This document shows positions 1 to 31,493 of a DNA stretch of 31,493 nucleotides, piece after piece. The DNA is from a virus, in the IMG/VR virus record IMGVR_UViG_3300047408_000092, positions 1-31,493 of that record, one strand, 5' to 3'. Position numbers and translations under genes: made by a program. Under the pieces are notes generated by a model. It was not told the DNA's origin. It was given only the letters and a program-made list of their open reading frames with translations, and did not search any database. The number at the start of each line of letters is the position of its first letter. Positions within the stretch are counted from its first letter, which is position 1.

Positions 1-19
1 GTTTCGGAGGGCCGATCGG

Positions 20-463
20 TCAAACACTTTGAATCCCCCCCCTGCCGCCATCTCGCGCGGTTTTCGCGGCATGACACGCCTGACATTTCAACACGATGCG
101 ATTCAGGTCACAGACCGCGCGCACATCCGATCGCTCGTCGTCCCGCAGCGCTGGTTCGTGATCCAGATGCAAGCTCGAGCCATCGGCACTCGCGAAGGTG
201 AACAGCCCCGCGTCGCGGCACGCGCTGTCGCGCTGCGTCGGTCCATCTGGCAGCGCGGCCCCACACACCGGCCCGATCCCCGCCTGCACCAGGGCGGCGA
301 GGAAGCGCCGGCGGAACGGCTGCCAGTCGCGGGTGGTGTAGCCGCGGGCGTGTGCAGTGCCGCGGATCTGCTCCTGCTGACGCGCATGCGTCGGACACCG
401 GCTCACGCCTCGCGGCAGAAGGGCGGGACAGTGCGGCGCGGCGCACGGATGGAGGGCGCTCAT
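20..463 (-). CDS. HNH endonuclease
   Basis: Probable phage HNH nuclease of 147 residues. The N-terminus has paired Cys and His residues (CAAPHC, then a CPTH motif) typical of small phage HNH proteins. The C-terminal half holds the HNH core: LHLDHEPAL with the Asp-His pair, an Asn in DLNRIVL, then CQACHAAKTARDG, which gives a CxxC zinc pair and the last His. The start is taken at 463 because its ATG overlaps the upstream stop as ATGA; an in-frame GTG at 475 is also possible. If the ends of the window join, it sits directly before the small terminase, where HNH proteins commonly assist terminase cutting and packaging. The role is inferred from family and position. Confidence 0.88.
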   Translation of the reverse strand: MSALHPCAAPHCPALLPRGVSRCPTHARQQEQIRGTAHARGYTTRDWQPFRRRFLAALVQAGIGPVCGAALPDGPTQRDSACRDAGLFTFASADGSSLHLDHEPALRDDERSDVRAVCDLNRIVLKCQACHAAKTARDGGRGGIQSV

Positions 464-678
464 CGGTCGCTCCACGCCCGCGTTTCGTTCGCCAATCGAG
501 ACGTGGATCGTGCCCAGGCCGCCGAACGGCGATCCTGTTTCCAGGTCGCGCGGTAGTTCTTCATCGTGGCGGCATGACAGGTCCGACAGTAGCGTTGACC
601 GGGACGGCGCGGGTTGCGACAGTCCGGATTGCTACACGGACGACCTGTTCCACACGTTTCACGTGAAACACTTGCCAT
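460..678 (-). CDS. Small zinc-ribbon protein; gene carries a parS-like site
   Basis: A 72-residue basic protein with a compact zinc-binding segment: CSNPDC, then RRPGQRYCRTCH, a CxxxxC/CxxCH arrangement. Similar short proteins occur in phage early regions but I know of no assigned role. The ATG at 678 overlaps the upstream stop by one base (TGATG) and is preceded by a strong Shine-Dalgarno (GGGAGGAGGGG). Its stop overlaps the HNH start as ATGA. Codons 4 to 8 (VSRET) contain a parS-like palindrome, listed separately. Confidence 0.72.
   Translation of the reverse strand: MASVSRETCGTGRPCSNPDCRNPRRPGQRYCRTCHAATMKNYRATWKQDRRSAAWARSTSRLANETRAWSDR
655..670. promoter_or_regulatory. parS-like ParB-binding palindrome
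   Basis: The + strand reads CGTTTCACGTGAAACA. The bacterial chromosomal parS consensus is TGTTTCACGTGAAACA, so 15 of 16 bases match, and the central 14 bases form a perfect palindrome. It lies inside the first codons of the 72-residue protein, where it encodes VSRET, a peptide often produced by parS sites inside genes. No ParA or ParB gene is visible here, so a role would depend on host ParB. Only one copy was found by eye. Confidence 0.6.
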
Positions 679-908
679 CACCCCTCCTCCCGCGCCGCCC
701 GCGTTAGCGCCCGGATCGCCTCCCGTCGCCACGAGAGTAAGGCGTGCATCCGATTCGCCAGTGCCTCGGTACAGATCCCGCGTTCCAGTGCTTCGACCGT
801 CGGCTCGTCCAGGTCGATCGTGTAGCGCGTGTCGCCGGTCGGGATGTGGACCGCTTCGTCGCGGATCACCTCGACCGACGGCTCCGGGATCGGGGCGCGC
901 TTCGCCAT
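678..908 (-). CDS. Hypothetical early protein, 76 aa
   Basis: Not recognised. The protein is acidic in the middle (DLDEPTVEALERG) and ends in a basic amphipathic helix rich in Arg and Ala. There is no signal peptide, membrane segment or cysteine cluster. It lies 3 bases after the preceding gene and overlaps the next by one base, so it belongs to the early operon and is very likely translated. Confidence 0.65.
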   Translation of the reverse strand: MAKRAPIPEPSVEVIRDEAVHIPTGDTRYTIDLDEPTVEALERGICTEALANRMHALLSWRREAIRALTRAAREEG

Positions 909-911
909 GAA

Positions 912-1127
912 TCACTCGCCGTTCAGATCGAACAGCGGGAGTTCACCTTCATCGCGCGCCGCGGCCCGTAGGCGCAGCAGCAGCCCCTCCTTCGTCTCGC
1001 GGAGGTCCTTCAGATGCAGCCGACAGTCGTTGATGTCGCGCGTCGTGAGCAGGATCTGGCGTTCGAGTGACGCCATCTGGTGAAAGCGGCGCGAGGCCCG
1101 CTCTTCAGTGATGTGTGGGGCACTCAT
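912..1127 (-). CDS. Hypothetical helical protein, 71 aa
   Basis: Not recognised. Most of the 71 residues (about 8 to 58) form a predicted long helix with heptad-like Leu spacing (LERQILLTTRDI, LHLKDLRETKEGLLLRL), suggesting a short coiled coil, followed by an acidic tail. The ATG at 1127 overlaps the upstream stop as ATGA, which decides the start. Confidence 0.65.
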   Translation of the reverse strand: MSAPHITEERASRRFHQMASLERQILLTTRDINDCRLHLKDLRETKEGLLLRLRAAARDEGELPLFDLNGE

Positions 1128-1390
1128 GCAGATTTTCTCTCCGTGCGATCTCGTGTGAGCCCTTTGCCCTGCCGCCGCTCGATGCACGCATGCCGATCGG
1201 CTTTGTCGAGCACCAGGAACCGGCCGCCGGTCGCCGGATGCGTCACCACTTCCCGGACGGTGAAGCCGAGGTCGAACGGGACATACGTCCCCTGCTCGGT
1301 GATCACCCACATGATCGCGTGATGGCACCATTTACACCGACCCGGTCGAGCCGTCCCCACCCACGCGCGGATCGTGCGCCAGAACTTCAC
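1124..1390 (-). CDS. Small zinc-binding phage protein, 88 aa
   Basis: Begins at a GTG that overlaps the preceding stop as GTGA. An N-terminal RCKWCHHAIMWVITEQG segment (CxxCHH) followed by a hydrophobic stretch and a later HACIERR suggests a small zinc-binding fold. Proteins of the pattern CxxC, then IxWV, then a loop ending in P(F/V)D are common in phage early operons and have no established function. Coupled to both neighbours by overlap. Confidence 0.65.
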   Translation of the reverse strand: MKFWRTIRAWVGTARPGRCKWCHHAIMWVITEQGTYVPFDLGFTVREVVTHPATGGRFLVLDKADRHACIERRQGKGLTRDRTERKSA

Positions 1391-1878
1391 GCGGACCCCT
1401 CCGACGCCGACGCCTCGGCGGCGGGCTGCGCCTCGAGCGCCTCACACCGCGCGATCGACGCGACGATCTCGGCGGCGAGCATCTGCGCGGCCTTGACGCG
1501 GTCGCGATCGAAGGCGGTCACCTTCCGCACGGTCGGGATCCGTTTCAGCGGGATCGTGCCGAGCTTCGCCTGCACGGTCGCCAGCACCTGGGCGGCATCC
1601 ACGCGCGTGAACGTCTCAGCCTCGGGCAGACGCTCAACCAGGACGGGCGGACGCGGGCGATCGCCGGGCAGCGGCGTGTTGGAGCTGATGAGGCGATACG
1701 CGGCGTTGATGTCGTCGTTCGTCCACCGGATGCGGAGCTGCGCACAGCGACACTTGAGCGCCTCGGTCAGATCCGGCAACGTCGCACAGTCGCCGGTCTT
1801 CAAGAGGGCCCACACCAGCTTCGCCAGCAGCCGGCCACGGTGGTCGATGTCGTGCGTCGCGTTGTTTTCTTGAGCCAT
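1387..1878 (-). CDS. Hypothetical early protein, 163 aa
   Basis: Not recognised. A mostly helical 163-residue protein with an N-terminal segment containing CATL and KCRCAQLRIRWT, where a helix-turn-helix-like arrangement is possible but not convincing, and a C-terminal Ala/Glu-rich tail. It is the first gene after the repeat region at 1905-2135. No clear Shine-Dalgarno precedes the ATG at 1878. Confidence 0.65.
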   Translation of the reverse strand: MAQENNATHDIDHRGRLLAKLVWALLKTGDCATLPDLTEALKCRCAQLRIRWTNDDINAAYRLISSNTPLPGDRPRPPVLVERLPEAETFTRVDAAQVLATVQAKLGTIPLKRIPTVRKVTAFDRDRVKAAQMLAAEIVASIARCEALEAQPAAEASASEGSA

Positions 1879-1904
1879 TAGTGAAAACTCGCGTCTGCGC
1901 GAAG

Positions 1905-2135
1905 TTCTAATTGATCGATCTAAGGCGGACGGACGTACGGATCACGGTCGATCGATCGACCCCGATCTCGTCAGATCGGAGACAGCAGATAGGAGATTGG
2001 AGATCGGAGAGTGTTGTTTTCGTCATCGCCTCGTCATCGGTTCGCTACCGGGTTGGTCATCGGGTCGTCATCCGTTCGTGATGGGGTTGCCTATCAGTTG
2101 GTCATCGAGTGGTCATCGGTTCGTGACAGGGTTCG
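1905..2135. repeat. Iteron-like tandem repeats with GATC cluster (candidate replication origin)
   Basis: A non-coding stretch between the DUF1376 gene and the 163-aa gene. From 2021 to 2133 the + strand is built of ten consecutive units close to CGTCATCGGTT. Unit starts are 2021, 2032, 2043, 2055, 2066, 2077, 2089, 2100, 2111 and 2122, giving spacings of 11 or 12 bases, about one helical turn. Some units are degenerate. Next to it, 1913-2005 holds eight GATC sites in 93 bases, and 1974-2010 is purine-rich. Tandem iterons at helical spacing next to a replication-type gene are typical of phage and plasmid origins. The origin role is inference; binding of an early regulator is the alternative. 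Confidence 0.6.
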
Positions 2136-2486
2136 CTACTTCTGGCGCGCCGGCCACCGCATCGCCGCCCCCTTGATCCCGGCCTCGCGCCCCGCCTCCC
2201 GCCGCGCCGCCTGCTTCGCCCGTTCGAGCTCCAGCCGGGGATTGAGCAGGCGCCCGTCCTGTTTCCGGAAGCACGGTTCCAACGCCGGCCAGAGCCGTCG
2301 GAACCCGGCATCCGGCTCCCCCACCATCCGCGCCAGGCGCCCAAGATCCGCCGGCAACGACCCGTCCTGCCAGCAGAGACACAAGAGCGTGATGTACGCG
2401 CCGCGCTCCGCGAGGCTCATCCCGGCGACATGGCCGTCGGTCAGGAAGTCCTTCGGGTAAAACTGAAACGCGGGGGCATGCTCCAG
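2136..2486 (-). CDS. DUF1376 (YdaU-like) replication-associated protein
   Basis: A 116-residue protein with the DUF1376 signature: AFQFYPKDFLTD near the start, then LAERGAYITLLCLCWQDGSL and a C-terminal basic helix (RLELERAKQAARREAG). The family is common in phage and prophage replication regions, often alone or fused to initiator or helicase-loader domains. The conserved AFQFYP start lies upstream of the first in-frame ATG (2420). The only possible initiation codon between it and the upstream stop at 2490-2492 is CTG at 2486, with a GAGG 10 bases before it, so I assign a CTG start. The iteron array begins immediately after the stop. It is the only replication-type gene in the window. Confidence 0.78.
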   Translation of the reverse strand: MEHAPAFQFYPKDFLTDGHVAGMSLAERGAYITLLCLCWQDGSLPADLGRLARMVGEPDAGFRRLWPALEPCFRKQDGRLLNPRLELERAKQAARREAGREAGIKGAAMRWPARQK

Positions 2487-2502
2487 GGGTCACCGTCCTC
2501 GA

Positions 2503-2646
2503 CTACTCGCGTCGCCCGCGGATGTGATCATCCAACCACGCCGAACTGACGAACTTGCCGCGATCGTCCCGGGGCGTGCGGGTGCGCCAGGCCCAGACGA
2601 CGACGGCCACCCCGCCAGCGAGGAAGAGCCCGACGACGATCCTCAT
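2503..2646 (-). CDS. Small single-span membrane protein, 47 aa
   Basis: A short gene whose ATG overlaps the stop of the cytosine methyltransferase as ATGA. Residues 3 to 20 (IVVGLFLAGGVAVVVWAW) form one transmembrane helix, followed by a basic RTRTPR stretch and a soluble tail ending DDHIRGRRE. By the positive-inside rule the C-terminus should be cytoplasmic. No function is known. The overlap, intact frame and clear membrane helix make it likely to be real. Confidence 0.7.
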   Translation of the reverse strand: MRIVVGLFLAGGVAVVVWAWRTRTPRDDRGKFVSSAWLDDHIRGRRE

Positions 2647-3812
2647 CCGCGCGGACTCGTCTCGTGTGCCGTTGGGCGGTCAGGTACCGCATCGCATGGC
2701 GGTGTGCTGTTAGGCGTCGTTGAGAGACTCATGTACGCCTCGATGAAGACTTGCGCGACTTGCGGTTTGATGGCGTTACCGTAGCCGCGCAGGCGTCCCA
2801 CGCGGTTGGATACCCCATGAGCCAACGGGAATGTGCCGGGTTCAACTGGCCGCGCTTTGCCGTCAGCGCATGGGAGCCAGTCGCAATGAGCCCAGAAACT
2901 TGACGCGGCACGGTGTCGTTCCGTTCCTTCCCGTCGCGACGTGTCATCGATCCAGATAGGTCGCCCGTGTCCTTGTGGTCCCGCGCAGTTGGGCTCGCCC
3001 AACTGGTCAACGTCACCTGATCGCGTAAATTGATCTGGTGTCCTTCCCGCATAGCCGGATCGCACCAGCCTCCGCTCCCCTCTTCGATGTTCGGCGTTCG
3101 CCAGCTCGCTAACTGCGCTGCTCCCGGTAGTTTGTGAAACTTCACCCGCGTTCCGTCCGGTTTCTTCGGCCCGTAGCAGTAATCGCTCCCAAGTTCGTCG
3201 TTGACCATCGGTGTCGGCCACGAAGATTTCGGCTGATACGCCAGATTCGGTTGCCCGCCATCCTTCCGTTCCGGATGATGTTTGCACGCGCCCCGAATAT
3301 CCGAGTGATTCGGACTCTGCCACGAACCACAATCGTTGCCGGATGTCGAACGCGCCGACGCACGGACCAGGGAGACCACACGCCCCGACGGCGTAGTCTT
3401 CCGCTTCCAGGTCATCGCAAAGACGATCGAGCCAGCCATGTCCAAGCGCTGCTTCAACCTGTTCCCCAAAGACGACGCCAGGGCGGCACTCTTTGACGAG
3501 CTGGAACCAGACAGGCCAAAGGTCGCGCGGATCGTGCCCGCCAGCTTGGGCGCCGGCACTCGAGAACGGCTGGCAGGGACAGGAGCCGGTCCAGACGGGT
3601 CGAGCATCGTCCCAGCCAGCGAGTCGGAGGGCGTAGCTCCAGCCGCCGATGCCGGCGAAGAAGTGGCACTGGGTAAATCCTCGAACATCGTCGGCTGTGA
3701 CTTCCACAATGCTCCGTTCATCGACGTCGCCATCCGCGATCAGTCCGGCCGTGATCAACTCGCGCAGCCACGCCGCCGCGAACGGATCGATCTCGTTGTA
3801 GTAGGCGGCCAT
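2643..3812 (-). CDS. DNA (cytosine-5) methyltransferase
   Basis: A 389-residue Dcm-type enzyme that would transfer a methyl group from SAM to cytosine C5. Visible motifs: motif I FFAGIGGWSYALRLAG (about 51-66); motif IV GSCPCQPFS with nucleophile Cys80; motif VI as GEQVE (117-119 EQV instead of the usual ENV, a variant common in phage enzymes); motif VIII DIRQRLWFVA (156-165); motif X GYGNAIKPQVAQVF (343-356). The middle (190-310) is a variable target-recognition region with LANAEHRRGERR and LGEPN-type segments. Likely roles are evasion of host restriction or regulation. Local base composition is less GC-rich than its neighbours, suggesting transfer. A second long frame lies inside it. Confidence 0.93.
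   Translation of the reverse strand: MAAYYNEIDPFAAAWLRELITAGLIADGDVDERSIVEVTADDVRGFTQCHFFAGIGGWSYALRLAGWDDARPVWTGSCPCQPFSSAGAQAGGHDPRDLWPVWFQLVKECRPGVVFGEQVEAALGHGWLDRLCDDLEAEDYAVGACGLPGPCVGAFDIRQRLWFVAESESLGYSGRVQTSSGTEGWRATESGVSAEIFVADTDGQRRTWERLLLRAEETGRNAGEVSQTTGSSAVSELANAEHRRGERRLVRSGYAGRTPDQFTRSGDVDQLGEPNCAGPQGHGRPIWIDDTSRREGTERHRAASSFWAHCDWLPCADGKARPVEPGTFPLAHGVSNRVGRLRGYGNAIKPQVAQVFIEAYMSLSTTPNSTPPCDAVPDRPTAHETSPRG
2729..3733 (-). CDS. Overlapping-frame protein, phage LNPAHSRWLMGYP family
   Basis: A 334-codon frame on the same strand, entirely inside the cytosine methyltransferase gene in another phase. It is not a featureless shadow. It resembles a phage protein family I recall from annotated phage genomes, often labelled as methyltransferase or hypothetical. 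Shared features are a Ser/Pro/Ala-rich start (MFEDLPSATSSPAS at codon 16), FAMTWKRKTTPSGR near 109, repeated SW-x-TP/SP-xxxD blocks (SWPTPMVNDE, SWASPTARDHKD), and the C-terminal LNPAHSRWLMGYPTAWDAC. No Shine-Dalgarno stands out for 3733 or 3688. Long open alternate frames arise easily in GC-rich DNA, so translation is uncertain, but the family likeness is specific. Function unknown; a partner of the methyltransferase is a guess. Confidence 0.5.
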   Translation of the reverse strand: MATSMNGALWKSQPTMFEDLPSATSSPASAAGATPSDSLAGTMLDPSGPAPVPASRSRVPAPKLAGTIRATFGLSGSSSSKSAALASSLGNRLKQRLDMAGSIVFAMTWKRKTTPSGRVVSLVRASARSTSGNDCGSWQSPNHSDIRGACKHHPERKDGGQPNLAYQPKSSWPTPMVNDELGSDYCYGPKKPDGTRVKFHKLPGAAQLASWRTPNIEEGSGGWCDPAMREGHQINLRDQVTLTSWASPTARDHKDTGDLSGSMTRRDGKERNDTVPRQVSGLIATGSHALTAKRGQLNPAHSRWLMGYPTAWDACAATVTPSNRKSRKSSSRRT

Positions 3813-3815
3813 CGG

Positions 3816-4028
3816 TCATCGCACCCGCCGACTCCACAAGCGATCAATCGTGGTCACCGCCAGCGTCCGCAGGAGATCGAGCCCTTCCCCGTGACTGACC
3901 TCGTCGCCGATCGAGGGCGACACGAGCCGGGCCCACTGCTGGATCGCGTCGGTCACCGCATCGACGTCGGCCGCGAAGTCGCGCTGCGCCTCCTGCTGCT
4001 GCTGACGGCGGGTTTCGAGCGAGATCAC
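3816..4028 (-). CDS. Hypothetical early protein, 70 aa
   Basis: Not recognised. Starts at a GTG overlapping the preceding stop as GTGA and ends 3 bases before the methyltransferase start. The N-terminus is Gln/Arg-rich (RRQQQQEAQ) and the rest is helical and amphipathic with no cysteines or membrane segments. It may be a small regulator, but nothing in the sequence identifies it. Confidence 0.6.
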   Translation of the reverse strand: MISLETRRQQQQEAQRDFAADVDAVTDAIQQWARLVSPSIGDEVSHGEGLDLLRTLAVTTIDRLWSRRVR

Positions 4029-4237
4029 TGCACGCCTCCGAACCGCGCGTAGAACGGCAACACGATCGGCTCCTCTTCGAGGAGCACCCGCGCGCCGTAG
4101 CTCGCGGCCAGACGTGCGGCTTCCCGCGGATCGCGACCGGTCTCAAGTTGCCGGATCGCCAACTCGCCGAATCTTGCGGCCATCGCGCGCGAGGAGGTGT
4201 CGAACAGCGCGTCGGAGGCGGCGGGCCGATCGATCAT
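4025..4237 (-). CDS. Hypothetical early protein, 70 aa
   Basis: Not recognised. An acidic to neutral helical protein (SRAMAARFGELAIRQLETG, then LLEEEPIVLPFYARFGG). The start at 4237 is chosen because its ATG overlaps the upstream stop as ATGA; a longer in-frame extension to 4300 would run deep into the upstream gene. Translationally coupled on both sides. Confidence 0.6.
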   Translation of the reverse strand: MIDRPAASDALFDTSSRAMAARFGELAIRQLETGRDPREAARLAASYGARVLLEEEPIVLPFYARFGGVQ

Positions 4238-4494
4238 CGCCGGCCCCGCCCGAAGGATCGGAACGCCGGCACCGGCGCCGCCAGCTCCCCGTCGATCCAC
4301 GCCTGGACTTTTTTGCCGGAGTAGCGCGCCTTGTTCCCGACGCGCGGCAGGATTTCGAGGAACACCAGCTCGCCGGCCTTCTCGAGCTGCCAGATCCGCG
4401 TCGTGCCCAGATGCAGGATGGGCTCGAGGTCCTTCAGGACCATCACCTCAGGCTTCGGTTGCCCCTCGACGTAGCTCGCCAGGCCCCGCGGCAT
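4234..4494 (-). CDS. Excisionase-like / AlpA-like DNA-binding protein
   Basis: An 86-residue protein with a winged-helix (HTH_17/MerR-like) core at about 18 to 70: LKDLEPILHLGTTRIWQLEKAG as the helix-turn-helix, a hydrophobic wing with LPRVGNKARYSGKKV, then QAWIDGEL. This pattern is typical of excisionases and AlpA-type regulators. Its place as the second early gene, near the integrase and attP, fits a directionality factor (Xis), but a purely transcriptional role is equally possible. It overlaps its upstream neighbour by one base (TGATG). Confidence 0.7.
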   Translation of the reverse strand: MPRGLASYVEGQPKPEVMVLKDLEPILHLGTTRIWQLEKAGELVFLEILPRVGNKARYSGKKVQAWIDGELAAPVPAFRSFGRGRR

Positions 4495-4745
4495 CAGGCC
4501 ACCCGCTGCGCGGCGGCCCGGACCGCCAGGCGCACCTTAATGAAGGAATCGAGCGGGATCCGGGCGTAGGCGGCGATGGTCTGCGCTAGCTCGGGTTGCG
4601 GCACCGTCAACCCCGCGGCAATCCGCGAGATGTGCGCCTGGGACGTGCCGACCGCCGTCGCGACCGCGAGCTGGGTGTCGCCCGTTTTGGCGAGGTAGGT
4701 CGCGAGGTCCGGATACCGACGACGGCGACGCAACCGGGGAGCCAT
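4494..4745 (-). CDS. Cro-like XRE-family regulator
   Basis: An 83-residue protein with an XRE helix-turn-helix: YLAKTGDTQLAVATAVGTSQAHISRIAAG, followed by LTVPQPELAQTIAAYARIPLDSF. It is the first gene of the - strand early operon, divergent from the larger XRE protein at 4851, which is the classic Cro position. An in-frame ATG exists at 4766, but it lies upstream of the predicted transcription start (about 4749), so 4745 is preferred. That leaves only a few untranslated bases and no Shine-Dalgarno, so the message would be practically leaderless. Basic N-terminal tail (PRLRRRRR). Confidence 0.78.
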   Translation of the reverse strand: MAPRLRRRRRYPDLATYLAKTGDTQLAVATAVGTSQAHISRIAAGLTVPQPELAQTIAAYARIPLDSFIKVRLAVRAAAQRVA

Positions 4746-4748
4746 ACC

Positions 4749-4768
4749 GAATGTGAATATACACATTC
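4749..4768. promoter_or_regulatory. Operator palindrome at the early promoter
   Basis: GAATGTG, six bases AATATA, then CACATTC: a perfect 7-bp inverted repeat. It covers the -10 box and start point of the - strand early promoter and lies between two divergent XRE regulators, where operators are expected. A related AT-rich element with TATACATAT occurs at 4789-4797. Confidence 0.7.
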
Positions 4769-4785
4769 CGTTTTAGCCGTGTCAA
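4756..4785 (-). promoter_or_regulatory. Early - strand promoter (PR-like)
   Basis: On the - strand a TTGACA -35 box (4785-4780) and a TATATT -10 box (4761-4756) are separated by 18 bases. Both boxes are close to the sigma70 consensus, striking in such GC-rich DNA. The -10 box sits in the centre of the operator palindrome at 4749-4768, so a bound repressor would block polymerase. Transcription would begin near 4749 and drive the Cro-like gene and probably the whole early operon. Confidence 0.75.
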
Positions 4786-4807
4786 GACTATACATATATG
4801 GTATGGT
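4779..4807 (+). promoter_or_regulatory. Candidate repressor promoter (PRM-like)
   Basis: On the + strand GTGTCA (4779-4784) and TATGGT (4802-4807) are 17 bases apart, each matching four of six consensus bases. The -35 box overlaps the -35 box of the opposing early promoter, so the two would compete. It would start transcription near 4814, upstream of the repressor ATG at 4851. Weaker than the early promoter. Confidence 0.4.
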
Positions 4808-4850
4808 GTCTTCACGGTGGACCTAGAAGTCGATACTCCTAACGGGCGCT

Positions 4851-5201
4851 ATGGGACAGACGCCCCCCAGACCGACCCTCGACGCGCTCGCGCGCGCCCG
4901 GATTAACGCATGGATCCACTCGATGGGGACGACGCAGCAGAAACTCGGGGAAGCGATCGGCCGGAACCAGGCGTGGATGAGTCGCTATCTCTCGGGCGGC
5001 ATCGACGCGGACCTCGATACGCTGGAGAAGATCGCGCACGCCTTCGGCCACCACATCAGCGCGCTCCTCACCACGCCCACCGATCCCGAAGAACGCCAGG
5101 TCATCGACGCCTACCGGGCCGTGCCCGCCGAGGACCGCGCCCTCGCGATCCGCGTGCTGCAGAAGTTCGCTCGACCCCGTCGCCCGCCGCGAAAGCGGTA
5201 A
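4851..5201 (+). CDS. XRE-family phage repressor
   Basis: A 116-residue protein with an XRE helix-turn-helix at about 25 to 75: MGTTQQKLGEAIGRNQAWMSRYLSGG, then DADLDTLEKIAHAFGHHISALL. A short C-terminal helical segment follows (DPEERQVIDAYRAVPAEDRALA), typical of compact repressors without a RecA-cleavable peptidase domain, so induction would need another signal. It is divergent from the Cro-like gene and upstream of the integrase, the usual immunity position. No clear Shine-Dalgarno precedes the ATG. Most likely the lysogeny repressor. Confidence 0.8.
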   Translation: MGQTPPRPTLDALARARINAWIHSMGTTQQKLGEAIGRNQAWMSRYLSGGIDADLDTLEKIAHAFGHHISALLTTPTDPEERQVIDAYRAVPAEDRALAIRVLQKFARPRRPPRKR

Positions 5202-5307
5202 GCGTCTGGTCGACCAGGCGGCGCGTCGCCGGGGTGAGCTGCCGGAGCAGCGTGAGCTCGTCAGTCTCGCGCTTCGTGAGCGGACGCGTCGCGTGCGCCA
5301 GAGCCAT
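5101..5307 (-). CDS. Small antisense ORF overlapping the repressor end
   Basis: A 68-codon frame starting at 5307 with an AAAGGT Shine-Dalgarno-like sequence ten bases upstream. The first 41 residues look protein-like (LTKRETDELTLLRQLTPATRRLVDQTL), but the last 27, antisense to the repressor gene, are low-complexity Arg/Gly. It might be a real small protein whose 3' end overlaps the repressor, or chance. No function proposed. Confidence 0.35.
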   Translation of the reverse strand: MALAHATRPLTKRETDELTLLRQLTPATRRLVDQTLTAFAAGDGVERTSAARGSRGRGPRRARPGRRR

Positions 5308-5559
5308 CGCGGGAGCTACCTTTCGTCAACCGAGGGGATCCCAACGAAGCCACACCTTACGCCCGTCGTCTGTAGACTTTCAACTGTAATCGATCTTACC
5401 GAACAGGTATATCCTCACGGCCTACACCGCCCGGCGGCTTTTGTCAATGCTATACACATCTCGCATAGGGAGTTACTTCTTTGCGATACTCCCCACCGGG
5501 CCACAGGCCCCGCGCGCGGCGCGCCGGCGCGAGACCGCAGACCGTCGAGCACAATATTT
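5308..5559. promoter_or_regulatory. Upstream region of the integrase
   Basis: About 250 bases without a supported gene, AT-richer than the surroundings in 5370-5490. It holds TATACACAT at 5451-5459, identical over nine bases to part of the early operator (4758-4766), and a 6-bp inverted repeat GGGAGT/ACTCCC (5468-5473 and 5488-5493). These could be repressor or integrase binding sites controlling the integrase. I could not define a convincing -35/-10 pair. The stretch just before the integrase ATG (5510-5540) is very GC-rich. Confidence 0.4.
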
Positions 5560-6828
5560 ATGAAGAAAACACGCATCGCGACCGGCATCTACCAGGACGC
5601 CCACGGCTACGAGGTGCGGGCCAGTCTCGGCTCGAAGCGCACCGAGCTGCTCGAGACCACCGAACGCTTCCCGCCCTCGGCGACGCGCGAAGAGATGATC
5701 CTCTGGCGCGACAGCGAGAAGCTCAAGCTCCGGAAGGCTCGCGGCGCCGGCGTCACGCGCGGCACCGTGCGCGCCAAGATCGTCACGTACTTGGCGACCG
5801 CCAAGCTCTCCGACGACAACCGCACCCAGCGGATCCGGTTCTTCGAGTGGTGGTGCGGCGCGGCCGGCCTCGGCGACGTGCCGTGGCACACGCTCGACGC
5901 GCCGCGGCTGCGGCGGGCGCTCAACACCCTGATCGCCGCCGGCTACGCGGCGTCGACGGTGAACAAGTGCCGCGACGCCCTCGCCCACGTCTACACTGTG
6001 CTCGACGGCGAGAACGCGCCGAACCCGTTCCGCGAGATCGATCGCGAGATCGAACCCGAGGCCGAACCGCGCGGCGTCGACTACGCGATCGTCGACACGA
6101 TCCTGTACTTCCTCCGGGTGAAGTGGCGGCGCTCGGCGAAGGGCCAGCCGAGCCGTCTCCTGCCCGAGAAGCGCCCCCTGCCGAGCCTGGGCGCCATCCG
6201 GCTGCGCGTGCTGGCGTACGCGCCCCTCACGCCGGCGCAGTTGAAACTCGTCCAGCCGAAGGATCTCCACCTGGACGACACGCCGCCCAACCTCCTCGTC
6301 CGCGGACGGAAGAAAGGTAAGCCTGGCGCCGTCGGGTTCAAACGCAAGCCCCTGCTCCCCCTGGCCGTCGAGGCGTTCCGCGACTTCGTCGCCGCGGACG
6401 CCTTCGGGCCGTTCACCCGGGGCTCGCTGCGCAAGACGTTCATCCGCGCGCGCGACCTGGCGCAGGCCGAGCTCCGCAAGGTCAATCCAAACGTCGACCT
6501 GTCGGACATGGTGCCCTACGATCTGCGGCACTCGTTCGGCTCGCTGATCTTTCAACTGACCGGCAGCGACGCGGTCACCGGCGAGCTGCTCGACCACAAG
6601 AACCCGGTCACCACGAAACGCTATCGACTCGCGGCCGTGCCGGCGCATCTCCAAGCCGCGACCGACGCCGCCGCGGCGTTCCTCGCCGCGCGCGCCACCC
6701 CGCCACTACCAGACACGACTACCAGACACTTTCAGAAAACGACTGAAAACCAGACGAAATTGTTAAGGAAATCGCAGTATACGAAACTGCATAATCGGGG
6801 GCGATCCGGCCTCCAGATCGCGAAATAA
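5560..6828 (+). CDS. int: Tyrosine-recombinase integrase (variant box I)
   Basis: A 422-residue phage integrase that would recombine attP with a tRNA-Val attB. The start at 5560 (MKKTRIATG) follows no clear Shine-Dalgarno; upstream in-frame sequence is not protein-like. An N-terminal AT-hook/arm-binding and SAM-like region (1-165) is followed by the catalytic domain. Box II reads PYDLRHSFGS (Arg323), then LLDHKNP (His346) and nucleophile Tyr355 in TTKRY. A Lys-containing GRKKGKPG strand is at 249-256. In box I, where GLR normally places the first catalytic Arg, the sequence is YAPLTPAQL with Thr224. The last 40 residues are polar, and their codons contain two arm-type attP repeats. The gene ends 50 bases before the attP core. 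Confidence 0.92.
   Translation: MKKTRIATGIYQDAHGYEVRASLGSKRTELLETTERFPPSATREEMILWRDSEKLKLRKARGAGVTRGTVRAKIVTYLATAKLSDDNRTQRIRFFEWWCGAAGLGDVPWHTLDAPRLRRALNTLIAAGYAASTVNKCRDALAHVYTVLDGENAPNPFREIDREIEPEAEPRGVDYAIVDTILYFLRVKWRRSAKGQPSRLLPEKRPLPSLGAIRLRVLAYAPLTPAQLKLVQPKDLHLDDTPPNLLVRGRKKGKPGAVGFKRKPLLPLAVEAFRDFVAADAFGPFTRGSLRKTFIRARDLAQAELRKVNPNVDLSDMVPYDLRHSFGSLIFQLTGSDAVTGELLDHKNPVTTKRYRLAAVPAHLQAATDAAAAFLAARATPPLPDTTTRHFQKTTENQTKLLRKSQYTKLHNRGRSGLQIAK
6706..6730 (+). repeat. attP arm-type repeat pair, left
   Basis: Two copies of CTACCAGACAC(G/T) start at 6706 and 6719, 13 bases apart. The same pair with the same spacing recurs at 6934-6958, so the two pairs flank the tRNA-like core. Symmetric direct repeats outside a core are what arm-type integrase sites look like. 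This pair lies in the integrase coding sequence, about codons 383 to 391. Confidence 0.65.
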
Positions 6829-6836
6829 GGCCGGAT
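6804..6836. other. Inverted repeat at the integrase 3' end
   Basis: ATCCGGCC (6804-6811) and GGCCGGAT (6829-6836) form a perfect 8-bp inverted repeat around a 17-base loop that contains the integrase stop codon. No T-run follows, so it is a weak terminator candidate. It could equally be a protein-binding site in the P arm of attP. Confidence 0.45.
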
Positions 6837-6878
6837 TCATTGGGTGAAAACGAGTAAAAGGCTGGACTATCTTCGGGC

Positions 6879-6923
6879 TTCACACGCACGAGGTCGCAGG
6901 TTCAACTCCTGCAGCGCCCACCA
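6879..6923 (+). other. attP: attP core: 3' end of a tRNA-Val(CAC) gene
   Basis: The sequence matches the second half of a tRNA: anticodon loop TTCACAC (6879-6885, anticodon CAC, valine), variable loop AGGTC, T arm GCAGG-TTCAACT-CCTGC (6896-6912), acceptor strand AGCGCCC, discriminator A and encoded CCA (6921-6923). No matching D arm or 5' acceptor strand (GGGCGCT) lies upstream, and the anticodon stem is imperfect (one mismatch), so it is not a functional tRNA gene. A phage that integrates in a tRNA gene carries such a 3' end to restore it. It sits between integrase and the end of the late operon, the expected attP position. Confidence 0.82.
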
Positions 6924-6933
6924 CTTACAGGCG

Positions 6934-6958
6934 CTACCAGACACGGCTACCAGACACT
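6934..6958 (+). repeat. attP arm-type repeat pair, right
   Basis: CTACCAGACACG at 6934-6945 and CTACCAGACACT at 6947-6958, again 13 bases apart, beginning 10 bases after the tRNA CCA. Together with the left pair they bracket the core, the expected arrangement of P and P' arm sites for a tyrosine integrase. Confidence 0.65.
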
Positions 6959-6993
6959 CGCCATTGGATACAAACGCCGACCCGCGCGAACCG

Positions 6994-7203
6994 TTACCGC
7001 GGATCCGTCCCAGCCGCCGCGCGATCGGCCTCCGCCTTCGCCGCGAGCGCCTCGACGATCAGCGCGCGAAGGTCGTCGTCGACCTCGGTCTCCGGCCGGA
7101 CGGCCTGAATTGCGGCAACGACGTGCTGCACGCCCACCACGCCGCCGACCACCAGCGGCGCGAGCGCCTGCACCAGCCCTAAGATCACCGGCAAGTTGAG
7201 CAT
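6994..7203 (-). CDS. Small membrane protein at the end of the late operon
   Basis: A 69-residue protein whose first half is hydrophobic (LPVILGLVQALAPLVVGGVVGVQHVVAAI, about 4 to 32, split here by length limits into two helices or one long one), followed by an acidic helix (ETEVDDDLRALIVEALAAKAEADR). The last gene before attP, 2 bases after the lipoprotein gene. Size, topology and position allow an accessory holin or lysis-associated role, but nothing specific supports it. Confidence 0.6.
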   Translation of the reverse strand: MLNLPVILGLVQALAPLVVGGVVGVQHVVAAIQAVRPETEVDDDLRALIVEALAAKAEADRAAAGTDPR

Positions 7204-7205
7204 GG

Positions 7206-7637
7206 TTATTTCCCTCCGGTGGAGACGGCGATCAGCGCCTGCGTGTCGTTCTTGGCCTTCGTCGCCTGCGTCGCGATCGGCGACGGGGCCAACGCCGACA
7301 GCGTCACCAGGTCGCCCACGAGTTGCCCGAGCAGCGCGATCTCGGTGATCAGTTGTTGCGAGGCCGGCACGCCCGTCTGCAGGTGCAGGCCCGCATTCGC
7401 CACGTCGATCACCAGCGTGTAGGCCTGCGAGAGCTTCGCCCCGATCTGCTGGTGCTGCGCGGCGGTCGGCCACGGCGCGTTGGCGTGGTAGGCGCCGGAC
7501 TCCATCGTCTGGAACAGGCGCAGCGACTCGAAGGCGACGCGGTCGGCCTGGTCGATCTTCTGTTTGACGGAGACGGTCCCGGCGCACGCGGGCGCGAGCA
7601 GGAGCACGAGCGCGATCGGTAGCAGGTGTCTCATCAC
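7206..7637 (-). CDS. Putative lipoprotein, 143 aa
   Basis: Begins MMRHLLPIALVLLLAPACAG: a short basic start, a hydrophobic core and a Cys at 18, which looks like a lipoprotein signal peptide with an imperfect lipobox (APAC). The mature part is helical and Ala/Leu-rich without known motifs. In the lysis end of a phage operon, an outer-membrane lipoprotein could be an o-spanin component, but it is long for that and no clear i-spanin adjoins it. A moron changing the lysogen surface is another possibility. The ATG overlaps the upstream stop as ATGA. Confidence 0.65.
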   Translation of the reverse strand: MMRHLLPIALVLLLAPACAGTVSVKQKIDQADRVAFESLRLFQTMESGAYHANAPWPTAAQHQQIGAKLSQAYTLVIDVANAGLHLQTGVPASQQLITEIALLGQLVGDLVTLSALAPSPIATQATKAKNDTQALIAVSTGGK

Positions 7638-8560
7638 GATCCCCCATCGAGGAACCCATCCGCCCCGGCGGCCATCGCCAGCCGGCCGAGCTCGATCGAC
7701 TCGGCCTCCGGCCAGTTGTTCCAGTAGTCGGCGTACGCCGCGCCCTCGCCGTAGTAGACCCGGACCCGCTGGCCCTCGCCCCAGGCGCTCGAGGTCGGCC
7801 AGCCGCCGCGCCCCGTGATGAAGCGGTCCTTCATGTCCGCGACCGCGGCCGGCATGTTGCGCGCGAACGCCTGATAGCCCGACCGGAACGCCGGCGAGTC
7901 GTGCGGGACCTGGTCCATCGCCATCCCGACATAGCCGCCGTACTGCGCGAGGTAGCCGTGAATGAAGGCGGCCACGTTCATCCAGCCCTGCCCGTTCGTG
8001 ATCCCCTTGACGTCGTCATCCTGCCCGACCGGCGCGTCGCAGTCGGCCACCATGTGGATCAGACGGAGCGCGTCCGGGAACGTGCGCGCCATCCACTGAC
8101 ACATCTCCACCCACCACGCGTTGTTGTAGTAGTACTTCGGCCCTGGCTCCCAGCCGAGAACGACCGTGTGCATCAGGCGCTGCGCACGCGCCGTCGCGAA
8201 TTGCGGCCCGAGCTCGCGGTCCAGATCCGCGACCGTCCACTCGAGCCCGGCGCAGCCGCGGTCCGGCCGCAGGAAGTGGACGACCTTGATCCCCGCCTGC
8301 TCGAGCTGCTCCGCCGCGTCGAGATACGGCGTGAGGTCGCCGCGCCAGTCGACGGCGGGCAACTGCCCGTGATAGCCGGCGTCGACGATCGGCCCCATCG
8401 GCGCCGACGTGTAGCCGCGCCCCGACGTCGGCCCGTACGCGGCGATGATCCGGTCCTGGTCGGCCGCCGGAAAGCACTCGAAGTAGTCAATACAAATGCA
8501 GTTGTCCGCCTGCCCTGGCCGCGGCCCCCAGGGCGCGAGATCCAGCCGCGCCGTCCACAT
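7634..8560 (-). CDS. Phage protein of unknown function, possibly hydrolase-like fold
   Basis: A 308-residue protein rich in Trp and Tyr with conserved-looking acidic segments (DNCICIDYFECFP, VVLGWEPGPKYYYNN, HMVADCDAPVGQDDD). The composition and spacing of hydrophobic strands resemble TIM-barrel glycoside hydrolases found as tail or adsorption proteins, but I cannot assign a family. It lies downstream of the tail fibre and holin genes. ATG 8560 follows GAGGGG closely. In-frame codons upstream (SLSLEERAQIRGA) also look coding, so a CTG start at 8596 is possible. Confidence 0.75.
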   Translation of the reverse strand: MWTARLDLAPWGPRPGQADNCICIDYFECFPAADQDRIIAAYGPTSGRGYTSAPMGPIVDAGYHGQLPAVDWRGDLTPYLDAAEQLEQAGIKVVHFLRPDRGCAGLEWTVADLDRELGPQFATARAQRLMHTVVLGWEPGPKYYYNNAWWVEMCQWMARTFPDALRLIHMVADCDAPVGQDDDVKGITNGQGWMNVAAFIHGYLAQYGGYVGMAMDQVPHDSPAFRSGYQAFARNMPAAVADMKDRFITGRGGWPTSSAWGEGQRVRVYYGEGAAYADYWNNWPEAESIELGRLAMAAGADGFLDGGS

Positions 8561-8604
8561 CGCCCCTCGGATCTGCGCCCGCTCTTCGAGCGACAGCGAG
8601 GGGC

Positions 8605-8892
8605 CTACGCGAAAGGGTCGAGGGCGATCGTGTAGGTCACGTCCTCCGACCCGAACAGGATCGGCTGATCGTTGGTGCTGCCCGGCGCGTAGCCGGCGGC
8701 GTCGACCGCGAGCGTCACCGCGACCGGCGGCACAAAGGGCGGCCCCTGGAAGTACAGATTCGCACCGCCGTCCCCTGACGTCTGCCGAGTCGGGGGATCG
8801 ATGATCTGATTCTTGGTCAGGCTGACGACGCGGGCGTTGCCGATCGGGGCGCCGGTCGTCTTGTCCTTCACGAACACATTCAACGTAGGCAT
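8605..8892 (-). CDS. Small beta-sandwich (carboxypeptidase-regulatory-like) protein
   Basis: A 95-residue protein with the pattern of a carboxypeptidase-regulatory or transthyretin-like fold: LNVFVKDKTTGAPIGNARV at the start, then alternating strands, VAVTLAVDAAGYAP and a final YTIALDPF. Such domains decorate phage tails and bind surfaces or carbohydrate. It follows the coiled-coil membrane protein and is presumably a virion accessory, but it could be an independent accessory protein. Confidence 0.65.
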   Translation of the reverse strand: MPTLNVFVKDKTTGAPIGNARVVSLTKNQIIDPPTRQTSGDGGANLYFQGPPFVPPVAVTLAVDAAGYAPGSTNDQPILFGSEDVTYTIALDPFA

Positions 8893-8902
8893 CGGACTCC
8901 TC

Positions 8903-9754
8903 TCAGGCTCGTAACGCTTTCAGGATCGCGAACGCCAGGCCCGCCATCCCGACCACCAGGCCGACGGCGCCGGCGACGTAGCCCCACATCGACGCGGCGC
9001 CCTGGCCCATCCCCTCGATCCGCGTCAGGCGTTCCTTGACGTCGGTCACCTTGTCGTCGAAGGCCTTCGTCATCTGGCCGATCGAGGCGGCAAGCTGATC
9101 GATCTGCTTCGTCGTCGAGGCTTCGCTCTTGGCGATGGCGAGCGCGCTCGACTTGTTCTGCTCGCCGACGGCTTCCTTGGCGGCCTGCAGCGCGGCGTCG
9201 ACGGCGACCTTGGAGTCTTTGCTCGACTGCTCGGTGCGAACGTCGCGCTCGCGAAACTGCGTCTGGATGCTCGCGAACTTTTCCATGTGCGTGTCGACGA
9301 GGGCGACAAACCGCTGCTCGTGGACTTCGCGCACGGCGGCGATCTTCTCGTCGATGCGCGCCGGGAACTTATCGGCGGTGTCCTGCAGCAGCCGGATCGC
9401 TTTGTCCATCCCGTCGAGGCGGGTCTGCAGGACGTCGCGCGTGAGGGTCGCCGCGCGTTCCAGGGCGGTCACGTGGGTATGCAGCCGCTCGTCGAGCATC
9501 GCGCGGACGGTTTCGCGAGACTTCTCGATGTCGTCGATCCGGGTGTCGAGGACCTGGCGATGGAGCGTCGTCGTTTCCTCGAGGCGGGCCAGTTTGACCT
9601 CGAGCAACTCCCGCAGCGTCGAGACTTCGCGGATCAACTGCCGCGTCGTCATCAGGCTCGGATCGGGAATCGGCACGTTGAGCAGATCGCGCCGGTCGGG
9701 GAGATCGCGCCGGTCCGGGATCGGCCGCGCGGTCTCGTGGGGATCGGGCGTCAT
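8903..9754 (-). CDS. Long coiled-coil protein with C-terminal membrane anchor
   Basis: A 283-residue protein starting at 9754, where its ATG overlaps the holin stop as ATGA. After a Pro/Arg-rich start with a duplicated DRRDL motif, residues about 35 to 245 are almost continuous coiled coil (LREL, LEVKLARLEE, IDDIEKSRETVRAMLDERL and similar heptads). A single transmembrane helix ends the protein (about 258-280, WGYVAGAVGLVVGMAGLAF), making it tail-anchored. It lies directly after the holin, so a role at the membrane during lysis, for instance spanin-like spanning of the periplasm, is plausible but unproven. Confidence 0.75.
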   Translation of the reverse strand: MTPDPHETARPIPDRRDLPDRRDLLNVPIPDPSLMTTRQLIREVSTLRELLEVKLARLEETTTLHRQVLDTRIDDIEKSRETVRAMLDERLHTHVTALERAATLTRDVLQTRLDGMDKAIRLLQDTADKFPARIDEKIAAVREVHEQRFVALVDTHMEKFASIQTQFRERDVRTEQSSKDSKVAVDAALQAAKEAVGEQNKSSALAIAKSEASTTKQIDQLAASIGQMTKAFDDKVTDVKERLTRIEGMGQGAASMWGYVAGAVGLVVGMAGLAFAILKALRA

Positions 9755-10125
9755 GGCCGCGGCCCCACCACGTTCAGGTCGCGCGCCGGCAGGTTGACCA
9801 GGTCGACCGGCACGTTGGCGGCGATCGCCGAGCTCGCCAGCGACGTCGTCGGGTGCACCGTCAACCATTCATAGAAGCCGCTCGAGGCGCCGGCCGAGAC
9901 TGCCGCCTGGGAGATCAGGGGCCAGAGCGCGCCCGGCAGCGTGTGCCAGACGGCCACCGCGAGCCAGGTCAGGATCCCCGCGACGGCGACGGCGTACGCC
10001 CACGTCGGGACCGCGTTGGCGACCCTGACGTTGCCGAGCAGGCGCTTGAGGATCGACACGACGATCCCGGTCGCCAAGATGATCCCGGGCTGCGTGTAGA
10101 ACCAGTCAGTCAATCGAACTCCCAT
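9751..10125 (-). CDS. Putative holin
   Basis: A 124-residue protein with two or three hydrophobic segments (about 12-26, TQPGIILATGIVVSI; 43-64, YAVAVAGILTWLAVAVW; a weaker one near 68-85) and a polar C-terminal tail. It overlaps the end of the endolysin-like gene by 16 bases. Membrane segments, size and pairing with the cell-wall enzyme indicate a holin, which would permeabilise the inner membrane at lysis. Confidence 0.7.
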   Translation of the reverse strand: MGVRLTDWFYTQPGIILATGIVVSILKRLLGNVRVANAVPTWAYAVAVAGILTWLAVAVWHTLPGALWPLISQAAVSAGASSGFYEWLTVHPTTSLASSAIAANVPVDLVNLPARDLNVVGPRP

Positions 10126-10466
10126 TCGACGTCCGCGTTGTCGGTCAGGCCCAGCGCGGTCCAGACCGCCTCGCCGAGGTCGATGCCAGCCCCGTTGGTG
10201 TGCCCGGTGTGCGACACGCTCAGGCCCCGTTCGGCCGCCGGCCGGGCGCCGCCGAAGACGTACGCGTTGTCGTTGATGTTCCAGGGGCCGACGTCCAACA
10301 CCAGCGCGCGGATGCTCTGGCCGTTCGCGGGATTGCGGACCCGCACCCACTGCCGCAACGCCGCGGCACTCGGCAGCGCGACGAACGGCACGACGGCATC
10401 GACGAGATAGCCGGTCGACGTCTTGCCCCCGAGGAGGCCTTCGCGGGTCGCTTTCACGGTGATCAT
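10110..10466 (-). CDS. RlpA-like double-psi beta-barrel protein, candidate endolysin
   Basis: A 118-residue single-domain protein with a double-psi beta-barrel pattern: RVRNPANGQSIRALVLDVGPWN, followed by the GAGIDLGEAVW motif. RlpA-type proteins of this fold cleave glycan strands, with the Asp of the DVGP segment part of the active site. There is no signal peptide, so export would need the adjacent holin. It is the only recognisable peptidoglycan-active gene in the window, hence the likely endolysin. Its ATG at 10466 overlaps the stop of a degenerate tail-hub fragment as ATGA, showing what gene formerly preceded it. Confidence 0.75.
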   Translation of the reverse strand: MITVKATREGLLGGKTSTGYLVDAVVPFVALPSAAALRQWVRVRNPANGQSIRALVLDVGPWNINDNAYVFGGARPAAERGLSVSHTGHTNGAGIDLGEAVWTALGLTDNADVEWEFD

Positions 10467-10561
10467 GCGGTCCCCGCCTTCGTGATCAACTTTCGGAGTT
10501 CGTCCTCGAGCGAGAAGCGCACCGAGGAGGCCGAGGCCGTGAACCGCGGGTTGGGTGGGCA
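10463..10561 (-). pseudogene. C-terminal stub of a second tail-hub gene
   Basis: A 32-codon remnant with no start codon, just after an in-frame stop at 10564-10562. It reads PRFTASASSVRFSLEDELRK and then LITKAGTA. The intact tail hub (12047-14296) ends PKFTVMASSVRFSLPDLLRR and LLAA, giving about 15 identities in 22 aligned positions. The stub ends in an ATGA overlap with the RlpA-like gene, as an intact upstream gene would. It is therefore the relic of an older hub gene that once lay directly before the lysis gene. Confidence 0.75.
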
Positions 10562-10566
10562 TCAGC

Positions 10567-10938
10567 TCACAACGTTCCGGCCTTGGCCCGAATCGCCGCG
10601 ATGGCCTGCGTAGGCGTGATGGCCCCGAGCGGGGTCGGCAGCGCCGCCCGAATCACATTTAATTGGTCGATGATGGCGAGCGCCTCGGCTTTCGCCCAGA
10701 TCGGCAGGGCGTCGATGAACGCTTGGGCGTCGAGTTGATCCTGGACGCCTTGCGCGGCGACGTCGACGGCCACCGTGTTCAGGATCGTGGCAGCCGTCGC
10801 CTTCTGCGCGGGCGTGGCGGCGGCGGTGAACTGCGCGACCCACGTCGATCGGATCGCCGGGTCCGGGATTGTGACTCCGTCGATCGGGATCCCGGCCGCG
10901 CGGAGGGCGTGATCGACGAGGGCGGCCACGTTGGTCAT
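10567..10938 (-). CDS. Hypothetical protein downstream of tail fibre, 123 aa
   Basis: Ala/Ile-rich helical protein without recognised domains (VAALVDHALRAAGIPIDGVTIP near the start). The ATG at 10938 overlaps the stop of the fibre gene as ATGA, preferred to a GTG at 10944. Position directly after the fibre suggests a fibre chaperone or accessory. It belongs to the block inserted before the hub-gene stub. Confidence 0.65.
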   Translation of the reverse strand: MTNVAALVDHALRAAGIPIDGVTIPDPAIRSTWVAQFTAAATPAQKATAATILNTVAVDVAAQGVQDQLDAQAFIDALPIWAKAEALAIIDQLNVIRAALPTPLGAITPTQAIAAIRAKAGTL

Positions 10939-12032
10939 CCCCACACCTGCGCGCTCATCCCGGCGTTGACGCTGTTCCCTTGGTAGGTCGTCGTGCCCGC
11001 GCCGGAGTAGTCCAACCAGGCGGCGTAATGCGCCCCGATGCCCGCAAACACCGTCAGGAGGCAGACGTTTTCAATGTTGACGTTGGCGACCTGCGAGTAG
11101 AACGTCACGCTTTGCGCGCTGGTCGGGCCGCCGACGCTATCCAGCCCGATCGCCCCCCCGAGCAGGGTGTTGCCCGTGGGATTTGCGGCCACTGTGACCA
11201 CCGCGACCGACACCGGCTGCTCGTCCACGCCGGTGACCCAGGCGAGTTGGTTCAGCGTGTTCGCATTGGCTTGCCGCCACGCGGCGGAGGCATAGGTCCA
11301 GCTCGAGGCGCTCTCGAGCCGCTTCATGGGCCGGAGGGTCCGGTTGTAGTAGTTCCACACGTACCGCTTCACCTGGCTGTCTTCGGTCGTGGTCGTCGTG
11401 GTCGTGCAGAAGGTCCCGAGATAGCGGCGGGTCGTCGCCCCGCTTTTCACCAGCACGCCGTCTTGCAGCACCAGCGCCGTCGCCCGTGCGGTGGCACTCG
11501 TCCAGGCGAGCAGTTCCAACGCGAGCGTGCCGCCGTTATTCCACGCGAACAGGTCATAGGGCAGCGCCGCGGTCAGGGTGCCGAGGGCCAGCGACGTTTC
11601 CGCGAACGCCAGCAGCGTCCACGCCGTCGACCCGTTATAGAGCGCGATGTACTTGCCCTTGTAGGGCGTCCAATAGATCGTGGTCGCGCCCGTGACGTCA
11701 GCGGTCGTGACGGGCACGCCCGTCGTCAGCGTCAGACGCCCCTCACACACGCCGACGTCGACGCTACCTCCCCCGTTCGCCATCACAAAGGCCGTCGTCG
11801 CGAGTTGGGTCGTGTTGGTGGCGGCGGCGGCGGTCGGCGCCGTCGGCGTGCCGGTGAGCGCCGGCGACGCAAGCGGGGCTTTCGTCGTATCCACCGTATC
11901 GAGCGCCGCCAAACTGACATCGATCGGATCGAGCAGCACCGTCTTGACGATATTCTTCGTCCACACCGTGCCGACCAGGTTCGATCCGTCGTCGTCGACG
12001 AGGGCGTTGTAGGCCGTGCGGTCAATCGCCAT
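10935..12032 (-). CDS. Tail fibre / receptor-binding protein
   Basis: A 365-residue protein. Residues about 51-85 carry the classic fibre motif (KAPLASPALTGTPTAPTAAA, then NTTQLATTAFV) found in many tail fibres near the trimerisation shaft. The rest is rich in Thr, Ala, Gly and aromatic residues with beta-strand character, including a TTTTTTT run, and no predicted helix. It lies after the tail hub, the normal place for host-recognition proteins. It would bind the host surface at the tail tip. The Gly- and Ser-rich C-terminus (GAGTTTYQGNSVNAG) may be the receptor-binding tip. Confidence 0.85.
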   Translation of the reverse strand: MAIDRTAYNALVDDDGSNLVGTVWTKNIVKTVLLDPIDVSLAALDTVDTTKAPLASPALTGTPTAPTAAAATNTTQLATTAFVMANGGGSVDVGVCEGRLTLTTGVPVTTADVTGATTIYWTPYKGKYIALYNGSTAWTLLAFAETSLALGTLTAALPYDLFAWNNGGTLALELLAWTSATARATALVLQDGVLVKSGATTRRYLGTFCTTTTTTTEDSQVKRYVWNYYNRTLRPMKRLESASSWTYASAAWRQANANTLNQLAWVTGVDEQPVSVAVVTVAANPTGNTLLGGAIGLDSVGGPTSAQSVTFYSQVANVNIENVCLLTVFAGIGAHYAAWLDYSGAGTTTYQGNSVNAGMSAQVWG

Positions 12033-12046
12033 CAGGAACGTCCTTT

Positions 12047-14296
12047 TTAGGCGGCCAGCAGCCGCCGCAACAGATCCGGCAACGAGAACCGCACGCTCGA
12101 CGCCATGACGGTGAACTTCGGCGCCACAGAGGGGACGACGTCGATCTCCGAGATCGTCACGTCCTGGATCACCAGATCGATCGGCCCGATGGCCGGCGAG
12201 GCGAGATTGATGTGCACGGTCTTGCCGATCTGGGTTTTCACGTCCCGCGTCGCATACGTGACGCTGACGATCGGCGACGCAAACCGCGCCAGCGTGGCAT
12301 CACACAGCGCGATCAGACTGGCTTCGTTCCGGCGTTCGTCCACGAGGGGCGGGCCTTCGTAGATCCCGTCGGCGGGTGTGCGGCCGTTCGCGGTGTCGAT
12401 CGCGGCCTGCACGGCCTGGGCGGCCGCATCGTCGCGCTGCACCCAGAGGTTGACCGGGGCGCCCTGGACGAGCGGCACGGCGATGGACCCCACACCGCTC
12501 GGGGGCACGCCGGTCAGCGTGCCATAGAAGGGGGACGTATTCGTCGCGAGCAGACTCACGGGCGTCGCGGTATAGCCGACCGCGACGATCACCCCAAGAC
12601 TGGGGGCCCACGCGAGCGCCCGCCAGGTGCCCGCGGCCGGCGGCGTATAGATCGTCCACATGATGCCATCGACTGACACCCCGATCCCGGCCGTGCCGAT
12701 GGCGACGAAGTAGCCGACGTCGGCCCAGACCGCCCCGTACCAGGACCCGGCCGGCAGCGCGCTCGCGTGGGTCGTCCAGGTCGTCCCGTTCGTGGAGGTC
12801 ATCACGCCGGTACTGCCGACCGCCACCGCCACGCCCAGCGTGGGCGACCACGCGAGATTCCAGGCCACATCCGATGTGGTCCGCAAGGTCCAGGTCACCC
12901 CGGTCGGCGAGGTCATGATCGCGCCGGTGCCGAGCGTATTCGAGGAGCAGGCGATGAACAGCCCCAACGCGGGCGCCCAGAGGACGCGTTCCCACGCCTG
13001 GACGGCGGCGGCCGTTTGCGACACCCAAGTGATCCCATCGGACGAGCGCATCACCCGCGCCCCGGCCCCACTATCCGCCACGGCCACGAAGACGGCTTGC
13101 GCGGGCGACCAGGCAATGCCGCTCCACCCACTCGCGACCGACGCCGTGCGTGACGTCCACACGACGCCGTCCGGCGAACTCATCACCTGCCCCCCGATCG
13201 ACACGGCCACAAACAGCGTCAACGCGGGCGACCACGCGACGTCTTCCCATTGGACGTTGGCCGCGGGCGTGCGATGCGTCCAGGTCACCCCATCGGGCGA
13301 TGTCATCACGCCATTGGGCGAACTGCTCGCCGACACCGCGACGAAGATCCCCAACTCGGGCGACCACGCGACGCCGGCCCATTGTTCCGCCGCGTGCGCG
13401 CTCGCTTGGGCCTGCCAGGTCGCCGGGTTTTTCGTGTACCCCCAGCCAATGCCGGTGTACGTCAAGATCTGCGTGTCGCTGATGACTTTCCCGCCGGCCG
13501 GATTGAACCAGGCCGCCGCGTTCGCCACCGGGATCACCGTCGCCCCCGCCGCCACCGCCGCGAGCGTGGGTTCCCCGTGCCCCTTGCCGAACACGCGGGT
13601 GAGGAGCTGACTGACATCGCGCGTCATCGTGATCGGCGGGTCGTTCAGGAAGGGATGCGTACTATCGATCGGATCTGGCGCGCTGCTCGTGTCGGTCTGA
13701 AACAGGGACACGGTTAAGTCGTCGATGTGCCAGTACCCGCCGATCAGCGTGGCGAGCTGCTGCAGCGCGCCGCTGATCCCTTCGCTCCCGTCCAGGTTGA
13801 CCGAGACGGTCGGCAAGCCGGCCACGATCCCCGCCGTCGAGTAATCCGGCAGACAGGCCGCGACCAGGGCGAGCGCGATCGTCGTCGCGCTGGTCGTCGT
13901 CCACGTCCCGAAGGGCCGCCGCCGGTTGGCGCGCGCGGTGTCGTCGATCGCCGTGCACGGATACGCGACCTGCGCCGGGCGCCCCTCGTAGGTCTCGTCC
14001 ACGGTCTGCAGCGCGCCGGCAAACAGCAGGCGCGGCGTCTGCCGATTGATCGTGACGCGGAGCCGCTGCTCCGCCACCGGCGCCGTCCCGTCCATCGTGA
14101 GGCTGCAGGTACTCGGACTGTCGCCGAGCGCGTGGTGGATCGTGAAGCCCTCGAGGCGCACGCGCGTCCGCACCTCGACGCCGGCGAGCAGGATCGACAC
14201 CTGGGTCGCCCGTTCCGCCACCAGCACGGCCGAGAGGTAGCCGATCCGGAAGTTCGCCAGCCTGGCGGTGCCGAGGACCGCCGGTTGCAGCGGCAT
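12047..14296 (-). CDS. Tail hub / baseplate protein with inserted beta-propeller
   Basis: A 749-residue protein following the tape measure. Residues 1-283 and 590-749 look like a siphophage tail hub: beta-rich, with TMDG, DETYEGRPAQV, LDERRNE-type segments and a conserved end MASSVRFSLPDLLRR. Between them (about 287-590) are seven repeats of roughly 40-45 residues, consensus W-x-x-VAWSP-x-LG-x-FVAV, then VMTSPDGVTWT-x-RT, with Asp-box-like SPDGVTW turns at 333, 374 and 417 and degenerate forms near 463, 501 and 541. N-terminal ATWQAQASA supplies the strand missing from the last repeat, as in propeller closure. The hub should plug the tail tip; the propeller may bind surface glycans. Start overlaps the tape-measure stop (TGATG). 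Confidence 0.85.
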   Translation of the reverse strand: MPLQPAVLGTARLANFRIGYLSAVLVAERATQVSILLAGVEVRTRVRLEGFTIHHALGDSPSTCSLTMDGTAPVAEQRLRVTINRQTPRLLFAGALQTVDETYEGRPAQVAYPCTAIDDTARANRRRPFGTWTTTSATTIALALVAACLPDYSTAGIVAGLPTVSVNLDGSEGISGALQQLATLIGGYWHIDDLTVSLFQTDTSSAPDPIDSTHPFLNDPPITMTRDVSQLLTRVFGKGHGEPTLAAVAAGATVIPVANAAAWFNPAGGKVISDTQILTYTGIGWGYTKNPATWQAQASAHAAEQWAGVAWSPELGIFVAVSASSSPNGVMTSPDGVTWTHRTPAANVQWEDVAWSPALTLFVAVSIGGQVMSSPDGVVWTSRTASVASGWSGIAWSPAQAVFVAVADSGAGARVMRSSDGITWVSQTAAAVQAWERVLWAPALGLFIACSSNTLGTGAIMTSPTGVTWTLRTTSDVAWNLAWSPTLGVAVAVGSTGVMTSTNGTTWTTHASALPAGSWYGAVWADVGYFVAIGTAGIGVSVDGIMWTIYTPPAAGTWRALAWAPSLGVIVAVGYTATPVSLLATNTSPFYGTLTGVPPSGVGSIAVPLVQGAPVNLWVQRDDAAAQAVQAAIDTANGRTPADGIYEGPPLVDERRNEASLIALCDATLARFASPIVSVTYATRDVKTQIGKTVHINLASPAIGPIDLVIQDVTISEIDVVPSVAPKFTVMASSVRFSLPDLLRRLLAA

Positions 14297-16587
14297 CAGA
14301 CGGTCCCCAGCCGGGCGCCGCCGCGCAACATCTGCCGCGTGATCAGATCGCTGACCTTGCGCGCCAGATTCTCGGAATTGTCGACCAGGTAGAAATTATT
14401 CACGGTGCCCGCGCCGCTGCCGCCGCCCTTCGGAATCACGTACTCGCCGGCGTGCGCGTAGATCGGCCCGTCCTGCAGCACCGGTCCCCCAAGCGCGTAG
14501 GGTTTCATCGTGATGACGCCGCTCCCGATCAGGTCCTGGAGCGTGCCGCCCTTCGCCGCGTAGGCCATGATCTCTTCGTCCGACCACGCGATGTTCATCC
14601 CCGTGTTCGCGCGTCGATACGCCTCGATGCCCTGGCGGTTCGAGATGTTGTAGGTGACCGAACTGCCCAGGTCGAACAGCTTCTTCGCGTCGGCCGCCGC
14701 GATCCATTCGCCCGCGAGGGTATGCACGTTCTTGATCTGGCTGTTCAGGTCGCCCTCGATGGCGGCCTGCCCCATCGTGATGCCGAGTTGGTACTGCGCC
14801 GCGGCGAGTTTCGTGGCGGTCCAGTCGGCGACCATCGCGTCTTGCGCCTTCTGGTGGACCGCCTGCATTTGGTCGAGGGCGGCGTCGACGTGCACCTGGT
14901 AGGCGTCCTGGATGCCCTGGCGCTGGATGGCGTACCGCAATTCGATGGCGGCGTACTGCGCCTCGTATTCCTCTTTCGTGACCAGCCCCCGCGCGTACCG
15001 CTCGTCGACTTTCGCGAGCTCGGCGTCGAGCTTGATGCCGTTGCTCGCCAGGTCCGCGGCCTCGGTCGTTTTCAGATTGTCGAGGTGTCGCTGGAACGCG
15101 TCGAATTCGATCCGCGTCTTGTCCGCCTGATAGGCGGTTTCGGTCATCAGGCCCAGCTTCACGCGGTTCTGGTCCTCGGCCAGGAGGAGCGCGTCATGCT
15201 GCTGCTGCGCGCTTTCCTGCAGGGCGAGCGTGGCCTTCGTCTGTGTCACGGCGGCTTGCTCAGCAGCGGCCTCGAGTTCCGCGAGTTGGAGGAGCGCCTT
15301 CGCCGCGTTGTCGGCGTCCTTCGCCGTCATCTGCAACGCGCCATTGTGCGCGGTCGTGGCGATGGTGGCCGTCGTCGTGGTCGCGGTCACCGTCGTCGTC
15401 GCCGCCGCGGCCGCGATCATCGCGTCGCGCGTCTGGAACAGCGCGCCCCCGACCTTTGTCAGCGTCTGCTGAAACTCCGACTGCCCCAGGGTGGCGTCTT
15501 TGATAATCCGCGCGCCTTCCTCGACGCCGGCCGCCATCACCTTCATGCCGTCGACGATGCTGCCCGACTCGATCATCTTCAGGCCGAGGAGTTCGGCAGT
15601 CGTCGTGACGACCGCGCCCTTGAGCAGTTCGAAGGCCGTCACCGCCACATTGACGCCTTGCACCGCCGCGAGGCCGAAGTCGACGACGACGATCGCGGCT
15701 TGGTCGACCGCGTGGCCGATCTCTTCGATCAGGTGTTTCTGGTCGCCCCCGAACGCCGCCGCGAGACTGGTCTTCAGCGTATCGAACCCAGCCGCGACCA
15801 CGGGGGACTGGGCGATCTGCTTGCCAAGCTCGAGTTCGAAGTTCGCCCAGGAGACTTGGCCCTGCTTGACCTTCTCGTCGAGGCTGTCGGTCTGTTCACC
15901 AAGCCGCTCGAGCGAGCCACCGACCGCCAGGAGGATCGCCTGCCGCGCCGCCTCCATCTTCCCTTCCGCGGTCAGGTGATCACGAGTCGTGTCGAGCGAG
16001 AGCGCGTACTTTTCCTCCGCGTCTGTCAGATCGATCTTCCCCGTCAGCATCGCGAGCGACCGCGTGCGGCCGGTCAGCATCGCGTCGTTCATGACATCGA
16101 AGGCGGCTTTGACATCGGTACCGGTCGCCTTCGCCAACGCAAACGCCCCCTGCGCGAGCGTGCCAAATTGGCCGGTCGTCAGGTTCACGCCGGCCGCCAG
16201 GTTCTCGTTGACCCGCTTCATCAGATCGAAGTCGTCGATCGTCCCGTGCGTCGCCGTGCGCAGCGTCGTCAGCAGCGCGTCGCTGAGGAGGCCGGCCTGC
16301 GCCGTCAGGCGCTTAAACGCCTCCTCAATATCCCCGAAGGCCGCGCCCTTCATCGCGACCTCGGGGATAAAGGCGGCCATCGCCTTCAGACCATCGATCA
16401 CTTCGCGGATCGCGTCACGCAACAGTTGCCCCTCGGCCACGCGCACGACCCAGCTGCTCCCGAGGGCGCCCAGGCTCGACGCCACCGACTGCGACGTCTG
16501 CTCGATCGCGGACAGCGACGCCGTGGCCTTCTGCGACTCGGCCACGAATTGCGAGAAGTCGGCTTCGAACTTGGCGGAGATCGCCAT
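14296..16587 (-). CDS. Tail tape measure protein
   Basis: A 763-residue protein, with the large hub gene the longest in the window, placed between the tail assembly chaperones and the hub as in long-tailed phages. It is Ala-rich and mainly helical, with long coiled-coil stretches (about 440-610, with many Gln/Glu heptads) and hydrophobic segments near 300-345 that may insert in the membrane at DNA ejection. The C-terminus has the glycine-rich ALGGPVLQDGPIYAHAGEYV pattern typical of tape measures. It would set tail length, about 0.11 micrometre if 1.5 angstrom per residue applies. Confidence 0.9.
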   Translation of the reverse strand: MAISAKFEADFSQFVAESQKATASLSAIEQTSQSVASSLGALGSSWVVRVAEGQLLRDAIREVIDGLKAMAAFIPEVAMKGAAFGDIEEAFKRLTAQAGLLSDALLTTLRTATHGTIDDFDLMKRVNENLAAGVNLTTGQFGTLAQGAFALAKATGTDVKAAFDVMNDAMLTGRTRSLAMLTGKIDLTDAEEKYALSLDTTRDHLTAEGKMEAARQAILLAVGGSLERLGEQTDSLDEKVKQGQVSWANFELELGKQIAQSPVVAAGFDTLKTSLAAAFGGDQKHLIEEIGHAVDQAAIVVVDFGLAAVQGVNVAVTAFELLKGAVVTTTAELLGLKMIESGSIVDGMKVMAAGVEEGARIIKDATLGQSEFQQTLTKVGGALFQTRDAMIAAAAATTTVTATTTTATIATTAHNGALQMTAKDADNAAKALLQLAELEAAAEQAAVTQTKATLALQESAQQQHDALLLAEDQNRVKLGLMTETAYQADKTRIEFDAFQRHLDNLKTTEAADLASNGIKLDAELAKVDERYARGLVTKEEYEAQYAAIELRYAIQRQGIQDAYQVHVDAALDQMQAVHQKAQDAMVADWTATKLAAAQYQLGITMGQAAIEGDLNSQIKNVHTLAGEWIAAADAKKLFDLGSSVTYNISNRQGIEAYRRANTGMNIAWSDEEIMAYAAKGGTLQDLIGSGVITMKPYALGGPVLQDGPIYAHAGEYVIPKGGGSGAGTVNNFYLVDNSENLARKVSDLITRQMLRGGARLGTV

Positions 16588-17063
16588 TTAGTCGTCGCTC
16601 CCCTGGGATTGGTTCAACATCTCGACGAGCACCTCGTAATCGTCCACGTCTAAGGCTCGGACCCAGTCAAGACGCCAACCGCAGCGGATGGCGATGGCGA
16701 GGTCGCTGCGGGTGTGGTCTCGCCAGCCGTCTCGTTTTTTTCGGCCGTCCGTTCGGCCGTTTTCGCGGCGATGTGGGTCTCGATCGCGTCCAGAATTTCG
16801 GCGAAGTCCTCCGGACTCAGCGTGTCCAGCACGCTGGCGAGTTCGTCGACCGGCACCCCGCGGATCGGCACGTCGTCCTCGGCGAGGTGCCAATCGAGCA
16901 AGTACGCCGTCACGAGCGCCATGCCGGCCCCACTCTGCAGCGCCGTGATGCGCGCCATCGCCGCCGCGCGCTCCCCATGCGTCAGTCTTCGTTTGACCGT
17001 CAGCGTGTCGCCGTTGGCGAGCGTTAAAGTATCGGTGTCGGGCCGCACAAACCGACTTCCCAT
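16588..17063 (-). CDS. Tail assembly chaperone, -1 frameshift product (gpGT-like)
   Basis: Readthrough form of the chaperone gene starting at 17063. The first 110 residues are shared; ribosomes slipping -1 on A AAA AAC (16740-16734) continue as RDGWRDHTRSDLAIAIRCGW and end at 16588, giving 158 residues. The extension carries the WRLDWVRALDVDDYEVLVEML pattern known from second halves of siphophage chaperones and has no good start codon of its own. Both forms normally coat the tape measure during tail assembly; the longer one is minor. The stop abuts the tape-measure start by a TAATG-type junction. Confidence 0.82.
16650..17063 (-). CDS. Tail assembly chaperone, short form (gpG-like)
   Basis: A 137-residue protein that terminates normally when no frameshift occurs. 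The N-terminal part is compact (TLTLANGDTLTVKRRLTHGE, then helical), and the C-terminal region after residue 100 is charged and then Pro/Ser/Thr-rich. The start at 17063 is preceded by GGGGAGA. Location just after the tail tube genes and before the tape measure is the standard place for lambda gpG-like chaperones. Confidence 0.82.
   Translation of the reverse strand: MGSRFVRPDTDTLTLANGDTLTVKRRLTHGERAAAMARITALQSGAGMALVTAYLLDWHLAEDDVPIRGVPVDELASVLDTLSPEDFAEILDAIETHIAAKTAERTAEKNETAGETTPAATSPSPSAAVGVLTGSEP
16695..16740 (-). promoter_or_regulatory. Programmed -1 frameshift signal
   Basis: The slippery heptamer A AAA AAC is at 16740-16734, in phase with codons Glu108, Lys109 and Asn110. Eight bases downstream a perfect 7-bp stem TGGCGAG (16725-16719) / CTCGCCA (16701-16695) encloses a 17-base loop. 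Heptamer, spacer and stem have the standard geometry of tail-chaperone frameshift sites. Confidence 0.82.
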
Positions 17064-17083
17064 CGTGGTCTTCGTCTCCCCTC

Positions 17084-17368
17084 TCAGGTCAGCGGATTGC
17101 CTAAGATCGCCCGGATCTCGGTCGTCCCCACGGTCACGTCGACAAGCTCCCAGCACCAGCGGCCGCGATCCCGCGGCGCCGTGAAGAGCAGCTCCTTCAG
17201 CTTCGCGGCCTGCTCGACTTGCCAGCGGTCGCGGCCGGCGAGCGTCGCCGTGAGCTGCCAGCCGCCCGTCGGTGTCTTCGTAATGCGCCACGTCGTCAGC
17301 ACGGCGACGGGCCGGTAGCCCCACACCAGCGAGGCCGGCCCGCCGCGCAGCGTCAGCGACTGAAACAC
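17084..17368 (-). CDS. Hypothetical tail-region protein, 94 aa
   Basis: Not recognised. A beta-rich protein with several Trp residues (WRITKTPTGGWQLTATLAG, RGRWCWELVDVTVG), located between tail tube and chaperone genes. Begins at a GTG, 4 bases after the tail tube stop. A structural role in the tail is inferred from position only. Confidence 0.65.
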   Translation of the reverse strand: MFQSLTLRGGPASLVWGYRPVAVLTTWRITKTPTGGWQLTATLAGRDRWQVEQAAKLKELLFTAPRDRGRWCWELVDVTVGTTEIRAILGNPLT

Positions 17369-17372
17369 CCGC

Positions 17373-17777
17373 TTACGGCGTGGTGAACGGCCCCGCGGCC
17401 TTGAAGGTGCTCGACAGCTTCGGCGCGCCCTTCACCGTGCAGTCGATGTCGGCGTCCATGTAGGCCAAGCCACCGAACTTGTACGAGGGCTCGTTCGAGT
17501 TCATCGTCAACTCGATGTAGCCGGGCACGCTCGAGCCGGTGGCTGCGACGATCACGTTGCTCGCCGAGTTCCAGAACCCGGTCAGGGTCCCGCTGATGTC
17601 CCGCAGCCCCTGGATGTAGACCTTGTTCAGATCCCCGAAGCAGGTCACGTCCTCGTAGTCCGTTTTCAGGGAGAGCTTCCAGCCGTTGAGGCTGATCACG
17701 TTCAGCGGCGTCGGCGGCGACGGCGCGCCCGTCGCGTCCCACTTCACCACACCGTAGCGTCCCGTCAGAATGGCCAT
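17373..17777 (-). CDS. Major tail tube protein
   Basis: A 134-residue beta-rich protein (GRYGVVKWDATGAPS, then strands NVISLNGWKLSLKTD and a central DISGTLTGFWNSASN) between the tail terminator and chaperone genes. Length and strand pattern fit a minimal siphophage tail tube subunit, which stacks as hexameric rings around the tape measure. The family cannot be named precisely by eye, but position and size make this the best candidate. Confidence 0.75.
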   Translation of the reverse strand: MAILTGRYGVVKWDATGAPSPPTPLNVISLNGWKLSLKTDYEDVTCFGDLNKVYIQGLRDISGTLTGFWNSASNVIVAATGSSVPGYIELTMNSNEPSYKFGGLAYMDADIDCTVKGAPKLSSTFKAAGPFTTP

Positions 17778-17798
17778 CCCACACGCCCTTTCACTCGT

Positions 17799-18245
17799 TT
17801 ACGTCACCGACATCTGCACCCGATAATTCCCGCCGCGTCGATACCAGCGGAGCGAGGGATCGATCTCATCGACTTCGGTATTCGGAAACGTCCGCGACTC
17901 GCGAAACATCGTCATCCACGTGTAACCCGCGACCGACGACGCCGGCGAGCCGGGCGCGAGCAGCGGCTGATCCTCGAGCAGCACGTCGATCCGCGCCGCC
18001 GCCGCTTTAATGTTCCCGCCCGCCGTCGAGAGCATGCGCGCCTCGACGAGATAGAGCGCGTCTTCGTAGCCCCGTTTGCCGAACACCGCCTCGTCCACCT
18101 CCTCGACCAAGCTCACGATCACGAACTTGGTCATCCCGGGGGGCGCTTCGTCCCTGTAGACGCCATTCGGGCAGAGCGCCAGGAGCGTGGCGTCGCTCCC
18201 GAGCTTCGCGATCAGCGCCGCGTCGATGTCGCTACTGTCGACCAC
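17799..18245 (-). CDS. Tail terminator / tail completion protein
   Basis: A 148-residue protein with an N-terminal DIDAALIAKLGSDATLLALC helix and a VYRDEAPPGMTKFVIVSL strand segment, the usual pattern of the DUF3168/gpU-like tail completion family, which caps the tail tube and joins it to the head. Starts at GTG two bases after the preceding stop. Order between the gp10-like protein and tail tube supports this. Confidence 0.75.
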   Translation of the reverse strand: MVDSSDIDAALIAKLGSDATLLALCPNGVYRDEAPPGMTKFVIVSLVEEVDEAVFGKRGYEDALYLVEARMLSTAGGNIKAAAARIDVLLEDQPLLAPGSPASSVAGYTWMTMFRESRTFPNTEVDEIDPSLRWYRRGGNYRVQMSVT

Positions 18246-18246
18246 G

Positions 18247-18672
18247 TTACGTCTCCGTCACCGAGGACGCGCCCTGTCGCTCGAGCATGTCCCGCAGTTG
18301 CTGCGCCGCCCGTCGCTTCTCCTTCCCGACCGCGCCCGAGAACGCGTGCGTCGGCGGCATCCGGCCGCGGTTCACGCCAAACTTCGTATGCCGGGCTTGC
18401 GTGCCGTTGTCGAAGAGCCACGCCAACGGTGAGCCGCTGGTCAGCTTGAACCCGGTCACGTACTTCTTCGCGTTCAACGGGGCGAGGCGCAGCCGCTTCT
18501 GCAGCGTTCCCGTGAACGTGTGCGACCCGTAGACGGTGCTGATCGCGACGTAGGCGGCATTCGCCGCGCCCTCGATGATGTGCGACGCCTCGGTCGTGCA
18601 GGTCTCCGGCAAGGCCTCGAGGGCGGCCCCGTATTCCTTCAGCCCGTCCCAAACGACGAAGGCCTTCGCCAT
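18247..18672 (-). CDS. HK97 gp10-like neck / tail-component protein
   Basis: A 141-residue protein with a helical first half (GLKEYGAALEALPETCTTEA) and a basic central part containing FTGTLQKRLRLAP and a FDNGTQARHTKFG segment, typical of HK97 gp10-like proteins that sit at the head-tail junction. The final helix is basic (KEKRRAAQQLRDMLERQG). Its ATG overlaps the upstream stop as TAATG. Confidence 0.78.
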   Translation of the reverse strand: MAKAFVVWDGLKEYGAALEALPETCTTEASHIIEGAANAAYVAISTVYGSHTFTGTLQKRLRLAPLNAKKYVTGFKLTSGSPLAWLFDNGTQARHTKFGVNRGRMPPTHAFSGAVGKEKRRAAQQLRDMLERQGASSVTET

Positions 18673-19034
18673 TAGGCCACCACCTCACTGACCAGCACGA
18701 CCGTCTCCACGCCCGCGCCTTCGGTATCCTCGACGTCGAGCACGTTGGCCGTGTGCACCTCACCCGATCGGTCCGTCCAGACGAGCCGCGTCTGCGTCGT
18801 GATCCCCGGGTGGTAGCGCCCCGAGAGGATGTACGACGCATGCGCGGTAATCGTCGCCGCGAAGTGGCGCTCACTGGCCCGCACACTGGCCGCTTCGATC
18901 GCCGCCCGCCACGTCGGGGGATCGAGCGGCGCGTAGGTCTGCGTATAGCCGCCATCGCCGTCGGCCACCGGCGCGCCCGGGCCGGACAGCGTCACCACCT
19001 GGCGCAGCGATCCGATGTCGATCGTTACGGCCAT
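18672..19034 (-). CDS. Head-tail adaptor / head closure protein
   Basis: A 120-residue protein with IDIGSLRQVVTLSGPG at the start and a middle segment TWRAAIEAASVRASERHFAA, then a beta part ending TVVLVSEVV. This is the pattern of SPP1 gp16-like head-tail adaptors, which close the portal vertex after packaging. It overlaps the connector gene upstream by 10 bases. Confidence 0.78.
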   Translation of the reverse strand: MAVTIDIGSLRQVVTLSGPGAPVADGDGGYTQTYAPLDPPTWRAAIEAASVRASERHFAATITAHASYILSGRYHPGITTQTRLVWTDRSGEVHTANVLDVEDTEGAGVETVVLVSEVVA

Positions 19035-19729
19035 ACCACCCCCGGATCGGGGAGGGCCTGGGTGCGCAGCACCTGGGACGAGAGCGCGGTGTACTTGAAC
19101 CCGTCGAGCAGGGCCTGCACGCCGTACGGCAGCTCGAGCACCTGGCCGCGCCGCGCCTCATGCACCGCCGCCCGGAACGTGTCGAAGTGGCCGACGAGGT
19201 AGCAGAGGATCTGCCGCACGAGCGGCGGGATCGCGGCCGCCGTGTCGCCGTACCCGCAGGTGTAGCGGATCCGGACCGCCCCGGTTTCCAGCCGCGCGAT
19301 CGGCCAGCTGCCCCCGGCGATCGGTTCCACGCTGCCGCGCGTCGCATAGGGCCCGGCCGGCGCCGACGCGTGGACGAGCGCCGGCGAGCCGCCGAGGGTC
19401 TGCACGACGCCGTCCCCGTCGACATACGCGACGGACACGACGTGCTGGAGCGGCGGGTGCGGCAGCTCGATCCGGGCCGCGATCCCGCTCGCGCCCAGAA
19501 ACGGAAAGGCGTCGAGCCACAGTTCGCGCGTCGCGGTCAGGAGCTGCCGGCCGCTCTGCCCTTCGAAGTAGGTCGCCGCCGCGTCGATGTAGACCCGCAG
19601 CAGCGCGTCGTCGGCATCGCCCAGCGCCCGGATGTGGAGCTTGACGTACGCCAGGTCGAGCGCCTGGACCTCCGGCGAGCCGCCCGCGACGGTGCTGATG
19701 AGCGAGTCGGTGCGCGTCAGCTCGGTCAT
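19025..19729 (-). CDS. Head-tail connector protein (gp6-like)
   Basis: A 234-residue protein. The start is fixed at 19729 by an ATGA overlap. The N-terminal helices have the connector pattern (DLAYVKLHIRALGDADDALL, then RVYIDAAATYFEGQSGRQLL), followed by a beta section with LDAFPFLGASG and a helical end containing the TCGYGDTAAAIPPLVRQILC segment. HK97 gp6-like connectors form the ring below the portal. It follows the glycosyltransferase block, so that block splits the head genes from the joining genes. Confidence 0.82.
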   Translation of the reverse strand: MTELTRTDSLISTVAGGSPEVQALDLAYVKLHIRALGDADDALLRVYIDAAATYFEGQSGRQLLTATRELWLDAFPFLGASGIAARIELPHPPLQHVVSVAYVDGDGVVQTLGGSPALVHASAPAGPYATRGSVEPIAGGSWPIARLETGAVRIRYTCGYGDTAAAIPPLVRQILCYLVGHFDTFRAAVHEARRGQVLELPYGVQALLDGFKYTALSSQVLRTQALPDPGVVWP

Positions 19730-20337
19730 CCGCGCGCCTCCCGCAGCTGGACATCCCGCCCGACACCCGGCGCGCAGCGGTACGTCACGGTCTCGGACCA
19801 GACGAGCGCCCCCGGCGGATAGAGCTCGAGCGTCGACATGATGAAGTCGTAGTCCGCCTCGTAGGCGCGGGAGTAGGTCCCGAGGCGCGCCGGATCGTTC
19901 GGCGTCACGAACTGCGCGCCGCCGAAGTCCCCGCGCCGGTAGACGCCCAGGCGCCGCCAGAGCGTCTCGCCCCACGGCGCGATCATGCGGAAGAGATGCG
20001 GCCGGTCGGGCGCGGCCGCGATCTGCGCCCGCATCGCGGCGACGGCCCCCGGCAAATACTCGTCATCGTCATCCAGGAACGCGAGGTGCGTGCTGACGGC
20101 GTGCGCCATCCCGAAGGCCCGCTCGGTGTAGCCGTCGTCCCCCGCCGGCGGATGCGGCACGAACCGCGCCCCGGCGGCGAGGGCGACCGGCGCCGCCTCG
20201 TACGCCCCCACCACCACGATCTCGTCGCCCGGATCGAGCGGCTGGGTATCGAGCGACTGCAGCGCGCGCGCCAGGGACGGCCGGGCGAGCGTGGGCACGA
20301 TGAACGAGAACGTCGGCGCCTGGGTCGGGGCCATCAT
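19726..20337 (-). CDS. Family 2-type glycosyltransferase
   Basis: A 203-residue GT-A protein. The N-terminal FSFIVPTLARPSLARALQSL and GDEIVVVG strands form the nucleotide-sugar fold, and LAFLDDDDEYLPGAV (about 86-100) holds the metal-binding DxD. It is short, catalytic domain only, with no membrane segment. One of five adjacent sugar-transfer genes read with virion genes, overlapping both neighbours by ATGA. Acceptor unknown; virion protein, host surface polysaccharide and DNA are all possible. Confidence 0.85.
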   Translation of the reverse strand: MMAPTQAPTFSFIVPTLARPSLARALQSLDTQPLDPGDEIVVVGAYEAAPVALAAGARFVPHPPAGDDGYTERAFGMAHAVSTHLAFLDDDDEYLPGAVAAMRAQIAAAPDRPHLFRMIAPWGETLWRRLGVYRRGDFGGAQFVTPNDPARLGTYSRAYEADYDFIMSTLELYPPGALVWSETVTYRCAPGVGRDVQLREARG

Positions 20338-20945
20338 GCGAGGGCCTCGACGAGCTGCGGGTAGGCCTCGAGCTTGAAGATGAAGCTCGGCGTGTCGAGA
20401 TGCGCCCAGCGGACCCCGCGCTCCATCAGGCTCGCGATCAGCCGCCAGTCCCAGGCATGCTCGCGAAACGGGATCGCGTCGCCGAGGACCGATCGCCGGA
20501 ACAGCGGCTGGCCGAGATCGATGCCGGCGCCGATCGGCGGGCAGTACCGGAGCTCCTTGCGCCCGGCGTACTGACACGAGCTGTAGACGAACCCGAGCTC
20601 CGGATCGGCGTCGAGCGCCGCGACGAGCGGCCCGAAGTGATCCGGGAGGTACGCGTTGTCGTCCGAGAGGAAGCAGACCAAGTCGCCGGCGGCCGCGCGC
20701 AGCCCCGCCTCGGCCGGGCCGATGCCCCAGTTGTTCGTCCGCGCCGGGAGGTTGATGTAGCGGGTCACGCGCGGCGCGGCGGTGACGAGGCCGGCAATCG
20801 CGGCGACCACCGGCGCCGGCGGGGCGTCGGAGACGACAATCTGCTCGAGGTCCTCGTACGCGAGGTGCTCCACGGATCGCAGGCAGCGAGCGAGACAGGC
20901 GACCCGATCGTACACCGTCGTCACGATGGTGACCCGCGGCGTCAT
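20334..20945 (-). CDS. Family 2-type glycosyltransferase
   Basis: Also 203 residues and GT-A: RVTIVTTVYDRVACLARCLR starts the fold, LEQIVVSDA gives the second strand, NNWGIGPAEAGLRAAAG is the segment typical of family 2 enzymes, and CFLSDDNAYLP (about 91-101) is the DxD-like metal site. Its equal length to the preceding gene product hints at tandem duplication followed by divergence, but the two are only weakly alike. Soluble and cytoplasmic. Confidence 0.85.
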   Translation of the reverse strand: MTPRVTIVTTVYDRVACLARCLRSVEHLAYEDLEQIVVSDAPPAPVVAAIAGLVTAAPRVTRYINLPARTNNWGIGPAEAGLRAAAGDLVCFLSDDNAYLPDHFGPLVAALDADPELGFVYSSCQYAGRKELRYCPPIGAGIDLGQPLFRRSVLGDAIPFREHAWDWRLIASLMERGVRWAHLDTPSFIFKLEAYPQLVEALA

Positions 20946-21904
20946 GCGGACACCGCCGATCCGATCGTCGTCAGGACCGTCTGCAGGCGCGCCGCGTAGG
21001 TGTGGGCCCGCAACCGCGCCGCGCACCGCTGGCGGATGTCGTCCTCGTCGAGGGGATGCGCGAACAGGTACCGCACCAGGTCGACGCATTCGTCCGCGAA
21101 GCGGAAGGTCGGCAACTCCGGCACGACCTCGTCGATCTCCGGCCGCCACTCGCTGACGACGAGCGCCCCGCAGGCCGTCGCCTCGTAGACGCGCGGGTTC
21201 ATCGCCGTTGCCGCGGTGCCGCGCGCGTTGAAGTGATGCACCTGGCGGAAGATGTTCACCACGATCCGCGTCTGCTGGTAGAGCGCCGCCGTCGCGCCCG
21301 GGTTGATGTTGCGGGCGAGGCAGAGGGCGTTGACGCCGGGATCGGCCCACGCCCCGCCGACGACATAGCTCAGGAGCCCCGCCTGCGCCAGCGCGCCCAG
21401 GACGCGATCGCGCGTCGGGTTGCCGCCGCCGATGAACCCGACGGCGCGGGTCCGCGGGTCGCCCAGGTCGACCAGCTCGGCGTCCCGCAGCACGAGCGGT
21501 CGGTGCACGTGCGGGTCGTAGCAGACCGGCAGCGACGCGGATCGCGGATGCCGGTCGAGGGTGGCCGGATCGTTGACGAAGACGTGGTCGAAGCGTGGCG
21601 AGAAGGTCGCCGTGTCGTCGACCTCGTACGGCTCATCGAGCAGCCAGACCGCCGTCTGCGGGACGCAGAACCCCGCGATGTTGGGGAACCGCGCGCAGAA
21701 CTTCCGGCCGTGGACCACGAACAGGAGGTCGGGCGCGAACGCGGCGATCTGGACCTGCAGATCCGGCGCGTCCCAGCCGGCGTGCGCGTATGGGACGCCG
21801 AGGTCCGCGGCCGCGTGCGCGAGCCCCTGGGTGAACACGTCCCCGCACGAGAGGAACTGATAGTCCACGCCGAACACGCGCGGCTTAGAGAACGACGGCG
21901 TCAT
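20942..21904 (-). CDS. CgeB-like GT-B glycosyltransferase
   Basis: A 320-residue protein with a GT-B layout: an N-terminal domain (FGVDYQFLSCGDVFTQGL, then DLLFVVHGRKF) and a C-terminal domain with RAVGFIGGGNPTRDRVLG and the donor-site segment MNPRVYEATACGALVVSEWR. This C-terminal pattern is shared by the CgeB/Glycos_transf_1_2 group. It would transfer a sugar from a nucleotide donor to an unknown acceptor. It overlaps the upstream gene by 20 bases. Confidence 0.82.
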   Translation of the reverse strand: MTPSFSKPRVFGVDYQFLSCGDVFTQGLAHAAADLGVPYAHAGWDAPDLQVQIAAFAPDLLFVVHGRKFCARFPNIAGFCVPQTAVWLLDEPYEVDDTATFSPRFDHVFVNDPATLDRHPRSASLPVCYDPHVHRPLVLRDAELVDLGDPRTRAVGFIGGGNPTRDRVLGALAQAGLLSYVVGGAWADPGVNALCLARNINPGATAALYQQTRIVVNIFRQVHHFNARGTAATAMNPRVYEATACGALVVSEWRPEIDEVVPELPTFRFADECVDLVRYLFAHPLDEDDIRQRCAARLRAHTYAARLQTVLTTIGSAVSA

Positions 21905-22631
21905 GCCGATGGGCCTCCAGTTCCTTCGCGACGTCGCCGCGGGTCTTCGTAAAGTGGTGGTAGCCGAGGTTCGCGCGCCGGTTCGCCGCGCTCATCCGTT
22001 CCTGCCGATCGCGGACCCGTCGCGTCACCGCGAACGCGGGATCCGCGTTCTGCCAGTGCACCCCGTCGAAGTGATGGGTCGCGCAGAGCGGCGGCCGCCC
22101 GAGGATCCCGTGGTTGCCGACGTCGAACATCAGCCCACGGTTCGCCCGAATCACGATCGGCTTCTCGTTGCCCTCGGCCCGGATGCCGTGCCGCCGCTGC
22201 CACACGATCGGCACCTGGGTGACGTCGAGGTCGGCGTCGGTCTCATGCCGAAAGACGTCCAACCGGTACGCGCGCAGCGCCAGACAGCCATCCGGCACCG
22301 ACGCCAAATACGCGGCCGCGGTCGCCCCGCTCGGCGAGTCGGGCGGATAGATGAATTCGTCGGCGTCGAGGACCAGGTGCCAGGCGTGCGTCGGGTCCGG
22401 CACGCGGATCGCGTCGTTGAGCCAGCCCACCTTGATCACGTCGTCGAGGCCGTCCGGGCTGATGACGTCCTGGATCGTCACGCGCGGATCGGCGGCGAGC
22501 AGCGCCCGCGTGTCGTCGGTGCAGCGATCGACGATCGCATGGATCGCGTCGACGTAGCCGGCGTGGTAGTGCGCCAGGAAGAACGGCACGAGCGCCGCTT
22601 CGTTGTAGAAGCAGCAGAAGGCTTTGATCAT
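21885..22631 (-). CDS. GT-A glycosyltransferase (family 2/92-like)
   Basis: A 248-residue protein starting MIKAFCCFYNEAALVPFFLA, the start pattern of the Glyco_tranf_2_4/family 92 group, with IHAIVDRCTDDTRALL and HLVLDADEFIYPP where DAD (89-91) is the metal site. The C-terminal half has several His and Trp residues and YHHFTKTRGDVAKELE. Likely a cytoplasmic transferase with unknown acceptor. Its ATG overlaps the stop of the DNA methyltransferase as ATGA. Confidence 0.82.
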   Translation of the reverse strand: MIKAFCCFYNEAALVPFFLAHYHAGYVDAIHAIVDRCTDDTRALLAADPRVTIQDVISPDGLDDVIKVGWLNDAIRVPDPTHAWHLVLDADEFIYPPDSPSGATAAAYLASVPDGCLALRAYRLDVFRHETDADLDVTQVPIVWQRRHGIRAEGNEKPIVIRANRGLMFDVGNHGILGRPPLCATHHFDGVHWQNADPAFAVTRRVRDRQERMSAANRRANLGYHHFTKTRGDVAKELEAHRHDAVVL

Positions 22632-23320
22632 GCCGAGACCTCCAGCGGGAGGACTTCTTGACTGAGGCGCTTCGCTGCGATCTCGCAGTACTTTTCTTCA
22701 CGCTCGATGCCGACACACTGACGCCCGAGGCGCTTGGCCGCGACCAGTGTGGTCCCGCTGCCCATAAATGGATCGAGGATCGTTTTCACATCCTGCGGGG
22801 CTTGCATGAGTGCCCACCGCATCACTGGTTCAGGCTTTTGGGTCGGATGCCAACGCTCTTCTTTTGGACATCCGGGCTCGGTCAACATCCCGTGCCAGCG
22901 GTAGGTCAGGCGACGCACCGGCTTGTCGAAATTCGTCCACACCAGTTCACAGTCTGCGTAGTCGTTGCTGCCGTTTTCTTTGTCCCAGACAAGCCAGCAG
23001 CGCGTGATCGGAAGGTCGTAGTAGTTCCCGCCGAATATCGCGTGCCACTTCGACAGCCGACGTGCCACGGCAATAGCCTCTGTAGCTGGCCTGTGGTCCC
23101 ACGCTTTGACGTTGCCGTAGTCCTTACTCGGCGCGAGAGCCTTGCCGCCTTGCCTATTCGCGCGCCCCTGCTGGCCTCGCTCAGCGCCGATGCCGTACGG
23201 CGGATCGGTCAACAACAGATCGAACGGCGTCAGCCCGAAATGCACGTCAAAGTCATCGAGCACGGTCAACGCCGACCCGTGGTAGATCGTGATCCCCGCG
23301 TGCTCGTAGTACGGCGTCAC
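22628..23320 (-). CDS. DNA N6-adenine / N4-cytosine methyltransferase
   Basis: A 230-residue enzyme beginning at a GTG that overlaps the upstream stop as GTGA. Catalytic motif IV is TDPPYG (about 38-43), and the SAM-binding motif I is ILDPFMGSGTTLVAA near the C-terminus (181-195), with HPTQKPEPVM before it, the motif order of beta-class enzymes. It would methylate adenine N6 or cytosine N4 at an unknown site. Less GC-rich than its neighbours, it looks like a later acquisition inside the glycosyltransferase block. Protection against restriction is the simplest role. Confidence 0.9.
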   Translation of the reverse strand: MTPYYEHAGITIYHGSALTVLDDFDVHFGLTPFDLLLTDPPYGIGAERGQQGRANRQGGKALAPSKDYGNVKAWDHRPATEAIAVARRLSKWHAIFGGNYYDLPITRCWLVWDKENGSNDYADCELVWTNFDKPVRRLTYRWHGMLTEPGCPKEERWHPTQKPEPVMRWALMQAPQDVKTILDPFMGSGTTLVAAKRLGRQCVGIEREEKYCEIAAKRLSQEVLPLEVSA

Positions 23321-23943
23321 GCCGCCACCGTCAGGCGCGCGAGCTCGTCCGCGAGCGGCGCGCACGGGAAGGTGGTCAGCACGGTGCGGCGCGAGCAGTT
23401 GATGACCGTCACGCCGGCCGCGGCGAGCGGCTCGACGAGCGACGGCCAGGCGGCCAGCCACTGCGGATACTCGTACGGCGACGGCGTCTGATCCGGGTGC
23501 GGGGCATGCCAGTGTTGCCGGCCGTCCGGCGTCGGGCTCATGTCGAACCCGAGCAGGAGAATGCGCGCCGCGCCGAGATGGACGGCGAGGTTCACGGCCT
23601 GGTAGCCGGAATTCCGACCCGTCCGCAGCCCGGTCGGCTCGCGCTCGAGGCCGAGCGGGCCGGTGTTGCGCAGCACCTGGACGTCGGGATACTTCGTCTC
23701 CTCCATCGGCGCGATCGCGTACTTCAGGCCGGCGAACGCCGGCGCCCCGTGCGCCCAGGTCCACCACTTCTGATCGGCCGCGTACAGGACCGCGGCCCAC
23801 GGCGCGAGCTGCCACGCGTTGTTGATGGCGATCGCCGGGCAGCGGCCGCCGTAACAGGCATCGACGTCGGCGACCGTGAGGCTCGGCCCGCCGCCAAACA
23901 GCACCATCGTCGCGCCAGGGAACAACCGGGGCACCGTCGGCAT
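23317..23943 (-). CDS. DUF115/MptE-like glycosyltransferase-related protein
   Basis: A 208-residue protein with the phage pattern FGGGPSLT near the start, PAIAINNAWQLAPWAAVLYA, ADQKWWTWAH, GRNSGYQAVNLAVHLGA and RILLLGFDM. This resembles the DUF115 / 6-hydroxymethylpterin pyrophosphokinase MptE-like group, relatives of sialyl- and motility-associated glycosyltransferases. It heads the sugar-transfer block, directly after two small genes that follow the portal. Biochemical activity cannot be decided from sequence alone. Confidence 0.75.
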   Translation of the reverse strand: MPTVPRLFPGATMVLFGGGPSLTVADVDACYGGRCPAIAINNAWQLAPWAAVLYAADQKWWTWAHGAPAFAGLKYAIAPMEETKYPDVQVLRNTGPLGLEREPTGLRTGRNSGYQAVNLAVHLGAARILLLGFDMSPTPDGRQHWHAPHPDQTPSPYEYPQWLAAWPSLVEPLAAAGVTVINCSRRTVLTTFPCAPLADELARLTVAA

Positions 23944-24080
23944 CACCCCACCAGCAGCGAGAGGAACCCGCACGCCAGCGCCGCGGCGACGAGGTTGTAG
24001 CGGCCGCTCGGGACGCCGAGCGTCGCCAGGAGCGCGCAGACGAACGCCGCGACGATCAGGATGAGATGCAGATTCGCCAT
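23943..24080 (-). CDS. Small two-span membrane protein, 45 aa
   Basis: A short gene fitted exactly between its neighbours with TGATG overlaps at both ends. It encodes two hydrophobic helices (LHLILIVAAFVCALLATLG, about 4-22, and LVAAALACGFLSLLVG, about 30-45) separated by a short polar turn (VPSGRYN), so a hairpin in the membrane is expected. Similar tiny hydrophobic proteins are common in phage structural operons; function unknown. Confidence 0.7.
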   Translation of the reverse strand: MANLHLILIVAAFVCALLATLGVPSGRYNLVAAALACGFLSLLVG

Positions 24081-24559
24081 CAGCGGTAGTCCTTTCCCGG
24101 ATCGCCGCGGTCGCCCTTCGGCCCCGGCGCGCCGTCCTTGCCCGCCTTCCCTTCGCGCCCTTCACGGCCAGCCTTGACGGCGAGCTGCCAGGCCGTCGCG
24201 CCGTCGCCAGGCTTCGCGTCGGTGGTCTCTCGCGCGATCCAGAGGGAGCCGCCAAACGTCACCGCCTCGCCGGCGGCGTAGGTCGTCCCGGCGATATAGA
24301 CCCCGCGGTACGTGAAGCTCTGCCCGTCCCGGCCGTCGACGCCGTCCATGCCCTTCTCGCCCCGCTCCCCGCGTTCCCCGGGCGCCCCGGGCGCCCCTGG
24401 CGCACCGTCACGCCCCGGCACCCCGGGCAGGCCGTCGCGTCCCGCCGGCCCCGGCACCGCGGCCTGCGCCTCGAGCGCCGCGACCCGCGCCAGGATCGGC
24501 GCCGTCGCCGCTCGCACGGCCGCCACCACGACATCGGCGATCGTCTCGGTGTCGGTCAT
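24080..24559 (-). CDS. Collagen-like protein with carbohydrate-binding-like domain
   Basis: A 159-residue protein: an N-terminal helix (1-33) that may trimerise, about fourteen Gly-X-Y triplets (36-79, for example GPAGRDGLPGVPGRDGAPG), a globular part (80-128, with YRGVYIAGTTYAAGEAVTFG and GSLWIA) resembling small chitin/carbohydrate-binding modules, and a second Gly-X-Y stretch (130-156). Collagen-like segments with such a domain are known from phage fibres and head decorations. It lies between the portal and the glycosyltransferase block, so it is a reasonable acceptor for the sugars, though this is only inference. Confidence 0.82.
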   Translation of the reverse strand: MTDTETIADVVVAAVRAATAPILARVAALEAQAAVPGPAGRDGLPGVPGRDGAPGAPGAPGERGERGEKGMDGVDGRDGQSFTYRGVYIAGTTYAAGEAVTFGGSLWIARETTDAKPGDGATAWQLAVKAGREGREGKAGKDGAPGPKGDRGDPGKDYR

Positions 24560-25947
24560 GCGGCGACCTCGAGGCCTTTCAAGACCGCCGCGAGGAGGGC
24601 CGCGCCGTCGATCGTTTTCGCGGCCGGCGGCAGCGCACCCATCACGGGCGCCGGTGCGGGCGGTGTCGGCTTGTTGTCACTGCCGAGCATCTCGAGCGGC
24701 CAGTTTTGCTGTTGGAGATAGACGCGATTACCGCCCGGCACCGACTTCAGGTTGAACTTGGCGCGGGCTTCGTCCGGTTTATAGACGCCGCCGATCACGC
24801 CCTTGGTCGCGACCTCCATCTGCTGCACCGAATCCATCCGCAGCAGACTCTCGATGTCGAACTCGACCTCGTAGCCGACGCCGCCGTCCGGCCGCTTCAC
24901 GGTCTCAAGCTCGAGCCCTTCGGTCAGGCAGAGCTCGAGCGATTCGATCAGCACCTGCAGGCACTGGCTGTAGTACTGCTGTGCCAGCGCCTCGACGTTG
25001 TTGTAGGACGGCAACGGCCCGACGCCGACCATGTACCCGGGCACATGAAAGACCGCCGCGATCTTCTCGTCGTCCCACTTCAACTGATCGATCAGCTGCG
25101 CATCGACGAACGACATCGCCGTCGGCTTCTCGAACTTTAGCCCGCCGCCGAGCACCGCGACCTTGCCGACGTTGTCCGCCCCGGTGTAATTCGCGGTCCA
25201 CCAGTCTTCGAGCTTTTTCGCTTCGTCGGGGCCGATGTTGCCCGGCGCGGTGAGAATCCCGCCGTTTTGCGCGCCGGCACGGAACAACTTCGTCGCGTTG
25301 TTCGTGATCGTCAGGGCTTGCATCGTCGCGTGGCCGCACGCGTACACCGGCGAGAGACCGCAGAGCGGGTGATACGGCGCGACCATGACGTCGTGGATGA
25401 TCTCGCGCGCCGGGACGAGGATCGACGCCGCGGTCACCCCAGCCAGGACGTCCTGCTGCAGCGCGTAGTACACGTCGCCGGTCGGCGTCACCATCGGCCG
25501 CACGCGCATCGGGTCGAGCAGGTAGAGCGCCGTGACGATGCCGCGGCTGTCCCGCTCCTTGAGCGCGAAGGCCGCGCCGCGCGTCAACTTCGAGAGGATC
25601 CAGTACTGATAGAACTGAATCCGGTTGGTGTAGTGGTTCGGGCGGACGAGCACCGGCGCGTATGGCGACGTGTGCAGGACTTCGGTGTCGATCCCATCGT
25701 CGGTTTCCGCGACGAGCATCGGGCGGATCTTGGCGATATCGCCGGCGATGAGCGTGACGCAGGCCCAGAACGTCGGATGCGTCAGCGCGTCTTCGACCGG
25801 GACGGTGATGCCCCGTTGCCACGCGCCGGCGAACGATTCACGAATCATCGGCCACCACGCCGACGGGGACGGCAGATGCGTGATGAGGTCGCCGCCGGCG
25901 GCCTTCGTGCGCGCCTCGATCGACCAGGACCCAAGCTGCAGTTTCAT
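24556..25947 (-). CDS. Portal protein (HK97 type)
   Basis: A 463-residue portal, which forms the dodecameric channel for DNA at the capsid vertex. Typical features: TFWACVTLIAGDIAKIRPML near residue 60, NRIQFYQYWILSKLTRGAAF, LYLLDPMRVRPMV, the FRAGAQNGGIL segment and FHVPGYMVGVG with YNNVEALAQQYYSQCL. The length is usual for the family. The gene follows the capsid gene instead of preceding it, which is uncommon. Start overlaps the 59-aa gene as ATGA. Confidence 0.92.
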   Translation of the reverse strand: MKLQLGSWSIEARTKAAGGDLITHLPSPSAWWPMIRESFAGAWQRGITVPVEDALTHPTFWACVTLIAGDIAKIRPMLVAETDDGIDTEVLHTSPYAPVLVRPNHYTNRIQFYQYWILSKLTRGAAFALKERDSRGIVTALYLLDPMRVRPMVTPTGDVYYALQQDVLAGVTAASILVPAREIIHDVMVAPYHPLCGLSPVYACGHATMQALTITNNATKLFRAGAQNGGILTAPGNIGPDEAKKLEDWWTANYTGADNVGKVAVLGGGLKFEKPTAMSFVDAQLIDQLKWDDEKIAAVFHVPGYMVGVGPLPSYNNVEALAQQYYSQCLQVLIESLELCLTEGLELETVKRPDGGVGYEVEFDIESLLRMDSVQQMEVATKGVIGGVYKPDEARAKFNLKSVPGGNRVYLQQQNWPLEMLGSDNKPTPPAPAPVMGALPPAAKTIDGAALLAAVLKGLEVAA

Positions 25948-26123
25948 CGATCCTCGGCGGTGAGATCGCGGCGCTTGTAGTGCTTCTTCTCTTTCGGATC
26001 CGGCTCGACGACGCGCTCGGCCGCGCCGACCGACTCGAGCACGGCGCCGGCGTCTTCGGTCGCTTCAAACACGTCGCCTGGTTGCTGCCCTTGCGGGCAC
26101 TCTTTCAACGCGCGGAACTTCAT
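25944..26123 (-). CDS. Hypothetical protein between capsid and portal, 59 aa
   Basis: A small gene coupled to the portal by an ATGA overlap. The protein is charged (KFRALKECPQGQQPGDVFEA, then VVEPDPKEKKHYKRRDL). The pattern PGDVFEATEDAG...LESVGAAERV is seen in small phage proteins near capsid genes and may be a minor head protein. Function unknown. Confidence 0.7.
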   Translation of the reverse strand: MKFRALKECPQGQQPGDVFEATEDAGAVLESVGAAERVVEPDPKEKKHYKRRDLTAEDR

Positions 26124-26149
26124 CAGAGGCCCTCAACGCAGGGACGAGG

Positions 26150-26190
26150 GACGGGAACGGCCCCCCGAACGCGGGCGCGCCGTTCCCGTC
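26150..26190 (-). terminator. Strong hairpin after the capsid gene
   Basis: GACGGGAACGGC (26150-26161) and GCCGTTCCCGTC (26179-26190) form a perfect 12-bp inverted repeat with a 17-base loop, just after the capsid stop codon (26199). No T-run follows. It could be a partial terminator or an RNA-stabilising hairpin that keeps capsid messages abundant relative to downstream genes. Confidence 0.65.
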
Positions 26191-26198
26191 AGGACTGA

Positions 26199-28100
26199 CT
26201 ACGCGACGTAGGCCGCCGGGCCGATGTACCGCGCCGCGCCGGTGCGCCGCAGTTTCCAGGTGACCTCGCGGTTCGCCTTGATACCGAGCAAGCCCGACTG
26301 CCAGAGCGAGACCAGGCTCGCGCCGGTGCCGACGATGCCGGTCTGCACCAGGCTGACATCGAGCATCTCGATCGACGCCTGGTCGCTCGCCTCGACCGTC
26401 ACGACGCCGTCGTCGGCGAGGTAGATGTCCCCCGCCTTGACCGCGACGATGATGTCCTCGTCGGGCGAGCCGAGCGCGACCATCGCCTCGCTGGTGATGA
26501 CCGGGAAGCCCAGCAGGGTCCCGCCGGCCATCGTCAGCCCGGGGAAGCTCTGGACGCCGAGCGTGTTGATCATCAGCGACAGGTTCAGCGCGCGCACCGT
26601 CGACATGATCAGCACGATGTCGGATGGGTCGAGCAGCAGCGTCGCGAACGTGCCGAGCAGCGTCGCAAAGTCGGTTCGGAAGGCCGCGGCTGTCGCCGCC
26701 GTGGGCGCGATCGGCGCGGTGTTGAACGTGATCGACGCGGGCGACACGTTGGCGACCGCCGCCTTGCCGGGATCGATGAAGTCGATGTCCATGCGATAGA
26801 TGATCGCGCGCGCGAGATCGTCCCGGACCTTGGCTTCCGCGCTCGGGTTGGAGAAGCGGACTTCCTCCTTGGTGAGAATCGCGAGCGCCTCGATCTTGGC
26901 CCAGGTGAGCGAGGTCGTGAACGTCGTCATCTTGGAGACCGGGACCGGGAGCCCTTCCCCGACCCAGTACCCCGTCGTGCCGGCCGAGGCGCCCGTCACG
27001 CGCACGTTGAACGGCACGCGCCGCAGGCCGGGGATCTTGCCGACGATGGTCCGCGGGCGCAGGAACTCGATGAAGTCGTCCATCATCGACGCGTAGACGA
27101 GCTCCGAGGCCCAGCCGGCGGTCTGCGTGTTGCCCGCCGGGACGGCCGCGCGCTGCACCATCGCGAGCACCGCGGGATCGTCCGGGTAGTACTGCTTCAC
27201 CAGCCGTTCGGCGAGATCGGGGCTCCCCTTGGACGCCGCGATGCACATCGCGCCGCGAGCGAATCCGATCCCGGGCGGGAGCTTCTTCTCGACGGTGATG
27301 ACGTGCGAGCCGGACCGGGAGGCGGCGGCCTGGGTCGGATCGGCGCCGGCCACCGGCTTGGCCGCGGCCTTCTCGCGCGCTTCGGCAGCCCGGAGCCGCA
27401 GGAGCTGCGCGTCGATCTTCGCGACGTCGTCGGCCAGCGTGTCGTGCTCCTCCTGCTCGGCCTCGTCGAGGGTGACGCCGGCGTCGCCGGACTTGGTCAG
27501 GAGTTCGTCCATGCGGGCAGTCTTGGCGGCGCGCGTGGCTTCCCAACTCGCGATCTGATCCGCGTAGCTCTTCTTCGTCATCGGCTTGTCCTTTTGCATG
27601 TGCACACGGCCCGAGGCGCCGGGCTGATGACGGCCAGACGCGGCCTTGATCGAGAGAATCGAGGCGTCGGTGTTCGCGGGAATCGTCACCACCGACAGCT
27701 CGAGCCAAAGCCACTTCAGGAAGTGATAGCCGCCGCTCGTCTTGTCGTAGGACTCCTCGAGGCTTTTGAACCCGATCGAGAGCCCTTTGACCAGGCCGAT
27801 CTTGATGGCCTGCCAGGCGTCATCGAGCCGGGTCTTCAGCGCGCCGGGTTCGTCCGTCTTCGCGAGGCGCGCCTGGATCTCGATCCCGGCGTCGGTGACC
27901 TTCGCGGCGAAGACCTCGCCGATCGGTTCGCGGCTGTTGTGTTGCCAGAGGAGCGGGATCGGCAGCTTGAACTGCGCGCCGCCGGGTTCGACGACGTCGT
28001 CCATCAGGTCGGCGGTCGCCGAGCTCGCGATCCCGGTCAGGATGCGCTGCTCGGCGTCGATCGATTTGATCTGGAGAATGGCGAACGCGCGACGGTTCAC
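26199..28100 (-). CDS. Prohead protease - major capsid protein fusion
   Basis: A 633-residue fusion. Residues 1 to about 150 are an S78-type maturation protease: LTGIASSATADLMDDVVEPG, LLWQHNSREPIGEV with His54, KGLSIGF with Ser108, and ELSVVTIPAN. A charged coiled-coil linker (about 174-255) matches the scaffold (delta) domain, and the HK97-fold capsid follows (VPAGNTQTAGWASEL, RTIVGKIPGLRRVPF, GYWVGEGLPVPVSK). No ATG precedes the protease, so GTG 28100 (NRRAFAIL) is chosen; it lacks a good Shine-Dalgarno. An internal ATG at 27581 (MTKKSY) has AAAAGGA eight bases before it, so a separate 460-residue capsid subunit is probably also made. Confidence 0.9.
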   Translation of the reverse strand: MNRRAFAILQIKSIDAEQRILTGIASSATADLMDDVVEPGGAQFKLPIPLLWQHNSREPIGEVFAAKVTDAGIEIQARLAKTDEPGALKTRLDDAWQAIKIGLVKGLSIGFKSLEESYDKTSGGYHFLKWLWLELSVVTIPANTDASILSIKAASGRHQPGASGRVHMQKDKPMTKKSYADQIASWEATRAAKTARMDELLTKSGDAGVTLDEAEQEEHDTLADDVAKIDAQLLRLRAAEAREKAAAKPVAGADPTQAAASRSGSHVITVEKKLPPGIGFARGAMCIAASKGSPDLAERLVKQYYPDDPAVLAMVQRAAVPAGNTQTAGWASELVYASMMDDFIEFLRPRTIVGKIPGLRRVPFNVRVTGASAGTTGYWVGEGLPVPVSKMTTFTTSLTWAKIEALAILTKEEVRFSNPSAEAKVRDDLARAIIYRMDIDFIDPGKAAVANVSPASITFNTAPIAPTAATAAAFRTDFATLLGTFATLLLDPSDIVLIMSTVRALNLSLMINTLGVQSFPGLTMAGGTLLGFPVITSEAMVALGSPDEDIIVAVKAGDIYLADDGVVTVEASDQASIEMLDVSLVQTGIVGTGASLVSLWQSGLLGIKANREVTWKLRRTGAARYIGPAAYVA

Positions 28101-28252
28101 GCCGATGAGTCTGCGGCAGTTTTCGGGGGAGGGAATTGTTCTGTAGGGAAAAGGGCTGGGGACCGTTTGCCGACCGCCACCGTCTCGCGGGGTATGTTGG
28201 GCCCCGACGGTCCAAGCGGCCACAGATTCCCCCCGCGCCGACACGGTCGACT
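28101..28252. other. Non-coding gap before the protease-capsid gene
   Basis: About 150 bases between the ribbon-helix-helix gene and the capsid fusion, one of the few real gaps in the operon. An upstream in-frame extension of the capsid ORF runs through it without looking protein-like. I see no convincing promoter or hairpin; it may be a leader or a control region for capsid expression. Confidence 0.35.
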
Positions 28253-28432
28253 TCAGCGTTTCAACTTCAACAAATCCCTGACGAGTCCCGACAGGCTTTC
28301 CCCGCGCGCATTCGCCAACCGGACCAGCCGGTCGTACTCGCTCGTCGAGATCCACGCCGTGATAGGCGTAGTCGGGTCCTCCACTTTCGGGCGACCGCGC
28401 GTGGGCGGATCGTCCTTCGGGGGATCAGCCAT
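28253..28432 (-). CDS. Ribbon-helix-helix-like small protein, 59 aa
   Basis: A short gene with a strong Shine-Dalgarno (GGGAGG six bases before ATG 28432). After a Pro/Arg/Asp-rich start, the second half (TPITAWISTSEYDRLVRLAN, then ARGESLSGLVRDLLKLKR) has the strand-helix-helix layout of CopG/Arc-type DNA-binding proteins. It sits just upstream of the capsid gap, so it might control late expression. DNA binding is inferred from the pattern. Confidence 0.65.
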   Translation of the reverse strand: MADPPKDDPPTRGRPKVEDPTTPITAWISTSEYDRLVRLANARGESLSGLVRDLLKLKR

Positions 28433-28445
28433 ATGTCGCCTCCCG

Positions 28446-28994
28446 TCACAGCCGCACCCACCAGATCGATCGGTGCTGCTGCACCTGCGGGAACAGCGCG
28501 TCGACCGCCTCGGTCACGCCCCAATGTTCGCGGATGTGATAGTCGTGGCCGCAGAGGATCCCGCCCGGCTTCACCAGCGGCCGATACGCCGCGAGGTTCT
28601 CGCGCACGGCCTCGACGCGATGATCGCCGTCCAGGAACACCAGATCCAGCGACGCCGGCGCGAACGTCGCCGCCGCGGCCGCCGCCTCCATCCACACGAT
28701 CACCACCCGGCCCTCCGGGATCCGGGCGCCCATATTGGCGACGAACGCCGCATAGAGCCCCGCCGGGCCGCCGAGCGCCTCGACCTCGGCCAGGTGCGGA
28801 TCGTCCGGCGTGCCGCACCAGTGGTCGACCGCGAAGACGCGGCCCGCCGTGTTGTCCGCCAGCGCCAAGGTCGACCGCCCCTGCCAGCAGCCGACCTCGA
28901 GGATCGTCGTCGCGTCGCGCGCCTGCATCGCGAGCCAGGCGAGCTCGTCGTCGTGCATCCAGCCCGGCGTGGCGCGCGCGGCGGTAAGGTTCAT
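28446..28994 (-). CDS. Class I SAM-dependent methyltransferase
   Basis: A 182-residue protein with a Methyltransf_24-like fold: motif I TILEVGCWQGRSTLAL (about 30-45), acidic VFAVDHWCG, then DLVFLDGDHRVEAV (116-129) and GGILCGHDYH. Related enzymes modify sugars or small molecules rather than DNA, fitting a role with the glycosyltransferases further along the operon. It lies unusually between terminase and capsid genes. The substrate is unknown. Confidence 0.82.
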   Translation of the reverse strand: MNLTAARATPGWMHDDELAWLAMQARDATTILEVGCWQGRSTLALADNTAGRVFAVDHWCGTPDDPHLAEVEALGGPAGLYAAFVANMGARIPEGRVVIVWMEAAAAAATFAPASLDLVFLDGDHRVEAVRENLAAYRPLVKPGGILCGHDYHIREHWGVTEAVDALFPQVQQHRSIWWVRL

Positions 28995-29224
28995 GCGCGG
29001 CCCGCGGTGACTTCCGCCCGAAACCGCTCCACCTCGAGCCGGAGCGCGTCGAGCTCACGATCGAGTCGCGGCGCCCCTTCGATCTGCAACGCCTGCAGCA
29101 GCCGCACGACCGCGCCGGCGCCGGCAAAGTACGCCCGACGGGTTTCGGTCGCCTGGTAGCTCGAGGCGTCCAGCGGCACGACCTTGAGCCGATACGTCTT
29201 CCACGCGTCGTCGAGATCGTTCAT
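28991..29224 (-). CDS. Hypothetical protein after the large terminase, 77 aa
   Basis: A helical, charged protein (LQALQIEGAPRLDRELDALR, then LEVERFRAEVTAG) with ATGA overlaps at both ends. No recognised domain. The C-terminal half may form a coiled coil. Its place after the large terminase gives no firm hint about function. Confidence 0.65.
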   Translation of the reverse strand: MNDLDDAWKTYRLKVVPLDASSYQATETRRAYFAGAGAVVRLLQALQIEGAPRLDRELDALRLEVERFRAEVTAGRA

Positions 29225-30921
29225 GCCTTCGCGCCTCCCAGGACGAGCAGTTGATAGTTCGGCGCCGCCGGTTTCGCCCGCAGCGCGAGACTCATCCCCG
29301 TCGTCGCCGCCTTGATCGGATCGATGCGGCTGCGGCTTTTCTTCTTCGAGAACTGAATATTGCCCTTGCCGTCTTCCTGACTCACGACGTTACTCGCCGC
29401 CCACGCCGTGACCGGACAGCCGCGCGCGTCGACATGGCCGGCCAACACCGCGGCCTGGAACGCGGTTTCCGCTTCGCTGAGAAACTGATAGGTCTGCCGC
29501 ACCTCGAGCACCTGCGTCTCGGTGAACCCGTCGACCGCCTGGAGCTGCGCGATCACATCGTGCGCGTGCCACGGGTCGAAGCCGATTTGCGCGATCTGAA
29601 AGTCCGCGCGATGCTGCGTCAGGACCTCGCGGATCACGTGGTGGTCGATCTCCGTCCCCGGCGTCGTCCGTAGCCAGCCCTGGTCGCGCCAGACGTCGTA
29701 CGGCGCGCGGTCCCGGTGCGCGCGATCCTTCAACGTCTCCTCCGGCGTCCAGATGTATTGCAGCAACCGCCACGAGACCCGCTCAGCAGTGGGCGGAAAC
29801 ACGAACGACAACGCGCACAGATCCAGCTTCGACGCCAGGTCCACCCCGGCGTAACACGTCTCGCCCTTCAGGTCGGCGACGTCCCACGTCGTTTGCCCCT
29901 TGCGCCAGCCGTCGACCGACAAGCATGGCGCCGTTGCGTTGACCAGCAAGTTCAGATGCTTCTGCTTGTAGGTCGCCGCCGCGGCCGGGATGCCTTGCGC
30001 CTTGAGCACCTTCGCGGCCAGGTCGTCCGGGTTGACACTGATGCCGTAGTTCGGGTTCGCCTTGCGCGCCGTCGCCGGCAGCGTCCAGTCGTCGGCGAGA
30101 TCCGCGTGCGCCGTGAACGTGAAGAACGACTCGTCGACCAGCACCTGGTCGAGAATCTTACACGCGTAGTCGTGCTGATCGCCCCAGGGCGAGACCGGAT
30201 CGTCGCCGAAGGTGGTGATCAGATAAATCACCGGCTGCTGCCGCGCGCCCGTCGCGGTCTCCATCACGTCGAGCATGCCGCGATCCTTCATCGCGTGAAT
30301 TTCATCGCCGACGACGACGTTGGGGTTCAAACCGTCGGTCGAGTCGTGGTCGGCGCCGAGCGGCTCGAGCTTCGACGCCGTGTCGTCGCGGTGGAGATTG
30401 GCGACCAGGACCTTGATCCGATCCTTGAGGCCGCTCGACTGCACGAGCTTTTTGCAATCGTGGAAGACGATCTTCGATTGATCGCGCTTCGTCGCGACGG
30501 CGTAGCCCTCGGCGCCGGGCTCCCCGTCGAAAAACGTCAGGTAGAGCAGGACGATCGCCGCGAGCAGCGTCTTGCCGTTTTTGCGCGGCACCTGGACGAA
30601 CACCGTGCGGAAGCGCCGCCGCCCGGTCTCGACGTGCACCCAGCCGAAGAGCGACCCCGTGATGAACTGCTGCCAGGGCTCGAGCGCGATCGCCTGCCCC
30701 GCCCACTCGCCCTTGTAGTGTTTCAGGAGGCCGGCAAACCGGAAGAAGCGATCCGCCGCCGCCGCGTCGAAGCGATACGGGAAGTCCTTCGTCCCTGCGC
30801 GCTGGCGATCGCGCAGCTGCCGCGCGCACGCGAGCCGGTGGTACGTGCCGGCCGGGACGCGGCCCGCCACCACGTCGCGGGCGTACCGATCGATCGCGTG
30901 CTCAGGACGGCGGCCGAACAT
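29221..30921 (-). CDS. terL: Terminase large subunit
   Basis: A 566-residue packaging motor. The ATPase domain has Walker A VPRKNGKT (111-118) and Walker B VVVGDEIH (202-209), with a C-motif-like LITTFGDD near 234-241. The nuclease domain begins with AGVDLASKLDL (358-368, first Asp 361), and includes the later FDPWHAHDVI segment. It follows the small terminase with a 20-base overlap. The family resembles HK97/phiC31-type terminases, consistent with cos or pac packaging; the type cannot be read from the motif set. Confidence 0.95.
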   Translation of the reverse strand: MFGRRPEHAIDRYARDVVAGRVPAGTYHRLACARQLRDRQRAGTKDFPYRFDAAAADRFFRFAGLLKHYKGEWAGQAIALEPWQQFITGSLFGWVHVETGRRRFRTVFVQVPRKNGKTLLAAIVLLYLTFFDGEPGAEGYAVATKRDQSKIVFHDCKKLVQSSGLKDRIKVLVANLHRDDTASKLEPLGADHDSTDGLNPNVVVGDEIHAMKDRGMLDVMETATGARQQPVIYLITTFGDDPVSPWGDQHDYACKILDQVLVDESFFTFTAHADLADDWTLPATARKANPNYGISVNPDDLAAKVLKAQGIPAAAATYKQKHLNLLVNATAPCLSVDGWRKGQTTWDVADLKGETCYAGVDLASKLDLCALSFVFPPTAERVSWRLLQYIWTPEETLKDRAHRDRAPYDVWRDQGWLRTTPGTEIDHHVIREVLTQHRADFQIAQIGFDPWHAHDVIAQLQAVDGFTETQVLEVRQTYQFLSEAETAFQAAVLAGHVDARGCPVTAWAASNVVSQEDGKGNIQFSKKKSRSRIDPIKAATTGMSLALRAKPAAPNYQLLVLGGAKA

Positions 30922-31399
30922 GCGTCTCCTCGAACTCCGAGAACGGATCCACCGGCGGCGTCCCCTCGGTCAGTTCCTTGCCGATCGGCGCCAGCTTGAA
31001 GCGCGCCAGCCCCACCTCGACCCGCTGCATCATGCCGCGATGGTGGCCGAGCAGCGGGTGCGCCTTCTTCCCCGAGACCATGTTGAGCACCTGGCCCTCT
31101 TTGTCGATCCGGGCCTGCATCGTGCGCTTCACCACAATGGCCTCCAGGAGGTCACAGAAGGCCAGCACGGTCGCCGCCGTCAACGTCCGGGCCTCCAGGG
31201 CATAGGGCGCGAGCTGGTCCCACAGCGTGCGCTGGGCCTCCGAGAGGTCGGCCGGCGGCGGCACGACGGCGATCGGCTCCGGCGCCGCCGGGGTCGCGTC
31301 CTTCGGCGGCAGCGCCGTCCCCGCCAGCACCTTGGCCGCCTGCGTCTTCGCCGGACGGCCCGCCCCGACGCGCATCCCGCCGCTACCTTTCCCGCCCAT
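30902..31399 (-). CDS. terS: Terminase small subunit (P27 family)
   Basis: A 165-residue protein beginning MGGKGSGGMRVGAGRP, the basic glycine-rich start typical of P27-type small terminases, followed by LSEAQRTLWDQLAPYALEAR and helical DNA-recognition and oligomerisation segments, ending PVDPFSEFEE. Starts are ambiguous: ATG 31399 fits the family best; an AGAGGAGA lies further upstream, and a GTG at 31450 would add 17 poor residues. It would recognise the packaging site. The preceding gene across the window junction would be the HNH endonuclease. Confidence 0.85.
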   Translation of the reverse strand: MGGKGSGGMRVGAGRPAKTQAAKVLAGTALPPKDATPAAPEPIAVVPPPADLSEAQRTLWDQLAPYALEARTLTAATVLAFCDLLEAIVVKRTMQARIDKEGQVLNMVSGKKAHPLLGHHRGMMQRVEVGLARFKLAPIGKELTEGTPPVDPFSEFEETHVRPPS

Positions 31400-31493
31400 G
31401 GCCTTTGATTCCGATCTCCTCTGAACGCAACGTGTTTCCTGCTTCCTCACCCAGAATGATTGGAATATGCGCCCGCGTGAAGGAAGGGCTGGA

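Follow-up and report, generated by a model that had tools for sequence, protein, structure and literature searches.

A 31.5-kb IMG/VR virus record, called the window here, carries two minus-strand open reading frames (ORFs) that overlap over about 1 kb, each recognisable as a member of a protein family. The locus raises the question of whether it encodes two genes, one gene and its shadow, or one enzyme in two parts. An earlier note had placed the frames at 2643–3812 and, as 334 codons without a stop, at 2729–3733 on the same strand, had regarded both as family-like (now PF00145 and phrog_363 for the first, phrog_1008 and phrog_31772 for the second), and had called the overlap informative; all of this holds. 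The favoured answer, given a probability of roughly 0.8, is one cytosine-5 (C5) DNA methyltransferase (MTase) made as two polypeptides from overlapping frames, which would assemble so that the second chain (beta) picks the DNA sequence and the first (alpha) methylates it.

Alpha comprises the following features:
2643..3812, minus strand: alpha, C5-MTase catalytic polypeptide of 389 aa, with motifs I–VIII and X (PF00145, phrog_363)
3639..3662, minus strand: motif I, FFAGIGGW, residues 51–58 (alignments)
3561..3578, minus strand: motif IV, PCQPFS with the catalytic Cys, residues 79–84 (alignments; HMMER alignment to M.HhaI)
3456..3467, minus strand: motif VI, GEQV in place of ENV, with E117, Q118, and V119 invariant (alignment)
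3321..3344, minus strand: motif VIII, IRQRLWFV, residues 157–164 (alignment; HMMER alignment to M.HhaI)
2883..3275, minus strand: linker, residues 180–310, predicted disordered and fast-changing, the non-constrained frame over the target-recognition (TRD) DNA (pLDDT ~40; identity 53% vs 83% for beta)
2754..2804, minus strand: motif X, RVGRLRGYGNAIKPQVA, residues 337–353 (alignments, AF2)

Profile searches assign the MTase frame to PF00145 (E 6e-12) and phrog_363 (8e-76), and motifs I, IV (PCQ), VI (Glu invariant despite GEQV), VIII, and X occur in order, in agreement with the earlier reading of this frame. The AF2 model of alpha superposes on M.HhaI with a Z score of 17.1 and an rmsd of 2.0 Å over 170 residues, and has the C5-MTase large-domain fold. 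Its pLDDT is mostly >85 in residues 1–150, ~95 in the motif X helix, and ~40 in residues 190–300. PDB sequence matches to alpha end at motif VIII. The window alpha contains no motif IX-like block, and its TRD region is unconstrained and predicted to be disordered. Motif VI reads (G)EQV across the whole RW-type clade (3456–3467 in the window), an uncommon variant of the catalytic ENV.

The second frame comprises the following features:
2729..3733, minus strand: beta, second polypeptide, +1 frame, 334 aa when the ATG farthest upstream is used (phrog_1008, synonymous constraint, codon-shuffle HMM test)
3353..3493, minus strand: core, residues 81–127, predicted helix and hairpin containing GSIVFAMTWKRKTTPSGR (confident part of the AF2 beta model; invariant or near-invariant residues)
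3221..3322, minus strand: putative TRD cassette 1, WQSPNHSD... (module segmentation)
3104..3220, minus strand: putative TRD cassette 2, WPTPMVNDELGSDYCYG... (module segmentation; common to phage epsilon15 and many others)
3002..3103, minus strand: putative TRD cassette 3, WRTPNIEEGSGG... (module segmentation)
2894..3001, minus strand: putative TRD cassette 4, WASPTARDHKDTGDL... (module segmentation)
2798..2845, minus strand: motif IX-like block, LNPAHSRWLMGYPTAW, residues 297–312, with L297, W304, L305, P309, and W312 invariant

Beta aligns with phrog_1008 over most of the profile length (E 2.1e-26, residues 20–320 on 14–286 of 329) and with phrog_31772 (1e-18); Pfam and NCBIfam searches gave no match. 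Both phrog families are labelled 'DNA methyltransferase', a label that is inherited, and their members would be beta subunits that lack catalytic motifs. Beyond its conserved core, beta holds four W-x-T/S-P cassettes and, at the place expected for motif IX, LNPAHSRWLMGYP. On the DNA, its C-terminal block LNPAHSRWLMGYPTAW lies between motifs VIII and X, and HHalign places LNP..WLMG.P best on canonical motif IX, by a short and weak similarity (P 0.04). Modelled alone by AF2, beta has a mean pLDDT of 58. Searched against PDB sequences, the beta profile gave no match up to E 10, and a fold search with the model gave none at E 0.001, the model being too poor for this absence to count.

The motif order along the DNA is canonical (I–VIII, TRD, IX, X), with a frame switch after VIII and another after IX; the motifs of the two chains are complementary. 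The pair LANAEHRRGERR and SWRTPNIEEGSGG, quoted earlier as one stretch read in two frames, does derive from the same bases. Codon position 3 of the MTase is position 2 of beta; each silent third-position change in alpha therefore alters beta.

Whether MTase conservation and codon bias produce the second frame as a mere by-product, with artefactual phrog_1008-type entries, can be judged from recoded sequences. A beta HMM built without the window scores window beta at 364 bits and the third frame at −2, and scores 300 synonymous recodings of the MTase at 123 ± 17 bits (maximum 177). About 123 of the 364 bits are thus inherited from the conserved residues of alpha, and the match of the second frame to the beta family exceeds chance. 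High GC content lengthens ORFs, but the frame is kept open in Paenibacillus phage Sitara despite 45% GC. Across 130 homologues, compared with codon shuffles that preserve the alpha protein, the +1 frame has a mean open run of 320 codons (164 expected) and 400 stops (755 expected); the +2 frame shows no stop deficit (2075 observed vs 1864 expected).

Synonymous variation was measured in 116 alphas filtered at 85% identity. Observed over expected synonymous entropy is 0.94, nearly neutral, upstream of the overlap and 0.63 inside it. Free codon variation and frequent stops in the second frame had been named beforehand as signs against that frame, and neither is found. Fixed alpha codons in the overlap include Val322 GTT (96/96), Pro324 CCC (104/104), Phe327 TTC (103/103), and Val118 GTT (115/115), and in the LNPAHSRWLMG block the synonymous codons of alpha are almost wholly fixed. 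Alpha Leu codons opposite beta Trp are nearly always CTG or TTG, a swap that is silent in either frame, which favours protein coding over nucleic-acid structure. RNA or DNA structure was rejected as the cause of the constraint for this reason, as the silent changes that are tolerated are also silent in beta.

The dominant frame changes along the gene. Upstream of the overlap, substitutions at alpha positions 1/2/3 are 0.066/0.050/0.327, and the value for position 3 drops to 0.115 in the motif IX region. In-phase homologous blocks of the TRD region give 0.392/0.151/0.090, position 1 being the beta wobble position, and amino-acid identity is 83% for beta, 53% for alpha, and 55% for the third frame. 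EW-type relatives, picked by a different pattern, show the same less sharply (0.297/0.122/0.150; identity 66% for alpha, 79% for beta, 60% for the third frame). This inversion, together with the identities, indicates that alpha is mostly a passenger there, its frame staying open over the TRD to let motif X be reached; the pLDDT profile of the alpha model agrees. A target-recognition region had been assigned to the MTase frame; alpha only reads through it, and it is the second frame that is constrained there. A by-product is already contradicted by the fixed synonymous codons, of which there are scores, and by the higher beta identity in two sets of relatives; this explanation is given almost no weight. 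Beta is a selected coding frame and no shadow of alpha. Of the two earlier options, overprinting or a database artefact, the second is correct in that the database entries are products of MTase loci, but not in its implication, as the coding is genuine and under strong selection.

Translation of beta appears to start within the alpha gene. In many betas an ATG is formed from the Glu-Asp-Val codons of alpha, and an upstream AGGAG from Arg-Ser codons. An SD sequence at that place is present in 32 of 73 loci that have the conserved ATG and in none of the 39 that lack it (p 8e-8). When every combination of an SD with a beta-frame start is counted, 169 of 234 loci have one (44 expected), as do 43 of 89 EW types (10.6 expected); the loci were unfiltered for relatedness, so these counts are not all independent. 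In the window, the candidate starts of beta are 3733, 3721, and 3688, none with a strong SD. The enrichment, a further point against a by-product, speaks for independent initiation rather than frameshifting. A single long polypeptide could instead result from two programmed frameshifts, one to +1 past motif VIII and one back past IX. The motifs are collinear on the DNA and the frame-switch points move between relatives, as that model would have it; however, beta reaches far upstream of motif VIII and has conserved residues there, and an unsystematic look noticed no shared slippery site.

Rearranged relatives bear on this model and also, as stronger evidence than the HHalign result, on the identity of motif IX. 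In L266 and L313, alpha itself carries the IX-like block, between VIII and X in one ORF, together with motif X; their core and cassettes remain in the +1 frame. In L264, L308, L284, L303, and mycobacteriophage Goose, the cassettes, IX, and X are all in beta and alpha ends soon after VIII; in L264, L308, and L284 the abandoned alpha frame is now full of stops. With beta open through TRD, IX, and X in L264, L308, L284, and L303, a double frameshift is considered unlikely, although L288 seems to change frame at a G run. L288 had been a candidate for a single-frame member with all cassettes and was rejected because its core and first cassette are in +1. At L288:2017-3478 (+), the core and first LPTP cassette occupy +1, and the later cassettes, IX, and X share the frame of I–VIII; the change at the G run may be an indel or a frameshift.

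In an alternative reading, beta overprints an MTase gene and is an unrelated protein with a role in regulation or counter-defence. The same relatives, read in favour of two separate chains, also weigh against this. No fold can be recognised in beta by itself, as might hold for such a protein, but beta carries the motif IX block at the collinear place while alpha lacks the usual IX, and beta also takes X in some relatives as alpha takes IX in others. Alpha accompanies every beta in ~325 loci, with the offset +1 in 315; no beta without alpha was found among them, six apparent exceptions being cut by contig ends. An unrelated overprinted protein is therefore regarded as very improbable, and one C5 MTase spread over two frames explains the pattern better than the new gene overprinted on an old one that had been proposed. 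Stand-alone members of the second family, whose lack had been expected to speak against it, are indeed missing in these loci; this is the pattern that obligate partner subunits would give, and it does not refute a function.

In a tree of the catalytic domain, 80 two-frame rows group apart from 11 canonical MTases (support 100/98), and three members with IX and X in beta fall at three separate places among the other two-frame enzymes. A single origin of the two-frame enzymes is suggested, not proven, as few canonical sequences are in the tree. Some rows labelled 'canon' are refetched prophage two-frame genes (L385–L388, by tree place and genomes), and L397, labelled likewise, is two-frame on direct check. 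The betas of L043 and L085 outrun the alpha stop (beta to 3995 vs alpha 3523; beta to 3794 vs alpha 3616), which suggests C-terminal extensions. In Komagataeibacter phage phiKX1 (L004:2272-2783), alpha motif X is separated from the beta stop by an HNH-like cassette; the alpha ORF (1137–2783) is open through it, so the enzyme may hold an in-frame insertion. Streptococcus phage MM1 ORF14 (L401:1604-2029), annotated as a nested 'DNA methyltransferase' in +1, was rejected as a beta: the MTase that it overlaps is canonical and single-frame, with LTPRECWRLQGFP in frame, and ORF14 is probably a spurious ORF.

The two-frame layout is common to hundreds of phages and prophages, usually with only one protein in databases. 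In phage records, tblastn found the beta frame in 215 and alpha in 302; an EW-type alpha-frame query returned 1429 records, which are C5-MTase relatives generally and not a count of betas. Both frames are present in all 80 alpha-fetched and all 80 beta-fetched IMG/VR loci. Bacterial genome contigs of several phyla gave 130 relatives by a strict beta pattern, 80 of which were fetched. Annotation varies: alpha alone (epsilon15, SG4), both frames (K1ind2, PhiXhv-28, Sitara), or fragments. The Sitara annotation carries the note 'g59 internal gene', and the nested ORF of K1ind2 was named 'Mte8-like' by its annotator, which is a lead only. Downstream of the window locus is a primosomal-protein-like gene, as beside the MTase of Salmonella phage epsilon15.

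In M.EcoHK31I, the gene for the large polypeptide also encodes the small one in an alternative frame, and activity needs both. As described in PMC3404938, citing Lee et al. 1995, M.EcoHK31I is a two-polypeptide C5 MTase (YGGCCR) with motifs I–VIII and X in the large chain and motif IX alone in the smaller one. According to PMC3404938, its TRD was predicted in the large subunit, and in M.AquI the variable region is divided between the subunits. The window shares this M.EcoHK31I layout, a likeness of motif arrangement, and most likely works in the same way. By selection and disorder prediction, however, the TRD here belongs to the smaller frame nested in the other, where it mostly consists of several cassettes, and the architecture occurs in hundreds of phages and prophages, also in rearranged forms. 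The relatives with alpha I–VIII and beta TRD-IX-X (L264, L308, L284, L303, and Goose) resemble M.AquI, which is split near the TRD; in the window, by contrast, motif X is in alpha, beta is wholly nested in alpha, and the entire TRD is in beta. A TRD in beta, modular cassettes, and frame-switch points that move between relatives are new with respect to M.EcoHK31I, and the siting of the TRD in the large subunit of M.EcoHK31I-like enzymes is now in question. Multispecific phage C5 MTases of the SPbeta/phi3T type carry tandem, exchangeable recognition modules in one enzyme. Those are single-frame proteins, as was one phage MTase of this type that was checked, whereas the cassettes here are in another frame and another chain. 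Beyond mentions of EcoHK31I and AquI, no description of overlapping or alternative-frame C5 MTases in phages was found in the open-licence literature.

In the proposed enzyme, alpha would supply the AdoMet-binding and catalytic domain (I–VIII), a long unconstrained linker, and the motif X helix, with which that domain is complete. Beta, with its start inside the alpha gene in +1, would supply a small core, tandem cassettes as TRD, and motif IX. The chains would assemble into a working enzyme in which the cassettes contact DNA, beta setting the target and alpha carrying out methylation, and the role is most likely self-methylation that shields phage DNA from host restriction. As the AF2 beta model is poor and matches no fold, we infer that the cassettes are recognition modules from their position between VIII and IX, their variability, and their shuffling. 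By pattern, a beta has mostly 2–4 W-x-T/S-P cassettes (range 0–6), usually of 30–45 residues each. One cassette type can be found at varying positions with varying neighbours; for example, Xanthomonas phage PhiXhv-28 and Erythrobacter phage R6L share one type, placed before the end. Each cassette of ~30–45 codons may recognise one target, with cassettes exchanged among phages as interchangeable DNA blocks that have to remain open in both frames; the products would be multispecific two-chain MTases. Their clade would be a single one, descended from a canonical C5 MTase whose frame was split, and the frame border within it would have moved repeatedly (IX and X between chains). This wider scenario is evenly poised between right and wrong.

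On the two-chain model, what looks like conflicting annotation in hundreds of phage and prophage genomes would become a defined architecture, with catalysis in one frame and target choice in the other. If so, annotation of alpha or beta alone, or cloning of one ORF, would lead to inactive enzymes and wrong specificity predictions. The same-strand overlap is unusually long, ancient, and strongly selected. As its frames swap dominance along the gene and rearranged relatives serve as natural controls, it is a good test system for the evolution of overlapping genes.

Two other ORFs of the window were noted. A second DNA methyltransferase-like ORF at 22631–23815 (minus strand) matches phrog_67 (E 6e-39) in its C-terminal half. 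A 718-aa ORF at 26202–28355 (minus strand) matches head maturation protease and major head protein families (phrog_617, 9e-129; phrog_80, 6e-32) and is a probable protease-capsid fusion.

Follow-up and report, generated by a model that had tools for sequence, protein, structure and literature searches.

A soil phage is represented in IMG/VR by a record (IMGVR_UViG_3300047408_000092) whose positions 1 to 31,493, the whole stretch of DNA analysed here and called the window, carry a late operon on the minus strand. This operon runs from terS and terL through a 77-aa ORF, a Methyltransf_24 gene, the protease/capsid gene and the portal gene to a gene for a collagen-like protein with a carbohydrate-binding module (CBM). 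It continues with a 45-aa peptide, a glycosyltransferase named D115, a DNA N6/N4-methyltransferase, a Glyco_tranf_2_4 enzyme, a CgeB-like GT-B enzyme, the GT2 enzymes GT2b and GT2a, and the connector. Five sugar-transferase genes and a methyltransferase gene thus separate portal from connector (19726-23943, 4.2 kb, minus strand) in one overlapping chain, as a preliminary description of this DNA had proposed. From portal to connector every gene overlaps its neighbour by 1 to 20 nt, mostly by 4; the 1-nt overlaps are those with the 45-aa ORF and were taken from the junction sequence. Gene order and overlaps place the glycosyltransferases in the same predicted operon as the virion genes, to which they are presumably coupled in translation.

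The block is bordered upstream by the portal gene (24556..25947; Pfam Phage_portal, 2e-77; PHROG 2271) and downstream by a putative head-tail connector gene (19025..19729), identified by position and gene order. Directly behind the portal gene, the collagen-like protein (24080..24559) consists of an N-terminal region, two Gly-X-Y stretches (PF01391, 3e-13) and a CBM_5/12-like module for which the CBM_5_12 match is weak (0.004), in line with the carbohydrate-binding-like domain ascribed to it earlier. The following 45-aa peptide (23943..24080) is hydrophobic and of membrane type, and overlaps at both ends; in the related locus L005 the collagen and D115 genes abut without such a peptide between them. 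This peptide and a second methyltransferase of sugar O-methyltransferase type, encoded between terL and capsid (28446..28994; Methyltransf_24, Pfam 1.5e-17), are additions to the original gene list. Pfam matches agree with the assignment of two GT2 genes, GT2b (20334..20945; PF00535, 2e-14) and GT2a (19726..20337; PF00535, 1.2e-5), and of a CgeB-like GT-B gene (20942..21904; PF13524, 2e-18). They also identify the N-methyltransferase (22628..23320; PF01555 N6_N4_Mtase, 2e-22), with its DPPY motif, as a DNA enzyme. The GT-A gene (21885..22631), which had been labelled family 92, is better named Glyco_tranf_2_4 (PF13704, 4e-12).

D115 (23317..23943) had been called DUF115/MptE-like. The Pfam MptE-like match is sub-threshold (2e-4), and the protein matches PHROG 4603, annotated 'alpha-2,3-sialyltransferase', at 5e-45; the earlier name finds support in its predicted structure. 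An AlphaFold2 (AF2) model (pLDDT 94, built from 36 aligned sequences) ranks the Maf flagellin glycosyltransferase (5mu5) first in structural alignment (Z 15.7, rmsd 3.9, 189 residues), followed by CstI (Z 12.3), CstII (Z 11.9) and the archaeal HPPK, a group that spans Z scores of about 11 to 12, Foldseek E-values being weak. As modelled, D115 has the Maf/DUF115 catalytic core fold, which is also of the GT42 type found in CstI and CstII. However, D115 has only 208 aa and lacks the full-length architecture and flanking domains of Maf, its alignment covering residues 262-517 of the 632 in the Maf chain, and it is encoded near portal and not near flagellin. Likewise, it shares only 12-14% identity with CstI and CstII, and a sialic acid donor is only putative for D115. 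The model of the CgeB-like protein (AF2, pLDDT 87) shows a GT-B fold of the BshA/PimB'/SenB kind. When D115 and CgeB were searched against the PDB with sequence profiles, no relatives were returned, and these likenesses come from structure comparison alone.

A conserved slot with exchangeable cargo

The arrangement of the block is not due to chance, because many viral contigs have homologous blocks in the equivalent position. Loci of relatives were gathered in three ways, by D115, by portal alone and by CgeB, and their genes were labelled with profiles of the window proteins and of cargo families that recur; ORFs were taken from stop to stop and identified with these profiles, as longest-ORF calling gave wrong frames in GC-rich slots. 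Of the loci selected by portal, 44 extend 3 kb or more downstream, some of them near-identical; in these, collagen lies near portal in 42/44, D115 is present in 30/44, and D115 together with another glycosyltransferase in 28. In this set D115 co-occurs with other glycosyltransferases (28/30; Fisher p 3.5e-7) and with methyltransferases (20/30; p 3.4e-5). CgeB-selected viral contigs carry CgeB in the slot with one clear exception (L182, described below), and the D115-CgeB-GT2b core occupies it in nearly all of them. A connector homologue ends the slot in many relatives. Cargo representatives match GT2, GT9, GT-D, GT-B-like and SAM-methyltransferase families or glycosyltransferases in PHROG, and some resemble nothing known. 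The gap between portal (with collagen) and connector is thus a conserved slot in which glycosyltransferase and methyltransferase cargo is swapped among relatives.

A second lineage has an equivalent slot without collagen, in the order terL-portal-protease-capsid-D115-cargo-connector. Its cultured example is phage D3, whose orf7 carries a PHROG 4603-type annotation and is located between the major head protein and the head-tail adaptor. Homologues of the Glyco_tranf_2_4 enzyme stand at the equivalent place in five loci (L147, L148, L151, L162 and L163); a single-sequence scan of viral contigs with this enzyme gave no match, and neither did a comparison of CgeB with cultured phages. The Methyltransf_24 gene upstream of the capsid probably belongs to the sugar pathway, to judge from sequence relationships, because relatives carry its homologues within the slot and the domain is fused into some of the bacterial enzymes described below. 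Conversely, a foreign GC3 (0.745 vs 0.90-0.94 in neighbours) and absence from the closest relative, L002, where CgeB follows D115 at once, make it probable that the DNA methyltransferase gene was inserted recently and independently and has no part in the sugar pathway. As a separate observation, five loci (L019, L020, L164, L165 and L173) carry a diverged CgeB-like gene amid tail genes, close to gp10, tail completion and tail tube.

Fused bacterial homologues at eCIS loci

The CgeB profile retrieved 27 loci from bacterial genomes, and in 24 of these a single long ORF, encoding a protein of ~1000 aa, includes CgeB. D115 precedes CgeB in these long ORFs (24 loci), although in the contig-edge fragment L195 no D115 part is seen. 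A strong GT2b-like C-terminus is present in 10/24 fusions, and the others examined end in Methyltransf_24, in a methyltransferase plus GT2, or in further glycosyltransferase or methyltransferase domains. All three core domains are homologous to phage D115, CgeB and GT2b, with roughly 50-57% identity for CgeB and GT2b and 51-57% between phage GT2b and the C-terminal domain. The bacterial enzyme is one polypeptide and has among its neighbours genes for an AAA ATPase and for eCIS_core, a marker of phage-tail-like extracellular injection systems (eCIS), whereas the phage proteins are encoded by separate overlapping genes. Bacterial CgeB domains form a single clade (support 0.977), and phage CgeB domains fall outside it in a clade of their own, in a tree built without distant outgroups, with which midpoint rooting was misleading.

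Whole-genome searches found eCIS_core in 21/24 fusion genomes vs 0/14 control genomes, and sheath genes in 21/24 fusion genomes; the base rate of eCIS is 1.9% of genomes (PMC8213781). Read from coordinates, eCIS_core or sheath lies at most about 30 kb from the fusion in 19/24, in one genome (G006) by way of a gene fragment at the contig edge. Around the bacterial fusions, neither other genes of the window's structural operon nor a collagen-like ORF were found. Among the window and the viral loci, eCIS_core and AAA queries matched only in L182, an IMG/VR contig filed as virus, in which eCIS_core, an AAA ATPase and a D115-CgeB fusion indicate an eCIS locus and not a phage. The fused enzyme is not described in the passages retrieved from the eCIS literature searched, and the link of these enzymes to eCIS appears undescribed there.

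Proposed function and competing readings

We consider it reasonably probable that the block, in its conserved cargo slot between the head genes and the neck genes, is a module for glycosylating virion proteins. This reading is the best supported, because nearly all relatives carry the block within the head/neck operon, a Maf-like fold is predicted for D115 and fused homologues exist at eCIS loci. Glycosylation of virion proteins, as first suggested, is therefore favoured, although not with the collagen-like protein as dedicated acceptor or the capsid as sole target. D115, the CgeB-like enzyme and GT2b would form the core, and GT2a, the Glyco_tranf_2_4 enzyme and Methyltransf_24, which vary among relatives, would extend or cap the glycan. 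Synthesised alongside the structural proteins, the enzymes would work in the cytoplasm while particles assemble. In a tentative order of steps, D115 or CgeB would attach the first sugar to Ser/Thr residues of at least one abundant particle protein, and the remaining enzymes would elongate the glycan. Among the scanned proteins none was recognised as an enzyme of donor-sugar synthesis, and the host would therefore have to supply the donors.

The acceptor may be a particle protein of a kind common to phage and eCIS, such as tail tube, baseplate or fibre. Particles of eCIS contain neither DNA nor head. If the kind of target is shared, it would thus be neither DNA nor the capsid alone, but a tail-type particle protein. 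In mycobacteriophages, capsid and tail tube are reported to be glycosylated (Freeman 2023, cited in PMC11256854 and PMC12619734), and phages Che8 and Rita encode glycosyltransferases whose targets, according to these citing papers, are virion proteins (Freeman et al., 2023). Maravista, a cluster F1 relative, has the genes close to the 3' end of its genome, whereas those of the window lie inside the head/neck operon, include a Maf-like enzyme and have an eCIS counterpart and only candidate acceptors. By analogy with mycobacteriophages, the tail tube is the best candidate, and its Ser/Thr content is higher in phages with the block (18.8%, n=17) than in those without (10.1%, n=5, all one clade), which is a lead only. 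Between block-bearing and block-free loci the capsid shows a weak difference in Ser/Thr, and portal, connector, hc1, gp10 and tail completion show no clear one.

Going further, it is conceivable, if somewhat less likely than the contrary, that siphophages and eCIS have one glycosylation machine in common, whose Maf-like, GT-B and GT2/methyltransferase activities are encoded by split genes in phages and a fused gene in bacteria, and which decorates a shared tail-type protein. If so, glycosylation of phage-derived particles would be no actinophage peculiarity but a modular trait found in many environmental phages as well as in phage-tail-like injection systems, slot and fusion would be a cheap genomic marker for glycosylated particles, and there would be a testable reason for the 'sialyltransferase' genes that many phages carry beside neck genes.

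Alternatively, the enzymes could alter the host surface (O-antigen or capsule) during infection or lysogeny, in a manner similar to seroconversion. Pathways of this kind often include GT2 and GT-B enzymes, and the phage is probably temperate, as a tRNA 3' end lies behind its recombinase-like ORF (5293-6828). However, the genes lie within the late structural operon in relatives and in no separate moron position, the block genes scanned include no flippase, polymerase or acyltransferase, and the bacterial homologues are mostly at eCIS loci, so that this reading is unlikely.

Glycosylated collagens are known in bacteria and mimivirus, and the adjoining collagen-like protein was a candidate for a dedicated glycan acceptor, its gene being adjacent, overlapping and in the same operon; moreover, most contigs of the CgeB lineage have collagen, D115 and CgeB side by side. 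The preliminary description had proposed to examine whether block and collagen gene co-occur and swap together, and across the relatives no mutual dependence emerges: 10/42 collagen-bearing portal-selected loci have no D115 or glycosyltransferase, and 40 D115 loci lack a collagen-like ORF, with 28/40 having other glycosyltransferases. Furthermore, an E. coli phage has a collagen/CBM gene (annotated 'portal protein B') immediately before its neck genes, the bacterial fusions have no collagen-like ORF nearby, and the collagen stretches contain about 3% Ser/Thr, equally with and without the block. Because collagen and block are separable, and the collagen stretch contains few Ser/Thr in either case, their association is one of shared position within a lineage and not of mutual dependence, and a dedicated role as acceptor is rather improbable. 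Independently of this, phage records list collagen/CBM proteins that adjoin portal under the name portal protein (L217, 3048-3677; L144, 8298-9719), and the 'portal' families PHROG 1289 and 2271 match the CBM module, which indicates mis-annotation or fusions.

The eCIS enzyme could also be a cargo toxin, and this is the main uncertainty of the best explanation. The fusion would then be an injected effector, and the phage genes, despite common ancestry, would have an unrelated role. The fusion adjoins eCIS_core proteins, in the region where toxins lie, and a toxin glycosyltransferase, Afp18, is a precedent (cited in PMC10598620). Against this, the scanned fusions contain no eCIS_core domain and phages retain the equivalent activities as separate conserved genes (CgeB mean column identity 64% over 32 sequences), and we regard the effector reading as quite improbable.

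Phage glycosyltransferases that target DNA are known, and a DNA N6/N4-methyltransferase lies inside the block; nevertheless, it is very improbable that the block acts jointly with this enzyme to hypermodify phage DNA and evade restriction, an alternative raised earlier, as the core's bacterial relatives are at loci of particles that package no DNA, the methyltransferase is of foreign composition and missing in the closest relative, and ten mostly early-region ORFs scanned gave Pfam matches to a C5 methylase and HTH domains only, with no base-modification enzyme that would provide a modified base as sugar acceptor.

Other features of the window

A sequence resembling the 3' end of a tRNA (T arm, acceptor and CCA; 6885-6925, plus strand) is located directly behind the presumed integrase ORF (5293-6828) and is probably an attachment site; ARAGORN reports no full tRNA at this position, and the presumed integrase ORF, searched from 5560, has no Pfam match. 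A C5 cytosine DNA methylase ORF (2643-3812, minus strand) shares its DNA with a 334-aa ORF in another frame (2729-3733, minus strand). Matches to the 334-aa ORF occur in 210 phage records and frequently bear the annotation cytosine methylase, and both frames may be coding. Finally, a tail-region protein (12047-14296, minus strand) contains several repeats, spaced by 123 or 132 nt and with a motif like 'SPDGVTWT', which are perhaps a propeller-like receptor-binding insertion.
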